Assembly (NCBI RefSeq): GCF_900890425.1
Contig: NZ_CAAHFG010000001.1
Span: forward strand, 2,666,001 to 2,730,000
Direction: 5' to 3'
Source of the DNA: Pontiella desulfatans
GTDB lineage: Bacteria; Verrucomicrobiota; Kiritimatiellia; Kiritimatiellales; Pontiellaceae
DNA length: 64,000 nt
Every line of letters starts with the position of its first letter. Position 1 is the first letter of the stretch. The position numbers and the translations under genes are program-made. Below, piece after piece: positions 1 through 64,000 of the stretch. Below the pieces are notes generated by a model. It was not told where the DNA came from. It saw nothing but the letters and a program-made list of their open reading frames with translations, and did no database searches.

Positions 1-127
1 CGAAAGGGTTGCTGCCATGAAAATGTATAAGCCGGTTTTCACCGGGTGTCTGATTCCATCGCTGCTGCTCGCGAAGGCTGCGAAAGCAAACCCATCGCCC
101 GCCCCTGGGAAAACTAAGGCCTGCTCC

Positions 128-2896
128 CTATGGAGCCTCGCCAAGGGCCTGGCGCAAAAACCGGGCGGGTTCTGTGGTGTCAGCGGGAACGCGCAGGGTA
201 CGGGTGCCGTCGCCATGGTCGATATGGGTCGCGGCATCGACCGCGCCGGGCGTGCGGGAATCCCAGATGACAGCGGACGTCCCGCCCAGGAGATTCGTTC
301 GGGCTTCCACCTGATAGAAGATCGAGTTGCGCGAATCGCGGTAGCGGAATTCATAGTAGAGCGCGTTGCCGGATGTTCCAAGGGCTGGAAGCAGCCCGGC
401 CAGGCCGGTGTCCGGCGTTAAAGGATCCGTTCCCAGACTGAACTCGTGAATATTGGCGAGGCCGTCGCGGTCGGGATCGGCGGCATTCGCCATGGTTCCG
501 GCATCCTGGCCATGGCCGGAGCTGCCGAACCGGAAGTTGGTCAGATCGCCTTCACGCTCATTCGGATAGGTTCCTTCGGCCAGAGCGATATTCAGCAGTG
601 CGATCATCTCCGCTTTCACCGAACCAAACGCATTGGAGTCCGCCAGGTTGATGAACTCCTCCGGGTCGTTATCCAGATCGTAGAGTTCGGTCTGATGATT
701 ATCGTCGTTGTACCGAATCAGTTTAAAGCGCTCCATGCGCACCATGTTGTGCGCAACACTGCCATAGGTGGTATGCGTGGGAATATTCCAGGTGGAGCGC
801 GGATTTTCGAGCAGCGGGGTCAGGTCGTGACCGGTAATGCGGGCGTCCGGCAGCGGAAGGCCGGCCATGGCGGCGACCGTCGGATAAAGGTCGACCAGAT
901 TGACCGCGCGGAAGCAGCGAAGGCCGTGGCTCTGCGGATTGCGCGGATCCTTGATGAGCAACAACTGGTTTGCCGCATCGTCCCAGAGCGAAAATTTGCT
1001 CTGCTTTAGTTTTTCGCCCAGGTGATACCCATGATCGCTCCAGAGGATCACCATCGTGTTGTCCGCAAACGGACTGTTTTCAAGTCCGTCCAACAGGCGG
1101 CCGACAGCCCGGTCGGCCAGGGCACAACTGGCAAAGTAGTGTTGAAGCATGTCTTTCCAGATTGCGAGATCGCCATCCGCCCCCGCCAATGCAATGCCGT
1201 GATCGAGAATTTTCACAAACTCATCGGAACCATCCAGCCCACTCCAGTTGAGCCCCTGCCCCGGCAGGTCGTCGCCATCGGCGGCGAACTCGTTGTACAT
1301 TGCCCGGGTAACCGTCATTTCATTGGTCGGAAACAGATCGATCAGATCCTTTGTTGCATAATACGGCGTGTGCGGGCGAAAGATCCCGCAGGCGAGAAAA
1401 AAGGGTTGGTTGGTGGATACCAAGAAAACATCACTTCCGTTCACCATGGTTCCCTGTTCCATTACCCGAGCCATAAAATCGGCTTTGGCATAATCGTTCA
1501 GCTGGGAATATACCGCATCGCTTCCCCCCTCCTGGCCCCACTCAAAGCGACTGTCCGGAACAGCCCCGAAAAAGCTCGGCACTTTTGCGCCGGCTCCCCC
1601 GCCGACATTGCTCCACGTTGACCAGGAGCGCGGATAGTCCGAATCGGCCCGATCACTGCCGGAGTGAAAAATCTTGCCGGTCTCCGCCGTGTACCAGCCG
1701 TTGTTCTTCAACAGTTCCGGCAGGGTGATGGCATCGGCCATCGGCTGTTCGCCACCGTACGACCAATCGCGGAAATAGATGCCCCCTTCATTTCCGGCCA
1801 TGCCATGAACATGGGGCCGGATTCCGGTCATGAGCGAGGCGCGCGACGGGTTGCACGCCGGAACCGCACACTGGGAATTGAGAAAGGCAACCCCCTCGCC
1901 GGCCAGCCGATCCATATTCGGCGTCATGCGTGCAACCACCTTCGAGCGCAGCACGGGATCCGGATAGATCCGATGCAACAGATGCCCCGGCTGGCTCTCA
2001 TGATACGCGGTGATGGTCTTCATGTCGTCGATCGCAATAAACAGAACATTCATCGGCCGCTCGCCGACCACCACGCCCACCTGCCCCGTAACAGAACCTC
2101 CGCTATTCGTCGCGATGAGTTGATATTCTGTCGCCACCATCGGCATAACATTGGAACTTCCAGACCCTGGAACACGTCCAAGCTCTGGAAGTATCGAGAC
2201 CCAATCCGCATCGGACACCTCCCAGCTGATGGTGCTCGTTCCGCCGGTCGGAATATAAACCGGGGAAGCGGAAAAACTTCCAATGGTTGGAAGCGGATCG
2301 GAGGGTGTTCCGGATGTGACATCAAATGAAAGGGCGGCAAACTGGTACTTGCTGACGGTTCCACCGTTGAGCTGAATTCCCCCGGCCACATCCAGTGTCG
2401 ACGTTTCGAACGCTTCCCGCCCGGTTCCGGAAAACCGCACACCCACCGAACCGGTGCCGGAATCCGTGATGGAACCGTCGGCCGTATCGAGGTCGGGATC
2501 GAGCGCGACTTCCGTGACGCTCAGCGAGGAACCAGCCGGCGCGGGGTCGAGGTTGAATGAAAACTGCATGGTTTCGCCTGGGTCGATGTGGTTGTTGGCC
2601 ACGCCCATCAGGCCGATGCTGGTCTGGCGGCCATTGTTGTTGGCGATGAACAGGGTCACCGTATAGGGGATTGACGGTGCGGAGGAAACCGAGCCCGATA
2701 CGACTGCGGCCGCGTTGCTGATTCCAATGCTTGAAATCGAATTGAGCGATGCACTGCCGTCGGTGGCGATATCGATCCGCACCGTCGTGTCGCCCACGTT
2801 GACCGCCGGGCCGGTGGCGGCATCGAAATCCACGGTGACCGCCCCCTCCGCCAGGAGCGCGGCGGCAACCAGCAGCATTAAAAACAGTTTGGCCAT
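128..2896 (-). CDS. Secreted multidomain sulfatase (S1 family, iduronate-2-sulfatase-like)
   Basis: Predicted exported sulfatase that removes sulfate esters from a glycan, acting in the periplasm or at the cell surface. A signal peptide covers about residues 1-19. Residues 20-200 look like a beta-rich adhesion region and 200-278 like an Ig-like module. The catalytic alkaline-phosphatase-fold domain runs about 281-780. Metal ligands are D290 and D291 in FIAIDD, and the formylglycine cysteine is C348 in CNPSR. The tail from about residue 806 has a DPDRDG calcium-loop-like motif and a beta module ending ARFLRQ, probably for attachment or glycan binding. At 922 residues it is nearly twice the usual sulfatase length because of these additions. 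It is the second gene of a unit led by the FN3 protein, 68 bp downstream. AGAGGACGG precedes the ATG. Family is certain; substrate is not. Confidence 0.9.
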   Translation of the reverse strand: MAKLFLMLLVAAALLAEGAVTVDFDAATGPAVNVGDTTVRIDIATDGSASLNSISSIGISNAAAVVSGSVSSAPSIPYTVTLFIANNNGRQTSIGLMGVANNHIDPGETMQFSFNLDPAPAGSSLSVTEVALDPDLDTADGSITDSGTGSVGVRFSGTGREAFETSTLDVAGGIQLNGGTVSKYQFAALSFDVTSGTPSDPLPTIGSFSASPVYIPTGGTSTISWEVSDADWVSILPELGRVPGSGSSNVMPMVATEYQLIATNSGGSVTGQVGVVVGERPMNVLFIAIDDMKTITAYHESQPGHLLHRIYPDPVLRSKVVARMTPNMDRLAGEGVAFLNSQCAVPACNPSRASLMTGIRPHVHGMAGNEGGIYFRDWSYGGEQPMADAITLPELLKNNGWYTAETGKIFHSGSDRADSDYPRSWSTWSNVGGGAGAKVPSFFGAVPDSRFEWGQEGGSDAVYSQLNDYAKADFMARVMEQGTMVNGSDVFLVSTNQPFFLACGIFRPHTPYYATKDLIDLFPTNEMTVTRAMYNEFAADGDDLPGQGLNWSGLDGSDEFVKILDHGIALAGADGDLAIWKDMLQHYFASCALADRAVGRLLDGLENSPFADNTMVILWSDHGYHLGEKLKQSKFSLWDDAANQLLLIKDPRNPQSHGLRCFRAVNLVDLYPTVAAMAGLPLPDARITGHDLTPLLENPRSTWNIPTHTTYGSVAHNMVRMERFKLIRYNDDNHQTELYDLDNDPEEFINLADSNAFGSVKAEMIALLNIALAEGTYPNEREGDLTNFRFGSSGHGQDAGTMANAADPDRDGLANIHEFSLGTDPLTPDTGLAGLLPALGTSGNALYYEFRYRDSRNSIFYQVEARTNLLGGTSAVIWDSRTPGAVDAATHIDHGDGTRTLRVPADTTEPARFLRQALGEAP

Positions 2897-2921
2897 AACC
2901 GTCCTCTTATAAATGAAACCA

Positions 2922-2941
2922 CCCGCCCCCGAAAGGGCGGG
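2922..2941. other. Intercistronic GC hairpin
   Basis: CCCGCCC (2922-2928) and GGGCGGG (2935-2941) form a 7-bp stem with a 6-base loop between the FN3 protein gene and the downstream sulfatase. No clear T run follows on the minus strand, so it may attenuate transcription or protect mRNA rather than terminate fully. Confidence 0.4.
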
Positions 2942-2964
2942 CTTCGTACGGATGATGATTGAGT

Positions 2965-5202
2965 TTAGTTTTCGATCTTCACGCGGATGAATTTTTTCGC
3001 GTCCGTGGTCGGGACGGCGTTGGTGACATAGTCATAGACACCGCCGGTCACATTGGTTCCAACCGGTGTAGTGTATCCCAGATCTTCAAAGTCGCCAATA
3101 TTCAGCATATCCTTCGTGACAACCGTGTAGACCAGATCCGCATCATCGTTGCGCTGTGCGTGGATGTAAACCAACCCGCCATCCGAAACGAGCTCGGTCT
3201 CGGTGTCGTCGATTCCGTTGGTCGGGTTGCCGTTGAGCGCATATTCGGCCAGGTTGAGGACGCCATCGAGGTCATAGTCGGCGGTCTCGTCGCCAAGGGG
3301 AACATTCCAGCCATTCGCCCAGATTTCGAAACCGGGAAGCGGAGTGCCAACGGTCACGCGGAAGAAGGATTCTTCCAGACCGTTAAGCTTGTTCGTCTGT
3401 GTACCCACCCATTCGAAGACCGTGCCATCGGCCACCGTGTTGGTGAGGATGCCGGCACTGGACTCTACCCACGAAATGAGTTCGAGTGTCGCCAGGTCGA
3501 CCGGAACGGCATTCGAGGAAATGGCCTGATCGCCGGTATTGATACCACGATCGGCGAGTTCAGTTGTTCCTCGTTCGTAAACCCCCTGCAGCGTCATGGT
3601 TACCGTCTCGTTGGAAGTAATGTGATTATCGCCAACACCGAGATGCCCGCCCGTTTCACGGACATTGGAAAGTTGCAACGCCACATCGTAGAGCGTGTTG
3701 GAATCGGCCGAGTCCGCCATCTGGAAGACGAAGGTCTTGGCGCCGCCAATGCCGTTGGCGCCGTCATTGTTGAGATCGATGTAGCCCGCCGAAGGAAGGG
3801 AACCCCAAACGATGTCGCCGGTGCGCCAGTTCACCGGAACAACCGCGGAGGCCTCCGTGCCCTGGGCTCCTTCGTTGCCCACCAGGTCTGTGGCGGAAAC
3901 GGTATAGAAAAACTCGGCCGTTTCTGTCACATCCGTATCGAGATAGGTGCTCTCCATCACGTTGGATGCGAGGGCCGAAAACGGGCCTCCAAAAGTGACC
4001 GAGCGATATACCGTATAACTCGCCAGATCCGATTCCAGGTTGTCGTTCCAATCCAGGGTGATGGAATAGTGGTTGTTTGCAACGGCACTTAAACCGGCTG
4101 GTGCGGCGGGAGGGGTTGTGTCGCCGGAGGAGACCGGCGTTGCGGAGGCTTCGGGGCTGTAGACGGATTCCCCCCCGTTCACTGAAGTGATCACATAATA
4201 GTAGGTTGTGTTATTCGTTACCGTGCCATCCGTATACCCGTTGGTGGCGACCCCGGTTGCGATCGACGCATAGTTGGTTCCGGATTCCGTTGAGCGGTAA
4301 ACGGTGTAGGAAGCCGCGGACTGGGCCGGTGCCCAATCGAGTTCAACTTCGGCATCGCCACCGGTTGCATTGACCGTGAACGGGGGAAGCAAGGACGCAT
4401 CCATGGGTACAACGTCTGTATAGGTGGTGCCGATGCGGATTTCGTCGAACACGACATCCGTTCCGGGTACGGGGGATGTATTCGCTCCCGGGGCATGCAT
4501 TTGGAGGGAACTCAAGGTAGTCCCGAGTTCCGTCTCATGCGTTAAGCGCCAACTGGTTGGTTCCGCCGAGAGGCTCGGCGCCACCGTCATCTGGATGGTT
4601 TCGTTCGTTGCGGAATTAAACTGGATTTTAACAACCACGAAATGACCTTCCCCCGAAGCAAGATCCTCTGCGCTCGAAACGGTTTCAGCAGTGCGTGACC
4701 GCAATGACCACAACGCGTTGTCGGCCGTGCCATGATGAATCAAGGCATCCAGCTGCTGCCCGTCGAAGTCGAACCGAAGCTCATCGGCCTGCTTGTCTGC
4801 ATGCTTCATGACCATGAAGCTGGCATACATCACATCGCCGTCCCCAAAAACCAAAGGCGAAGGAATGGAAGCAACGATGTCCTTTTGGTTTCCGTTCATA
4901 TAGGCGGAAAGCAGACCACTGCCGACCGCCAGCTGGTTGGTACCATCGTTGTACGGGGCCACAAAGTTGAATGCATTGCCATAGGCCTCGAATCGCTTAT
5001 CCGCATCCAGGCCGGCTGATCCAGCGCTCCATGGGCCCAGGTTGATGGTTCCGGTGGTGTTGCCGACGAACGTGCTGCCATCTCCACCGGTTAGCGCCTC
5101 GAACGGTTCATACACGAGAGGTGCTGCGTGGGCTCCAAGTGCCAAGGCAACTAAACCTGCTGAAATGGCAATGGTGATTCTTTTTTTTAATCCTGCCTTC
5201 AT
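2965..5202 (-). CDS. Secreted fibronectin type III surface protein
   Basis: Exported 745-residue protein with no enzyme motif I recognise. Residues 1-26 form a signal peptide (charged MKAGLKKR, hydrophobic core, AHA-A cleavage). About 27-275 resembles a concanavalin-type lectin jelly roll. About 278-365 and 370-465 are two fibronectin type III repeats (paired YTVYRS strands). The C-terminal third holds a calcium-loop-like DYDLDG and ends in a beta module with FIRVKIE. It may bind glycan or act as a scaffold. The start at 5202 was chosen over an in-frame upstream ATG at 5271 because AGGAGGAGATC lies just before it and the signal peptide begins there. It leads a two-gene unit with the following sulfatase and has two candidate AraC-type operators upstream. 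Confidence 0.8.
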   Translation of the reverse strand: MKAGLKKRITIAISAGLVALALGAHAAPLVYEPFEALTGGDGSTFVGNTTGTINLGPWSAGSAGLDADKRFEAYGNAFNFVAPYNDGTNQLAVGSGLLSAYMNGNQKDIVASIPSPLVFGDGDVMYASFMVMKHADKQADELRFDFDGQQLDALIHHGTADNALWSLRSRTAETVSSAEDLASGEGHFVVVKIQFNSATNETIQMTVAPSLSAEPTSWRLTHETELGTTLSSLQMHAPGANTSPVPGTDVVFDEIRIGTTYTDVVPMDASLLPPFTVNATGGDAEVELDWAPAQSAASYTVYRSTESGTNYASIATGVATNGYTDGTVTNNTTYYYVITSVNGGESVYSPEASATPVSSGDTTPPAAPAGLSAVANNHYSITLDWNDNLESDLASYTVYRSVTFGGPFSALASNVMESTYLDTDVTETAEFFYTVSATDLVGNEGAQGTEASAVVPVNWRTGDIVWGSLPSAGYIDLNNDGANGIGGAKTFVFQMADSADSNTLYDVALQLSNVRETGGHLGVGDNHITSNETVTMTLQGVYERGTTELADRGINTGDQAISSNAVPVDLATLELISWVESSAGILTNTVADGTVFEWVGTQTNKLNGLEESFFRVTVGTPLPGFEIWANGWNVPLGDETADYDLDGVLNLAEYALNGNPTNGIDDTETELVSDGGLVYIHAQRNDDADLVYTVVTKDMLNIGDFEDLGYTTPVGTNVTGGVYDYVTNAVPTTDAKKFIRVKIEN

Positions 5203-5309
5203 ATGATCTCCTCCTGAGATTAGGGGTGAATGGTTTCTCTTCCAGCCGAAGCCTTCTTCGACTGTCCGCACACTACAAGCGCCCCCCTGCCCCTGTCATT
5301 GCAACATCA

Positions 5310-5335
5310 CGCAAATGTTTCCAGATATTACGCAA
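5310..5335 (-). promoter_or_regulatory. Candidate AraC/XylR-type operator A
   Basis: On the minus strand two TTGCG half-sites begin exactly 21 bp apart, with TAATATCTGG after the first. It sits 108 bp upstream of the FN3 protein start. The same pattern occurs upstream of every other minus-strand unit of the locus. Confidence 0.65.
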
Positions 5336-5516
5336 CCGACAATAACACTGCATTCCATTGACCCACGAATTCGAAAGGCGTTAACCCTGAAGACAGGAAG
5401 CACCACAACGCATCGGCTCGAACTTGGCGGACTTCGTGTCGCGTGGTTGATATCCTTGAGCGGATGATGCGAGCTGCCATGTGAAAGCAACAGGATATCC
5501 CAACCAGCTGAATTCA

Positions 5517-5542
5517 CGCATTTATTTACAGATATTGCGCAT
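5517..5542 (-). promoter_or_regulatory. Candidate AraC/XylR-type operator B
   Basis: On the minus strand two ATGCG half-sites start 21 bp apart, the first continuing as CAATATCTG as in operator A. It is 315 bp upstream of the FN3 protein start and 207 bp from operator A. It could be an auxiliary site. Confidence 0.5.
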
Positions 5543-5584
5543 CCTCACGGCATGAAACTTCAAAGGAAGAAACCTGAAAGGGCT

Positions 5585-7225
5585 TTACTGACCCGGAACC
5601 ACAACCTCGTCCCACCACCGATCCCATGCGGCGGACAACTGCCCGACGCGTTCCGGATGCTGACCGGCAACATCGGTGGTCTCCGTCCGATCCCGGGAAA
5701 AATCATATAGCGCCCATGGCTTGTTTTTTTGGCGCACCAGCTTCCAGTCCCCCTGTCGAACCGCGGCGCCGCCCTCGTGCTCAAAAAAGATTTGCCGGTA
5801 TCCCTCGCGCTCCACTCCCTGGAAAACCGGCAGCAGGCTTTTTCCGCGCGCCGGCGAGAGCTTTTTGCCGTTGAAGGTTTTTGGATATTCGATTCCTGCG
5901 GCATCCAGCACCGTGGCCTGCACATCCATCACGTGGCAGAACTGGTCAGTGATGGTTCCGGGCTTTGTTTTCAATCCCTTCGGCCAATGGACGATGAAGG
6001 GGGTCTGGCTTCCTCCGTTATAGGATTCCTTTTTCCAGAAGCGCAGCGGCGTGTTGGCGGCATTCGCCCACTCTGCGCCCATACCCGTCCAGGTATCGTC
6101 GTTGCCCATCTCCTTTGGCGGAATTTTTCCGGTATAGCGGATGGTGCGCCCATCGGGCGTTTCTCCGGGACGGTCATAACCCGCATTGGTCGGTGTTTCC
6201 GGCGACGCCCCGTTGTCGGACAGGAAAACAATGATCGTATTCTCCATTTTACCGGTTTTTTCCAACGCCTTGACCACAGCGCCGAGCCCCTGATCGATGC
6301 GGTCGACCATCGCCGCATGCGTCTCGAATTTGGCGGCCAGCAGTTTTTTCTTTTCCGCCGTAAGTCCGTCCCATCCCGACTTGTTGCGCATATCCAGCGG
6401 CGGCAACGGATTGATGGCGGGATCGAACAGCTTCATCTTCACCTGCCGTTCATAGCGCGTCTGGCGCAGCGCTTCGTAGCCGTCATCATACATGCCCGCA
6501 TATTTCGCGCGGTCTTCCTGCCGCGCGTGCAGCGGCCAGTGCGGCGCGGGATGCGCCAGATAGATGAAGAACGGCGCATCGCCCTTCGAAAACTCCTCGA
6601 TGTATTCCACCGTCTTCTGGTTGAGCGCATCGGTGATGTAATAATCGTCCGGCAGATCGTAGACCGGCTTGAAGCCATCCACCAAAGCGAAGGGGTGGAA
6701 AAAGTTTACGATGCCCCAGATGACGCCATAGTGCTTCTCAAAACCGCGCGCAGCCGGGTAGGTTTCCTTGTCGCCGAACCATTCGACACGCGTCTGGTTG
6801 TTGAGCACCTTGATATGCTCCGGATTATTGAAACCTTTTCCATCCAGCACCGAAGCCTGCGTGAGGTGCCACTTGCCCGCCATCGCCGTCCGGTAGCCGT
6901 TGGCCTTTAAAATTTCGGCCATGGTCGGAACCTCTTTCGAAAGGGAGCGTCCGTTTTTAACCAGGCCGACTTCGTGTGGATATTTGCCCGTCAACAATGA
7001 TGCACGAGTCGGGCAGCAGCGCGACGCGTTGTAGGCCTGACTGAAGCGCAGTCCGTTGGCCGCAAGTGCATCGAGGTTTGGCGTCTGGATCTCGCCGCCG
7101 TAACACCCCAGATCCGAATACCCCAGATCATCCGCCATAATCACCAACACATTCGGCCGGCTGTCAGCACTGGCCAAACTCGCAACAAACATCGCTGCAC
7201 CAATCACAAGCAATCTGTTCTTCAT
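5585..7225 (-). CDS. Secreted arylsulfatase (S1 family)
   Basis: Exported sulfatase of 546 residues, a normal length. Signal peptide about 1-20 ends ASA-DSRPN. The N-terminal metal site is D32-D33 in MADDLGY. The formylglycine motif is C71 in CCPTR, so the second of two adjacent cysteines is the modified one. A later FLSDNG motif supplies further metal ligands. The arylsulfatase A-like layout, with GGSQTPFIVHWP before the C-terminal subdomain, is complete. It is the last gene of a six-gene unit (13300 to 5585) and its ATG overlaps the stop of the preceding sulfatase as TAATG, implying translational coupling. The neighbouring sulfatase (7225-8865) is a clear paralogue with the same CCPTR motif. 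Substrate unknown; sulfated glycan inferred from context. Confidence 0.93.
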   Translation of the reverse strand: MKNRLLVIGAAMFVASLASADSRPNVLVIMADDLGYSDLGCYGGEIQTPNLDALAANGLRFSQAYNASRCCPTRASLLTGKYPHEVGLVKNGRSLSKEVPTMAEILKANGYRTAMAGKWHLTQASVLDGKGFNNPEHIKVLNNQTRVEWFGDKETYPAARGFEKHYGVIWGIVNFFHPFALVDGFKPVYDLPDDYYITDALNQKTVEYIEEFSKGDAPFFIYLAHPAPHWPLHARQEDRAKYAGMYDDGYEALRQTRYERQVKMKLFDPAINPLPPLDMRNKSGWDGLTAEKKKLLAAKFETHAAMVDRIDQGLGAVVKALEKTGKMENTIIVFLSDNGASPETPTNAGYDRPGETPDGRTIRYTGKIPPKEMGNDDTWTGMGAEWANAANTPLRFWKKESYNGGSQTPFIVHWPKGLKTKPGTITDQFCHVMDVQATVLDAAGIEYPKTFNGKKLSPARGKSLLPVFQGVEREGYRQIFFEHEGGAAVRQGDWKLVRQKNKPWALYDFSRDRTETTDVAGQHPERVGQLSAAWDRWWDEVVVPGQ

Positions 7226-8865
7226 TAATGCTTCTCTTCTTTCGTCGGTTTCGGCTTACCTGCCGGGCGGGGATAGACGTTGGCCTCATCCGCCCACGTT
7301 TTCCAAGCCTTGGACATGCGTTCCACGCGCTCCGGATAGTTCTTCGCCAAATCGTTCAGCTCCGTCCGGTCTTCCGCCAGGTTATAAAGCTCCCACTTCT
7401 TCAGGTTGGCTCCATTGTGCTCCGCCACCTTGGTGCCGACCAGCTTCCAGTCGCCCTCCATAACGAAGGCATTGCCGATGTGTTCCGAAAAAATCGGTTC
7501 CGCGCGTTCCAATGGCAGGAAGTCAAAAGCCGGGCTGAATGAGATTCCGCCGAGCGGCTTGATTTGGTTGCCGTTAAACGCCTTCGGATATTCCGCACCG
7601 GCCATTTCCAGGAGCGTTGGCATAACATCGATAATGTGCGCAGGTGAATCATACCAATCGGCTTGCGGCGTGATGCGCTTTGGCCAGCTCAGCAGAAACG
7701 GCGTCGCCGCCCCGCCCTCGTGCGTGAAGGTTTTATATTTCCGGAACGGGGTATTGATGGCATTTGCCCAGGCCTCGCCGATGCTGTTGGCCGTGGACTG
7801 GTTGCGCTTTTCGGGAGGATCGATTGCGCCGCGTCCGAGCATGCCGCCCTCGTGGCATCCGCCGTTGTCGGACAGGAACATAATCATGGTATTTTCCAGC
7901 TGACCGGATTTTTCCAGGGATTGGATAAGCTTGCCGATATTCTGATCCACCCGATCAATCATCGCGGCATAGACCGCCATGCGCAGATCCATTTCCTTCT
8001 GTTTGGTTGGGTCGAGTGAATCCCAGGCGGGAATGCTTTCATCCGACGGAGAGAGTTTCCAGTCTTTGGAAATCAGCCCCAGCGCCAGCTGTTTGGCATA
8101 GCGTTGTTCGCGGAGTTTTTCCCAGCCGATCATATAGTTGCCGCGATATTTTTCGACCTCCTCCTCGTGCGCCTGCACGGGCCAGTGCGGCGCGGTGTAG
8201 GCGAGGTAGAGAAAGAACGGGCGTCCCGCTCCCGCCTGCTCTTCCTGGATGAAACGAATCGCATGGTCGGTGAAGGCATCGGTGGTGTAGTAGGGCCGAT
8301 CGGTCGTGCTCTTCAACTCCGGATCCGGTTCGTTCATGAAGGTGATGCCGCGCTCGCCCTGCGGATGGAAAAAGCGGGTCGCCCCCGAGATGCAGCCATA
8401 ATATTTTTCGAAGCCGCGCTGCAGGGGCCAGCGCTCAGGCTCGTTATAACCCAGATGCCACTTACCGGTCATGAGCGTGGCATAGCCTGCGGGCTTCAGT
8501 GCCTCGGCAATGGTTACACATTCGCGGTTCAGATAGCCCCGATAGCCCGGGGAATCTTCGCCATAATCCTGATTGTGCTGGTTCGGCGAATTGGTCATGC
8601 GGCCGATGCCGGTTGCGGCGGCGGGAAGCCCGGTCATCAATGTGGCACGCGTCGGGCAGCAGCGGGAGTTGTTATAGAACCGAGAAAATTTCACGCCGTT
8701 TTTCGCCAGCGCATCGATGTTCGGCGTATCGATCTCGCCGCCATAGCAGCCGATGTCCGAAAAACCCATGTCGTCGACCATGATTAAAACGATGTTCGGC
8801 CGTTGTTCAGCACATGCAAAGGCCGCGATGAGTCCACCGCATAAAATAGCGTTCAATCGCTTCAT
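7225..8865 (-). CDS. Secreted arylsulfatase (S1 family), paralogue of next gene
   Basis: Exported 546-residue sulfatase. Signal peptide about 1-19 (MKRLNAILCGG...ACA-EQRPN). Metal-binding D31-D32 in MVDDMGF and formylglycine C70 in CCPTR; FLSDNGG later contributes metal ligands. The start at 8865 was preferred to an upstream in-frame ATG at 8904 because GGAGGGGAA precedes it and the signal peptide begins there. Its first codon overlaps the stop of the upstream GH43 gene (ATGA), and its stop overlaps the next sulfatase start (TAATG). The sulfatase pair probably arose by tandem duplication and may act on differently placed sulfates. Confidence 0.93.
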   Translation of the reverse strand: MKRLNAILCGGLIAAFACAEQRPNIVLIMVDDMGFSDIGCYGGEIDTPNIDALAKNGVKFSRFYNNSRCCPTRATLMTGLPAAATGIGRMTNSPNQHNQDYGEDSPGYRGYLNRECVTIAEALKPAGYATLMTGKWHLGYNEPERWPLQRGFEKYYGCISGATRFFHPQGERGITFMNEPDPELKSTTDRPYYTTDAFTDHAIRFIQEEQAGAGRPFFLYLAYTAPHWPVQAHEEEVEKYRGNYMIGWEKLREQRYAKQLALGLISKDWKLSPSDESIPAWDSLDPTKQKEMDLRMAVYAAMIDRVDQNIGKLIQSLEKSGQLENTMIMFLSDNGGCHEGGMLGRGAIDPPEKRNQSTANSIGEAWANAINTPFRKYKTFTHEGGAATPFLLSWPKRITPQADWYDSPAHIIDVMPTLLEMAGAEYPKAFNGNQIKPLGGISFSPAFDFLPLERAEPIFSEHIGNAFVMEGDWKLVGTKVAEHNGANLKKWELYNLAEDRTELNDLAKNYPERVERMSKAWKTWADEANVYPRPAGKPKPTKEEKH

Positions 8866-9941
8866 TTCCCCTCCGGCCTCCACCACCTGGCCTTGCCCTT
8901 CCAAGCTGCGGGCGGGCCTGTTTTTGAAAGTTCCTCAACCACCCGTTGGTCGTCTTCCGAAGGTTGGAATCGCGGATCTTTGGAGCGGATGATCAAATCG
9001 TCTTCCGTCTCCTCAATTTCGACCGGCACCAGCCAGAGGCTCCAGTTCTGCATGCCCTCGGTGAAGAATTCGTGGTCGAAGGCGGTGCTCCACCAGCGGC
9101 CTTCATGATCCTGGAACAGGTTGCCATGCCCCGCATTCTTCAGCGCCATGCGGCGCTTGCCATAGGGGCCGTAGAGATTTTTGGAAACCGTATAGTAGAG
9201 ATCGTACGTATCGGTTGGTTCATAGCCGTAGCGGCCGGAAGCGATATGCAGATATTTATCGCCGATCTTCAGCATCAGGATTCCCTCGTATCCGAGCGGG
9301 TGGTTCCCCTTGTGCTTCAGCTTGGTCTTTTCCTCGGCCAGCCCGCTCATGTCCGGTTTCATCTTTGCAATGAAGTCCGCCTGGTAGCAGTAGTAGACCT
9401 CGCCGTTTTCTTCGTAAAGATGCGAATCAATGTTGTGCGGCCCATCCATCAGCGGCAACGCATCATAGGGCCCCTCGATCCTGCCCGTCGTACTTTTGAG
9501 GAGCGAGTGTCCGCCTGTATTTGCGCTGAGCGGAACCCACCACGTTCCGTTCATGCAATGGATCTCCGGTGCCCAGATGGTGCGCTCACGCATCGGCCCC
9601 GTGCGCTTCAGCGGAACGTCAAAAAACCAATCGTCTTTTCCGTCGCGCTCCAGCTCCCAGACAAAGCCCAGGTCTTTCCACTCTGCGAGATCCCTGCTCT
9701 TCCAGATTTTTATCCCGGCGGTTTCGCCCCACGAGGTTCCGGCGGTGGTGCCCGTCATGTAGAAGAAACCGTCCGGCCCCTTCAGCACAAACGGATCGCG
9801 CACCTTTTCGTTCAACGCCTGGAATGCTTCGTTGTGCGCCTTGACCTTTTCCAGCTTTTGTTCCGAGGTCAGCACGCCTGCATCAGCCATATGGAAGCCA
9901 CAAAAGAGCGCACAAACCGCAAAGATTGAAATCCTGTTCAT
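8862..9941 (-). CDS. Secreted GH43-family glycosidase
   Basis: Five-bladed beta-propeller glycosidase of the GH43 group (alpha-L-arabinofuranosidase or beta-xylosidase activities), 359 residues, exported. Signal peptide about 1-21. The catalytic triad expected for the family is visible: general base D49 in RDPFV, pKa modulator D172 in IDSHL, and acid E219 in LGYEG. Start 9941 begins the signal peptide; the long upstream in-frame extension to 10151 lacks sense as a secreted protein and overlaps the previous gene. Its stop overlaps the next sulfatase start (ATGA). Three GH43-like genes in a row plus araBDA elsewhere in the locus favour an arabinose-releasing role, but the exact linkage is not readable. 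Confidence 0.85.
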   Translation of the reverse strand: MNRISIFAVCALFCGFHMADAGVLTSEQKLEKVKAHNEAFQALNEKVRDPFVLKGPDGFFYMTGTTAGTSWGETAGIKIWKSRDLAEWKDLGFVWELERDGKDDWFFDVPLKRTGPMRERTIWAPEIHCMNGTWWVPLSANTGGHSLLKSTTGRIEGPYDALPLMDGPHNIDSHLYEENGEVYYCYQADFIAKMKPDMSGLAEEKTKLKHKGNHPLGYEGILMLKIGDKYLHIASGRYGYEPTDTYDLYYTVSKNLYGPYGKRRMALKNAGHGNLFQDHEGRWWSTAFDHEFFTEGMQNWSLWLVPVEIEETEDDLIIRSKDPRFQPSEDDQRVVEELSKTGPPAAWKGKARWWRPEGK

Positions 9942-9960
9942 ACCGGTATCCCGCCAAAGC

Positions 9961-10839
9961 TTAATCGATCTTCCGTGACAATCCCTCTTCGGTGACTTCC
10001 ACGAGCTTGATGGTGCCATCGTCATTAAACTCCAGCCATTCGGCACGGATCCGGCGGCGGCTGGTCTCGCTCTCCTTCGGCGCCCACTCGTGGTAGAAGA
10101 TGATCCACTTGCCGTTATGCTCAATGATGGAATGGTGGTTGTTGGCACCATAAGGCTTCATGATCTCGCCGCGGTAGGTGAACGGCCCCTTGGGATTATC
10201 GCCGGTGTAGTAGATCAGATGGTTCCACTTTTTCGCATAGGTAAAATAGTAGACCCCGTTGCGCTTGAAGACATAGGTCGCCTCATATTTATCCGGCACC
10301 TCGCCAATCTCGAGTCTGATATCCTGCTGGTCTTTGAAACTGACCATGTCCGGGTTCAGCTCACGCACCTTGTTCTGGGCATAGAGATAGGAACGGCCAT
10401 CGTCGTCGTTGAAGATACACGGGTCGTGCCAGCGGATCAGCATCTTGCCAAGCGCTTCCTTGTAGGGCCCTTCCGGCTTGTCCGCAATCGCCACGCCGAC
10501 CCCGCCGGGGTGTTCCTTCCCGTTGTTGAAATAGTAGTAGAAATAATACTTTCCATTTTTGAAGGTGATGTCCGGAGCCCAGGCGTTGTTGATGCCCCAC
10601 CCCGACATTTCCGTATCGAAAATCTTCCCGTGGTTCGTCCAGTTCACCAGGTCGGAAGATGACCAGCATTCCCAGAACTTCTGGTCGCTCCAGTCCTTGA
10701 GGTCATACGTCGGAAAAACAAACACACGCCCGTCCCGCGCCACGACCCCCGACGGATCGGCGCCCCAGAACATCGGATTCTTCGCCTGCGCCTGAAACGC
10801 GGCACAACCAATAACCATCAACAACAACGCTTTCTTCAT
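9961..10839 (-). CDS. Secreted GH43-family glycosidase
   Basis: Exported 292-residue GH43-type beta-propeller enzyme. Signal peptide about 1-19 (FQAQA-K). Candidate catalytic residues are D28 in WGADPS, D139 in RWHDPCIF and E186 in KYEATYVF, the usual base, modulator and acid order. Start at 10839 follows AGGAGAAGAAGGAA and gives a clean signal peptide; the in-frame extension to 10896 would overlap the previous gene. Spacing to both neighbours is 19 bp. It resembles the arabinanase/xylosidase branch more than the two flanking GH43 proteins, which are closer to each other. Confidence 0.85.
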   Translation of the reverse strand: MKKALLLMVIGCAAFQAQAKNPMFWGADPSGVVARDGRVFVFPTYDLKDWSDQKFWECWSSSDLVNWTNHGKIFDTEMSGWGINNAWAPDITFKNGKYYFYYYFNNGKEHPGGVGVAIADKPEGPYKEALGKMLIRWHDPCIFNDDDGRSYLYAQNKVRELNPDMVSFKDQQDIRLEIGEVPDKYEATYVFKRNGVYYFTYAKKWNHLIYYTGDNPKGPFTYRGEIMKPYGANNHHSIIEHNGKWIIFYHEWAPKESETSRRRIRAEWLEFNDDGTIKLVEVTEEGLSRKID

Positions 10840-10858
10840 TTCCTTCTTCTCCTCGCAA

Positions 10859-11899
10859 TTAAAACTTCTGTACTTCGTCGGGCCCCGGCGCGGCATAGTG
10901 TGGGTCGCGGGTTTCTATCACCACCTCGCCATTCACCGTTTTGATATCCAGCGGAACAATCGTCAGTCCGGCCGGGTTATAGGTATAGGCCGTTCCCGGG
11001 GTGGCATGGTCATAGACCTTGTCGCCGGGCTTTACATATTTTCCATTGATGAATGCCGTGCACCACCACTCGCCTTCCAACCCCTGGAAAACCGTGCCGT
11101 GTCCGAGGCAGCGGCCCACCCACTTCCGTTCGTCATACGGGCCGGTAATATGATCCGCTGTGCAATAGTAAAGGTTGTAGGTGCCGTGTCGCATCTGATC
11201 CGTGCTCCAGGCCGTACCGAACAGCACATACTTATCGCCCACTTTGATAATCTGACACCCCTCATGCCCCAGCTTGCGGTTCGAGGGGCCAATGCTATGT
11301 TGCTGCGCAACGAAGCCGCTCATATCGGGCTTGAGCTGCTGAATCTGTGCGCATCCCCAAACCAGCCAGAGCGATCCATCGTCATCCTCGAACAGCGAAG
11401 GGTCGTGACGACGGCCCAGTTCAATACCCATCGGTTCAACGAATGGCCCCTTCAACTCCTTGGAATCATTCTGAAACAGATTGGCCATCCCGATGTTGGA
11501 TGTATGCATACCAATCCAGCGGCCATCCACAAACCAGACTTCCGGTGCCCAGAGGAGATACTTTTTTGCCGCGTGTTTAACATCTGTTTTGGCAATAACC
11601 TCCGGAAGCCAGGCCGAATCCTCAACACTCCACGGCACACCAAAATTTTCCCAGCTTTTCAAATCCCTGCTACGCCAGATTTCCAATCCCTGGATTTTCC
11701 CCGGAATATGATCCAGCCGCGTGCAGCTCAGGTAAAAAAATCCATCCGCCCCCCGGGTGATGAACGGATCGCGCATCCAGTCGTCCATCAAATGGATCGC
11801 CGCATCCCGACTCTTAAATTTTGCAGCGATATTTTCCGGTGTATCAGCAGCAAACGAACCGGTAGCCAAACAGACTGCCATAACCACTATTTTTTTCAC
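10859..11899 (-). CDS. Secreted GH43-family glycosidase
   Basis: Exported 346-residue GH43-type glycosidase. Signal peptide about 1-18 (MKKIVVMAVCLATGSFA). Catalytic candidates are D44 in MRDPFI, D166 in RRHDPSLF and E213 in LGHEGCQI. It resembles the 8862-9941 enzyme in the N-terminal block (RDPF, then DGFFY) and in the WAPE strand. Second gene of the unit starting at 13300, 9 bp after the sulfatase and 19 bp before the next GH43 gene. Probable role is exo-removal of arabinose or xylose units from a desulfated chain; this is inference from context. Confidence 0.85.
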   Translation of the reverse strand: MKKIVVMAVCLATGSFAADTPENIAAKFKSRDAAIHLMDDWMRDPFITRGADGFFYLSCTRLDHIPGKIQGLEIWRSRDLKSWENFGVPWSVEDSAWLPEVIAKTDVKHAAKKYLLWAPEVWFVDGRWIGMHTSNIGMANLFQNDSKELKGPFVEPMGIELGRRHDPSLFEDDDGSLWLVWGCAQIQQLKPDMSGFVAQQHSIGPSNRKLGHEGCQIIKVGDKYVLFGTAWSTDQMRHGTYNLYYCTADHITGPYDERKWVGRCLGHGTVFQGLEGEWWCTAFINGKYVKPGDKVYDHATPGTAYTYNPAGLTIVPLDIKTVNGEVVIETRDPHYAAPGPDEVQKF

Positions 11900-11908
11900 T
11901 TTATTCTC

Positions 11909-13300
11909 CTATCCGTCGCGCCCGCCCTGACTAGGGGCAAAGGTTTTTGGCAACTCGGCTTTTAACTTTTCCCGAACAGCTTTGGTCTCGGGGTTGGTCG
12001 CCAGATTGGTCAATTCAAAGGGATCTTTTTTCAAATTGTAGAGTTCCTCGGTGCCGTCGGCATAGTGGATGTAGCGCCAGGTTTCGTCGCGCAAGGTTGC
12101 CTCGTGCTCGGCATAGCTCGTGATGGCCGGACGGTTCCAACCCTTGGAAGGATCGTGCAGCTGCGCGGCGAAGCTGTCGCCATCGAGCTTGTGTTTCGGT
12201 TCGTCCAGCAAGCAGAGTTCCTTGAGCGTGGGATACAGATCGACCAGCGAAATGGTGGCCGAACAGGTCGCCCCGGCATTTTTGTTCTGCGGCATGCGCA
12301 CCAAAAACGGAACCTGAGCCGAGTTTTCCCAAAGGGTGTATTTTCCAAAATGATGCTTCTCGCCCATATGGAATCCGTTGTCGGAGGAAAAGATGACAAT
12401 GGTGTTCTCCCCCAGCCCGGCGGCATCGAGTGCCTCGATTATGCGCCCGGTTGTATCGTCCGCAAACGACGTGCAAGCGAGGTAGCCGTGCAGCACCCGG
12501 CGCCAGTCGGCTTCGTTCGCAACTCCATGCTTATCCCAGCGCGAACCGTAGACGCGGGAATAGTGGATGCCGCGCGGCGGCACATCGTCCATATCGCCCT
12601 CCACATAACCGGGGGGCAGCGTCAGGGATGCCGGATCATAGAGGTCGAAAAAGCGTTTCGGCGCCGTGAAGGGGGTGTGCGGCCGCCACAGGCCGACCAT
12701 CATCATGAATGGTTTATCGCCCTTGTGCTTTTCCAGAAATCCAATGGCCTGAGCGGCCGACTTCACGTCCGGGAAGTCGGTATCGGGGCCATCCCATTCC
12801 TTCACACTGAAAAATTTTCCAGACAGCTGGAACTCTTCTTCCGGGAAGGGGCCGAAGCCCCCGTTCCCTGTCTCAGGCGTACTCCACATCCGTTTATCAT
12901 GGGCCTTGCTGGAACTGTCGTGCGTGAGCTTGCCGCGCCCGAATGTGGTATAGCCGCTGCGCTTGAACAGCTCCGGGAACGGCTCGCAGTTTTTGATCAG
13001 CTCCGACTTTTCCCAGAAGCCGTTGCCGTTGAGATAAACACCGGTCGTATGCGGAAAGAGGCCGGAAAACATCGCCGCGCGCGAAGGCGTGCATACCGGC
13101 GCAGCGCAGTGGGCATGCTCGAACGTGATCGACTGATCCTTCAGCTTGTCGAGATACGGCGTTTTGACCTCAACGCCCAAATCGCGCACCGCATAGGAAT
13201 TCATATCGTCCGCAAAAATAAACAACACATTCGGGCGTTCCGATGCATTCGTCAACGTTGCCAACAACATCAGCCCGGCATAGAAAAAAAGGTTTTGCAT
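11909..13300 (-). CDS. Secreted sulfatase (iduronate-2-sulfatase-like, S1 family)
   Basis: Exported 463-residue sulfatase and first gene of the six-gene unit 13300-5585. Signal peptide about 1-20 (LTNAS-ERPN). Metal site D31-D32 in FADDMNS and formylglycine C70 in CTPSR. FSSDNGFHMGEKHHFGKYTLWE matches the iduronate/choline-sulfatase branch, shown here by HMGEK followed by a LWE strand. The DLYPT block and a short C-terminal subdomain (EELYNL) complete the fold. A candidate AraC-type operator lies 79 bp upstream (13379-13404). Confidence 0.93.
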   Translation of the reverse strand: MQNLFFYAGLMLLATLTNASERPNVLFIFADDMNSYAVRDLGVEVKTPYLDKLKDQSITFEHAHCAAPVCTPSRAAMFSGLFPHTTGVYLNGNGFWEKSELIKNCEPFPELFKRSGYTTFGRGKLTHDSSSKAHDKRMWSTPETGNGGFGPFPEEEFQLSGKFFSVKEWDGPDTDFPDVKSAAQAIGFLEKHKGDKPFMMMVGLWRPHTPFTAPKRFFDLYDPASLTLPPGYVEGDMDDVPPRGIHYSRVYGSRWDKHGVANEADWRRVLHGYLACTSFADDTTGRIIEALDAAGLGENTIVIFSSDNGFHMGEKHHFGKYTLWENSAQVPFLVRMPQNKNAGATCSATISLVDLYPTLKELCLLDEPKHKLDGDSFAAQLHDPSKGWNRPAITSYAEHEATLRDETWRYIHYADGTEELYNLKKDPFELTNLATNPETKAVREKLKAELPKTFAPSQGGRDG

Positions 13301-13378
13301 CTAATCTCTCCGAATGAGTTTCCATATGAATCAACGAATATGGTGAAGCAGGACGGACAGGACGACCAGTCGGCATGC

Positions 13379-13404
13379 CGCAATATTTTCCCGTTTTTGC
13401 GCAG
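13379..13404 (-). promoter_or_regulatory. Candidate AraC/XylR-type operator C
   Basis: On the minus strand CTGCG and TTGCG half-sites start 21 bp apart, with CAAAA after the first and GGGAAAA in the spacer. It lies 79 bp upstream of the sulfatase at 13300, the leader of a six-gene unit. No other gene lies between it and that start. Confidence 0.6.
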
Positions 13405-13425
13405 CCTGTTTTCGAGCAACCACGC

Positions 13426-14832
13426 TCAGTGCCTATCCGAATGCTTCCGCTCCAGCGCCGCCATCTCCGTTTCGCGGCCTCGGTCGCCCTGTTGTTCCAT
13501 CCAGTTATCGAGGTGCTTCTTCAGCCGGGCAATGTCCATGTTGTATTCCGGGTTTCCGGCCAGGTTGTGCATTTCAAACGGGTCTTTTTCCATGTCGTAG
13601 AGTTCGAATTCCGGGCGTTTCCGATATCTGGAAACCTGCTCCTTCGCAAAGGCATCGCCCGATTGCGCCTTTTTCTCCCACGACTTAAACGGCTTGAAGC
13701 CCTTGGTTACCGAATTCCGGAACTCGCCTTCAGGGTTGAGGTTCCAGATCAGACGGAACCGCTTGTCCCGCACCGTGCGGATTCCATAGGCATCCGATCC
13801 GGCATGGATACCGCGCGTGGTCTGCATGCCGAAAACATAATCATGGAGTTTATCCGATGTTCCAGCCAGCACCGGAACAAGGCTCTTTCCATCAAAATCA
13901 TTTGATTCGACATTCCCTCCAGCGAGTTCGATGAATGTCGGTAGAATATCCACATACTGGATCATGGCTTCTGAAACGGACGGTTCAACCTGTTCCAACC
14001 ATTGGAAAATTCCAGCCGACCGCAGCCCCGAATCATAGCACGTCCATTTGCAATGCGGGAAGTTGGAGCCCTGCTCCGACAGGAAAACCACCAGCGTGTT
14101 TTTTTCCAGTCCATGTTTTTCCAATGATTGGAGGCAGTAGCCGAGCTGGCTGTCCATGTAGGTGATCTCGGCATAATATTTCGTCATCGCCTCACGCGTC
14201 TCCGGCGTATCGACCATGTAAGGCGGAAGCGCCAGCTTCTTTGCATGGTAAACAGAGGCATCGCCCCGCGTCCACGGCGCGTGGGGCTGGTTCGACTGCA
14301 CCATCAAACAGAACGGTTTATCACCTCTCGCCCCCAGGTATTCATCAATCTTCCCCAGCTCCAGATCAACACCTTTACCGGTGTCATGATGAACCCCGCC
14401 CAGAAAATCGAACGGAAAGTTTTCGGGCGGGGCATGGTGCGTTTTCCCGATGAGCGCGACGTCGTAGCCGAGCGGGCGAAGATAGTGCGGCACACTTTTA
14501 ACGTGGTCATAAACCCGGCTGTGGTTGGGATGCCCGCCGTTGCGCACCGGATGCAAGCCCGTAAACAAACTCATCCGGGTCGGCGCGCACATCGGCGCGG
14601 AATTGTAGCAATGCATGAACCGCATGCCCCGCTGCGCCAACGCATCGATGTTCGGCGTCTTTACATCGCGGTTCCCATAGCACCCGAAATCATGCCACGA
14701 GCAATCGTCCGCCAGGAACAACAGAAAATTCGGTCTATCAGCGGAGACAGATAAAGAAACCACGAAACACACTAAACACACGAAAAGCCCGTGCATGCTC
14801 TGCTTCGTGTATTTGGTGTATTTCGTGGTCAT
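13426..14832 (-). CDS. Secreted sulfatase (heparan N-sulfatase-like, S1 family)
   Basis: Exported sulfatase of 468 residues. Metal site D42-D43 in LADDCSW and formylglycine C82 in CAPTR. FLSEQGSNFPHCKWTCYD matches the sulfamidase-like branch, visible here as SEQGSN with a downstream GLR block. Start 14832 follows GGAG at a suitable distance and lies 4 bp after the previous stop; a second ATG at 14796 is possible. The signal peptide (about residues 13-31) is odd: it is encoded by one arm of a long inverted repeat (14759-14829), and residues 2-10 (TTKYTKYTK) by the other arm. Third gene of the unit 17420-13426. Confidence 0.88.
   Translation of the reverse strand: MTTKYTKYTKQSMHGLFVCLVCFVVSLSVSADRPNFLLFLADDCSWHDFGCYGNRDVKTPNIDALAQRGMRFMHCYNSAPMCAPTRMSLFTGLHPVRNGGHPNHSRVYDHVKSVPHYLRPLGYDVALIGKTHHAPPENFPFDFLGGVHHDTGKGVDLELGKIDEYLGARGDKPFCLMVQSNQPHAPWTRGDASVYHAKKLALPPYMVDTPETREAMTKYYAEITYMDSQLGYCLQSLEKHGLEKNTLVVFLSEQGSNFPHCKWTCYDSGLRSAGIFQWLEQVEPSVSEAMIQYVDILPTFIELAGGNVESNDFDGKSLVPVLAGTSDKLHDYVFGMQTTRGIHAGSDAYGIRTVRDKRFRLIWNLNPEGEFRNSVTKGFKPFKSWEKKAQSGDAFAKEQVSRYRKRPEFELYDMEKDPFEMHNLAGNPEYNMDIARLKKHLDNWMEQQGDRGRETEMAALERKHSDRH
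14759..14829. repeat. Inverted repeat of CACGAA/ACACxAAA type inside sulfatase 5' end
   Basis: The left arm (14759-14787) begins ACCACGAAACACACTAAAC and the right arm (about 14802-14829) is its near-complement, ending TTGGTGTATTTCGTGGT. The arms match at most positions over about 28 bp, with a short GC-containing loop. The element is the same class as degenerate ACCACGGAATACAC repeats in the gap before hsdR (60926-61196). It forms codons 2-24 of the sulfatase gene here. Confidence 0.75.
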
Positions 14833-14836
14833 AAAT

Positions 14837-16018
14837 TCACTTCGCTCCGGTGTGTGTTTTGATGCACTCGATTTCGGCCGGATCGAAAGGGGTGTGGTCT
14901 GGATAGAAGATTTCGTGGAACCAGACCTTTGGATACGGCATATCCTCAATCGTTTCACACACCACGCCCTGCTCGCGCAGCTCGTCGACGTTCTTGCCCT
15001 TGCGGCTTGCCCAGGGATAGACGCAGCCGGTCTTGCCCGCCACAAAGCCCCAGTTGAAGGCGCCCACATTGTATTTCTTCAGCGTCGGCAACGCCTCCTG
15101 GAAGGTGCTGCTCGGCCGCGCCATGTATTCGGTGCAAAGGGATGGACGGCCAAGCTCCGCGTATTCCTTGCACAGTTTTTCGATCACCCCGTTGTTGTAG
15201 GAATGCCACGAAATGACATCCGAATTAATCTTGCCGATTTCAATGTTCTTTTCCCCCACACTGCCTTCCGCGCAGGACATCACCGGCTGGCTCGGATTCA
15301 CCGAACGCGCCCAGCGCCAGGCATCCATCAGCAGCTTGGCGCTGGCATCGCCGAATGCCCCCTTTGCTTTCTTGGAACCCATGTCGCCGCCCAGGCCGCG
15401 TCCGCGCCCCGGCTCGTTATAGAGTTCCCAGGCCAATACCCGGTCATCGTTTTTGAAACGCTCCATGGTTTTCTTCACATAGCCCTCCAGCCGCGCTTTG
15501 TCGGCTTCGGAGGCCTTGCCCTGCGAATAGGCGGTGGCCACATCGCGCGCCGGCGAGTTCAACCAGCCGGAGTTGTGGTATTCAGGCACCGGCAACGGCT
15601 GCTTTCCAAGCACTGGAAATGGGTGATGGCAGTCGTCGAAAAACACCAACAACGGTTTTATACCGCGCTTGGAACACATCTCTAAAAACTGATCCATTCG
15701 CGTATAGAGCCCCTGCTCGTCCGCGCCCCAGACCACATCGTGCAGATAGACGCGCAGTGTGTTGAAGCCGATCGACTGCGCCAGATCCAGCTCCTTTTTG
15801 ATGATCGCCGGATCAAAACTTTCCGCCTGCCACATCTCCAGCTGGTTGATCGCATTCGCCGGAATATAGTTGCAGCCCACCAGCCACGGTTGTTCTGCAT
15901 ACCAGGCCTTCGCCTTTTCGACCGACCAGCGCCCCGGCACCGTCTCGACGGTCACTTCAGCCACCGATGCTATTGCTGACCATAGTGCTACAGCCATCAA
16001 ACGTTTTTTTCCAATCAT
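14837..16018 (-). CDS. Secreted GH5-like glycoside hydrolase (often labelled 1,4-beta-xylanase)
   Basis: Exported TIM-barrel retaining glycosidase of clan GH-A, 393 residues. Signal peptide about 1-20 (IASVA-EVTV). The acid/base is E202 in WELYNEPG and the nucleophile is probably E297 in CTEYMARP. FNTLRVYLHD (about 85-94) and LLVFFDD fit early barrel strands. Proteins of this type are often named 1,4-beta-xylanase without biochemical proof, so the substrate is open. Middle gene of a unit with a sulfatase on each side (10-bp and 4-bp spacings), pointing to joint action on one sulfated chain. Confidence 0.8.
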   Translation of the reverse strand: MIGKKRLMAVALWSAIASVAEVTVETVPGRWSVEKAKAWYAEQPWLVGCNYIPANAINQLEMWQAESFDPAIIKKELDLAQSIGFNTLRVYLHDVVWGADEQGLYTRMDQFLEMCSKRGIKPLLVFFDDCHHPFPVLGKQPLPVPEYHNSGWLNSPARDVATAYSQGKASEADKARLEGYVKKTMERFKNDDRVLAWELYNEPGRGRGLGGDMGSKKAKGAFGDASAKLLMDAWRWARSVNPSQPVMSCAEGSVGEKNIEIGKINSDVISWHSYNNGVIEKLCKEYAELGRPSLCTEYMARPSSTFQEALPTLKKYNVGAFNWGFVAGKTGCVYPWASRKGKNVDELREQGVVCETIEDMPYPKVWFHEIFYPDHTPFDPAEIECIKTHTGAK

Positions 16019-16028
16019 TGGAACCTCC

Positions 16029-17420
16029 TTAATACCCTTCGTAATAGTTATCCATTTCCTTCCACCAGCCGGCGAGCTGCGGCTTCATGGCCTGCACCTT
16101 TTCGGGATGCTGCTTCGCCATGTTGGTGGTTTCGCCTTTATCTTCCTTCAAATTAAACAGCTTCAGCTCCGAACCATCCTGGTTCATCAGCAGTTTCCAG
16201 TCGCCGTCGCGCATGGCCAGCTTCGGGCTGATGTGTTCCGGCCTGCCCGGATCAATACTGCCGTAGGTGCCGTATTCCCAGAAGACCGGCTTTCTTGCCA
16301 TTGGTTTTCCGAGCAAGGCCGCCGACATGTCGGAACCATCCAGTTCGGTTCCGGCGGGGATTCCGGATCCAGTCAGGGTTCCCAGGCTTGGAAGCAGATC
16401 GACGGCACACATGACGGTGCTTTCGTCAACCGTTCCGGCTTTGATTTTTGCCGGCCAACGGATCATGAAAGGCATCCGGATTCCGCCCTCATACAAACTC
16501 CATTTCCGGCCGAAGAACGGCCCCGTGTATCCCGGTGGTTCGACCTTGGCATCGTAGTAGCGTTTCCAATCGGTCGGGCCATTGTCGCTGGTCAGAATCA
16601 CGATGGTGTTTTCCGCCAAGCCGGTCTCGTCGATCGCCTTCAGCAGACGCCCGATCTGCCGATCCATTTCGTCGAGCACCGCAAAGAACCTTTCGTCATA
16701 TTCGCCGCGCCCCCTGCCCTTCCATTTCGCGAGCTGCTGTTGAGAGGGCTCATGTCCATCGTGGACATCGTTCGGAAACACGTTCACAAGAAACGGCCGA
16801 TCCTTGTTGCGACCCATAAAGTCGATGGCGCGGTCGACATAGGTTTCGGTGGTCTTGTGTTTTGGCAACTCAATCAACTCGCCCCGCCCCAACTTCATGC
16901 TTTTTCCCTGCAGCCCTTTTCGCGACCAGATGATGCGGTCGCCCAGTCCTTCGAAGGACACCAGCGACTCTTCATAGCCATAGGCCCGGGGCAACGGCGC
17001 ATCGCCGACATCGCGCCCGCCGCCCATGTGCCACTTGCCGAAATGGGCCGTGGCATAGCCGTTGGCCTTCAGCATCCTGGCATAGGTAAAGCGGTCGGGG
17101 TTCAGGTAGTCGGGCATCTTCCGTTGCTTGTGGCTCGCGCGGTTGTTGAAGAAGGAGTGAATCCGTTCGCGCTGCGGATAGATTCCCGTATTCAGCGCCA
17201 CGCGCGACGGCGAGCAGATCGGGGAATTGACATAGAAGTTGGTGAATCTCCGCCCTTCCCGGGCCAGCCGATCCATGTTCGGCGTCGGCACCTCGGTGTT
17301 GCCATATACGCCGATATCGCCATAGCCCATGTCGTCGATGAAGATCATGACCACGTTGGGCTTCGCAGCAAACGCAGCCGCACTCAGGCCAACGAACAAC
17401 AGTATCCATTTTATGTTCAT
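16029..17420 (-). CDS. Secreted sulfatase (S1 family)
   Basis: Exported sulfatase, 463 residues, leader of the unit 17420-13426. Signal peptide about 1-19 (AAAFA-AKPN). Metal site D29-D30 in FIDDMGY, formylglycine C69 in CSPSR, and TSDNGPTD for further metal contacts. Start at 17420 has GGAGCATTGC before it and begins the signal peptide; an in-frame ATG at 17453 would add a non-signal extension. A candidate AraC-type operator is centred 75 bp upstream (17483-17508). The downstream gene ATG lies 10 bp after this stop, and a TTCCA-N5-TGGAA palindrome spans that junction. Confidence 0.93.
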   Translation of the reverse strand: MNIKWILLFVGLSAAAFAAKPNVVMIFIDDMGYGDIGVYGNTEVPTPNMDRLAREGRRFTNFYVNSPICSPSRVALNTGIYPQRERIHSFFNNRASHKQRKMPDYLNPDRFTYARMLKANGYATAHFGKWHMGGGRDVGDAPLPRAYGYEESLVSFEGLGDRIIWSRKGLQGKSMKLGRGELIELPKHKTTETYVDRAIDFMGRNKDRPFLVNVFPNDVHDGHEPSQQQLAKWKGRGRGEYDERFFAVLDEMDRQIGRLLKAIDETGLAENTIVILTSDNGPTDWKRYYDAKVEPPGYTGPFFGRKWSLYEGGIRMPFMIRWPAKIKAGTVDESTVMCAVDLLPSLGTLTGSGIPAGTELDGSDMSAALLGKPMARKPVFWEYGTYGSIDPGRPEHISPKLAMRDGDWKLLMNQDGSELKLFNLKEDKGETTNMAKQHPEKVQAMKPQLAGWWKEMDNYYEGY

Positions 17421-17482
17421 GCAATGCTCCAGCAAAACGCCTGATGGTTTCAAACCGACGCCGATTCAACCATCCCGGAAGG

Positions 17483-17508
17483 CGCAATCTTTTCCTGTTA
17501 TTACGCAA
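17483..17508 (-). promoter_or_regulatory. Candidate AraC/XylR-type operator D
   Basis: Two TTGCG half-sites on the minus strand start 21 bp apart; the first reads TTGCGTAATA and the spacer contains CAGGAAAAG. It is 63 bp upstream of the sulfatase start at 17420 and is among the clearest copies of the motif. Confidence 0.68.
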
Positions 17509-17576
17509 CAACCTGGAATGTACGTTGCACAAACGGGCGCGTCAAATGGCGCGGTGTAGCATAAACTAGTGACAGC

Positions 17577-19046
17577 TCAGTCGGCCACGCGAACCACAAA
17601 CCGCCGATAATCCCGCATCACCGCGATTGGGCAGTTGTCGGCTACGTCGAGGATCAGGTGGATCTCGGATCCGCCGGCATCGGCCGGAACCATCAGCTTG
17701 CAATGCGGACGATCCGCCCCTTCCAAAGCAGGTGTTTTGGTGCAGGTTCCGGCTTCTGGATAAATCCACCACTTGAAGGAAAGCGTTTGCCCGTTGTCGG
17801 GGTCGGAGGAGGCCGACGCATCGAATGACAACGTCTCTCCCGGCCTGGCATGCACCACCCGGATGGTGCGGCTCGAGTTGCCATCGACCACCGCCACCGG
17901 GTTATGGTTGGCCTTTCCGAACGGTTCGACGCACCAGTCCATACGCCCCTTGAAGTCCCCAAGAATATGCTGCCGCCAGCGATGGATCGGCGTGAGATCG
18001 TCGTTGAATGTTTCACCGTCAAACGTCCACGTATCGACCGCATCGGCAAACACATGAAACGGCGTATGCTTTTGATCGGTCGGTGCAATGTCCTTGTGGC
18101 GGGAAAGTATGTTCTTCTGCTTTTCCTTCGTGTAGCGCCCGCTCCAGCCGCCCCAATGCGGGTGCCACGGATCATGGAGCCCGCGTGTGATCAGCCCCAG
18201 CCAGGGCGTGGTGCCGCCGCCTTCGAGCGTGCCTTTACCATGGAAACGATCGGGATAGAGTTCGCCCAGCGCACCGTGCCCGGTCTGGATGTTTTCCTTC
18301 GCCCATTGATGCTGGCCTTCGGCCGAAAATGGATACGGCTTCCAGACATACGGCCCGATCGTGCGCCGGTAGTCGCCCATGTAGCCATAGGTTTGCCAGT
18401 TGCTGCGGATCCAATGGATGGAAGGAAACTCATGGTTGATCCACGCCCCCGCATCGTCCTGCGACCCGTTTTCATAGACCATGAGTTTATTGACGAACGC
18501 CTCGGTCTCCTCCGGCGTATGGCTGGCGCGATAGTCGAGCAACGCCTGCGCCAGCGTGTTGGCGCCGGCATTGACCACCACGTAGATCGGACGGGGGTCG
18601 TCCTTCAGCACGGAGGTTGTGATCAGCCGCGAGCCGGGCGATGCCCGGCCTTTCCCGATGTCGCCGATGCCATAGCCCTTCTGCCCCGTGGCCACGATGC
18701 GGCGCAAACCGTCCGGCTCGTGCCATCCGTCGGCATGGAGCTTCAGGTTGGGCAGCACCTTTTCGTAACCGTCGATCAGCCGGAGGAACAGCTCGGGGTG
18801 GAGGTTGCGCCTGTATTCCTGCTTCGCCTCCGGCCGCAGGAACTTGCCGGACACCGCAATCAGCCCTTCGAGATCGAACTCGTTGTTGTACATGAGCATA
18901 TGCATCATCTGCTGCTCTTCGTCCGGCTCATTGCCCATGTCGGCCAAAATGATCAGCCGGTGTTTTCGGGCGTTGATCCGCTCCTCCGCATAGGCGATGG
19001 ATGAAGCCGCGACCGCAATAGCGAGAATCAGGAACAAGCTTCTCAT
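17577..19046 (-). CDS. Secreted DUF1593 nucleoside-hydrolase-like protein
   Basis: Exported 489-residue protein of the DUF1593 (Sde0182-like) family. Signal peptide about 1-22 (IAYA-EERIN). The N-terminal domain (about 28-340) starts with RLIILADMGNEPDEEQ, the Asp-rich calcium-binding loop seen in inosine-uridine nucleoside hydrolase folds. The C-terminal domain (about 370-489) is an Ig-like beta-sandwich (GETLSFDASASSDPDNG), as is usual for the family and often considered carbohydrate-binding. Start 19046 is supported by CTGGAGGG and the signal peptide. It is a single-gene unit within the locus with operator E 144 bp upstream. Family members occur in glycan-degradation loci, but the reaction is not established from sequence. 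Confidence 0.85.
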   Translation of the reverse strand: MRSLFLILAIAVAASSIAYAEERINARKHRLIILADMGNEPDEEQQMMHMLMYNNEFDLEGLIAVSGKFLRPEAKQEYRRNLHPELFLRLIDGYEKVLPNLKLHADGWHEPDGLRRIVATGQKGYGIGDIGKGRASPGSRLITTSVLKDDPRPIYVVVNAGANTLAQALLDYRASHTPEETEAFVNKLMVYENGSQDDAGAWINHEFPSIHWIRSNWQTYGYMGDYRRTIGPYVWKPYPFSAEGQHQWAKENIQTGHGALGELYPDRFHGKGTLEGGGTTPWLGLITRGLHDPWHPHWGGWSGRYTKEKQKNILSRHKDIAPTDQKHTPFHVFADAVDTWTFDGETFNDDLTPIHRWRQHILGDFKGRMDWCVEPFGKANHNPVAVVDGNSSRTIRVVHARPGETLSFDASASSDPDNGQTLSFKWWIYPEAGTCTKTPALEGADRPHCKLMVPADAGGSEIHLILDVADNCPIAVMRDYRRFVVRVAD

Positions 19047-19189
19047 CGTCAGCCCTCCAGACAGACGCCGCCCCGCTTGGAGACAAGCGCAGCGACACTC
19101 TTGTGAAATCCCCCATCGTTCCATAACAACCTCCCTATGTTGGTGGTATGAACATTCCACAAAGCAATGCGTTTTTCCAGCCATTGAAA

Positions 19190-19215
19190 CACAAAGAATT
19201 CCAGCCATTACGCAA
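19190..19215 (-). promoter_or_regulatory. Candidate AraC/XylR-type operator E
   Basis: The minus-strand half-site TTGCGTAATG is followed 21 bp later by a degenerate TTTGTG. Orientation matches the other operators and points to the DUF1593 gene (start 19046, 144 bp away). The divergent plus-strand gene starts 83 bp on the other side and could share it. Confidence 0.45.
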
Positions 19216-19297
19216 AACCTGCAAAAACCTGCGCTATCCCGGATATACAACCAACGGCAAGGGCCTTACATTGAATCCGTTAATCGGGGCAACTGTA

Positions 19298-21775
19298 ATG
19301 TATTTTAGAGACACCACCGCCATCGTGCTGAGCTTGACCGCCGCACTCAACCTGACCGCACAGCCGCTGCCGGATCAGTTTGTTGCGACCTATAACGAAA
19401 ACGAATCCCCCTACCCGCTCTACATGGGCGAGCAGGGCCCCGACCCGGTCTGGACGGCGGATGAAATCGATATTGTCGCGCGCAACTTCAACGCCTGCTA
19501 TGGCAACCCCAACTGGGATTCCAATGATTGGAACACGATCACCAACCTCAACCCCGACTTCGAGCTGGTGCCCTATGTCGGCAACTGGCGGGTGAACAAC
19601 ATCAAATATATCGACGAAACAAATCCCGATACGGAATACAGCCAGGAAGATATCGAGCGCGACTTCAAGGATCAGTTCCTCTACTACCGCTTTGCCAACC
19701 TCGCTTCGGCCATCGATGATGCCCAGACCACCATCACCGTCAACGATGCGTTGGGCTCCGTATTCGCCAGCACGGCGGCGCCGGGCGCAACCTATGCCAC
19801 CCACAACGGATCGGCTTGGGAATATGTGACCTGGCTCGTGGTTGAAGGCGAATTCATGCGTATCGAAAACGTGTCCGGCAATACCCTGACGGTAACCCGC
19901 GGATGGGACGGCACGACTGCTTCCGCCCACGCTTCGGGATCGGCTGTTGCGGCTCCCGTCTATGGAACCGATCCCGACCCTTCCGGTAGTTCGCGTTTCG
20001 ACTACCGCACCAACCCGAATAACGAAATGCGCTACTATGATATCCTCAACCGTATTCTTATGGAATACGACAACCGCGGCGGCGGGGTATGGATCGACAT
20101 TATCGAAGGCGGCCTTTCCCGCAACCGCATGGATGGCGGAGGATTGAGCGGCCGCGAGTGGAACATTTTCGACAATACCGTTCAGACGGAAACCGAGGAA
20201 TCCGTTGGAACCAACGAGGGCATCGATTTTATCCAGAACGAGTTTTATGCACGGCGCGGCGACTACCCCGTCATCTGGGGCAACAATGTCCTGCATCCCA
20301 CCGACAACTTCAGCGCCAGGCTCAACCTACTTCGCGCCACGACCGAAAAGCCACGGCCGATCGATGGCTTCGCCCAGGAAAATACCGTCGGCGGCTATGG
20401 CTCCGGCGGTGATTCGGGCAAGGAGTTCAACTGGACAAGCAACAACAACTGGCTCGAACATGTGGAATCGATGATGTTCATGGGCGAACAGCAGTACAGT
20501 GCCCGCCCGCTGATGCTCGACGGGGGTGTCGACAACCGCAACTTTTCGGCGGAGTCTGATGCCTTCCGAAACCAGGTGCTGCTGTATGGCTATGCCACCT
20601 ACCTCATGGCCGTGATCGTCGAGCCGGATGACCGCATCTTCACCCAGATCGGCTTCACGCCCCTTGTGGGGCCCGACGGAGCGAAATATGTTTACCTCCC
20701 CCGTTTCTTCCAGTGGGACATCGGGCGTCCAACGGAAACAGAAGCCGCCCACAACCTGATGAACTACCAAGTTGGCAGCACCGAAGTCTTCAGACGCGAG
20801 TTTGAAAACGGCATTGTGCTCGCCAACCCGAGCGACAGCACCACCCACACCGTCAGCCTCGACGGGCAGTGGTTCGACCCCATGACCAGCAATCTCATCA
20901 CCCAGATTTCCATGGAACCCAAAACCGGCCGCCTGCTCTTCTATCCGGAAATGCGCGAAGCCCGGCTCTATGAAATGGGACTCGTTACCAACAGCACCAT
21001 CCAGACCGAATGGGAAGTCTTCCCCGACCTCGCTTATCAGCTCGAATCCACCGACCACCTCACCAACGGAACCTGGAGCCCGGTCGGCCTGCCCTTCTCC
21101 CCGACCAAAAAGTTCCAGGCACTGGAACTTCCAGCGGCTGGAACTTCCGGCTTCTACCGCATCGCCACCCTGATCGACACACCTGTTGTTTCCGAATTCA
21201 TCGACACCTTTGAAAATTACAGCATCGGCACACTGCTCAATGATACCGGCGTGTGGTCAACCCCCCTCGGCAACGATGCAGCAATCGGCGCGCAATCCGG
21301 CAGCCAGGTGGTCGACTTCAGTGCGGGCAAAAACCGGCATATATTGAACAGCGCAGCCTACATCGGCTCGGGCAACCACTATGCGGAAATCACCTTCCGA
21401 ACATCGGTCAATGAATATGGCCTGATCGTGCACTACACGGATATCGACAACCATGCGTTCATTCACTTCAGTACCACAGATGACACGATCAACTTCACCG
21501 AGATCACCGGAGGGGTGGAGAGCAATTCCGTTGTCGGAACGGTCAGCACCGATTTGGTGAACCAGAAATGGTATACGATCCGCGTGGAATACACGGCTTC
21601 AAACAAGGTTTATGACATTGAACTCAATGAACGGGATGGGTCTCCCTCCGGAACAGCAACCCCGTTGTTCTCCGGCTCTCACACTAACACTACCTTCAGC
21701 GGCGGGCAGGTTGGCTTCGGCTACAACTATGCCGGCTCCGGCTATGCGGACAACTTCGAGGCCGGCTCCCTTTAG
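19298..21775 (+). CDS. Large secreted protein, putative glycoside hydrolase with C-terminal lectin-like domain
   Basis: Exported 825-residue protein. Signal peptide about 1-22 (AALNLTAQ-PLPDQ). The N-terminal half resembles hypothetical TIM-barrel glycosidase families (GHL type): acidic strands such as GVWIDIIEGG and GIDFIQNEF, and a terminal block EFENGIVLANPSDS typical of such enzymes. About 570-625 is a YQLESTDHLTNG...FYRI module seen in verrucomicrobial secreted proteins. About 635-825 looks like a LamG/concanavalin beta-sandwich (FENYSIGTLLND at its start). I chose 19298 because it opens the signal peptide; the in-frame ATG at 19148 would add 50 residues with no leader. It is the only plus-strand gene in the first 31 kb. 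Function not proven. Confidence 0.7.
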   Translation: MYFRDTTAIVLSLTAALNLTAQPLPDQFVATYNENESPYPLYMGEQGPDPVWTADEIDIVARNFNACYGNPNWDSNDWNTITNLNPDFELVPYVGNWRVNNIKYIDETNPDTEYSQEDIERDFKDQFLYYRFANLASAIDDAQTTITVNDALGSVFASTAAPGATYATHNGSAWEYVTWLVVEGEFMRIENVSGNTLTVTRGWDGTTASAHASGSAVAAPVYGTDPDPSGSSRFDYRTNPNNEMRYYDILNRILMEYDNRGGGVWIDIIEGGLSRNRMDGGGLSGREWNIFDNTVQTETEESVGTNEGIDFIQNEFYARRGDYPVIWGNNVLHPTDNFSARLNLLRATTEKPRPIDGFAQENTVGGYGSGGDSGKEFNWTSNNNWLEHVESMMFMGEQQYSARPLMLDGGVDNRNFSAESDAFRNQVLLYGYATYLMAVIVEPDDRIFTQIGFTPLVGPDGAKYVYLPRFFQWDIGRPTETEAAHNLMNYQVGSTEVFRREFENGIVLANPSDSTTHTVSLDGQWFDPMTSNLITQISMEPKTGRLLFYPEMREARLYEMGLVTNSTIQTEWEVFPDLAYQLESTDHLTNGTWSPVGLPFSPTKKFQALELPAAGTSGFYRIATLIDTPVVSEFIDTFENYSIGTLLNDTGVWSTPLGNDAAIGAQSGSQVVDFSAGKNRHILNSAAYIGSGNHYAEITFRTSVNEYGLIVHYTDIDNHAFIHFSTTDDTINFTEITGGVESNSVVGTVSTDLVNQKWYTIRVEYTASNKVYDIELNERDGSPSGTATPLFSGSHTNTTFSGGQVGFGYNYAGSGYADNFEAGSL

Positions 21776-21776
21776 G

Positions 21777-22730
21777 CTATTCGGACGGGCGCTGCTCCAG
21801 CGTCCACGTTTCCGTGAACGAAGACGAGGCTCCTGGTTCAATCCAGTCCCAAGGCCCCATGGGTTCCATTTCGCAACGACCCCCTTTATACCAAACCGTC
21901 ACCGCATGCGCCGTCGGTTCGGCATACGCCCGATCCGGATAAAACGGGAACCGCTTCGTGAACAGCAAACCGCGTTTACTGTGGAACGCCATCCACCCCG
22001 CCTCGGAATCAATTCCAAGCTTTGGAAGTTCCGGCGGAGCATTTATGAGGAGGACATTACCCTGCTGGAGGGGCAGACGCTGTCTGCCCGGGCGCTCAGC
22101 GAGCGCCCCTCCATGAGGAGGCGTTGCCTCCACCACTTCAATGGCCGGATCGTCCGGCGGATGCAGCAGCACCGATTGGTTAGTATAGCTTCCGCCAAAC
22201 TGCACATAGCCTTTCGGAAATCGGCTGTTTGGATTCAGCGGCACTATGCAGGTGCCGTCGCCCGTCACAAACGTCCGGGAAAAATGGGCATAGCGCTTCC
22301 GTACATTGGAACTATTTTTGATGGTCTGGGTAAACTTCAGCTCCGAGCTGTTTTCCGACAGCTGGAAATCCCGAACCAGCTGCACACCCAGTTCCTCATT
22401 CACCACGCTGGTTGCACGCATCGAAAAATCGCCCGTGTGCTCCAGTTTCCATTCCCCCAGCCACAGATCAAAATGCTTCGGTGTGCTCCCTCCACCGCTG
22501 ATATCACAACGTCCACCGTCCAATTCCTTGTAGCCCTTGCCATCCCATGCCCAGTCACCGATGGCCGGATCGACATAGAGAATGTTATTTCCGTTCAGCG
22601 AATATTCCGTCAACCGTCCGCCGGTCGAGTCGAGAACGACTCGGGTTGATGCGTTGGTAATTGATAGTTGATCGGCACTTGCGGAACAGATGCCCAACAG
22701 CCCCCCGGCAACCATCAACTTAACAACCAT
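21777..22730 (-). CDS. Secreted mutarotase-like (DUF4380-type) protein
   Basis: Exported 317-residue all-beta protein with the look of galactose-mutarotase-like sugar-binding proteins: STRVVLDSTGGRLTEYSLNG near the start, then strands LKFTQTIKN and AVTVWYKGG. Signal peptide about 1-19 (SASA-DQLS). It is the last gene of the araB unit; its ATG shares a base with the previous stop (TGATG). Residues about 200-222 (PPHGGALAERPGRQRLPLQ) are encoded by a run of three small hairpins at 22066-22131, an in-frame repeat insertion that is probably a surface loop. No catalytic residue can be named with confidence. Confidence 0.65.
   Translation of the reverse strand: MVVKLMVAGGLLGICSASADQLSITNASTRVVLDSTGGRLTEYSLNGNNILYVDPAIGDWAWDGKGYKELDGGRCDISGGGSTPKHFDLWLGEWKLEHTGDFSMRATSVVNEELGVQLVRDFQLSENSSELKFTQTIKNSSNVRKRYAHFSRTFVTGDGTCIVPLNPNSRFPKGYVQFGGSYTNQSVLLHPPDDPAIEVVEATPPHGGALAERPGRQRLPLQQGNVLLINAPPELPKLGIDSEAGWMAFHSKRGLLFTKRFPFYPDRAYAEPTAHAVTVWYKGGRCEMEPMGPWDWIEPGASSSFTETWTLEQRPSE
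22066..22131. repeat. Three tandem hairpins inserted in-frame in a CDS
   Basis: GGGCAGAC/GTCTGCCC (22071-22089), GGGCGCTC/GAGCGCCC (22090-22108) and GGAGGC/GCCTCC (22117-22131) are three perfect stems with 3-base loops. TGGAGGGGC at 22066 and GCCCCTCCA ending at 22113 bracket the first two. This is the form of a mobile palindromic repeat lying inside an open reading frame. Confidence 0.75.
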
Positions 22731-24211
22731 CACGTCCCCACCCTCCGGGCGGCATCACGCTTTGCGTTGTCGAGCACCCGCTTTTCCGGTGAGCCGGGCA
22801 GCGGGGTCGAACGTGCGGCCTCGTATTCGGGCGCGGTGCATTGATCGCCCCATCGCTGCATCATATAACGCAGGTCTTCGGGATTCTCCGGATACTGCCC
22901 CTGGTCGTCCGTTTCCTTGATCCAGTCATCCAAAATCGCGCGCAGCGTTTCCAGATCGGCCTTGTATTCCGGATCGTTCACGAGGTTATGGATTTCGTGC
23001 GGATCGTTTTCCAGATCATAGAGTTCTTCCGGCATGCGCTCCTCCTGCCAGAACTGATCCTGTTCCGGGGTTAACCTGCCCTCGGCATGCAGCTGGCGCA
23101 TCAGCTTTAACTCGACGCGCGACTCGCGGTAGTTCGCCTGCATGAGCGGACGGTCGGTCTTGCAGTTGCGGATATACTTAAACTGTTCCGTCCGTACCGA
23201 ACGGATGCGGTCGATTGTGAAGTCGCATCGGTCACGCGTGGAGATGACATAGTCGCGTTTGTAGCCTTCAGCAAACAAATCCCGGCTCTCCATGTGTTCC
23301 GGGATCGGAATTCCGGCCAGCGCCAGACAGGTCGCCGATACGTCCAGACTGCTCACCATGTCCTTCCTCACCTCCCCGCCTTCTTTCCGGGGATTGGAAA
23401 TGATCAGAGGAACGTGCAGTCCGCCATCGTAGCAAAACTGCTTGTGGCGCGGCCCTTTGAAGCCATGGTCGGCAAAGAAGAATACGATCGTGTTATCCAG
23501 CAGGCCGTCCTTCTCCAGTTCCGCCAGGATACCCGCCACATCATTGTCCGTAATACGCGCGCAGTCCCAGGTCTCGGCAATCATTTTCCGGATGACGGGA
23601 TGATCGGGATAGTATGGCGGCACATCAACCTTTGCCGGATCAGACCGGTCTTTGAAGGCATCGTAGACGCCCCAGCTCATCGAAGCCTTGCCGCCCTCGA
23701 CGTTAATCTGCCCGAAGAACGGCTGGCCTTCTTTACGATCTTTCCATGAACCGGTGCCCTCCCAGGTATACCAGTAGCTTGGGATATCGGTACCGGTGTA
23801 GAAATCCTGCCGACGATACATAAAGTTATAGTCGTCCTTGCCGTGGTTGAAGACGTGGTAGCCCGCCTCGCGGAACAGCTCCGGCAGGGTTTCGATATAC
23901 TCAGGCAGATAGTGCGTCGAATGCACCGTGCGCGAACTGTGGTGGTTGTGCACCCCGATCGTTGTCGGCATCATACCCGTAATCAAAGCCGACCGTGAAG
24001 CCGAACAGACCGGTGACGGAACAAAACACTTTTCAAACCGCACCCCGTTTCCCGCCAGCTTGTCGATATGCGGCGTTGAATTCTTCGAGCCATAGCACGA
24101 AAAGAATCCGGCGTTGATGTCCTCGGCATAGATCCAGAGAATATTCGGGCGGTCATCTGCAAAAACAGATACCGATGCCATAAGAATTCCCAACAACCAT
24201 TTTTTCATCAT
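22730..24211 (-). CDS. Secreted sulfatase (heparan N-sulfatase-like, S1 family)
   Basis: Exported 493-residue sulfatase. Signal peptide about 1-18 (SVFA-DDRPN). Metal-site residues E30-D31 in YAEDINA and formylglycine C69 in CSASR, where alanine replaces the usual proline of CxPxR, as in part of the sulfamidase-like branch. FFADHGFKGPRHKQFCYDGG-type sequence places the FFADHG metal ligands before a GLHVPL block. Start codons at 24211 and 24208 are adjacent; the first overlaps the stop of the upstream beta-helix gene (ATGA). Part of the seven-gene ara unit. Confidence 0.9.
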   Translation of the reverse strand: MMKKWLLGILMASVSVFADDRPNILWIYAEDINAGFFSCYGSKNSTPHIDKLAGNGVRFEKCFVPSPVCSASRSALITGMMPTTIGVHNHHSSRTVHSTHYLPEYIETLPELFREAGYHVFNHGKDDYNFMYRRQDFYTGTDIPSYWYTWEGTGSWKDRKEGQPFFGQINVEGGKASMSWGVYDAFKDRSDPAKVDVPPYYPDHPVIRKMIAETWDCARITDNDVAGILAELEKDGLLDNTIVFFFADHGFKGPRHKQFCYDGGLHVPLIISNPRKEGGEVRKDMVSSLDVSATCLALAGIPIPEHMESRDLFAEGYKRDYVISTRDRCDFTIDRIRSVRTEQFKYIRNCKTDRPLMQANYRESRVELKLMRQLHAEGRLTPEQDQFWQEERMPEELYDLENDPHEIHNLVNDPEYKADLETLRAILDDWIKETDDQGQYPENPEDLRYMMQRWGDQCTAPEYEAARSTPLPGSPEKRVLDNAKRDAARRVGT

Positions 24212-25545
24212 TTGAAGGTTACTCCTGAAACACTTCCCTGGGTTTGGAGGTCGATATCCGCGGCTTTGCGGATGCGTTTATTTCCTATTTCCAATGACTG
24301 GAAACTGATGTTCTTTATATCCCCGCCCTGCAGGAAGCTTTCAAAATTCTGTTTTCCGCTGATGGTGACATTCCGGAGTGTGAAGTTTTCTATCCGTCCT
24401 TCGGTGCTGATGCCAATGACGGCGGAGATATCCTGATCAATCCGGATATCAGTGAAGAGAAAATTTTTCGAGACCGAACCTGGCGTGCCGCGGCGGCGAT
24501 TGATCATGGTTCTATTACTGTTGAACACCCGGCTGTTGAACGGTTCGCTCTTAACAATATCAATATGTTCAACCTTCACATCTTCTGCGCTCTCGCTGCT
24601 CCACCCCAGCTGAAACGGCGCTCCGTTGAACTGGTGGTAGATCACGAGATCGCGGACGACCACATTGCTATGATACAGCTTCACCACGTCGTCGTTCACC
24701 TTGAAGAAGGAGTCCTCCAACAGTGAGCCATCGCCGCCGACCCACCCGTCCGTTTCATACCACCAGCCGAAGCACTTGATGTTGCGGGTGACGAGCGGAC
24801 TGGAATAAGCCTGGATGCAATACATCGATGGATTGATGAACGTGATGCCTTCGATCAACTGGTTCCGGCCATTGTCCTGCATACGGATGCCAACACCCGC
24901 AAACTTATGCTCCTTGTAGCCCATGTGCGGAATGTCCTCCCCCGAAAGAATGCCCCGCCCGCGAATGGTGACGTTGCTCAAATCCCGGCCATACATGGAA
25001 CCTTTCAGATAGGAACCGCCTTCCAGATAGTAGGTCTTGCCGCTCTCCAAGGCATATTGCCTGCCGATCTCATGAATACCCGGCTCGAACCACACCACGT
25101 TCGGATCGTTCCTGTCCGGCACCTCCTCCGGCGCATCGGCAAAAATGAAAAGCGGATCCTCCGGCATGCCCTCGAAATGGATGAACAGCTTGGCCGGTTG
25201 ATCCAGCTGAAAACCGATCCGGTTTCCTTGCTCATGGTGCCGGATCTTTTTTTCCAGAGGTTGGATAACGCAATTTCCCGGATCGCCTTTAAGCACCTCG
25301 ACCACCACCTGAATCGGGGCATCAAAGGAAAACGTTGTCCAGTGGTTCCAGTCGGTCAGATGCTTTGCGTGCTTCTCAAATTTATTGGCATCGGCATAGA
25401 CAAACGACTCATACCTTTCCCGCCCCTGCTTAACCGTCACTTTATAAACCGGTGACCGCAGCTCCTCCGCCGCGCCAGGATAAACCCAGACCTTGGCGCA
25501 GGCACTCATCGAACAAAACAAACAGAATATTAAAAGGCGGCTCAT
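24208..25545 (-). CDS. Secreted right-handed beta-helix glycosidase (GH28/GH49-like)
   Basis: Exported 445-residue parallel beta-helix protein. The N-terminal region (about 18-130) is a beta-sandwich with DWNHWTTFSFDAP, like the leading domain of dextranase/polygalacturonase-type enzymes. About 150-440 are helix coils with successive V-x-I-R-G and N-I-x-F steps (NVTIRGRGILSGEDIP). Candidate acids are in ETDGWVGGDG and KVNDDVVKLYH, near where GH28 enzymes hold their aspartates. The leader MSRLLIFCLFCSMSAC could be a lipobox with C16, or a normal signal peptide. Overlaps both neighbouring sulfatases by 4 bp (ATGA). Substrate is inferred only as the glycan of this locus. Confidence 0.75.
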   Translation of the reverse strand: MSRLLIFCLFCSMSACAKVWVYPGAAEELRSPVYKVTVKQGRERYESFVYADANKFEKHAKHLTDWNHWTTFSFDAPIQVVVEVLKGDPGNCVIQPLEKKIRHHEQGNRIGFQLDQPAKLFIHFEGMPEDPLFIFADAPEEVPDRNDPNVVWFEPGIHEIGRQYALESGKTYYLEGGSYLKGSMYGRDLSNVTIRGRGILSGEDIPHMGYKEHKFAGVGIRMQDNGRNQLIEGITFINPSMYCIQAYSSPLVTRNIKCFGWWYETDGWVGGDGSLLEDSFFKVNDDVVKLYHSNVVVRDLVIYHQFNGAPFQLGWSSESAEDVKVEHIDIVKSEPFNSRVFNSNRTMINRRRGTPGSVSKNFLFTDIRIDQDISAVIGISTEGRIENFTLRNVTISGKQNFESFLQGGDIKNISFQSLEIGNKRIRKAADIDLQTQGSVSGVTFK

Positions 25546-27353
25546 TGTTTTTTCTGCGAGGCCTTCCCGACCAGATGCCGGTCAAGGTAGCGCCTTAAAC
25601 GCTCGTACGCCGCGCGCGCCTGGGGATTCTTTTCCAGATCGGGCATCAGATCGATGGACTCCATCGGATCATTTTCCAGATCGTAGAGCACAAACGTCTT
25701 TCCATCCACGTTTCGATAATCCTGCAAACGCCACTCGCCATCATCCACCGCATAGCAGAATGGAAGCCCGTAGGTACTGTAGCCGATCACCACCGGCTCA
25801 TGCCGCCCTGCCGATGCATCCGCCAGCTGCGGCATCAGACTCGTACCATCCAGCTTCTGCGCATTCGCCGGAGCATCCAGCCCCAGCAGATCCAGCATGG
25901 TCGGATACAGATCCACCAGACTCACAGTCTCGCGGCAGATCCCCGGGTTCACCCCCGGCGCCTTAATAATCAGCGGCACATGCGTGGCCTCGCTCCAAAG
26001 AGAAATCTTCGACCAGTGCTCATGCGAACCCAGATGCAACCCGTTGTCCCCGCACAGCACAATGGCGGTGTTGTCTGCAAACGCCGACTTCTCCAGCCCT
26101 TCCATCAACTGCCCCAGTCGGTCATCCGCAAACTTCAGACAGGCCAGATAGCTGAAGACGCATTCCCGCCAGTATCGGGAAGCATCGCCGGTGTTTTCCT
26201 TCGAGGCTTTCACAAACCCCTGGTGCAGCTGCGAAACATGGGCCACCGATTTCGCCCCGCGCCCCAGCGCCCACTCTTCATCCTCATACATCATGGCATT
26301 GAGCGCATCGATGTTGCCCGTGGCAATATCATCGAGGCTGAGAAACTCTGACAGCTCATCATGGTACGACTTCGGTGTAATATAGGGATCGTGCGGCAGG
26401 AACATACCCGCCGCCATGAAGAAGCGTTGGCCTTTCCCGAGCGAGGGAACCCCCTCGCGCAGGTCGGTCGTGAGCGGCGCGGCATCATACTTGAACTTCT
26501 GCTTTTTCCCGACCTTCTGGTTGAGGAAGGCCGAAACAAACGCCGCATGTTTATAGTCGAAGGTCTGCTGTTCCGAGAGGCGGTTCTTCCGTGCGTATCG
26601 TTCATCGTCCAGGCCCGGCAGGTGACCGAAGCAAAAATTATCGGCGAAATAGTCGATCGTAAAATAGCCGTTGTGCCACCGATCCTTCAGCGGCAAGACC
26701 GCCGCCGCTTCGCCCTTGGCCTGATATTCCCCGAAGGTCGTCTCGGGCGCATAGCGCCACGGGTTGCCGGAATAGTGCTTCCCGTTTTCTTGCACCGGCG
26801 GAAAGTTCCACCACATGCCGCACCACTCCACGTTCTGAACCGACCAGCTCTGCGGGTCGGACTGCGGGTGCGATGGGCCGGGCTGCCCGCCCCGCTGCTT
26901 GTGGAACACCTTCCCCGCCTCCACGCTCAGGAAACCCTGTTGCTTCAGATATTCCGGCAAGGTCACGATCTCCGATCCGCCCTCGGCCACTTCGCGAAAA
27001 TTCTGCTCGTTGCTGAAGAAGGCGGTGGACGTCGGCAGCTTGCCGGACAGGAACGAAGCCCGCGACGGCCCGCAAAGCGGAAAGTTGGCATGCGCCTGCG
27101 TGAACGCCACCCCCTCGGAGGCAAGCTTATCCATGTTCGGCGTGATCCAATCGATGACCGCCTTGCGCCTGGCCTCGTCCGGGATCAGCGGCACCAGCGG
27201 ATTATCGCGCCCCTCCCGGCTGAGATAGCCCACCCAATCGTTCATGTCGTCGAAGATGATGAACAACACATTTTCCGCCGCCGGTTTGGCCGCCGCGGCA
27301 AGGCAGCAGGCCGACAGCACCAACGCCCATGCAAACTTCAGATGGCTTTTCAT
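25542..27353 (-). CDS. Secreted sulfatase (iduronate-2-sulfatase-like, S1 family)
   Basis: Exported 603-residue sulfatase, longer than average because of insertions in the middle (about 150-290). Signal peptide about 1-22 (LAAAA-KPAA). Metal site D35-D36 in FIIFDDMNDW and formylglycine C94 in CGPSR. LCGDNGLHLGSHEHWSK carries later metal ligands, followed by LW and the DLYPTMLDL block typical of the iduronate/choline branch. The gene follows araA by only 9 bp and overlaps the beta-helix gene by 4 bp, so desulfation and L-arabinose catabolism are in one operon. Confidence 0.92.
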   Translation of the reverse strand: MKSHLKFAWALVLSACCLAAAAKPAAENVLFIIFDDMNDWVGYLSREGRDNPLVPLIPDEARRKAVIDWITPNMDKLASEGVAFTQAHANFPLCGPSRASFLSGKLPTSTAFFSNEQNFREVAEGGSEIVTLPEYLKQQGFLSVEAGKVFHKQRGGQPGPSHPQSDPQSWSVQNVEWCGMWWNFPPVQENGKHYSGNPWRYAPETTFGEYQAKGEAAAVLPLKDRWHNGYFTIDYFADNFCFGHLPGLDDERYARKNRLSEQQTFDYKHAAFVSAFLNQKVGKKQKFKYDAAPLTTDLREGVPSLGKGQRFFMAAGMFLPHDPYITPKSYHDELSEFLSLDDIATGNIDALNAMMYEDEEWALGRGAKSVAHVSQLHQGFVKASKENTGDASRYWRECVFSYLACLKFADDRLGQLMEGLEKSAFADNTAIVLCGDNGLHLGSHEHWSKISLWSEATHVPLIIKAPGVNPGICRETVSLVDLYPTMLDLLGLDAPANAQKLDGTSLMPQLADASAGRHEPVVIGYSTYGLPFCYAVDDGEWRLQDYRNVDGKTFVLYDLENDPMESIDLMPDLEKNPQARAAYERLRRYLDRHLVGKASQKKQ

Positions 27354-27362
27354 GGTGCGACC

Positions 27363-28832
27363 CTAGCGGTAGGCGGCTTCGTTCCAGCGCAGCTCCTGCT
27401 TGAAGGAACGCAGCTTCGTTTCTTCGTCGATCACCACCAGCTCCATGTCTGCCATCTCGGCAAAGATTTCGATATGGCGGGTATCGAGTTGCTGCGAATA
27501 GACGGTGTGGTGGGCGCCGCCGGCGAGGATCCACGCGGCTGCGCCGACCTTGAGGCTCGGCTGCGGTACCCACAGCACGCGGGCGACCGGCAGTTTCGGC
27601 AGGTCGTGTTCCGGAACCACGGCTTCAACTTCATTAACGATGATGCGGAAGCGGTTGCCCATGTCGATCGGCGAAACGTTGATCGCCGGGCCGGCCGGTG
27701 AATTGAAGACCAGGCGCGCGGGATCATCCTTGCCGCCGATCCCCAGAGGATGCGTTTCCAGCGAAGGCTGGCCCGAAGCGATGGACGGGCAGACTTCGAG
27801 CATGTGCGAACCAAGCACCTTGTTGCCGGCGGGATCGAAGTGGTAGGTGTAGTCCTCCATGAACGAAGTGCCCCCTTCGAGCCCCTCGCCCATCACCTTC
27901 ATGATGCGCATCATGGCGGAGGTCTTCCAGTCGCCCTCGGCGCCGAAGCCGTAGCCGTCGGCCATCAGGCGCTGAACGGCGAGGCCGGGCAATTGCCTGA
28001 AGCCGTGCAGGTCTTCGAAGGTGGTGGTGAAGGCGCCGAACCCGCCCTCTTCGAGGAAGGTGCGCATGCCGATTTCAATACGCGCCTGCTCCGCCACATT
28101 GTCCATCAGCGCATCGCCGGCGATGGAATAGAGCGTGCCGTATTCCGCCACGAGTTCCTTGATCTGCGCGTCGGTGACTTTATCGACGTAGGCTTTCAGA
28201 TCGCCCATGCCGTAGCCGTTTACCTGGTAGCCGAACTTGATCTGCGCCTCGACCTTGTCGCCCTCGGTGACGGCCACGTTGCGCATGTTGTCGCCAAACC
28301 GCGCCACCTTGAGGTTTTGCGACTCGTTCCACCCTTTGGCAACGCGCGCCCAGACACCGAGCTCTTCGCGGACGGCCGGATCTTCCCAGTGGCCGACGAT
28401 GACGGTACGGTTTTTCCGAAGCCTGGAACAGATGAAGCCGAACTCGCGGCCGCCATGCGCGGACTGGTTGAGGTTCATGAAATCCATATCGATTTCCGAC
28501 CACGGGATGTCGCGCCCGAACTGGGTGTGCAGATGCGCGAACGGTTTTTTCAGTGCGGTCAATCCGGAAATCCACATCTTGGCCGGGCTGAAGGTGTGCA
28601 TCCAGGTGATCAAACCGATGCAGGCGTCGTCCGCATTGGCATCGCGGCAAAGGGCATAGACTTCGTCCGCCGTTTTGACGGTTGGCTTCCACACGACCTC
28701 CACCGGGACAATCGAATCCGCATTCAGTGCGGCGGAAATTTCCCTGGCATCGGCGGCCACCTGGTCGAGCGTTTTCTGCCCATAGAGGTGCTGACTGCCG
28801 GTTACAAACCATAGTTCTGTTTTCTTGCTCAT
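27363..28832 (-). CDS. araA: L-arabinose isomerase
   Basis: Cytosolic AraA converting L-arabinose to L-ribulose; 489 residues, normal for the family. The N-terminal [13 protein letters not shown] block is diagnostic, as are the [13 protein letters not shown] region, [16 protein letters not shown] (manganese-site glutamates) and [11 protein letters not shown] near the C-terminal histidine. [11 protein letters not shown] marks the usual early helix. Third gene of araB-araD-araA, 21 bp after araD; a sulfatase follows 9 bp downstream. Presence of this pathway is the strongest hint that the glycan contains arabinose. Confidence 0.97.
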
Positions 28833-28853
28833 TATGAATTCTCCTGATTGAAA

Positions 28854-29555
28854 TTATTTTTGTCCATAGTAGGCATTTGCTCCATGCTTGCGGAGGTAGT
28901 GCTTATCCAGCAGGAACTGATCAACACTACCCAGGTTCGGATTCAGCGCAAACGTGGTGGCGGCCATTTTGGCCACCTCTTCCAACACACGACCGTTGAC
29001 TACCGCCTTCAAGGCATCGGCACCCCAGGTAAAGGGTGCGTGACTGGAAACCAGCACACCGGGAAGCTCAACCGCCTTCAGCCCGTTGTTCACAAAATGC
29101 TCTTCGATCACCTTGCCGGTGTTGAGTTCGTATTCGCCTTCGATCTCCGCCTGCGTCAGCGGGCGGGTGCACGGAACCGCACCATAGAAGGTGTCGGCGT
29201 GCGTGGTTCCAAGGCATGGAATTCCGCGGTGCGCCTGCGCCCAGGCCGTGGCATAGGGCGAATGCGTATGCACGATTCCTCCAATGTCTGGAAACGCTTT
29301 ATAGAGGTGCCAATGCGTGGCCGTATCGGATGACGGGTTCATTGCCCCTTCCAACTTTTCACCGGTTTCCAGCGAAATGATCGGAATGTCATCCGGCGTC
29401 ATTTCATCGTAATCCACGCCGCTTGGTTTGATCGCAAAAACGCCGGCTTCGCGATCCACTTCCGAGGCATTGCCCCATGTGAGAATCGCCAGCTGAACCC
29501 GGTTGATCTCCTTGTTCGCCGCGCAGACCCGTTCCTTCAAAGCATCGTAATCCAT
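28854..29555 (-). CDS. araD: L-ribulose-5-phosphate 4-epimerase
   Basis: Class II aldolase-family epimerase producing D-xylulose-5-phosphate; 233 residues. Zinc ligands H96 and H98 in HTHSP and H172 in SSHAPF. TWGNAS (about 27-31) and KPSG (43-46) bind the phosphate. DTATHW and GTTHADTFYG are family blocks. Start 29555 follows AAGGAGAGTGCG, better than the in-frame ATG at 29633, which would run into araB. Lies between araB (10-bp gap) and araA (21-bp gap). Confidence 0.97.
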   Translation of the reverse strand: MDYDALKERVCAANKEINRVQLAILTWGNASEVDREAGVFAIKPSGVDYDEMTPDDIPIISLETGEKLEGAMNPSSDTATHWHLYKAFPDIGGIVHTHSPYATAWAQAHRGIPCLGTTHADTFYGAVPCTRPLTQAEIEGEYELNTGKVIEEHFVNNGLKAVELPGVLVSSHAPFTWGADALKAVVNGRVLEEVAKMAATTFALNPNLGSVDQFLLDKHYLRKHGANAYYGQK

Positions 29556-29565
29556 CGCACTCTCC

Positions 29566-31173
29566 TTATGCCAGTGAGCCCACGGCCGCGCGTTCGATCG
29601 CCAGGCCGGCATGGTAGCGTTTAAAGAAGGCATTGAAGCCTTCTACATCGGTGGGGTCGGGCTGAACCGCTTCACTCATGCAGCCTTCAAACACCTTCCC
29701 GAGAAATTCCGTCAGGGTTTCCGCCTGGTCTTCGCGGGTCATGTAGTTTGCCAGCAGGGCAATGCCCCAGGCACCGCCCTCCCCGGCCGTGGCCAACGTT
29801 GAAACCGGCGAACCGGTCGCCGCCGCCATAATACGCTCCCCGACGAGCGGCGTTTTAAAGAAACCGCCATGCCCACGGATTTCATCCACTTCAACCCCCT
29901 CTTCATCGAACAGGACATTCAAGCCGGTGCGAAGTGCGCAGAGGGCGGTGAACAAGTGGGTGCGGATAAAGTTGGCCAACGTGAAGTTGCTGTCCGATGA
30001 ACGTGCAAACAACGGGCGGCCTTCGCTGAAGCCGGTCATATGCTCGCCGGACACATAGCCGTAGGCCAGCAGTCCGCCGCAGTCGGGATCGCCCTCCAGC
30101 GCCAACCCCAGCAGCGTATCGTAAAGAACCGGAGTGGAAACCTCCGCTCCCAAGGCATGTACCGCCTGGGCGAACAGGTTGATCCAGGCGTCGTAGTCCG
30201 ATGAGCAGTTGTTCGAATGCGCCATGCCAACCAGCTTGCCGTCGGGGGTGGTAACCAGATCAATCTCATGATGCGCCCGTGCAAGCTCCTTCTCCAATAC
30301 CAGCATGGCAAAGACCGAGGTGCCGGCAGAAACATTGCCCGTGCGAACCTCAACGCTGTTGGTGGCCACCATGCCTGTTCCGGCATCGCCCTCCGGGGGG
30401 CATAGCGGAATTCCGGCTTCCAGGTTTCCGGCGGGATCGAGCAGCTTCGCCCCTTCTTCCGTCAGCTCCCCGGCCGGTTCTCCGGCCGGCAGCACCTTTG
30501 GAAGCAAAGCCCCAAGCTTCCAGGCATATCCTTTGTTGCCGACCCGCGCATTAAACACCTCGGCCAGCGCGGCATTGAAGTTTTGCGATTCAATGTCTAT
30601 CGGGAACATACCGGAAGCCTCGCCGATGCCCATCACCTTTTGCCCGGTCAGTTTCCAATGCACATATCCAGCCAGGGTCGTCATGTGGGCAATCCGCCCC
30701 ACGTGCTCTTCGCCGTTCAGGATCGCCTGGTAAAGGTGGGCAATACTCCAGCGCTGCGGGATCGGATAGTCGAAGAGCTGGGTCAGCTCTTCCGAGGCTT
30801 GCGCGGTAAAGTTGTTGCGCCAGGTGCGGAACGGCACCAGCTGATTACCGTCGGCATCGAAAACCATGTAGCCATGCATCATACCACTAAAACCGATGGC
30901 TTTGATTTTCTTCAGGGTGATGCCGTAGTCGTTTTGGACGTTTTTCTGAAGATCGGCGAAGCTGGCTTGAATCCCACTCCACACTTCGCCCAGCGGATAC
31001 GTCCAGACCCCGTCGTCCAGCGTATTTTCCCAGGCATGCCCCCCCGATGCAATGGGCCGGTTGCCCGCATCAACCAGAACGGCCTTGATGCGGGTCGACC
31101 CCATTTCAATTCCAACCGTTCCTTGTCCATTCCGAATCGTTTCCACACCTGTTGATCTATCAATGCTCACCAT
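29566..31173 (-). CDS. araB: FGGY-family kinase, probable L-ribulokinase
   Basis: Sugar kinase of the FGGY family, about 535 residues, most likely phosphorylating L-ribulose given its place ahead of araD and araA. The ATP-fold phosphate loop is [15 protein letters not shown] near the start; [10 protein letters not shown] and WRNNFTAQ line the sugar site; [12 protein letters not shown] and GGGA-type loops lie in the C-terminal domain. Similarity to xylulokinases is also visible, so the name rests partly on context. Start 31173 (ATG) is preceded by TTTGGAGAAAAAAG; a TTG at 31188 is a weaker choice. It leads a seven-gene operon ending at 21777 and has operator F 66 bp upstream. Confidence 0.85.
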
Positions 31174-31238
31174 GACTTTTTTCTCCAAATATTTGATTTA
31201 TTGAAGACCGATTCCTCCCAAACGTCCACCCATTCTCA

Positions 31239-31264
31239 CGCTTATTTTTTTAGATTTTGCGCAA
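31239..31264 (-). promoter_or_regulatory. Candidate AraC/XylR-type operator F (ara operon)
   Basis: On the minus strand TTGCGCAAAA is followed 21 bp later by AAGCG. It lies 66 bp upstream of araB. It overlaps an inverted repeat, TAGATTTTGC (31251-31260) with GCAAATCTA (31275-31283). The insertion sequence begins only 25 bp further upstream, so any distal site has been displaced. Confidence 0.55.
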
Positions 31265-31288
31265 CCCCGCCAGAGCAAATCTAAAGTT

Positions 31289-31314
31289 TAACCCAACTTC
31301 CGCGGCATAAAAAA
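31289..31314 (+). repeat. IS terminal inverted repeat (left)
   Basis: Begins TAACCCAACTTCCGCGGC and ends in an A run; near-complement of the repeat at 32975-33000. Confidence 0.75.
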
Positions 31315-31353
31315 CAGAAGACTCTGCCGCATGGGGTTGCGCGGATGCAGGCA

Positions 31354-32759
31354 CTACATTTTCGCGCAGGCCTCTTTTGGGTAGGTATGCCGATGGACCG
31401 GAAGCGAGGTCCAGCCGATGCCGAGCATCGTATGGATGAGTTTCTGGACGGGGTTGGGGCGACCGGGTTTGCGGATGTGGTGTTCGGGGCCGTCGGCCTC
31501 AGGGATGATGAGGGTGCGGCAGCGGTCGGCGAGCTGGTGGTGGAAGGGGTGGAGGCCGAGGTCGCTTTTTTCATACTGCGGAAGGCGTCTTCGACGGGGA
31601 CGAGGGTGATGTAGAGCCGCCATAGCTGCTGGTCTTCGAGTTCGAGGGTGCTGCGCAGGTGGTAGCATCCGTGCAGATCGCGCGTGGTGTCCCATTGGGT
31701 TTCTTTGCGGCACCAGTTGAGGTGTCGGGTTTCGGGCTCGTAGTTGATTTCGTTGAGCCGTGAGGCGCGGGTGGTCCGGCCGGACAGCCGCCCGATGATG
31801 CGGTTGACGAGCGCGGGGCCTTCTTCGAGCTTGAGCCGTTTGTCATTACGCATGATCGGCGCGCGCAGGGTTTCGAGTCCTTCGATGAGTTTGCGTTCGG
31901 CGTTGTCCTGGATGGCATCTTCTTCCTGCTTTCGTCCGGCGCTGCGGCAGAGCACGACGGTTTCGTCGCCGGAGGTGATCCGGCGGACGAATACGGGTTG
32001 TTTTTCGCCGGACTTGCCGCGGCCCTCGACGAGCCGGAAGCGGTCGATGTCGAGGAAGCCGTCGGCGAACTCCGCGCGGGAGCGGCGCTTGCCGTTGACG
32101 ATGTAGTCGTAGCCGCGGTCGCGCAGTGCATCGAGGTTGGCCAGGCTCGCCATGCCTCCATCGACGATGACCACCGGCCTGGCTTCGCCGCCGGGGATTT
32201 GCTCGAGGTCGGCGACGGCGTCAAGCAGGGTTTTGCGGTCGCTGATATTCCCGGCGAAGACCTTGTGCCGGATAATGAACCCTTCCGCATCGAGCACGAT
32301 CCCGACCGAGATGAGCGGGCAGTCGGATCGCTTTTCCTTAGGAGGCGACGCTCCGGCGGGCCAGGGAGTTGAGTGCGCCGCTGCCCTCGAAATAGCCGTT
32401 GTTCAGATCGTAAAGCAGGATGGTTTGGTCGAGGTTGAACAGATCGCGCTCCTTGCGGCGCAGGTGGGCCACGTCGGAACCTCCCGCCGGGCTGCCGGCG
32501 GAAGGCTTCCGGCTTCCTCCATGTGTTCGATCACCCGGCCCACCCAGTATTCAATGATCGGCTCCTCCGAAAGCAGCTGTTCATATCCGGCCATGCGCCG
32601 GGAAAGCTCCGCCGCCACCCGCTTGCGGTGCTCGTCGGGAACCGGGCATCCCCCCAGCGAAACCACCACGCGCTGGCGGACCTTCCCTTCGGAGTCACGG
32701 CGGTTTTCCACCAGTTGCGCTACTCGGGTCTTGCGCGTTTTCTTTTCCCTGAAAAACAT
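31354..32759 (-). pseudogene. IS1634-like transposase, frameshifted
   Basis: DDE transposase of the IS1634 group (IS4-like) split over several frames. The start at 32759 gives MFFREKKTRKTRVAQLVENR, the family N-terminus. A shift near 32480 moves to a frame with FNLDQTILLYDLNNGYFEG, and another near 32335 leads to CPLISVGIVLDAEGFI followed by VVIVDGGMAS, where the catalytic Asp lies. A third near 31580 breaks VEDAFRSMK from SDLGLHPFHHQLADR, the family's conserved end. With three frameshifts it cannot make an intact enzyme, so the element is immobile unless complemented in trans. Confidence 0.8.
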
Positions 32760-32974
32760 GGCCGTCCTCCGTTGATCAACGCAGAAAGACTACTTCGGCA
32801 TTCGCAGGAAAAAACAGGACAAATCCGCATTGCAGTCACTACAGCGGGCATTGAAAAAAACCAGAACCTTGATAATCAAGGCATTACAAAAACCGAGTCT
32901 CGGCTTCCGATTTCAAGCAAATTGGCGCATCATGCATAAGACAAACGGGTTGCAAGAAACCATGCCTGGAAAAC

Positions 32975-33000
32975 TTTTTTAGCCCGCGGAAGTTGGGCTA
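32975..33000 (-). repeat. IS terminal inverted repeat (right), overlapping a stop codon
   Basis: On the minus strand it begins TAGCCCAACTTCCGCGGGC. Its first three bases are also the TAG stop codon of the adjacent FKBP gene. Confidence 0.75.
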
Positions 33001-33420
33001 GTTCACCGACACCAGCTCAAGCTCGAAGTTGAGGTTCTGGCCGGCCAACGGATGGTTGGCATCGATCGTGATGGTGGCTTCGGCCACTTCCGTGATCTGA
33101 ACTGGAACCGGCTGTCCCTGCGGGCCCTGCATCTGCAACCCCATGCCCACTTCGGGTTCGAGATCTTCCGGAAGCTGGGAACGGTCGAACTCCATCACCA
33201 TTTCGTCGCGCTTTTCGCCATAGGCTTCCGCCGCAGGGATATTAATGGTTTTCTTGTCGCCGACTTCCATATCGGCCACGCCTTTTTCAAAGCCCGGGAT
33301 CACCATGCCGGCGCCCATTTCGAATTCCAGCGGGTCGCGCCCGGCGGACGAGTCGAACTGACTACCGTCGTCGAGGGTTCCGGTGTAGTGGATGGTTACC
33401 TTTTTTCCGTTTTCAATCAT
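32998..33420 (-). CDS. FKBP-type peptidyl-prolyl isomerase, SlyD/SlpA-like
   Basis: Cytosolic prolyl isomerase/chaperone, 140 residues. The FKBP core opens with VTIHYTGTLDDGSQFDSS, and MVIPGFEKGV forms the active-site rim. An insert-in-flap region (about 60-120, EAYGEKRDEMVMEF) marks the SlyD-like branch, but there is no histidine-rich metal tail. NHPLAGQNLNFELELV is the usual end. Start 33420 (ATG) follows AAAGGCAA; the adjacent TTG is less likely. The TAG stop coincides with the end of the insertion sequence, so the last codon or two may have been altered by that insertion. Confidence 0.92.
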   Translation of the reverse strand: MIENGKKVTIHYTGTLDDGSQFDSSAGRDPLEFEMGAGMVIPGFEKGVADMEVGDKKTINIPAAEAYGEKRDEMVMEFDRSQLPEDLEPEVGMGLQMQGPQGQPVPVQITEVAEATITIDANHPLAGQNLNFELELVSVN

Positions 33421-33502
33421 CAAATTGCCTTTCTTTTGGAGATGAATTAAACGGGCACCTTACAGGCATGGTTTCTGATGGCAACCCCATAACCCGGCAG
33501 AT

Positions 33503-34657
33503 TTATTTGCGCCGGCGCGGCCGGGATGGCTTTCCATGGGGATGCGCACGGGCATCGCGCCGGGGATTATGCGGGCGAGATTCAGCGGCGCGGGGTTGAG
33601 GCAAAGCCCCTTTTCCGCACCGTTTTCCAATGGCGGAGACCGCCAGCCGGGCGGTCGAAAAAGCGGCTTGCAGGTTGTAGCCGCCCGTCGGCCCGTCCAC
33701 ATCCAGCACTTCGCCGGAAAAATAGAGCCCGGGGCACTTTCCCGACTCCATCGTTTGCGGATCGATCTCGTTCAACGCAACGCCACCCACCGTCACCATG
33801 GCTTCCTTGATCGAGCGCGTTCCCAATGGCCGGATCTCCTCCGCTTTTCCATCTTGGATGTGCACAACCAATGAATAGCTTCCAAAGTTGCCACGGGCCA
33901 CATGGCGACTGGCATCGGTTAGCGCGGTTCCGCCGATGCCCCATTTTTCGATTTCGTAGACGCCGCGCGTTTCGGCCACCTTGCGTCCGTCGACGACGAC
34001 ATCCACCAGGACTTTCTCATAAACCTTGCCGACCCGCCCCTTGATGACGGAGGGTTCCACCTCGAAGCCGACCAGTCCCGGACGGAATGGCTCGAGCGAA
34101 TGCCCGAGCTTTTTCGCCCATTCCTGCCCATCGCCCACCGAACCGGTTTTGGGATAGCTGACGCCGCCGGTTGCCACCAGCACATAGTTCCCCTCCACCA
34201 CAAAGTTGTCGGTGCTGATCCGGAAACCGTTCTTCGTTTTTTCCAACGCCTGCACCACCGCCGAGCAGGCCAGCGAAACATTGCCATCGCGCAGCAGGTC
34301 GGTGAAGAGGTTCAGCACATCGGACGCCCGTTCCGTATGGGGGTAGACCTTGTTGCCCGCTTTCACCACCGTCTTCAACCCGCTCAACGCGAACCAGCGC
34401 TGAAGCATGGATGGGGTGAAGGCCCGGATGGATGGCTCAAGAAACGGACCGACCGGATCACCGAACATTTGCAGCATCCGCTCTTCCGAAATATTCGTGG
34501 TCAGGTTGCAGCGCGCGTTGCCGCACATCAGCAGTTTGCGCCCGGGCTTGTGCTTGCGTTCCAGCACAAGCGTCTTCAAGCCCAGCTCGCCGGCCGCGGC
34601 ACCGGCCATCAGGCCGGCCGCCCCTCCTCCAATAATTACGAGATCTGTTTTACTCAT
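33503..34657 (-). CDS. HI0933-family NAD(P)/FAD-dependent flavoprotein
   Basis: FAD-binding oxidoreductase of the HI0933/BaiN family, about 384 residues. The Rossmann loop VIIGGGAAGLMAG is at about 6-18; KPGRKLLMCGNARCNLT is the family signature; VLVATGGVSYPKTGS and GPTGGYNLQAAFSTA are the second and C-terminal FAD contacts. The final 40 residues (PRAAESRPHNPRR...) are basic and disordered. Physiological substrate unknown. The ATG at 34657 is preferred; a GTG at 34663 is also possible. Divergent from the lipoprotein gene, with 49 bp between their starts. Confidence 0.9.
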   Translation of the reverse strand: MSKTDLVIIGGGAAGLMAGAAAGELGLKTLVLERKHKPGRKLLMCGNARCNLTTNISEERMLQMFGDPVGPFLEPSIRAFTPSMLQRWFALSGLKTVVKAGNKVYPHTERASDVLNLFTDLLRDGNVSLACSAVVQALEKTKNGFRISTDNFVVEGNYVLVATGGVSYPKTGSVGDGQEWAKKLGHSLEPFRPGLVGFEVEPSVIKGRVGKVYEKVLVDVVVDGRKVAETRGVYEIEKWGIGGTALTDASRHVARGNFGSYSLVVHIQDGKAEEIRPLGTRSIKEAMVTVGGVALNEIDPQTMESGKCPGLYFSGEVLDVDGPTGGYNLQAAFSTARLAVSAIGKRCGKGALPQPRAAESRPHNPRRDARAHPHGKPSRPRRRK

Positions 34658-34706
34658 AGACACCCATGTTGGCAGAACCTATATTCTTTTCCAACTAGGA
34701 GACTCC

Positions 34707-35279
34707 ATGAAAATCACGACCGGCCTGTTGTTCGTTGCCACCCTTACCACGTTGACCGCATGCACCAGCATGAAGGTGGACTCCGAACAAAACCCCGACT
34801 TCGACTTTTCCGGGGTCGAAACCTACGAGTGGGTCCAGCCCCCCGCCAAAATCCTTGACGAAGAGGACACCATCCTGAACGGAAACATGCAGATGGCCCT
34901 GAATAACGAGCTCTCTGCCCGGGGCTGGAAGCAGGTGCTCGATTCCGACCAGGCCGACATCCAGGTGGTCTACTACATCAAGCTCGCGGAACACGAGGAA
35001 TACACCACCCCGCCGAGCGAAGGGGAACCGCGGTTGACCGGCGGGGGGTTCACGTTCAACAACGATTCCGGCAAATGGGGCTATAGCGACCAAAGCCCGG
35101 ATCTCAATGTCTACACGGTGGAAATCGGCACCCTTTCCCTACTGGTCTACGACACCCGGAACAACGAAAAAGCATGGAGCGGAACCCTGCAAACCAAGCT
35201 AAACCGCTCCATGCCGCAGGAAAAACAGAAAGAGCATCTTCGCCGCATCGCCCGCAAGATCACCACCCGCATTCCGTAG
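34707..35279 (+). CDS. DUF4136 lipoprotein
   Basis: Outer-membrane or periplasmic lipoprotein, 190 residues. The signal has a lipobox LTAC with C19 as the lipidated residue. The remainder is one DUF4136 domain: FDFSGVETYEW near the start, then ADIQVVYYIKLAEHEEY and LSLLVYDTRNNEKAWSG, the last being a typical late strand. Function of the family is unknown. Start 34707 follows CTAGGAGACTCC; an upstream ATG in frame at 34407 overlaps the divergent flavoprotein and is rejected. A bidirectional terminator follows. Confidence 0.88.
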   Translation: MKITTGLLFVATLTTLTACTSMKVDSEQNPDFDFSGVETYEWVQPPAKILDEEDTILNGNMQMALNNELSARGWKQVLDSDQADIQVVYYIKLAEHEEYTTPPSEGEPRLTGGGFTFNNDSGKWGYSDQSPDLNVYTVEIGTLSLLVYDTRNNEKAWSGTLQTKLNRSMPQEKQKEHLRRIARKITTRIP

Positions 35280-35288
35280 CCCAAAACA

Positions 35289-35320
35289 AAACGCCGACCC
35301 GGCAAACCGGATCGGCGTTT
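35289..35320. terminator. Bidirectional intrinsic terminator
   Basis: AAACGCCGA...CCGG pairs with CCGG...TCGGCGTTT around a CAAA loop, with A and T runs on the two sides. It serves the convergent lipoprotein (+) and HAD-like (-) genes. Confidence 0.8.
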
Positions 35321-35341
35321 CCTTGAATCGGCTTGCTGGAA

Positions 35342-36034
35342 CTACATCCGCAAGGTGAGATCCAGGATGGCGTTGGGCTTTTCGTCCTCGAGGGAGTCGA
35401 GCACCATTTTTGCGCCGCTGAAGTCTTGGAAGGCCGTATATTCGTCCGGAACAACGATGCAGGCCGCACCGGCGGTCAAAGCGCCCTTGCAGGCCACCTG
35501 CGACGACACGACGGCCACGAGGGTGGAGTGTTCCTTGTCGCACTGCTTGAGCATTTTCAGCCAGTCGTCGGCGCGCGGGAAGGATTCCTTCACCTCTTCC
35601 GGAATGATCAGCTCCACGCCAAGGGCGTCGAGGCCGAGCCTGGCCATCAGCTTTTTGGCCGTGGCCACGGGCAACGCCGTGAAGGTGACCACCGGAATTC
35701 CGCGCTCTTGCGTGGCCTTGATCAGTTTGGCGAGACCGCTATCGAGTTCGGCTTCGTTTTCGCAATAGTTGGCAACGGTCTTATCGACTTCGGCGACGGC
35801 CTTTTCGATGGCATCGGCTTTTTTACCGGCCTGCGTGAGGACATCGGTAACGGCACTGCGGTGCAGTGGCGACATGCCGGAACGGGAAAACATGATAGGC
35901 GAAAGCTCAACGCCCTTGGTGCCGACCGCGCTTTTGACCGACTCGAACTCGACCGCGCGAGTCTTGGCGGCAACATACTCCAGTTCAAAGATCAGGGCGT
36001 GGGTCGTGCGGGTTGCTTTTTCTGCAGCGCTCAT
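35342..36034 (-). CDS. HAD-fold pseudoenzyme
   Basis: 230-residue protein with the outline of a beta-phosphoglucomutase-like HAD hydrolase but without its catalytic acids. Where active members have FDLDG, this has FELEY (about 17-21), so both aspartates are glutamates. The motif II strand VVTFTALP remains, a K appears in EEVKESFPRADDW (motif III position), and the motif IV ED/DD is replaced by SS in VAVVSSQVACKGALTAGA. It is probably inactive as a phosphatase, perhaps a binding or regulatory protein. Start 36034 follows AAGGAGAAAGC; the upstream in-frame ATG at 36115 is rejected. Divergent from carA. Confidence 0.65.
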   Translation of the reverse strand: MSAAEKATRTTHALIFELEYVAAKTRAVEFESVKSAVGTKGVELSPIMFSRSGMSPLHRSAVTDVLTQAGKKADAIEKAVAEVDKTVANYCENEAELDSGLAKLIKATQERGIPVVTFTALPVATAKKLMARLGLDALGVELIIPEEVKESFPRADDWLKMLKQCDKEHSTLVAVVSSQVACKGALTAGAACIVVPDEYTAFQDFSGAKMVLDSLEDEKPNAILDLTLRM

Positions 36035-36263
36035 GAAATGCTTTCTCCTTAATATACGGCTGTTTTTTAAAAAATGAGGGCGTAGTGTATGTAGCTTGTT
36101 CCCCAAGGTCAACACCCTATTTTTGAAGTGAATCGAAGGTCGGGACGGGGCCGGAAAACAATTCCCTCATATAAAGGGTTGCATGGGGACGGCACGACAT
36201 GGATGATATGCCGAATTTTGAAAAAACAAGGCTCTGTAACGACGGGAATTTACGGAAAACACT

Positions 36264-37364
36264 ATGAAAAAAGCGATTATTGCACTTGAAGACGGCACCT
36301 GCTTCGAAGGCCGCGCCTTTGCGGGTTCCGGCGAATTCTACGGCGAACTGGTCTTCAACACCTCGATGACCGGCTATCAGGAGATTCTTACCGACCCCTC
36401 CTACCATGGCCAAATCGTCACCATGACCTATCCGCTCATAGGAAACTACGGCATCAACGACGAAGATGTGGAATCGCGCGGAATTTTCGCCCAGGGCCTG
36501 GTGGTGAGCGAATGTTCCCGCATCCACAGCAACTGGCGAGCAACCAAATCGCTCCCCGAATACCTGGAGGAAAACGGCAAGATCGGCGTGGATGATGTCG
36601 ACACCCGCGCCATCACCCTGCACATCCGCGACAAGGGGGCCATGAAGTGCGTGGTTTCCACCGAGGATCTCGACAAGGAGAGCCTGGTCGCCAAGGCCAA
36701 GGCGTCCGAAGGCCTCGTCGGCCGCGACCTCGCCTCCGAAGTCACAACCGCCTCAACCTATGTCTGGCCGGAAGGGGGCAAGCCCGATGCCGTCTATAAG
36801 GTTGCGGTGATCGACTGCGGCATCAAACTCAACCAGTTGCGCATCCTCGCCGATCTGGGCTGCGAATGCACCGTCTACCCGAACAACTCCAACGCCGACG
36901 AAATCATCGCCACCCAGCCCGATGGCATCTTTGTCTCCAACGGTCCCGGCGACCCGGCCGGCGCACCGGAAACCACCAAACTGGTTGGCCAGCTGATCGA
37001 ATCCAAGATTCCGATGTTCGGCATCTGCTTCGGCCACCAGATGCTGGGCCGCGCGCTTGGCGCCAATACGTTCAAGCTCAAGTTCGGCCATCGCGGCGGC
37101 AACCAGCCGATCCAGGACTTGCGCACCACCAAGGTGGAGATTGCCTCCCACAACCATGGCTTCTGCATCGATGCCGACACCGTGAACCCGGACGTGGCCG
37201 AAGTCACCCACATCAACCTCAACGACAACACGGTCGCCGGCCTCCAGCATAAGCTGCAACCGCTCTTCTGCGTGCAGTACCACCCGGAGGCCGCCCCCGG
37301 CCCCCACGACCCGTTCTACCTCTTCGAGGAGTTCATCGACTTAATGAAGGAAAACCAAAAATGA
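36264..37364 (+). CDS. carA: Carbamoyl-phosphate synthase small subunit
   Basis: Glutaminase subunit that feeds ammonia to CarB for carbamoyl phosphate (pyrimidines, arginine); 366 residues. N-terminal CarA domain about 1-150 (NTSMTGYQEILTDPSY). Class I amidotransferase domain about 178-360: nucleophile C255 in GICFGHQ, with H340 and E342 in QYHPEA. The stop overlaps guaA (ATGA), coupling the two. First gene of carA-guaA-carB. Confidence 0.98.
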   Translation: MKKAIIALEDGTCFEGRAFAGSGEFYGELVFNTSMTGYQEILTDPSYHGQIVTMTYPLIGNYGINDEDVESRGIFAQGLVVSECSRIHSNWRATKSLPEYLEENGKIGVDDVDTRAITLHIRDKGAMKCVVSTEDLDKESLVAKAKASEGLVGRDLASEVTTASTYVWPEGGKPDAVYKVAVIDCGIKLNQLRILADLGCECTVYPNNSNADEIIATQPDGIFVSNGPGDPAGAPETTKLVGQLIESKIPMFGICFGHQMLGRALGANTFKLKFGHRGGNQPIQDLRTTKVEIASHNHGFCIDADTVNPDVAEVTHINLNDNTVAGLQHKLQPLFCVQYHPEAAPGPHDPFYLFEEFIDLMKENQK

Positions 37365-38908
37365 ATCATCCCGAATGGATCGCCATTTTAGATTACGGCT
37401 CCCAGGTCACGCAGCTGATCGCCCGCCGCATCCGCGAACAGAAGGTCTACTGCGAAATCATCCGCTTCGATACCTCCGCCGAAGAGCTCAAGAAACGTGC
37501 GCCGAAGGGCATCATCCTTTCCGGCGGCCCGTGCAGCGTTCCGGACGAGGATTCGCCGAAGTGCGATCCCGCCCTCTTCGACCTCGGCATTCCGATCCTC
37601 GGCATCTGCTACGGCATGCAGCTGACCGCCCACACCCTGGGCGGGTCGGTCAAGCCGGGGCTCAAGCGCGAATATGGCAAGGCCATGATGACCATCACCA
37701 AGGACTCGCCGCTCTTCAAGGGGCTGGCGCCCGACCTCCAGGTTTGGATGAGCCATGGCGACAAGGTGGAAACCATGCCCGAAGGGTTCGAGGCCGTTGC
37801 CGAATCCGACAACTGCCCCTACGCCACCATGCAGAACCTCGACCGCAACATTTTCGGCGTCCAGTTCCATCCGGAAGTGGTGCACACCCCCCAGGGCAAG
37901 GAAATGCTCTGGAACTTCGCCTTCAAGGTGTGCAAATGCTCCGGCGACTGGGAAATGTCCAAGTTCGTCGAAGATACCATTCGGCAAATCCGCAAGCAGG
38001 TGGGTGAAAACCATGTGCTGCTCGGCCTCTCCGGAGGAGTCGACTCCTCCGTCGTCGCCGCCCTGCTCCATAAGGCGATCGGCACCCAGCTCCACTGCGT
38101 CTATGTGGACAACGGCCTGATGCGCTACCGCGAAACCGAGGAGATCGAAGATCTGTTTGGCCGCGCATTCGGGATCGACCTCCACGTGGCGCACGCCGGC
38201 GACCTTTTCCTGGGCAAGCTCAAAGGCGTTTCCGATCCGGAGCAAAAGCGCAAGATCATCGGCAGCACCTTCATTGATGTCTTTGCCGAAAAAGCGCGCG
38301 GACTCAGCGACAAAGTGAAATTCCTGGGCCAGGGCACGCTGTATCCGGATGTCATCGAATCCGTCTCCCCGATTGGCGGCCCTTCCGCCACCATCAAGAG
38401 CCACCACAATGTCGGCGGGTTGCCGGACGATCTCCAGTTCGACCTGGTCGAACCGCTCCGCGAACTCTTCAAGGATGAAGTCCGCGAAGTGGGCCGCGAG
38501 CTCGGGTTGCCGAGTTATGTGGTTGATCGCCAGCCCTTCCCGGGCCCCGGACTGGCCGTCCGGATTATCGGCGACATCACCCCCGAGCGCATCGAAGTGC
38601 TCCAGCAGGCCGACCTGCGCGTCCGCGAGGAAATCATGAAGATGACGAACCACCTCGACGTGTGGCAATACTTCGCCGTCCTCCTGCCGATCCAGACCGT
38701 CGGCGTCATGGGCGACGACCGCACCTACGAAAGCGTCGTGGCGGTCCGCGCCGTTGAAAGCCGCGATGGCATGACGGCCGATTGGTACAAGCTGCCCTAC
38801 GAAGTGATGGACTCGATTTCGAACCGAATCATCAACGAAGTCCCCGGCGTTAACCGCGTCTGCTACGACATTAGCTCCAAGCCGCCGTCCACGATTGAAT
38901 GGGAATAA
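37361..38908 (+). CDS. guaA: GMP synthase (glutamine-hydrolysing)
   Basis: Converts XMP to GMP; 515 residues. N-terminal amidotransferase: C83 in GICYGMQ and a QFHPEVVHT histidine/glutamate pair. ATP-pyrophosphatase domain with P-loop GLSGGVDSS (about 223-231), then the dimerisation domain ending PPSTIEWE. Located between the two carbamoyl-phosphate synthase genes: 4-bp overlap with carA and 16 bp before carB, so purine and pyrimidine/arginine enzymes share a transcript. Confidence 0.98.
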
Positions 38909-38924
38909 TTCAGAGGAAAACAAA

Positions 38925-42134
<3,210 letters not shown>

Positions 42135-42154
42135 GCCCGGTTCATTGATCAGGA

Positions 42155-42187
42155 AAAGCGCCCGAAGAGATTCGGGCGCTTTTTTTT
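42155..42187 (+). terminator. Intrinsic terminator after carB
   Basis: A perfect 12-bp stem AAAGCGCCCGAA / TTCGGGCGCTTT with a GAGA loop, continuing into T's, 20 bp after the carB stop. Confidence 0.92.
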
Positions 42188-42275
42188 GAACGCCAAGGGG
42201 TGGTTTGCGTCAATACAGTCGTAATTGAATGAAAATAGAGGGTTTTTCTTTCTCCTTTTCCCTCTGTTGAACCGG

Positions 42276-42305
42276 GGCGGTCGCTAACCACGGCCGCCTT
42301 TTTTT
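42276..42305 (+). terminator. Second intrinsic terminator
   Basis: GGCGGTCG (42276-42283) pairs with CGGCCGCC (42291-42298), followed by seven T's. It overlaps the end of the convergent glycosyltransferase gene and likely backs up the carB terminator. Confidence 0.7.
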
Positions 42306-43254
42306 ATGCCAACAGCTCCTGAACCGCGCGGAAGACCTGCTCCGGGGAAATCGAAGCCAAGGCTTGGGTCGCCAATTCCGAGTTTCGCGAGATCTCGCGC
42401 GCCTTGACCGTACTGTTCTGAACCACCCGGAACCGTCTTGCCAAGGGGCCCGTTTTGTCGGGATCGGTGATGCCATAGATGCCGACAACCGGAGTTCCGA
42501 CCGCGGCGGCGAGGTGCATGCCCCCACTGTCGTTCGCAATGGCAACCCGACTGTTTTTCAGCAATCCCGTCCACTCTTTCAGGTTGGTTTTCCCGGCAAC
42601 ACTTGTTGAGCGGCGGCCCAATCTTTCCGACAGCTCTTCACAGGCGGAGGCATCCGCCGCTCCTCCGGCGAAAACAAGGGCAAGGTCCGTTTCAGCAAGA
42701 ATCCGTTTTGCCAGTTCCTCGAAATGGGACAGGGGCCACATCTTGGAAGCGCCCCTTGCGGCGCCGGGCATCAGGACGGCATAGTTTTCCAACCCGGGGA
42801 ATGCGGCATCAGGCACATTGAGTTCGGGCTGCTCCCGCACCAGCTCGACCGACGCCGGAGCGAGGATCGGGAAATATTCATTCGACTGATGCCCCCCGGC
42901 CAAGGGCACCACCTGGGTCAGCATCAGGCTGCGCAACTCGCCTTTGAGGCCAATGCGGTGGCGTATGCCGGCCATGGTGGGCAGAAAGGCGGAACGGAAG
43001 GAGTTGGGCAGAATGCAGGCCTTGTCGAAGTCCAGCGCCCGCAGCTTCGCAATGTTGGCTGCCGTTTTCTTTTCCAGGCAGAGTATATCGTCGGGAACCG
43101 GGTGCATTTCCCAGAGCGGCTTGAGATAGGGCTTCACCAGCACCGTAATGTGCGCCTGCGGGTTTTCGGCGCGGCAAGCCTGGATGGCGGGCATGCTCAT
43201 GATGGCATCGCCGATCCAGTTGAGGCCGATAATGAGTATGCGTTCCTGCGTCAT
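42304..43254 (-). CDS. LPS heptosyltransferase II-like glycosyltransferase (GT9)
   Basis: GT9-family transferase for the LPS inner core, 316 residues, acting at the inner membrane. The N-terminal ILIIGLNWIGDAIMSMPAI and YAVLMPGAARGASKMWP blocks are characteristic of WaaF; VAIANDSGGMHLAAAVGTPVVGIYG binds the ADP-sugar. The start at 43254 overlaps the lpxK stop (ATGA), favouring it over the upstream ATG at 43278. Whether the donor is ADP-heptose or another sugar cannot be decided here. Confidence 0.88.
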   Translation of the reverse strand: MTQERILIIGLNWIGDAIMSMPAIQACRAENPQAHITVLVKPYLKPLWEMHPVPDDILCLEKKTAANIAKLRALDFDKACILPNSFRSAFLPTMAGIRHRIGLKGELRSLMLTQVVPLAGGHQSNEYFPILAPASVELVREQPELNVPDAAFPGLENYAVLMPGAARGASKMWPLSHFEELAKRILAETDLALVFAGGAADASACEELSERLGRRSTSVAGKTNLKEWTGLLKNSRVAIANDSGGMHLAAAVGTPVVGIYGITDPDKTGPLARRFRVVQNSTVKAREISRNSELATQALASISPEQVFRAVQELLA

Positions 43255-44432
43255 GCCGCCCGGGGTGATTTGAAACAAATGCGTGAAATCCAGTCCATGA
43301 ACTCCTCTTCGCCACTCAGCATCTCGATTTCGACGCGCATATAGATGACCGGAATGTCTCGGCGATCCACAAAGGGAAATCGGACGGCATCCTTTTCCGT
43401 GGTCAGGATGGCGTCGGCACCACGTTGGATGCTTCTATTGATGGTGTTGATGATTTCCTGCTGCGAAAAGCGATGGTGGTCGGCAAACCGGCGCTTATAA
43501 ACGATTTCCGCGCCGAATGCCTCGAGCGCGCGCTCAAAGCTTTCCGGAACGGCGATGGCGGAGACGGCGGCAATCTTCATGCCCTTGAGCTTATCCAGCG
43601 GGTAGGTTTGCTCGCCGAAGACATCCTTCAAATACTTGGCCGCATGGCGGCATTCGGAGATTTCGGCCACCGGGTTCATGCGGCGCAGCTGTTCCTTTAG
43701 TTCCGGCTCGCCCTCTTCCCCGCACTTGGTAATGAAGATGAAGCCGGCGCGCTTGATGTTGCGCATCGGTTCGCGCAGCAACCCCCGTGGCAAGAGATGC
43801 CCGCCGCCAAAGGGATTGGTGCGGTCCACAAGGGCGATATCGAGACGATGCCCGAGTTTGAGATACTGGAAACCATCGTCGAGAATCAGCGTGTCGCAAC
43901 CGAGCTCCTTGATGGCGTATTTCCCGGCCTTGACGCGGTCCTTGTCGACCACGACCGCCACGTTGGGCAGGTTGGAGGCGAGCATGTAGGGTTCGTCGCC
44001 CGCCGTCCAGGAATCGAGCAGCAACCGCTTGCCATCGGAAACCACGCGCGGCGGGGTTTCGATCTTTCCGGTGGTGATGCGCTGGATCATCTTTTCGCGG
44101 AACGACATTTCCTTGCTCTTGTATCCCCGGCTAAGAATGGCCACCTTGCGCCCCTGCTGCTGAAGGTTGCGGGCGAACACCTCCACCACCGGGGTCTTGC
44201 CGGTTCCGCCAACCGTCAGGTTGCCCACGCTGATCACCTGGCAACCCAGCGTATTCGGGCGGATGATGCGGTGCTTGTAGAGCATCAGGCGCACTTGGAC
44301 GATCACGGAGAACAGGAGCGATAATCCCTTTAGAAGGATCCGTAGCGTGGTTGGCCACTTGCCCTTTTCCGTGCCATCCAACACGGACAGCATATAGGTT
44401 TCCAGGTTCTCGATTTTGCGTTTATTCGACAT
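43251..44432 (-). CDS. lpxK: Tetraacyldisaccharide 4'-kinase
   Basis: Membrane-associated kinase that adds the 4'-phosphate to the lipid A disaccharide precursor; 393 residues. The P-loop is [16 protein letters not shown] (about 67-82). An N-terminal hydrophobic helix (about 30-50) anchors it. VDKDRVKAG and [20 protein letters not shown] are signature blocks. It shows this is a Gram-negative-type organism making lipid A. Coupled to the downstream GT9 gene. Confidence 0.95.
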
Positions 44433-44510
44433 AGATTGGTGCAGTGCTAAAAAAATGTGTGCGCACTATACCCAAAACCTTAAATTCTTCAAGGAAGGAC
44501 TCGTACACAT

Positions 44511-44547
44511 AAAAAAGCGCGCCTCCCGCCGGCGGCAGGAAGCGCGC
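44511..44547 (-). terminator. Intrinsic terminator after metK
   Basis: On the minus strand GCGCGCTTCCTGCCG pairs with CGGCGGGAGGCGCGC and runs into six T's, 26 bp past the metK stop. Confidence 0.9.
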
Positions 44548-44572
44548 ATTCTCCAAACCAATAAGCCTACGC

Positions 44573-45760
<1,188 letters not shown>

Positions 45761-45864
45761 AAGATACCTCTATTCGTTTATTCGGATTAGTGAATATAGA
45801 TGCGGAATGTAGCGGACGGATTGAACGGATTCCATAAAAAAAATTGCAAAACACATCATTAGAG

Positions 45865-45902
45865 GCCACGGAAACGGCCACGGCCGTGGCTATTTCCGTG
45901 GC
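45865..45902. repeat. 38-bp near-perfect palindrome
   Basis: GCCACGGAAA at 45865 pairs with TTTCCGTGGC ending at 45902, and inner GGCCACGG with CCGTGGC. It lies in the 234-bp gap between divergent metK and the HAD gene. There is no T run, so a dispersed palindromic element or protein site is more likely than a terminator. Confidence 0.6.
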
Positions 45903-45994
45903 ACCGTATGCCGAGGGATTCTCCTGCGCGACCAGAAAGCTTGACCCGCCGCACCGCACCAACCTACTGTTTGCGTCCAATTTGGACTACATTC

Positions 45995-46888
45995 ATGAAA
46001 GAATTCACAAAAGACGACCTGATCAATTTCCTGCCCCGCTTCGAAACCTTTGTCGGCATCGACTCCGATGGCTGCGTGTTCGACACGATGGAAGCCAAGC
46101 AAAAGGACCATTTCCACCCGGCGATCATACGGCACTGGGGGCTGGAGGCGATTGAACCGCAGGTGCGTGCGGCGGCGGAATTCACCTATCTCTATTCCAC
46201 CTACCGGGGCCTCAACCGCTTCCTCGGCCTCTGCAAAACCTTCGAGCTACTCAATGACTGGCCGGAAGCGCGTGACCATGCGAAGCTGCCCGACCCAACC
46301 GACCTGCATGTATATTGCGACTCCGGCTTGCCCCTCAGCAACGCCACCCTTAAAGCCGAAGCCGAGCGCACGGGCAGTCAATTACTGGCGGAAGCGCACG
46401 CCTGGAGCGTCGAGCTCAACGCAGACATCGACCAAAACATGCCCGATCCACCTCCATTCCACGGGGTTGAAAAGGCACTGGCACGCATCCAGAAAACCTC
46501 AGATGCCATTGTCATCTCCCAAACCCAGGCGGTGGCCTTGCTGAAAGATTGGTATCGGGATGATTTGGCGAAATATGTTTCCGTGATAGCCGGCCCGGAA
46601 TTGGGCAGCAAGATCGACCATTTCACCATGTCCGCGGTTGATCGCTACCCGGCCAACGCGATTCTCATGATGGGCGATGCCCCCGGCGACATGGCCACGG
46701 CCCAAGCCATTGGCTGCAATTTTTTCCCGATCAACCCCGGCAAGGAAATAGAAAGCTGGCAGCGCTTCATGGATGAAGGCTACGATGCATTTCTCGCCGG
46801 GGGGTTCTCGGAGGAATACCAAAAAACATTGATTCGTGAATTCAAGGCCTTGCTGCCGGGGACACCGCCGTGGAAACGGAATTCCTAA
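45995..46888 (+). CDS. HAD-family phosphatase
   Basis: 297-residue HAD-superfamily hydrolase with catalytic residues present: nucleophile/acid pair in GIDSDGCVFDT (about 21-31), IVISQT (motif II) and ILMMGDAPGDMATAQAIG (motif IV). A large helical cap (about 35-160) sits between motifs I and II. Substrate unknown. The start at 45995 is the first ATG that retains all motifs; upstream in-frame sequence lies in the intergenic repeat region. Contrasts with the HAD-fold pseudoenzyme at 35342-36034. Confidence 0.82.
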   Translation: MKEFTKDDLINFLPRFETFVGIDSDGCVFDTMEAKQKDHFHPAIIRHWGLEAIEPQVRAAAEFTYLYSTYRGLNRFLGLCKTFELLNDWPEARDHAKLPDPTDLHVYCDSGLPLSNATLKAEAERTGSQLLAEAHAWSVELNADIDQNMPDPPPFHGVEKALARIQKTSDAIVISQTQAVALLKDWYRDDLAKYVSVIAGPELGSKIDHFTMSAVDRYPANAILMMGDAPGDMATAQAIGCNFFPINPGKEIESWQRFMDEGYDAFLAGGFSEEYQKTLIREFKALLPGTPPWKRNS

Positions 46889-47038
46889 ACCCGAATTACC
46901 CAAGAACGAAACACATCCAAATGAACAATGACAAAACAAAGAGGAGTCCCTTCCCCGTTTTATACATTGAAGCCTTTGGGTTTGGGATTTGTTTCGGATT
47001 TCGATATTAGTGCTTAGAATTTTTAGCCGGAGGCTGTA

Positions 47039-47797
47039 ATGGAAATTGACAAGCTAGTTAAGCTGCTGACCCAGTTTAAACAGGGAGAGGTCGATCTGCC
47101 TGAAACATTGTCCACCCTCAAGCAACTTCCTTTCGAGGACATGGGTTTTGCCAAGGTGGATCATCATCGAGCCTTGCGCACCGGATACCCGGAAGTCGTC
47201 TTCTGCCAGGGCAAGACCCACGAGCAGGTGGAAAAAATTTTCCAGGCACTCGAAAAGCATAACGACAATATTCTCATGACCCGTGCCGAACCGGCGCTCT
47301 TCGAACGGCTGGCCAAGGTGGACGGGCGGTTGGTCTACAACGAGCTGGGGCGCACCATCTCGCTCGAAAACGAAGGCCGGCAAAAGAGCGGCAGTGTTTT
47401 GGTGATTTCCGCGGGAACCGCCGATATCCCCGTTGCCGAAGAAGCCGCCGTTACCGCATCCATTTCCGGCGCAAACGTCGAACGCCTTTACGACTGCGGC
47501 GTTGCCGGCATCCACCGGTTGCTGGCGCAAACCGACAAAATCCAGCAGGCGCGGTGCATCGTGGCCGTGGCCGGCATGGAAGGCGCCCTGCCCTCGGTCG
47601 TCGGTGGTCTCGCCCCCTGCCCGGTGATCGCCGTCCCGACCTCGGTCGGATATGGTTCGCACCTGAACGGCCTCGCCCCGTTGTTCACCATGCTCAACTC
47701 CTGCGCACCGAACATAACCGTCGTCAACATCGACAATGGCTTTGGAGGGGGCTTCTCGGCCGCCATGATCAACAATGGAGTGAAATGTGATCCGTGA
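47039..47797 (+). CDS. larB: Pyridinium-3,5-biscarboxylate mononucleotide synthase (LarB)
   Basis: AIR-carboxylase-like enzyme for the first step of nickel-pincer cofactor synthesis; 252 residues. The N-terminal LarB-specific segment (LPFEDMGFAKVDHHRALRTG) is followed by a PurE-like domain: VISAGTADIPVAEEAAVT, YDCGVAGIHRLL, VVAGMEGALPSVVGG and IAVPTSVGYG. larC and larE are not in this window. The last residues (KCDP) and the stop lie in a degenerate GTGATCCGTGAGGCGTGAA repeat, so the C-terminus may be repeat-derived. GCCGGAGGC precedes the ATG. Confidence 0.93.
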   Translation: MEIDKLVKLLTQFKQGEVDLPETLSTLKQLPFEDMGFAKVDHHRALRTGYPEVVFCQGKTHEQVEKIFQALEKHNDNILMTRAEPALFERLAKVDGRLVYNELGRTISLENEGRQKSGSVLVISAGTADIPVAEEAAVTASISGANVERLYDCGVAGIHRLLAQTDKIQQARCIVAVAGMEGALPSVVGGLAPCPVIAVPTSVGYGSHLNGLAPLFTMLNSCAPNITVVNIDNGFGGGFSAAMINNGVKCDP

Positions 47798-47901
47798 GGC
47801 GTGAATCCCACGACTCAACCATCACTCTTCACGCTCCTAAATACTTGCATACGGGCATAGGTTTCCGCGATATTCCGCCCTTTGCAAACAAGGAGTATTT
47901 T

Positions 47902-48468
47902 ATGGTTAAGGCATGCGATCTGAAGAAACAGCACGTCATCGATATCGACGGCGCCCCACACTGCATTGAAAACATTACGCAACAGTCCCCGACCGCGCGG
48001 GGTGGCGGAACGCTCTATAAAGTCCGGTTCCGCAATGTGTCGACCAAAGCGAAGGTCGACAAAACCTACCGTAGCGACGATGCCTTGCAGGAAACCTCCG
48101 TCGACACCAAAGAGGTTTCGTACGATTATAAAAACGGAGACCGCTACTCCTTCATGGATCTGGAATCCTACGAACCCTTTGAGCTAACCGAAGAGGACAT
48201 CGAAGACATTCTCCCCTTCCTGACCGAAGGCATGGAAGGCATTACCGCCCTGATCTCGGAAGGACGAATCCTGACCCTGCGCGTACCCGACACCATCGAC
48301 CTTGAAATTGTCGAATGCCCACCGGCCATGAAAGGGGCATCGGCCACTTCTCGCACGAAACCGGCCACGCTCAGCACAGGCCTGATTGTCCAGGTTCCCG
48401 AATATATTGCTCCCGGCGAAACCATCCGCGTCGATACGCGTGAACGCAAGTTTCTCTCCCGGGCCTAA
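47902..48468 (+). CDS. efpL: Elongation factor P-like protein (EfpL/YeiP)
   Basis: Three-domain EF-P paralogue that helps ribosomes through proline stretches; 188 residues. The tip loop reads SPTARGGGTLYK with R33 where EF-P has its modified lysine, the hallmark of EfpL/YeiP. FMDLESYEPF and the end block KGASATSRTKPATLSTGL are also characteristic. Start 47902 follows AAGGAGTATTTT. Upstream open sequence to 47794 is repeat DNA and is not included. Confidence 0.93.
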   Translation: MVKACDLKKQHVIDIDGAPHCIENITQQSPTARGGGTLYKVRFRNVSTKAKVDKTYRSDDALQETSVDTKEVSYDYKNGDRYSFMDLESYEPFELTEEDIEDILPFLTEGMEGITALISEGRILTLRVPDTIDLEIVECPPAMKGASATSRTKPATLSTGLIVQVPEYIAPGETIRVDTRERKFLSRA

Positions 48469-48476
48469 AACCCAGC

Positions 48477-48513
48477 CACCGATGAACACGGGGATCCCCC
48501 GAGTTCATCGGTG
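48477..48513. repeat. Inverted repeat between efpL and dus
   Basis: CACCGATGAAC (48477-48487) and GTTCATCGGTG (48503-48513) are perfect 11-bp arms around an inner CGGGG/CCCCG. The class resembles degenerate dispersed repeats (CACGGATGAACACGG type) found in many environmental genomes. It ends 13 bp before the next start codon. Confidence 0.6.
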
Positions 48514-48526
48514 TTGATCCGTGGCC

Positions 48527-49498
48527 ATGAATACCCCAACCCCAGTTTTGGTTTTGGCGCCAATGCGCGGCATTACCACGATGCATTACCGCCAGGCCTT
48601 CGTCCGCCATTTCCGGGGTTTGGACATCGAGATGGCGCCATTCATCCCCACCGTCAGTGCGGAGCGGATCAATCCGAAGCTCCTGAAGGACGTGCTGCCG
48701 GAAAACAATTCCGGCCTGCCGCTCATTCCCCAGGTCATCGGCAACAAGGCCGACGACTTTGTGCAGATGAGCATGGCCCTTCACGACCTCGGGTACGACG
48801 AGGTCAACTGGAACATGGGTTGCCCGCATAAACCCATCCGCAAAAAAAGGCGCGGATCGGGGCTACTGCCCTATCCGGACACGGTCGATGCCATCCTCGA
48901 CCAGGTTTGTGCCCGGAGCCCGCTCAGGATTTCAGTCAAGGTGCGGCTTGGCGTTTCCGACAAATCGGAGCTGCTCAAGCTGATTCCCGTGCTGAACAAC
49001 TATCCGCTTAGTGAAGTGATTGTGCATCCGCGCACGGCGGAACAAATGTATGACGGCACCGTTGACCTCGATGCGTTCGAGGAAGCCTACGCGGCCCTCG
49101 AACTCCCCGTCTGCTACAACGGCGACATCAACACCCCTGGTTTCCACCAAGCCCTAAAGGATCGTTTCCCGCAAATTAACCGCTTCATGCTGGGGCGCGG
49201 CCTGCTCGCCAACCCCTTTCTATGCGAACAAATCAAGGGGGGAACATCACACTTATGCAAGTATGATAATCCCATCGGGCGCATTCAGGACTTCCACAAC
49301 GACCTGGTGTCGCAGTACGAAGGCGTCTTGCATGGAGACCACCCCGTTCTTGGAAAAATGAAGGAATTCTGGACATACCAGGCAATGCACCTTTCCAATG
49401 GGCGGAACATGTTCAAGAAGCTCAAGAAGACCCAGCACCTCGCCACCTACAAGAATATCGTTGCCGAATTCCTGGCCGAGGCGGATTGGAACGCCTGA
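48527..49498 (+). CDS. tRNA-dihydrouridine synthase
   Basis: FMN-dependent reductase of uridines in tRNA; 323 residues. The N-terminal LAPMRGITTMHYR is the FMN phosphate block, catalytic C99 is in NMGCPHKPIRKK, and KVRLG, VHPRT and YNGDI line the barrel; GRGLLANPFL closes it. Subtype (DusA/B/C) not assigned. ATG at 48527 was chosen; a GTG two codons upstream is also possible. No strong ribosome-binding site is seen because a repeat lies upstream. Confidence 0.93.
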   Translation: MNTPTPVLVLAPMRGITTMHYRQAFVRHFRGLDIEMAPFIPTVSAERINPKLLKDVLPENNSGLPLIPQVIGNKADDFVQMSMALHDLGYDEVNWNMGCPHKPIRKKRRGSGLLPYPDTVDAILDQVCARSPLRISVKVRLGVSDKSELLKLIPVLNNYPLSEVIVHPRTAEQMYDGTVDLDAFEEAYAALELPVCYNGDINTPGFHQALKDRFPQINRFMLGRGLLANPFLCEQIKGGTSHLCKYDNPIGRIQDFHNDLVSQYEGVLHGDHPVLGKMKEFWTYQAMHLSNGRNMFKKLKKTQHLATYKNIVAEFLAEADWNA

Positions 49499-49549
49499 AA
49501 AGAGCAGATTTAAATTGCTTCGTTCGCCAAACTCTTCTGCAATGAGCCC

Positions 49550-50419
49550 ATGAAAAAAATCGGATTAGCGCTAGGCGGCGGCGGGGCCAAGGGATTTGCA
49601 CACATCCCGATTCTGGAAGTGTTCGACGAACTCGGCATCAAGCCCGCTTGCATCACTGGCACCAGCATCGGCGCTATCATGGGCGCGCTCTATGCCTCCG
49701 GGCACACGGGGAAGGACATCGCGGACATGATCGATCATCTGATCGTGAAACCCCAGAAATCGTCGCTGAAGGATTTTTTCCGTAACAAGGATCTCTTCAA
49801 GTTTCTTCAGCTGATGGATCCGCAGCTAAGCCTAAAACCCAAAGGCCTGATCAAGGGGGACAAACTACTGGCCTTCCTGTACGAGCAAATGCAGGTTGAC
49901 TCCTTCGAGGAGCTGAAGATTCCACTCAGCGTGGTGGCCACCGATTTCTGGCGCAAGGAACAGGTGGTCTTCAACCAAGGCGATCTACTACCTGCGGTTC
50001 GGGCCAGCATGGCCATTCCCTATGTCTTCACCCCCATCATCATGGATGACCGAATCCTGGTTGACGGCGGGCTGGTCAACAATGTGCCGCACGACCTTCT
50101 CAACCCCCAGTGCGACATTCAAGTTGCGGTCGACATCACGGGAAACAACTCAAAACCAAAAACCAAGATCCCGTCCCCGCTGGATGCCATGTTCAACACC
50201 TATGATGTGATGATGGATGCCATGGCTCGGGAAAAACTCAAGAACCATCCCGTCGACATCTATCTGCAACCCCCAATCATGGATATTGAAATGCTCGACT
50301 TCCATAAAGCCGAAACCATCTATCAACAAGGACTCGCCGCCAAGGACGACTTCAAGCGCAAACTCGAACACCAGCTCGAAAGCAAAGCACCAGAGCTCGA
50401 TTGGCTCCGGAGAAAATAA
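49550..50419 (+). CDS. Patatin-like phospholipase (RssA type)
   Basis: 289-residue serine lipase of the patatin family. The oxyanion loop is GGGGAKG (9-15), the nucleophile S39 in GTSIG, and catalytic D172 in VDGGLVNNVP. No signal peptide. The C-terminal region (about 200-289) is helical and charged. Its stop overlaps the NYN gene start (TAATG). Probably housekeeping in membrane-lipid turnover, and distinct from the patatin in the restriction operon. Confidence 0.92.
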   Translation: MKKIGLALGGGGAKGFAHIPILEVFDELGIKPACITGTSIGAIMGALYASGHTGKDIADMIDHLIVKPQKSSLKDFFRNKDLFKFLQLMDPQLSLKPKGLIKGDKLLAFLYEQMQVDSFEELKIPLSVVATDFWRKEQVVFNQGDLLPAVRASMAIPYVFTPIIMDDRILVDGGLVNNVPHDLLNPQCDIQVAVDITGNNSKPKTKIPSPLDAMFNTYDVMMDAMAREKLKNHPVDIYLQPPIMDIEMLDFHKAETIYQQGLAAKDDFKRKLEHQLESKAPELDWLRRK

Positions 50420-50889
50420 TGCAACCGGACTGGATCCTGATCGACGGCTACAACCTGCTCCACACCATGGACGAACTGGCCAGCCTGCTCCGCACCGACA
50501 CACAACTTGCCCGGCACCGCTTGGTTAGAATGGTCGAAGGCACTGCGCACCGCATGGCACCGAAAACCACCATCGTGTTCGATGGCCGAGAAGCCGGGCA
50601 GGACGATGCCCTCACGTCCAACCATCTGGAAATCTATTTCTCACCAGGCAGGCATACCGCCGATACCATCATTGAACGGCTCGTTGCCCGCTTTCCAAAC
50701 CCAGGCAAAATCCTGGTGGTCACGTCCGACCGAGCTGAAGCAAACGTGGTTCTAAGCGACGGTGCCCAGGTGATGTCATCGCAGGAATTCATGGCCCAGT
50801 GCGAAGCCGACTCGCGCAAGACCGTGCAGAAGCAACCCCGCCCCGGCCAGGAACCCAAACTCGGCGACCTATTCCCCGACGGGCTTTAA
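50419..50889 (+). CDS. NYN-domain (YacP-like) nuclease
   Basis: 156-residue PIN-like ribonuclease candidate. ILIDGYNLLHTM (about 6-17) holds the first acidic residue, IVFDGREAG the second, and VVTSDRAEANVV the third, in the order expected for Rae1/YacP proteins. Start 50419 follows CCGGAGAAAATA and overlaps the patatin stop. The C-terminus is a short basic tail. It may act in ribosome-linked mRNA or rRNA decay; this is inferred from the family. Confidence 0.88.
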   Translation: MQPDWILIDGYNLLHTMDELASLLRTDTQLARHRLVRMVEGTAHRMAPKTTIVFDGREAGQDDALTSNHLEIYFSPGRHTADTIIERLVARFPNPGKILVVTSDRAEANVVLSDGAQVMSSQEFMAQCEADSRKTVQKQPRPGQEPKLGDLFPDGL

Positions 50890-50893
50890 TGAA

Positions 50894-51718
50894 CTACTTG
50901 AAGTCCGCTTTAAACGCATCTTCAATATCTCCCGGCACCGACATGATTTTCATGAACTCCGTCATCGTGAGCTGCGGGAAGCTAAGGGCGAGGTAAAACT
51001 TCGCATGAAGAATGTTTGCCTCTCCATTTTCAATCAGAACCGTGTAGGGCAACAACTGCGACTGCCCCATCGTCCCCAGCTTTTCATTAAACTTCTCCAG
51101 ACCATCCGGGAGAGCAACGCCGCAAAGCATGGACGAACCATCCCCCTTAATATCCAGCGAAAACACGAGTCGGTCCGCAGCACTCGACGCTAGCTTTTTA
51201 AGCAGCTCCGAAGTCGCCCCCTTGGCGACCCGCACAAAGCCGTCATACTTCGGCATGCCCATCATGAAATTATATTTGGCCAACTCCTTCGCCTTCAGGT
51301 GATCCTCCGTCGGCTTGAGTTCTCCAAGAGCGGCCTTCAGGGCGTTGACCGATGGCGTTGCCATGGTGTCCTCGTAGTCCTTCTGATAGAACGCACGGAT
51401 GAAATATTCCGGGTTCGATGCAACCAGCTCCTGCCTTTCGGCATTATGCAGAACCCGCAACACAGAGATAAACCCGCGCCCAGATGCAGAACCCAGTTTT
51501 TTCAGATCATCCGAGGTATAGATGACCGAGGTATAGCTGGAGTTCCCGTTGACGGCATGCTTGCCGACCACTTCCAGTCCGGCTTCATTTAGTTTTGATT
51601 CAAGCTCGGATAGCGGCACATAGGCCGCCGTAAAATCCGTTGAGATGATCGGCTCCGCCGCAATTGCAGCTCCGTTCATTCCTAATCCGAGCGCCAAGAC
51701 ACCGATCCACCACTTCAT
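50894..51718 (-). CDS. Secreted protein of unknown function
   Basis: 274-residue exported protein. Signal peptide about 1-20 (MKWWIGVLALGLGMNGAAIAA). The mature part is alpha/beta with no known catalytic motif; VIYTSDDLKKLG and KYDGFVRVAKG-type strands suggest two similar halves. Start 51718 follows GGAGGTGGG; the in-frame ATG at 51760 lacks a leader. Convergent with the NYN gene with 4 bp between stops, so the genes share no terminator hairpin. I do not recognise the family. Confidence 0.75.
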   Translation of the reverse strand: MKWWIGVLALGLGMNGAAIAAEPIISTDFTAAYVPLSELESKLNEAGLEVVGKHAVNGNSSYTSVIYTSDDLKKLGSASGRGFISVLRVLHNAERQELVASNPEYFIRAFYQKDYEDTMATPSVNALKAALGELKPTEDHLKAKELAKYNFMMGMPKYDGFVRVAKGATSELLKKLASSAADRLVFSLDIKGDGSSMLCGVALPDGLEKFNEKLGTMGQSQLLPYTVLIENGEANILHAKFYLALSFPQLTMTEFMKIMSVPGDIEDAFKADFK

Positions 51719-51834
51719 GACCCACCTCCATGTTTTTAGAGTCGAACAAAGGTGCCACAACGCCGAACATTTACAAATGTTTATATTAGGTAGTTTTAAT
51801 TTTAGATGAAATCCGAGGTAGGATTTCGGATGCC

Positions 51835-52767
51835 CTAAATGGATTCGATCCGGACATCGCCGAGCAGCTGTTCAACATCGTCCGGCTTTAAATACCCCGA
51901 TAGCAAATTCAGTGCATTTGCCGCACCGCAGGCCATTCCAACCACCAGCGCATCAACCATCGACACGCCCTCATTCAGCGCAACCGCCAACCCCGCCGTC
52001 ACCGCATCGCCGCTACCCACCGGGTTGATGGCCCGAATCTTCGGCGGAACAATTTCCAAGGCCTGCTGTTCGTCCACGAAAAAGGCCGTCTTGCCACCGC
52101 GGGTAATGAGCACCGACCGGGCTCCGAACTTCATGAGTTCCCGACATGCAACCATCAGGTCATTTCCACCAACCGTTGCCAGCAGCTCCACATCATTGAT
52201 TTTCACGATGGCCGGTTCATGCTCAAGCGCCAGCAGCAGCGGTTCCCCCGGCGCATCCAGAATCACACGTCCACCCTGGTCATGGGCCAGCTTGCAGATT
52301 TGGGCATACGCATCCGCCGGCGCACCGGCCGGGAGCTTTCCCGCAATGGGAACGATTGCCCCGTGAAGATCCAACGACTCAAACAGCTTCATCATGTGCC
52401 GCCAATTATCCAGGCTGAGCGGAGGCATCTCCTCCACTAGCTCCGTCGTTTCCGGATTCCCCTCCTCCACCAACGTCTGGCAGACCCGCGTCTCTCCATC
52501 CACCACCACATGCCGGTAACCGACATCCTCCCGATCCAGCATTTCCTCCAGCAGCCGCCCGTTAGCCCCCCCCACAAACCCAACCAAAACCGGGTGGCCA
52601 CCCTGCTGTTTGACCATCCGCGCCGTGTTTGCGCCCTTTCCACCAATGCCAACCGTAACCTTCACGGCTCGATTCACCACGCCTTTTTCGATTTTCGGGA
52701 ACTCAAGGATTCGCTGGACACAAGGCGTAAAGCCGCAACAGATAATGGGTTTCGTAGATGTCTTCAT
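51835..52767 (-). CDS. PfkB-family sugar kinase (1-phosphofructokinase-like)
   Basis: Ribokinase-fold kinase, 310 residues, most like FruK/LacC hexose-phosphate kinases. Substrate strand TPCVQRILEFP and GGKGANTAR (42-50) bind the sugar. The anion hole and catalytic base D254 lie in NPVGSGDAVTAG. KINDVELLATVG is the usual middle block. No PTS gene is nearby, so its substrate could be fructose-1-phosphate or another hexose phosphate. ATG at 52767 is preferred over the TTG at 52773. Divergent from tRNA-Tyr. Confidence 0.88.
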   Translation of the reverse strand: MKTSTKPIICCGFTPCVQRILEFPKIEKGVVNRAVKVTVGIGGKGANTARMVKQQGGHPVLVGFVGGANGRLLEEMLDREDVGYRHVVVDGETRVCQTLVEEGNPETTELVEEMPPLSLDNWRHMMKLFESLDLHGAIVPIAGKLPAGAPADAYAQICKLAHDQGGRVILDAPGEPLLLALEHEPAIVKINDVELLATVGGNDLMVACRELMKFGARSVLITRGGKTAFFVDEQQALEIVPPKIRAINPVGSGDAVTAGLAVALNEGVSMVDALVVGMACGAANALNLLSGYLKPDDVEQLLGDVRIESI

Positions 52768-52856
52768 ATGCAAAACAGGAATACGTCATTTTTTTAAAAA
52801 ATGACAGTAGACAAACCAAATTTTTCGGGTATGTTATTCGCTCCTTCAACGGAAAC

Positions 52857-52941
52857 GGTGGGGTAGCGAAGCGGTCAAACGCAGCAGACTGTAAATCTGC
52901 CCTCTTAGAGTTCGATGGTTCGAATCCATCTCCCACCACCA
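52857..52941 (+). tRNA. tRNA-Tyr (GTA)
   Basis: An 85-nt cloverleaf with encoded CCA. The acceptor GGTGGGG pairs with CTCCCACC region bases 52931-52937 (one G-T pair), discriminator A at 52938. The anticodon stem-loop CAGACTGTAAATCTG gives GTA. The variable arm is long, as in tyrosine tRNAs, and the T arm has GGTTCGAATCC. A TAGACA-16-TATGTT pair at 52808-52835 could be its promoter. An intrinsic terminator follows directly. Confidence 0.97.
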
Positions 52942-52945
52942 TCTT

Positions 52946-52985
52946 AAAAACCCCAGTAAAACAGCGTTTTTACTGGGGTTTTTTA
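52946..52985 (+). terminator. Intrinsic terminator after tRNA-Tyr
   Basis: AAACCCCAGTAAAA pairs with TTTTTACTGGGGTTT around an ACAGCG loop, followed by T's. Confidence 0.92.
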
Positions 52986-53085
52986 TTTATCGGCAACAAT
53001 CACTTATACACAACTGCTCGTATAAGATTGCTTCAGATCTAACTGTAAGACCCGAGTTAATCACACCCAAATCACACCCATGCTG

Positions 53086-53175
53086 GGCTCTCCACCAAAA
53101 AAACTCAAAGTTAGGTTCTCCACCAAATGCGGCGTCGAGGGCGGTTTTCTGGAGAAACCAAGGCTCTCCACCAAA
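53086..53175 (+). repeat. Three direct copies of GGYTCTCCACCAAA
   Basis: Copies lie at 53086-53099, 53114-53127 and 53162-53175 (spacings 28 and 48 bp). The last two continue as TGCGGCG and TACGGCG. They sit between tRNA-Tyr and the first island gene and could be recombinase arm sites or remnants. Confidence 0.55.
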
Positions 53176-53292
53176 TACGGCGCCAACGGCAGAGATTCAT
53201 CATGCCGCCATGTACCACTCCTTGCGGGGATAGACATGGACATAAATATTCCGCTCATCATCCCCCGGATCAGGATTCTCATTTTCCCGCGC

Positions 53293-53775
53293 TTAAGCTT
53301 CCTCCACAGTTGTGCACAGATTTTCCCGGGAGCCTGCTCCAGCATTGAATTCCGACATGCGGCGCAGCACCTCGGGATAGTCGGAGACCGGGAAGCGTAT
53401 GCTGACGCGAAAACCCATATCAGGCGGGCCGTCGTAATCAACTTCATCATCCCGGATGACCAGTGACAGGTCATCAATCATGATGTCATACATCCAATCG
53501 TCCTCTGATTCCGTTTCCATTTTTGCTCGATAGTACAGCCCATCTCGCTCTCTTTTCCCAAAGATACAGTTCAAGAAGGGGGACACGTCAAACTCATCGA
53601 TTAATACCCACATGACGTCTCCAAGGTTGTTGTATTCATCACCATTGTTCTCGCACGACATGAAGGTCATGATGTCGGCCTTCCACATCTCTAGGATCAG
53701 CGGGGCAATTCCCTCATCAACCTCCGCTGCCATTTCACCATATTGTATATTGATCTGCTTATGTTCGGTTTCCAT
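53293..53775 (-). CDS. Hypothetical acidic protein (island cassette)
   Basis: 160-residue cytosolic protein, strongly acidic (many D/E). WKADIMTFMSCENN, DYDGPPDMGFRVSIRFPV and two tryptophan-containing acidic loops are visible. No family recognised. ATG follows AATAGGAGATAG. Lies 2 bp after the preceding gene's stop, as the last member of a coupled cassette. Small acidic proteins in mobile elements are sometimes DNA mimics, but nothing here demonstrates that. Confidence 0.6.
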   Translation of the reverse strand: METEHKQINIQYGEMAAEVDEGIAPLILEMWKADIMTFMSCENNGDEYNNLGDVMWVLIDEFDVSPFLNCIFGKRERDGLYYRAKMETESEDDWMYDIMIDDLSLVIRDDEVDYDGPPDMGFRVSIRFPVSDYPEVLRRMSEFNAGAGSRENLCTTVEEA

Positions 53776-53777
53776 TT

Positions 53778-54422
53778 CTATCTCCTATTGTTTCTCTCGA
53801 TAGCCGGTGAATTAATGACCTTAGCCCTGAGAAGCTCCTCCGCACTGATCTCGTTCTTAATGCCGGGCACGAACAGCAAGGACGTAACCGCATGCATCTT
53901 CCTTTGCACTTTATCGGTCATTACCGACGCAACGAATCCACCACGCTCAGAATTAAACGTGCTATATAAGAACGTATCCCGAGAAGTAATATTCAATCGT
54001 TGAAATCCGAATACCACCGGACACCCCAGAGACCGCTCCAATAATGGGATCAACGTCTCGGGCTGCGGGAAGTCATCAACCACGGGAAAATGCGCCATAC
54101 AGCTCAGATCAACAAACATCGCTTCGTTCTCATTGCTATCGCCAAAGCAGTGAACATACCCTAACGGGGTTCGTTCCTCGGGAATATAGGTATTGTACAA
54201 AAGCCCGCCATGCCCGGTAGCTGTCGTCGATAATTTACCGACCAACGGACTCTCTTCCATCATCGCCGCGAACTTTATCTTTGATGCGTTCGTATCCAGC
54301 TTCCAGATGGGATGCGCCGCGAATGCGAGCAACGACTCGCTCATATTTTGTGCCACGATCACTTCATTCATATTAATCTCCTTATACTTCGGGCCGTTCT
54401 GCCCTGTTGATTTAGTATTCAT
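53778..54422 (-). CDS. Hypothetical protein (island cassette)
   Basis: 214-residue protein with no family I can name; alternating strands such as GYVHCFGD, AMFVDLSCMAHFP and CPVVFGFQRLN suggest an alpha/beta fold. Two in-frame starts each have their own Shine-Dalgarno: 54422 (AAGGAGAAAGAA) and 54371 (AAGGAGATTAAT), so two isoforms of 214 and 197 residues are possible. The first start overlaps the upstream small gene's stop (ATGA). Confidence 0.6.
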   Translation of the reverse strand: MNTKSTGQNGPKYKEINMNEVIVAQNMSESLLAFAAHPIWKLDTNASKIKFAAMMEESPLVGKLSTTATGHGGLLYNTYIPEERTPLGYVHCFGDSNENEAMFVDLSCMAHFPVVDDFPQPETLIPLLERSLGCPVVFGFQRLNITSRDTFLYSTFNSERGGFVASVMTDKVQRKMHAVTSLLFVPGIKNEISAEELLRAKVINSPAIERNNRR

Positions 54423-54685
54423 TTCTTTCTCCTTAGTTCCTTAACGTTACACTGCGCGTTATTTCCCACTCCTGGCACTTTATGCCCGTGCCCGATCCCT
54501 CCCTGCACCTTTGTTCCCTGTTCTGTTTGACGCTCTATAAATAGAGCGACAAACAAGCAAACAGGGGAACAGCAAGCTCCTGCCTGTTTCTGTTTGTTGC
54601 TATCGACAAACAGGGAAACCCCAATGTTTTCACTGGTATCCTCCTGCTTGCTGATTCCTGTTTGATGTATCGTGAAACAGGTCAT
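54419..54685 (-). CDS. Small hypothetical protein (island cassette)
   Basis: 88-residue open frame placed exactly between coupled genes: its ATG shares a base with the RepA-like stop (TAATG), and its stop overlaps the next start (ATGA). That geometry is the main support. The DNA contains repeated ACAAACAGGG-like words and a hairpin around CGCTCTATAAATAGAGCG, so it could instead be a structured or regulatory spacer. A hydrophobic CLFVALFI stretch is the only notable feature. Confidence 0.45.
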   Translation of the reverse strand: MTCFTIHQTGISKQEDTSENIGVSLFVDSNKQKQAGACCSPVCLFVALFIERQTEQGTKVQGGIGHGHKVPGVGNNAQCNVKELRRKK

Positions 54686-56172
54686 TATTGTTTTCCCGCC
54701 GTTTTGGCGTTCAGCCGTTCGATTTCCGTATCAAGATGAACCTGATCAATGGCGTAAAGCATCTGCTTGCGGCTAAGCCCCAGCCCATGGTTCGTGACGA
54801 TCACGTCTTGCTCCACTGCCAGCTCAATTAGCTGTTTTGAACGGGGTTTAGTTAAGCCGGCAGAGACCCTGACCGCTTCCGTCAAACTGCCTTTATTGAG
54901 CACACCAGACTCAGCCTCCCCCAGGCAATCCGACACGTGCTCCAGAAAGTCCTCCAATGGTTGATCGGTTGTCGGGTTCTTGTTGGACGACCTACTGGTC
55001 ATCGCAAGCGGAGCCTTGTCTGAGAGTTCGAAAATTCCGTCCTCCCATACTGCTGTGAATGCAGGTTCCGATGGATAGTTCCGCTTGATGGCCTCGATCA
55101 CCTTCAGGGCACCCCCAGTGGCGTGCGGAGTGATGGTCAGAGCACAATCGTAGTCGCGGGCGAGAATACCACTGCCAGCTCCCCGATCTTGCGCCTGGCG
55201 ATCACCTGCGGCCCCCTTTGCATCGTGATGGACATAGACAACGGCAACCCCGGTTTCCGCCAACTGGTCAAACCCAGCCAGAAGCGGCTTCCAATCTCGT
55301 GCGGAGTTTTCGTCGCCTTTCAAAAGTTTGTAGATGGGGTCGATGACTACAACCTCAGCATCCATCTCTTTTGACTTCGCAGCAATTTTTGAAACCACCA
55401 CGTCCATACCGCGTCCGTTCACGACCTCTAAGCGCGAGTGTAATGTGGAGATATCCATTGCAGACCACACTTTGCGCACCCGCCCATGAAAATGCGTTCC
55501 TTTGACCTCCAGTTGAACCATCAGTACGCGCCTGGGCTTAGGGATATCCCATGTAAGAAACTCCCGCCCAGCAGCTATAGACATGGTCAACTGCAGAGTG
55601 AAGAATGTCTTGAACGATTTTGAAGGTCCAATGATGCAGACCTTATCTCCGGCATCGAATAAGTTGGAAACAACGGCATCCACCGGATCGGGATCACTGG
55701 CCATCCAGGCATCGGCGTTGACAGAAACAAGCGCGGTATGCTTTGCCACCACCTGACCCTTACTCCCCCCTATCTCCGGTGCGAAACTTTCTCTGGTCGA
55801 TGCCGACCTCCGCGGTAAGAGCGCCTTACGCTGAGAAAGGAAATCCCTCCGGGATGGTGTGCGTCCTCGCCGTGAGCCATGCTCAGGCGAAGACATTGCC
55901 AGATCAATCTTACCGAACTCGCCGTCCCTATATTCAGCGTCGGTGTTCTTCGCGGAGGACACGGTGCCATCCACAAACTCCGCAGATATTTCTGCCGGAG
56001 CATTATCAGCGCTCTGCGGCCCGGAGCCTATTGCATGAGCTGCTGTTGACTCGGGGGCACCCTCTATATTGGCGCCCGAGTCAGCCGCGGAGACGACCAT
56101 ATGCTCCCCGGTTTTCTTCTGCTGGCAACTGCGTATATCAGTTGTAATCGCAGTATGTTTTTCACTCTTCAT
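54685..56172 (-). CDS. RepA/AAA_25-like ATPase of a mobile element
   Basis: About 495-residue RecA-fold ATPase like plasmid/phage RepA or regulatory helicase proteins. The first 150 residues are low-complexity and acidic. The core starts at about 165: Walker A GPSKSFKT (182-189), Walker B VVVIDP (D278), then VVYVHHDAKGAAG, where the histidine strand matches hexameric RepA. A winged-helix-like tail (about 420-495) may bind DNA. ATG at 56172 is the best start available but no strong ribosome-binding site is seen. Its presence argues for a replicative or integrative element. Confidence 0.75.
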   Translation of the reverse strand: MKSEKHTAITTDIRSCQQKKTGEHMVVSAADSGANIEGAPESTAAHAIGSGPQSADNAPAEISAEFVDGTVSSAKNTDAEYRDGEFGKIDLAMSSPEHGSRRGRTPSRRDFLSQRKALLPRRSASTRESFAPEIGGSKGQVVAKHTALVSVNADAWMASDPDPVDAVVSNLFDAGDKVCIIGPSKSFKTFFTLQLTMSIAAGREFLTWDIPKPRRVLMVQLEVKGTHFHGRVRKVWSAMDISTLHSRLEVVNGRGMDVVVSKIAAKSKEMDAEVVVIDPIYKLLKGDENSARDWKPLLAGFDQLAETGVAVVYVHHDAKGAAGDRQAQDRGAGSGILARDYDCALTITPHATGGALKVIEAIKRNYPSEPAFTAVWEDGIFELSDKAPLAMTSRSSNKNPTTDQPLEDFLEHVSDCLGEAESGVLNKGSLTEAVRVSAGLTKPRSKQLIELAVEQDVIVTNHGLGLSRKQMLYAIDQVHLDTEIERLNAKTAGKQ

Positions 56173-56268
56173 GTGCGCATGAGAGCACACGTACAATACA
56201 CCTGCAAACGGGGGAATTTTTATATTTTTTCATCCCCCCAAAAGGGTGATAAAATCGCTGAACTAAAT

Positions 56269-56964
56269 TCAATTTTTCTGCGCTGCCACAACCCACTCAA
56301 CCACCTGGGGCAATGTGTACTTTTCACCAGCAAAAGCGCACTGCACCACATCGTTACAAAATCTTGAGTACCGACTAACTTCATCTGTAGTGCTTTTCTT
56401 GGATTTTGAAGGTCTCAGATTGGTATACTGGTGTATTGAAGGAGCGAGCCCTTTTATAAATGTCAGCAGAATTTCTTTTTCGTCCGACGTTTTAATAGGG
56501 AAGACTCGTAACCACCAGTCACAGCTTGCAACCAGTTGCGCATGCAACTCCTCTCTATTGTTCAGCTTTTCTGGGTCAAACGACGGAAGTTCACTACTTG
56601 AATATTTGTCAACCTTCGGCTCCATAGACTCCAAATACTTACAAACGGGCACCCATAAATACTCGGCGGTTTCCGGTTTTACTTTTTTCAAATTCCGCTT
56701 GATTGTAGTAATCAGTTTTCTCTGTCCTCGCATTACTGCTACTTCGCCATCTTTGTTTAAAATATAGTCGAGAGCCAACTTTGCATTCGCGGCATCTGTG
56801 GCGATTTCACCAATAAACTCGTCCCATAGAGCAGTGTCTTTCATAAACTCTGGATCATGGTATTTCCTGAGACTTTTTTTCAAGGACGCTTCAATATCTG
56901 GATAAATATCAGACTCTCGAGCCCATTCTCTAAGTATTATTTCAGTATCTGTTCGATTACTCAT
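56269..56964 (-). CDS. Hypothetical protein beside the restriction operon
   Basis: 231-residue, largely helical, charged protein in AT-rich DNA compared with the neighbouring restriction genes. No motif recognised; LRKYHDPEFMKDTALWDEFIG and CDWWLRVFPIKTSDEKE are conserved-looking stretches. ATG at 56964 is used; an adjacent TTG is possible. It starts 10 bp after the YgjP-like gene stop, so it may be the last gene of the restriction operon rather than of the RepA cassette. Confidence 0.6.
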   Translation of the reverse strand: MSNRTDTEIILREWARESDIYPDIEASLKKSLRKYHDPEFMKDTALWDEFIGEIATDAANAKLALDYILNKDGEVAVMRGQRKLITTIKRNLKKVKPETAEYLWVPVCKYLESMEPKVDKYSSSELPSFDPEKLNNREELHAQLVASCDWWLRVFPIKTSDEKEILLTFIKGLAPSIHQYTNLRPSKSKKSTTDEVSRYSRFCNDVVQCAFAGEKYTLPQVVEWVVAAQKN

Positions 56965-56974
56965 GCCCAACCCC

Positions 56975-57727
56975 CTACGCCAATAGTTTGAGCTCGAGTT
57001 CGGTTTTTAGTTTTTCCCAGTTCGGGAGCTTTGATTCTAAGAGGGTGCGGAAGGCCTGATTGTGCTGTTTGTGGCGCACGTGGCATAGCTCGTGGACGAT
57101 CACGTAGTCGATCTGCGCCTTGGAGGCCTGGATCAGGTCCTGGTTGAGGATGATGCGGTGCGGTTTTTCGAGGTAGCTGCCCCACCGCTTTTTCAGCTTG
57201 CGGATTCCAAGGCTTGGAAGTTCGGCATAGTCGAACAGCCCGAAGCAGACCGCAAGCCGCTCGCGGAACACGCGCTCGGTCTTTTCGGCATACCACGCGT
57301 CCAGCAGTTTGCGGGTAATCAGACGGTTTTTCGGGAAGGCGCTGTAGACGGTGAGCGTGCCGTGCTGGAGGGAGACGCGGGGATCGCCCTTGGCTTTCCG
57401 CACCAGCAGTTTGTAGGTGCGCCCCAAATAGCGGAAGGTTTCACCGGAAACATACTGCTTCTCAGAGGGCGGTTTGAACCGGGCAAAATAGCGCTGCTGC
57501 TTATGAACCCAGGTGCATTTGCGTTTCAGGAAATCATTGATGCGTCTGGCCTTCGCCTCCAATGGCACCTTCACCACCACGGACTGGTTAGGATAGACCG
57601 TGGCGGCCATGGTTTTACGCTCTTCCTTGATCAGGTGGTAGTCGAACTCCACGTTTTCAAAAACAAACGTATGCATTGCATTGGTTCGCAATGATGAATA
57701 GTGAAGATTGAATTCCGAGTTATGCAT
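56975..57727 (-). CDS. YgjP-like (DUF45) metallopeptidase
   Basis: M48-like zinc peptidase of the YgjP/WLM group, 250 residues. The zinc site is H212-E-L-C-H216 in VHELCHVRHKQHN. RWGSYLEKPHRIILN (about 181-195) is the family block preceding it. Such genes often sit next to type I restriction genes; here it follows hsdR by 3 bp. The start may be 57727 or 57676 (MHTFVFENV). A TTCCA-N5-TGGAA palindrome lies in the gene at 57205. Confidence 0.88.
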   Translation of the reverse strand: MHNSEFNLHYSSLRTNAMHTFVFENVEFDYHLIKEERKTMAATVYPNQSVVVKVPLEAKARRINDFLKRKCTWVHKQQRYFARFKPPSEKQYVSGETFRYLGRTYKLLVRKAKGDPRVSLQHGTLTVYSAFPKNRLITRKLLDAWYAEKTERVFRERLAVCFGLFDYAELPSLGIRKLKKRWGSYLEKPHRIILNQDLIQASKAQIDYVIVHELCHVRHKQHNQAFRTLLESKLPNWEKLKTELELKLLA

Positions 57728-57730
57728 CCC

Positions 57731-60700
57731 CTATTCCCGGTTCTCCACCGCCAGCTCCCACACCATGGAAATGATGCGGTCGATCTCTTCAATGGCCATG
57801 GCGGCGCCAAATTGCTCCTGCACCACGTCGAACAGATAGTCCTCCAGCTCAACGCGCACCCGACGCTCAACCTCGACGTTTTTGTGCCAGTCGATAATCT
57901 TATGGCTTTCGACAATCCCCACCATCGCCTCCGTGGCGGTGGCCAGCTGTTGCTCGGAAATACCGGCATCTCCCAGCGCCGCGCGGAGGTTGCGGTAATA
58001 GGTATGCAGCGGCTTCCGCTTTTTCAGCGGTGCGGGGATATCGTTGTCCTCGTAGTCGACAACATGCCCCTGGATTTCCCGGGCATCCTCCAGCAGTGCC
58101 CTGGCGTCCTCTGCCTTGGCGGTGCGGAGCTCCTCGATCAGACGGGCAATCTTGTCGCTGAAGCGGCGGTAAAACTCCGGATCTTTATGGTAGTTCTCCT
58201 TGATGGTGCGCTCGGTATGGGCGGCGATGGCCTCGGCCTTCGACTTATCGGAAAGCCCCCTGTCCGTATTTTCGATATAGGCATTGAACTCCAACGACTC
58301 CGACAGGCAGATCGGCTCCGCCAGCGCCTGCACATAGTCCGCCGAAACATACTTGTCCAGAATGCGCCGGATCTGGTCTATGTATTTCGAAAAGTCTACC
58401 GACTCCGCATTAACGGCCTTGGCGGTCTTTTTCAGCTCCAGGAACTTTTTAAGGTCGGTCTGGTAGCGGCGCAGCTTTTCCGGATCAAACTTCTTGGTAA
58501 AGTCATAGAGCATGCAGCAGGCTGCAAACTGCTTGATGAACTCGTTCACCAGCTCATAGAACCGCTCGCGCGTCACCAGGTCGCCCTCCAGCACCCGCAG
58601 ATACTCTTCGGTATCCTTCGGGTTGCGCACACCGTTAAAAATCCCGCGCAGCTCCTGATAGACCTTTTCCAACTCCTGGATCTTTTCGTCGGTATTCAGC
58701 AGGGCGCGGTCGACGTCGTCCGGGTCATAATGGGTGAACAGCTGCATGGCGTCGCGCAGGTTCTTGCCATTGCGGGAATAATCGATCACAAAGCCGTTCA
58801 CCTTGGCCTCCCGGCCCTCGTCGCCGTCGAACAGGCGGTTGACGCGGGCGATGGCCTGCAGCAGGTTGTGATCCTTCAGCTGCTTCGCCAGATAGAGGAA
58901 CGTATTGCGCGGTGCGTCGAACCCCGTCAGCAGCTTGTCCACCACAATCAGGATGCGCACGCCCTCCGGGTTATCCTTAAAATCCGCCACCAACCGCTTT
59001 TCCCGGGTATCGAGCGATGTGCCGTGCCGATGCTTCTCGTCGGCCAGAAACTCCGCCACCACCTTCTTGTGCTCCGGCAGCTGGTCGTCGGCCTCGCTGT
59101 CGTTCGTATCGGAAACAATCACCTCCGACCGGGCAACACCTGTTTCACCCGCGCAGAGCTCGAACGCCTTCTGGAACAGGACGGCCGCATATTTCGACGG
59201 CGCCACCACCTGCGCCTTCAACCCGGTGTCAATAAACGACTGATAGTGCTCCATAATATCCAGCGCAATCGTCTCGATCCGCTGCGAGGTTTCCTCCAGC
59301 AGCTGCGGCGAATTAAACTTTTGCTGGAAATCCTTCTTCTGGCCTTCCGACAGCCCCTGCGTCAGCTGGTCGTAGAACTTGTCCAGCAGGCCGCGCTTCA
59401 CCTCCAGCTCCGCAAACCGCGGCTGGTAAATCAGCGGCAGCACCACACCGTCCGCCTCCGCCTCCGAAATCGTGTAGGCGTCGATCACCCCACCATACTT
59501 CACCGCACTCGACTTTTCCTTCTTCATCAGCGGCGTGCCCGTAAAAGCAATCTGGCACGCCCTGGGCAGCACCAGGTTCAGCTCCGTATTCGCCTTGCCC
59601 GCCTGCGACCGATGCGCTTCGTCGATCAAAACAAATACGTTCGGATCGTCGTCCACAAAGTCCCGCGCGGTTTTCGCCGCTTCGAACTTATGGATCAGCG
59701 CGGTGATCACCCGCTGATCCTTCTCCCGGAGAAGCTGCATCAACTCCCGGCTGCTCGTCGTCTTCTTTACATCCTTCTTAATACTGCACGCCGCGAAGGT
59801 GTCGGCAATCTGCTTGTCCAGGTCTTTGCGGTCGGTCACCACCAGCACGCGCGGCAGCACAATGTCCGGGTCGTCGATCAGGCACTTTACCAGCATCACC
59901 ATCGTCAGGCTCTTGCCCGACCCCTGCGTATGCCAGATCAGCCCGCCCCGGCGCCGACCGTGCTCATCGAACGTCTTCAGCCGGTCAATCGTCTTGCGGA
60001 TCGCGAAATATTGCTGGTAGCGCGCCACCTTCTTGATCCCGCCGTCGTACAAAACAAAGTTCCGCACCAGATCCAGCATCCGCCCCGGCATCAATAAGGA
60101 ATACAACCCCTTATCCTGCTCCGTCGCTGCGCGCGGAGACGTTCGGGCGACATCAATGTCGCCCCTACAGAGGTCGGCGGTGATTTGGGACACTATCGAC
60201 GGATCGACCGACTTGTTGATGACGGCCGAAACCTCGGCCTCGAACACCGCGGGGTCGGCGTCCTTTTCTTTCCAATGGGTGTAAAACTTGGCCGGGGTGA
60301 GCATGGTGCCGTATTTCAGCTTCCGAACATTGGAAGCAATCAATAACTGGGGAAACAGGAAAAAGCGCGGCGTTTCGTTGCGCCCTTGGTTGCGGATCAT
60401 CTGGGTGACCGCCTCGGCCACCTGCACCGACTCCCGCTTGCATTCGATCACCGCGAACGGGATGCCGTTCACAAAAAGCACAATGTCCGGGCGGCGCTCG
60501 TGGTTTTCCGACAGCTCGAATTCGGCGCAAACATGGAAGGTATTATTGGCCGGCACCTTCCAGTCGATAAACTTCATCTGGGGCGACACCCGCCGCCCGT
60601 CGATCAGCTCGCTTACCGCACGCCCGGCCAGCAGCAGCGCATAGATCTCTTCCGATGCCCGGAAAACGCCCATCCCCATATCAACGGCCTGCTCCAGATC

Positions 60701-60925
60701 AAACACCGCGTCGCGGATGCTCTTGCCCGAAATCTTCGGGCTGTTGATCGCCCGCAGCGCATCGAACGCCACGTCGCGCAGGATGTACTGCCCCTGACTT
60801 TCTCTGAGCTGCCTGACTTTTTCGCGCGACAAATACGTATATCCCATATTTACCAACTGCAGCAGCGCGGGTATCTGCGACACCGACGCCTCGTCAAAAT
60901 CCGGCATATCGAATAAGTCACTCAT
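57731..60925 (-). CDS. hsdR: Type I restriction enzyme, R (translocase/nuclease) subunit
   Basis: Motor and nuclease subunit of a type I restriction complex, 1064 residues. The N-terminal nuclease has D147 in RPDIVLF and E161-C-K163 in IECKRE. The SF2 translocase follows with Walker A TQGSGKS (333-339) and LIDEAHRSQ. Residues about 252-266 (LCRGDIDVARTSPRA) are encoded by an in-frame palindromic repeat (hairpin at 60145-60164) between nuclease and helicase. The C-terminal helical region is complete. hsdM is absent from the window and must lie beyond 64000 if the system is intact. Confidence 0.95.
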   Translation of the reverse strand: MSDLFDMPDFDEASVSQIPALLQLVNMGYTYLSREKVRQLRESQGQYILRDVAFDALRAINSPKISGKSIRDAVFDLEQAVDMGMGVFRASEEIYALLLAGRAVSELIDGRRVSPQMKFIDWKVPANNTFHVCAEFELSENHERRPDIVLFVNGIPFAVIECKRESVQVAEAVTQMIRNQGRNETPRFFLFPQLLIASNVRKLKYGTMLTPAKFYTHWKEKDADPAVFEAEVSAVINKSVDPSIVSQITADLCRGDIDVARTSPRAATEQDKGLYSLLMPGRMLDLVRNFVLYDGGIKKVARYQQYFAIRKTIDRLKTFDEHGRRRGGLIWHTQGSGKSLTMVMLVKCLIDDPDIVLPRVLVVTDRKDLDKQIADTFAACSIKKDVKKTTSSRELMQLLREKDQRVITALIHKFEAAKTARDFVDDDPNVFVLIDEAHRSQAGKANTELNLVLPRACQIAFTGTPLMKKEKSSAVKYGGVIDAYTISEAEADGVVLPLIYQPRFAELEVKRGLLDKFYDQLTQGLSEGQKKDFQQKFNSPQLLEETSQRIETIALDIMEHYQSFIDTGLKAQVVAPSKYAAVLFQKAFELCAGETGVARSEVIVSDTNDSEADDQLPEHKKVVAEFLADEKHRHGTSLDTREKRLVADFKDNPEGVRILIVVDKLLTGFDAPRNTFLYLAKQLKDHNLLQAIARVNRLFDGDEGREAKVNGFVIDYSRNGKNLRDAMQLFTHYDPDDVDRALLNTDEKIQELEKVYQELRGIFNGVRNPKDTEEYLRVLEGDLVTRERFYELVNEFIKQFAACCMLYDFTKKFDPEKLRRYQTDLKKFLELKKTAKAVNAESVDFSKYIDQIRRILDKYVSADYVQALAEPICLSESLEFNAYIENTDRGLSDKSKAEAIAAHTERTIKENYHKDPEFYRRFSDKIARLIEELRTAKAEDARALLEDAREIQGHVVDYEDNDIPAPLKKRKPLHTYYRNLRAALGDAGISEQQLATATEAMVGIVESHKIIDWHKNVEVERRVRVELEDYLFDVVQEQFGAAMAIEEIDRIISMVWELAVENRE
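60141..60167. repeat. In-frame palindromic repeat in hsdR
   Basis: GGGCGACAT (60145-60153) and ATGTCGCCC (60156-60164) form a 9-bp stem with a 2-base loop, flanked by CCTACA. It is the same style of element as the hairpins at 22066-22131. Confidence 0.65.
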
Positions 60926-61196
60926 ACTGATTCTCCAGAAGGATTAGCCACAAGAGAGCGCAAAGGACGCGAAAACACGTTTAGATTGGATGGCCACAAA
61001 GAGGCGCAAAATGCACGAAGATGATTTACCACCCGCTTCGCTAGAGGCACGGAGGCGCGGAGTTTGTTTTGACAGGATATCAGGATGTGCATGATTTTTT
61101 ATTCCTCTGTGTCTCTGTGCCCTCTGCTTGTCACGCCATAGCTTTAGCGACGGCGGATGGTGAAAATAGGTTCCGTGTATTCTGTGTATTCCGTGG
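60926..61196. repeat. Cluster of degenerate dispersed repeats between hsdS and hsdR
   Basis: The 271-bp gap holds nested imperfect inverted repeats: GGCACGGAGGCGCGGAG against CTCTGTGTCTCTGTGCCCTC, and GCCACAAAGAGGCGCAAAAT against a terminal TGTGTATTCCGTGGTTAA. A TTTGACAGGATATCAGGATG word lies in the middle. I see no gene. The first class also forms the signal peptide of the sulfatase at 14832. Confidence 0.6.
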
Positions 61197-62471
61197 TTAA
61201 CCCTTAATGAATTCAGGAAGCCTAATGCTTCCTGTCACAAGGTTGTTGAGCAGGTATTTCTTTTGGTCGCGCCATTTGTCGAGCTTCCGTTCCAGCGTCT
61301 CAATTTCCCGATCCGCCGCCCTCAGCACTTTTGCTATCGCCTGTTGTTCTTCCAAGGGAGGGAGAGGTAGTTCCACTTTCTTTAGGTTCTTCGGATAAAT
61401 ATGAACCACGGATTGCCCTTGTCCTAATCGATTCAACTGTCGACGGCCCGCCGTATTGAAGTAAGCGGAAAGATAATCGGCGCGTGCGCACTTAATATCT
61501 GCCGCTACTATTACTATATCGCCACCCGCGTAGGCTTCCTCAGTCTTCATGTAGGCAATTGACTTCCCGATTTCCTCTGCGGTTTCTCCTGACCCGGCAA
61601 ACAGCAGATCATTTTGATTAATGCGTTGTGACTGGGCCGCTAGCTCTTTGGATATGAATGAACGGAAAGTTTTAATGACGAAATCATCATTGGTGTAGAT
61701 TTCACCGTATCTTATGCAAGGAACGCCAGTTTCCGAAAGTTCACTTTTCGCAATCCCCGCCCCCTTGTAGAACTCACCTATCTGTTCCAGCCTTACGGTT
61801 TTCCAACCCTTGAAAAACCCAGGAAGTCGCTGCTGGCCGGAGAGGAGCTGCTGCATCAGCCCCTTTTTGATCCGCCGCTTATTCCCTATTTTTAATTCCA
61901 GCTTCCGAATGCCCCGATCCCAGCACTCCAGCACCCCCGCAATCGCCTCCTGCTCAGGGAGAGATGGGAGAGGTACAAACATTTTTGCCAATGCACCAGC
62001 GTTTACATTTTTCTGGGCTCCACCTATTTCCATTTGGCCAAACTGTATTTTTCCATGGGGCGAATTGATATAGGTGCATAAAAAATGGCTAAAAACTATC
62101 TCTGGATTCGGCGATGTTATTAGAGATGTGAACACTTGACTACCAGCTTGGCTAGACTTCACTACAGCCGACAGCCCCGGGTAACCAGTCCGCACTGTGA
62201 CAATATCTCCTGATTTGAGTCTCTTCCTTCTATGCTGATACTCATAATCAGGATCAATAAACAACATACGTCTGTCATCGAGGTAGCCCTCGGCCACATT
62301 AAGGTTGCGGTACATCCTAATACCTTCGTCACGATAAGCATGAGTTGCTGCTGAAGCAATCCCTACAGAAACTCGAGAAGCAATGTTCTCAACCCTATTT
62401 GTTTCCCACTCCAGAGGAATCCACCCGACTTTGGTTTTTTTATACCCCGGCCTGTTTTCGTTTTTCTGCAT
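61197..62471 (-). CDS. hsdS: Type I restriction enzyme, S (specificity) subunit
   Basis: DNA-recognition subunit, 424 residues. Two target-recognition domains (about 15-165 and 220-370) alternate with conserved helices: LPSLPEQEAIAGVLECWDR and LPPLEEQQAIAKVLRAADRE. RQLNRLGQGQSVVHIYPK is a typical repeat-proximal block of the second domain. The start touches the stop of the HEPN-like gene. Its 3' neighbour hsdR is separated by repeats, so expression may be partly uncoupled. Confidence 0.95.
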   Translation of the reverse strand: MQKNENRPGYKKTKVGWIPLEWETNRVENIASRVSVGIASAATHAYRDEGIRMYRNLNVAEGYLDDRRMLFIDPDYEYQHRRKRLKSGDIVTVRTGYPGLSAVVKSSQAGSQVFTSLITSPNPEIVFSHFLCTYINSPHGKIQFGQMEIGGAQKNVNAGALAKMFVPLPSLPEQEAIAGVLECWDRGIRKLELKIGNKRRIKKGLMQQLLSGQQRLPGFFKGWKTVRLEQIGEFYKGAGIAKSELSETGVPCIRYGEIYTNDDFVIKTFRSFISKELAAQSQRINQNDLLFAGSGETAEEIGKSIAYMKTEEAYAGGDIVIVAADIKCARADYLSAYFNTAGRRQLNRLGQGQSVVHIYPKNLKKVELPLPPLEEQQAIAKVLRAADREIETLERKLDKWRDQKKYLLNNLVTGSIRLPEFIKG

Positions 62472-63076
62472 TAGGACTCTTCCTCTTCAAAATCGGTGTT
62501 GCCTGCTTCAGACGGGAAGACGCATCCGCTATCCATGCTTTTCGCAAGCAGCAGATGAATCCGCATGATTTCTTTTACAAGAGCTGGAAGTTCGATTTGC
62601 TTGCCCAGAATCTCAAGGGCTCTTTTGTCCACGTAGTAGGCACGGAAAAAGAGCATGGGGGCACCATGATTCGGCGGTTTCGGGCCGACATAGCTAGGGA
62701 AGAAGTTCCCTGCAATGTGCCCTTTTATATACTCATCAATTTTTTCATCAAAGTGCTCGGCTTGGTTTCTTACATCTCGTGATTTTAAAGGGCTTGTTTC
62801 ATCAACGCTAAAAACCCTTCTCAACTCCACGCCACGGCCTTCATATTTTTTTGACGGCCAAAAGTATCTGGAAAGCGCACCAGCTTGATGCACGATGTTT
62901 TGAACATGATTCAGAACCTCATATTGGTCGATCTTCCACATTCCGCTTTCCATCCGATTGTGGAAATCATCAATCCATCCCGCTGAGATCAGTGCTGCTT
63001 CTGTTCGAGCAAGCATGCTCTCGATATAGAAAAACTGGTATGGCGGCCATATGGAGAAATCATCTTTCTGTTTCAT
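62471..63076 (-). CDS. HEPN-like protein in the restriction operon
   Basis: 201-residue helical protein. R103-N104-x3-H108 in DVRNQAEHFDE matches the R-polar-x-H signature of HEPN ribonucleases. The layout (N-terminal helix FFYIESMLARTEAALI, a YFWP turn, then the motif) also fits a HEPN bundle. ATG at 63076 overlaps the patatin stop (ATGA), and its own stop abuts hsdS. Enzymatic activity is not shown; non-catalytic HEPN proteins exist. Confidence 0.55.
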   Translation of the reverse strand: MKQKDDFSIWPPYQFFYIESMLARTEAALISAGWIDDFHNRMESGMWKIDQYEVLNHVQNIVHQAGALSRYFWPSKKYEGRGVELRRVFSVDETSPLKSRDVRNQAEHFDEKIDEYIKGHIAGNFFPSYVGPKPPNHGAPMLFFRAYYVDKRALEILGKQIELPALVKEIMRIHLLLAKSMDSGCVFPSEAGNTDFEEEES

Positions 63077-64000
63077 GACGGCATCCAAGAGTAGCTGTTC
63101 TGATTGTATTCAATAAATGGGCTCCGATTGATCCCGTATAGTACGGCACTGCAAACCTCGTAACCATGCTGGAACACCGATCGAAACTCCGTCGGCTTGA
63201 GCTTGCGGAGCGTAGTGGCGAATTCTGACACAGTTTTTATTTCAGTTGGCGTCATGTAACGGGCTTTTGGTATTTCTGCATTCAGGTTTTTGCAGATCTG
63301 CTCGACTGACTCTCCCATGCGAAGATATCCACCGTTGTTATTGTTACGGAAAAATCCGAATAGTTCACGAGCCCGCAGGCTGCGCACCTGATCCATTGGG
63401 ATATTAACCAGCCGCATGGGCTGGCGAGGTAGGACAATGTTTTTAAGCCATTTTCGATAAACGAAATCCAAAGGTTTTGATGCATCACAAACAAGTGCAA
63501 AATCTAAATCATACCGAAGGCCCTTTTTCGTTTTATAGATAGCCTCCACTCCAAGATTATCATACACCCCGCCATCCCATAGGGTCAGGGATTTTGCGAT
63601 TGGATTTACATCTATGTCTGGAGCTGAACTTTGATCCCAGCCTGCATACTTCTTCCATGCAAATTCAGCAGTTTTAATTTTCAAGGGACCAATCAATCCC
63701 GGTACGGCTGCCGAAGCAGCTACGGCATCCGATAATGGGAATTTTGGATCTACTACATAGTTCGCAATATAATCTCCCATACGCCTCTTATGAAACCGCC
63801 AGTTTTTTCCAGTCTCATAACATGTGGCGTTGATCGTCCAGCGCGGATTGGTTTCGGGGATCTCAGAGATGCAGGAGGTAATACCCCAGCGATCTTTGAT
63901 TAGCTTCCCGATAATTTGTGCGCGGCCTTCCAGCACCTGGGGCCATGCTCTCAATAAATAAGCTCTTTGAAGGTCATAGCTGGTAAGAAACCGGGAGATT
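63073..64000 (-). CDS. Patatin-like phospholipase, N-terminus beyond window
   Basis: At least 309 residues, open through the window end, so the N-terminal part with the expected GxSxG serine is not visible. AASAAVPGLIGP and LWDGGVYDNLGVEAIY are the patatin blocks around the catalytic Asp-Gly pair. Coupled to the HEPN-like gene by ATGA. Patatin effectors are known in anti-phage defence, which this operon position suggests, but a housekeeping lipase cannot be excluded. Confidence 0.75.
   Translation of the reverse strand, partial: ISRFLTSYDLQRAYLLRAWPQVLEGRAQIIGKLIKDRWGITSCISEIPETNPRWTINATCYETGKNWRFHKRRMGDYIANYVVDPKFPLSDAVAASAAVPGLIGPLKIKTAEFAWKKYAGWDQSSAPDIDVNPIAKSLTLWDGGVYDNLGVEAIYKTKKGLRYDLDFALVCDASKPLDFVYRKWLKNIVLPRQPMRLVNIPMDQVRSLRARELFGFFRNNNNGGYLRMGESVEQICKNLNAEIPKARYMTPTEIKTVSEFATTLRKLKPTEFRSVFQHGYEVCSAVLYGINRSPFIEYNQNSYSWMPS

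Follow-up and report, generated by a model that had tools for sequence, protein, structure and literature searches.

The sulfatase gene at positions 13426 to 14832 of the window, a 64,000-nucleotide stretch of the 8.66-Mb genome of Pontiella desulfatans, opens with a palindrome, raising the question of whether a dispersed repeat may provide the signal peptide of an exported enzyme. The initial annotation had described codons 2-24 as two near-complementary repeat arms, the first encoding a basic n-region and the second a hydrophobic core, and had proposed that the repeat was recruited as an export signal. The features of the gene start are the following.

13426..14832, minus strand: sulfatase coding sequence, 468 aa, PF00884 (E 1.7e-35), with the CAPTR (CxPxR) active-site motif intact
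14737..14758, minus strand: SLSVSAD, end of the leader, with a predicted signal-peptidase I site between VSA and D
14759..14784, minus strand: right arm, codons 17-25, FVCLVCFVV; hydrophobic core (LFVCLVCFVV)
14785..14803, minus strand: loop, codons 11-16, approximately QSMHGL; contains the in-frame alternative start M13
14804..14829, minus strand: left arm, codons 2-10, TTKYTKYTK; basic n-region
14837..16018, minus strand: upstream co-directional gene with a weak Cellulase/GH5 match; its stop, TGA, lies 4 nt before the sulfatase ATG
14845..14848, minus strand: GGAG, possible Shine-Dalgarno sequence, 12 nt before the ATG at 14832, within the end of the upstream gene

The first 25 codons of the minus-strand reading frame (ATG at 14832, N-terminus MTTKYTKYTKQSMHGLFVCLVCFVVSLSVSADRPN) form a 73-bp palindrome with arms of 26 nt, 88% complementary, and a loop of 19 nt; the hairpin thus covers codons 2-25, essentially as annotated. 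It is the first listed of the five inverted repeats of at least 20 nt found in the window with arms within 120 bp. The corresponding RNA hairpin has a folding energy of -40.3 kcal/mol (z -7.7) and starts at the G of the AUG, where it could hinder initiation and limit expression of the sulfatase.

The leader peptide, MTTKYTKYTKQSMHGLFVCLVCFVVSLSVSA, followed by DRPN at the start of the mature protein, is organised, by its sequence features, like a type I Sec signal peptide: a basic n-region, a hydrophobic core and small residues at -3/-1. Its hydropathy and charge are like those of ordinary leaders, the maximal 10-residue mean hydropathy being 3.50 and the charge +3, at or above the values of 2.28-3.44 and 0 to +2 in ten ordinary sulfatase leaders. 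Cleavage is predicted after A31. The SLSVSAD segment is probably the leftover end of the ancestral leader; similar small-residue ends precede the mature domain in relatives of the sulfatase.

Two findings would have spoken against a leader role, namely orthologues sharing the leader but devoid of the repeat, and a translation start downstream of it. No orthologue of the former kind was seen: the nearest sulfatase relatives (51-53% identity, none closer than 53% being found) carry plain, repeat-free leaders, such as MKVLILIIGFCAVLAQA, and in other genes containing the element, described below, orthologues at 72-77% identity have unrelated leaders. As for the latter, the stretch from the element to the conserved DRPN at which the sulfatase domain starts (DRPNFLLFLADD) contains no in-frame ATG, GTG or TTG, while a start at M13 (codon 13), in the loop, would still make use of the right arm. 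Together with the predicted leader itself and the recurrence in other exported proteins, this supports the proposed recruitment, and a dispersed palindromic repeat very likely supplies both n-region and core of the predicted leader. The leader would be functional and the sulfatase exported. The element presumably arrived by a transposition-like insertion, by which it may either have replaced the ancestral leader or only interrupted it.

Copies of the repeat were collected by combining pattern and covariance-model searches. The arm sequence ACCACGAAATACACCAAATAC has 19 matches in the genome (at most 2 mismatches), while its reversed control has none. A covariance model, built on six full copies, including that of the sulfatase, detects about 38 distinct hairpin places, the weakest of which are borderline; the sulfatase copy is found with E 7e-17, being one of the six sequences used for building the model. 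The typical element spans about 65-80 bp and consists of two inverted arms around a loop, the arms being formed by nine-base units (AACCACGAA/ATACACnAA/ATACACGAA). Copies end in AACCACGAA...TTCGTGGTT, contain two or three units per arm and have unrelated loops. The family is thus a dispersed extragenic hairpin made of two inverted repeats. No match to it was found in Rfam, whose only hit in the window is one tRNA; no obvious target-site duplication was seen among the copies inspected, and no clean empty site, defining the insertion ends, in six relatives, where one apparently empty sucC-sucD spacer looks deleted. Among the literature matches listed for the bare arm motif, no paper on such a repeat was present. 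A region near the end of the window, cited in the initial annotation as an example of the same repeat class, has the following composition.

60926..61196, no strand assigned: cluster of several other nine-base-period repeats
61172..61196, minus strand: lone arm of a closely related subfamily (CCACGGAATACACAGAATACACGGA)

Only the latter segment is therefore close to the sulfatase element, the remainder of the cluster being made up of different repeats.

The repeat class had been described as intergenic. Its members are indeed mostly found between genes, but are better defined as intercistronic, since 35 of the 38 copies in this genome lie between co-directional genes (genes being called with a simple codon model instead of a standard annotation tool). 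Co-directionality itself is unremarkable, since 35 of the window's 43 gene pairs share it (p 0.06). The remarkable feature is closeness to a stop codon: 25/38 copies start between -2 and +14 nt from the upstream stop, also where 80-250 nt separate them from the next start, while such positions make up about 8% of the intergenic DNA of the window (p about 1e-18). Similarly, in six relatives 46/55 copies are co-directional, none is convergent and 28/55 are next to a stop. The sucC-sucD and miaA-hflX spacers contain hairpins in most of the species looked at, with arm families differing between genomes of the genus (L159-L168, L174-L181); such alternation of arm types in the same spacers fits a hotspot with turnover. 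At the sulfatase, the element lies 6 nt behind the upstream stop, which is the usual place for family copies. What is odd there is that the ATG falls at this place: since only 4 nt separate it from the upstream stop, the leader contains the element in frame.

Further genes show this arrangement. The LolA gene (PF03548) contains the element in its leader (MNTMF-KPRNTQNTRKRKSLIIPCILCIPW-FISITCIA). LolA is normally indispensable, and the gene is single-copy in this genome; its element-bearing leader is therefore probably in use, which argues that such leaders can work. In a second sulfatase of this genome (PF00884) the leader, ..KILRTVFVCFVSFVVSSSFA, includes the right arm only, and a third sulfatase-like gene has the leader MQKQTKQIV-NNEGTKNTKVMQVCSFVFFVSLW-LNPDALIA, although translation may instead begin downstream of the element. 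In a GH16 enzyme (PF00722) the element is located in the n-region and the gene's own core is retained, which has the look of an n-region insertion; translation might here also begin at a TTG behind the element. Two sulfatases of other species also carry the element in their leaders (L214, L216). The leaders of orthologues of LolA (72% identity), of the second sulfatase (73-76%) and of the GH16 enzyme (73-77%) are unrelated, and two GH16 orthologues have another palindrome (TGGAGGG...CCCTCCA) in the corresponding position. The precise register of the sulfatase, with the ATG directly before the palindrome, is rare: when about 85,000 species were scanned for exact occurrences of this combination, five other places were returned, none of which heads a long open reading frame.

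Two further observations concern palindromes within genes. The TGGAGGG...CCCTCCA sequences of the GH16-orthologue leaders (L278, L274) represent a second palindrome family, and a similar palindrome occurs at positions 22061-22118 of the window. In addition, at one locus of the same genome (L144, C4:493904-493976) a hairpin is found in frame in the middle of a predicted protein (NHKDTKNSKKGRLGAPSCSSSLRG), in the manner of a Rickettsia palindromic element.

Leader capture by these repeats is a chance event that recurs and has a structural basis. Translated, the left arm gives TTKYTKYTK or PRNTxNTRK, and the complementary right arm FVxLVxFVV or PCILCIPW. Because nine bases equal three codons, an arm keeps its frame; because the arms are both codon-periodic and complementary, an open reading through the palindrome tends to give a basic and then a hydrophobic peptide. 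Accordingly, 82 of 339 open frames from 90 hairpins (24%; frames and copies are not independent, which makes a p-value no more than indicative) are signal-peptide-like, i.e. basic and then hydrophobic, for 105/3101 (3.4%) in shuffled hairpins and 133/7124 (1.9%) in random DNA of the window. In the proposed sequence of events, hairpin copies would settle preferentially right behind a stop, in the spacer that precedes the following co-directional gene; at the sulfatase, where the ATG follows the stop by 4 nt, the element would come to lie in frame within the leader. The K and R codons of the left arm would then provide the basic part and the F, V, L, C and I codons of the right arm the hydrophobic part of a Sec layout, with c-region and cleavage site provided by the leftover SLSVSA. 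Leaders would tolerate such an insertion because their exact sequence hardly matters and because they are cut off. Reading through a palindrome whose period is a codon multiple would thus represent a concrete one-step route from repetitive DNA to an export signal. It would also explain odd leaders of the TTKxTKxTK... and PRNTxNTR...PCILCIPW kind, possibly taken for errors by annotators, and allows one to test how far signal peptides tolerate being replaced wholesale.

Other readings of the locus were considered. The resemblance might be a coincidence, a native leader having converged on the repeat, as low-complexity hydrophobic leaders can resemble many things; this is extremely improbable, and is refuted at the DNA level, where both arms match the family, not only by the model, to which the copy itself contributes, but also by the pattern matches, which are independent of it, and where the distance from the upstream stop is the usual one. 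Alternatively, the insertion may have damaged the gene, by disrupting the original leader and leaving a poorly translated or unexported relic. The strong mRNA hairpin at the start codon, the poor Shine-Dalgarno sequence, weakened by its 12-nt spacing, and the many sulfatase paralogues of this genome, which could cover for the loss, would agree with such an outcome, which is nevertheless improbable, given that the 468-codon frame is kept open with its CxPxR motif, that the leader metrics are normal and that the same arrangement is found in the only LolA copy.

The remaining two alternatives concern the nature of the repeat. The hairpins might mainly be functional intercistronic RNA structures, as proposed for BIME and ERIC, selected at spacers, with the leader role as a by-product. 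This reading, unlikely but of appreciable weight, draws on the position of the copies behind stops within gene pairs, and on the sucC-sucD and miaA-hflX spacers, where hairpins are present in most species examined, though with different arm sequences; elsewhere, however, patchy presence, swapped arm families and unrelated loops look like the turnover of a mobile repeat, and the stem is not followed by a T run as in terminators. A classical REPIN, mobilised by a RAYT (Y1 transposase) and hence expected to share ACCACGAAATACAC arms with a Y1 gene, is on the other hand a quite improbable identity for the element. The element is a short dispersed hairpin of two inverted repeats, and the genome does contain 19 Y1_Tnp matches, but nine-base-period repeats were present at none of the 12 Y1 loci inspected out of these 19, and three of the 12 have other flanking repeats. 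The preferred reading, a dispersed repeat captured as a leader, may be compared with the known systems.

The repeat of the sulfatase leader appears closest in kind to the Rickettsia palindromic elements. These elements (RPE; Ogata and Claverie) are reportedly short dispersed palindromes, located in frame in protein-coding genes and translated. The likeness, which is one of description, resides in a palindromic dispersed repeat lying in frame in otherwise conserved genes (sulfatases, LolA, GH16 and the L144 protein), where it would be translated; unlike RPE, the present family is usually located behind stop codons, and its in-frame cases are mostly cleavable leaders, with one protein interior (L144). 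Rickettsia palindromic elements are named in PMC3767692, and REPINs and RAYTs are dealt with in PMC3116915. Similarly to REPINs, the element is a dispersed hairpin composed of two inverted repeats. It is probably non-autonomous, and related repeats flank a gene that is a candidate for mobilising it; this gene, however, is of the PD-(D/E)XK GxxExxY type and not a Y1 transposase, and the arms have a nine-base period and lie at sites close to stop codons. The present hairpins occupy spacers between genes, as do intercistronic repeats of the BIME/ERIC/IRU type, but show several interchangeable arm families at one spacer, as well as the nine-base period. BIME/ERIC/IRU-type repeats form hairpins in transcribed spacers between genes.

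The candidate mobilising genes belong to the GxxExxY family (TIGR04256, PF13366 PDDEXK_3, PD-(D/E)XK), nucleases which are common in bacteria and without known role; 14 are present in this genome. Inverted repeats built in this nine-base style enclose them, and the sites occupied are of the kind seen for the hairpins. Over 43 loci, 29 of them taken from further genomes within the phylum, the upstream flank matches the downstream one as an inverted repeat with a median score of 43, for 20 both with mismatched flanks and in direct orientation, and 35/43 loci exceed the 95th percentile of the control; 26 sulfatase loci, used as a negative control, scored 20 in the median and 26 at most. This inverted-flank test was preferred to a strict three-unit period-9 detector, which was too stringent at these loci (10/43). 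The arms (loci L009-L022, L084-L112) are locus-specific versions of the nine-base style (ACCACGAAG, ACCACAGAG, AACCACTAAT, CAGACAGGATAACAGGAT...). Like the solo hairpins, at least eight units of this genome follow a co-directional stop closely, starting no more than about 8 nt behind it. One solo hairpin that has the arms of a GxxExxY unit lies near that unit (L018). On plasmids, a GxxExxY gene of Bernardetia is located between co-directional ade and guanylyltransferase genes, with inverted flanks, one of Sphingomonas between co-directional fabD and fabG, with the upstream arm only, and a unit of Gemmatirosa has palindromic flanks. GxxExxY genes are found in 66/69 genomes with at least four ACCACGAA-type arms, versus 68/172, figures uncorrected for relatedness and genome size. 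A MITE-like non-autonomous element would share its terminal inverted repeats with an autonomous one; no unit with exact AAATACAC-type arms, as in the sulfatase element, was found in this genome. No link between GxxExxY genes and bracketing inverted nine-base-period repeats was found in the literature searched, where GxxExxY itself gave one unrelated paper and PDDEXK_3 nothing useful.

These data suggest GxxExxY as a possible mobiliser of the wider repeat class. A broader proposal, tentative and held at somewhat less than even confidence, is that GxxExxY nucleases are the engines of widespread mobile nine-base-period hairpins homing behind stops, each unit having its own arms, with solo hairpins as non-autonomous offspring and a recurrent source of signal peptides. 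If true, a large and so far unexplained family of nucleases would acquire a function, and repeats that are very common but equally unexplained (ACCACGAAG, ACCACAGAG and similar) would acquire a mobiliser.

Some additional repeats were observed in the same genome. The locus pairs L042/L043 and L026/L034 each share one arm together with similar flanking DNA, which suggests larger duplicated segments containing the repeat. Finally, three Y1 transposase-like genes (L298, L301, L304) lie between long inverted repeats that belong to other families (GGGGTCAGYCCTCG...; AGCCCGGGGC...), and possibly represent RAYT-REP pairs.
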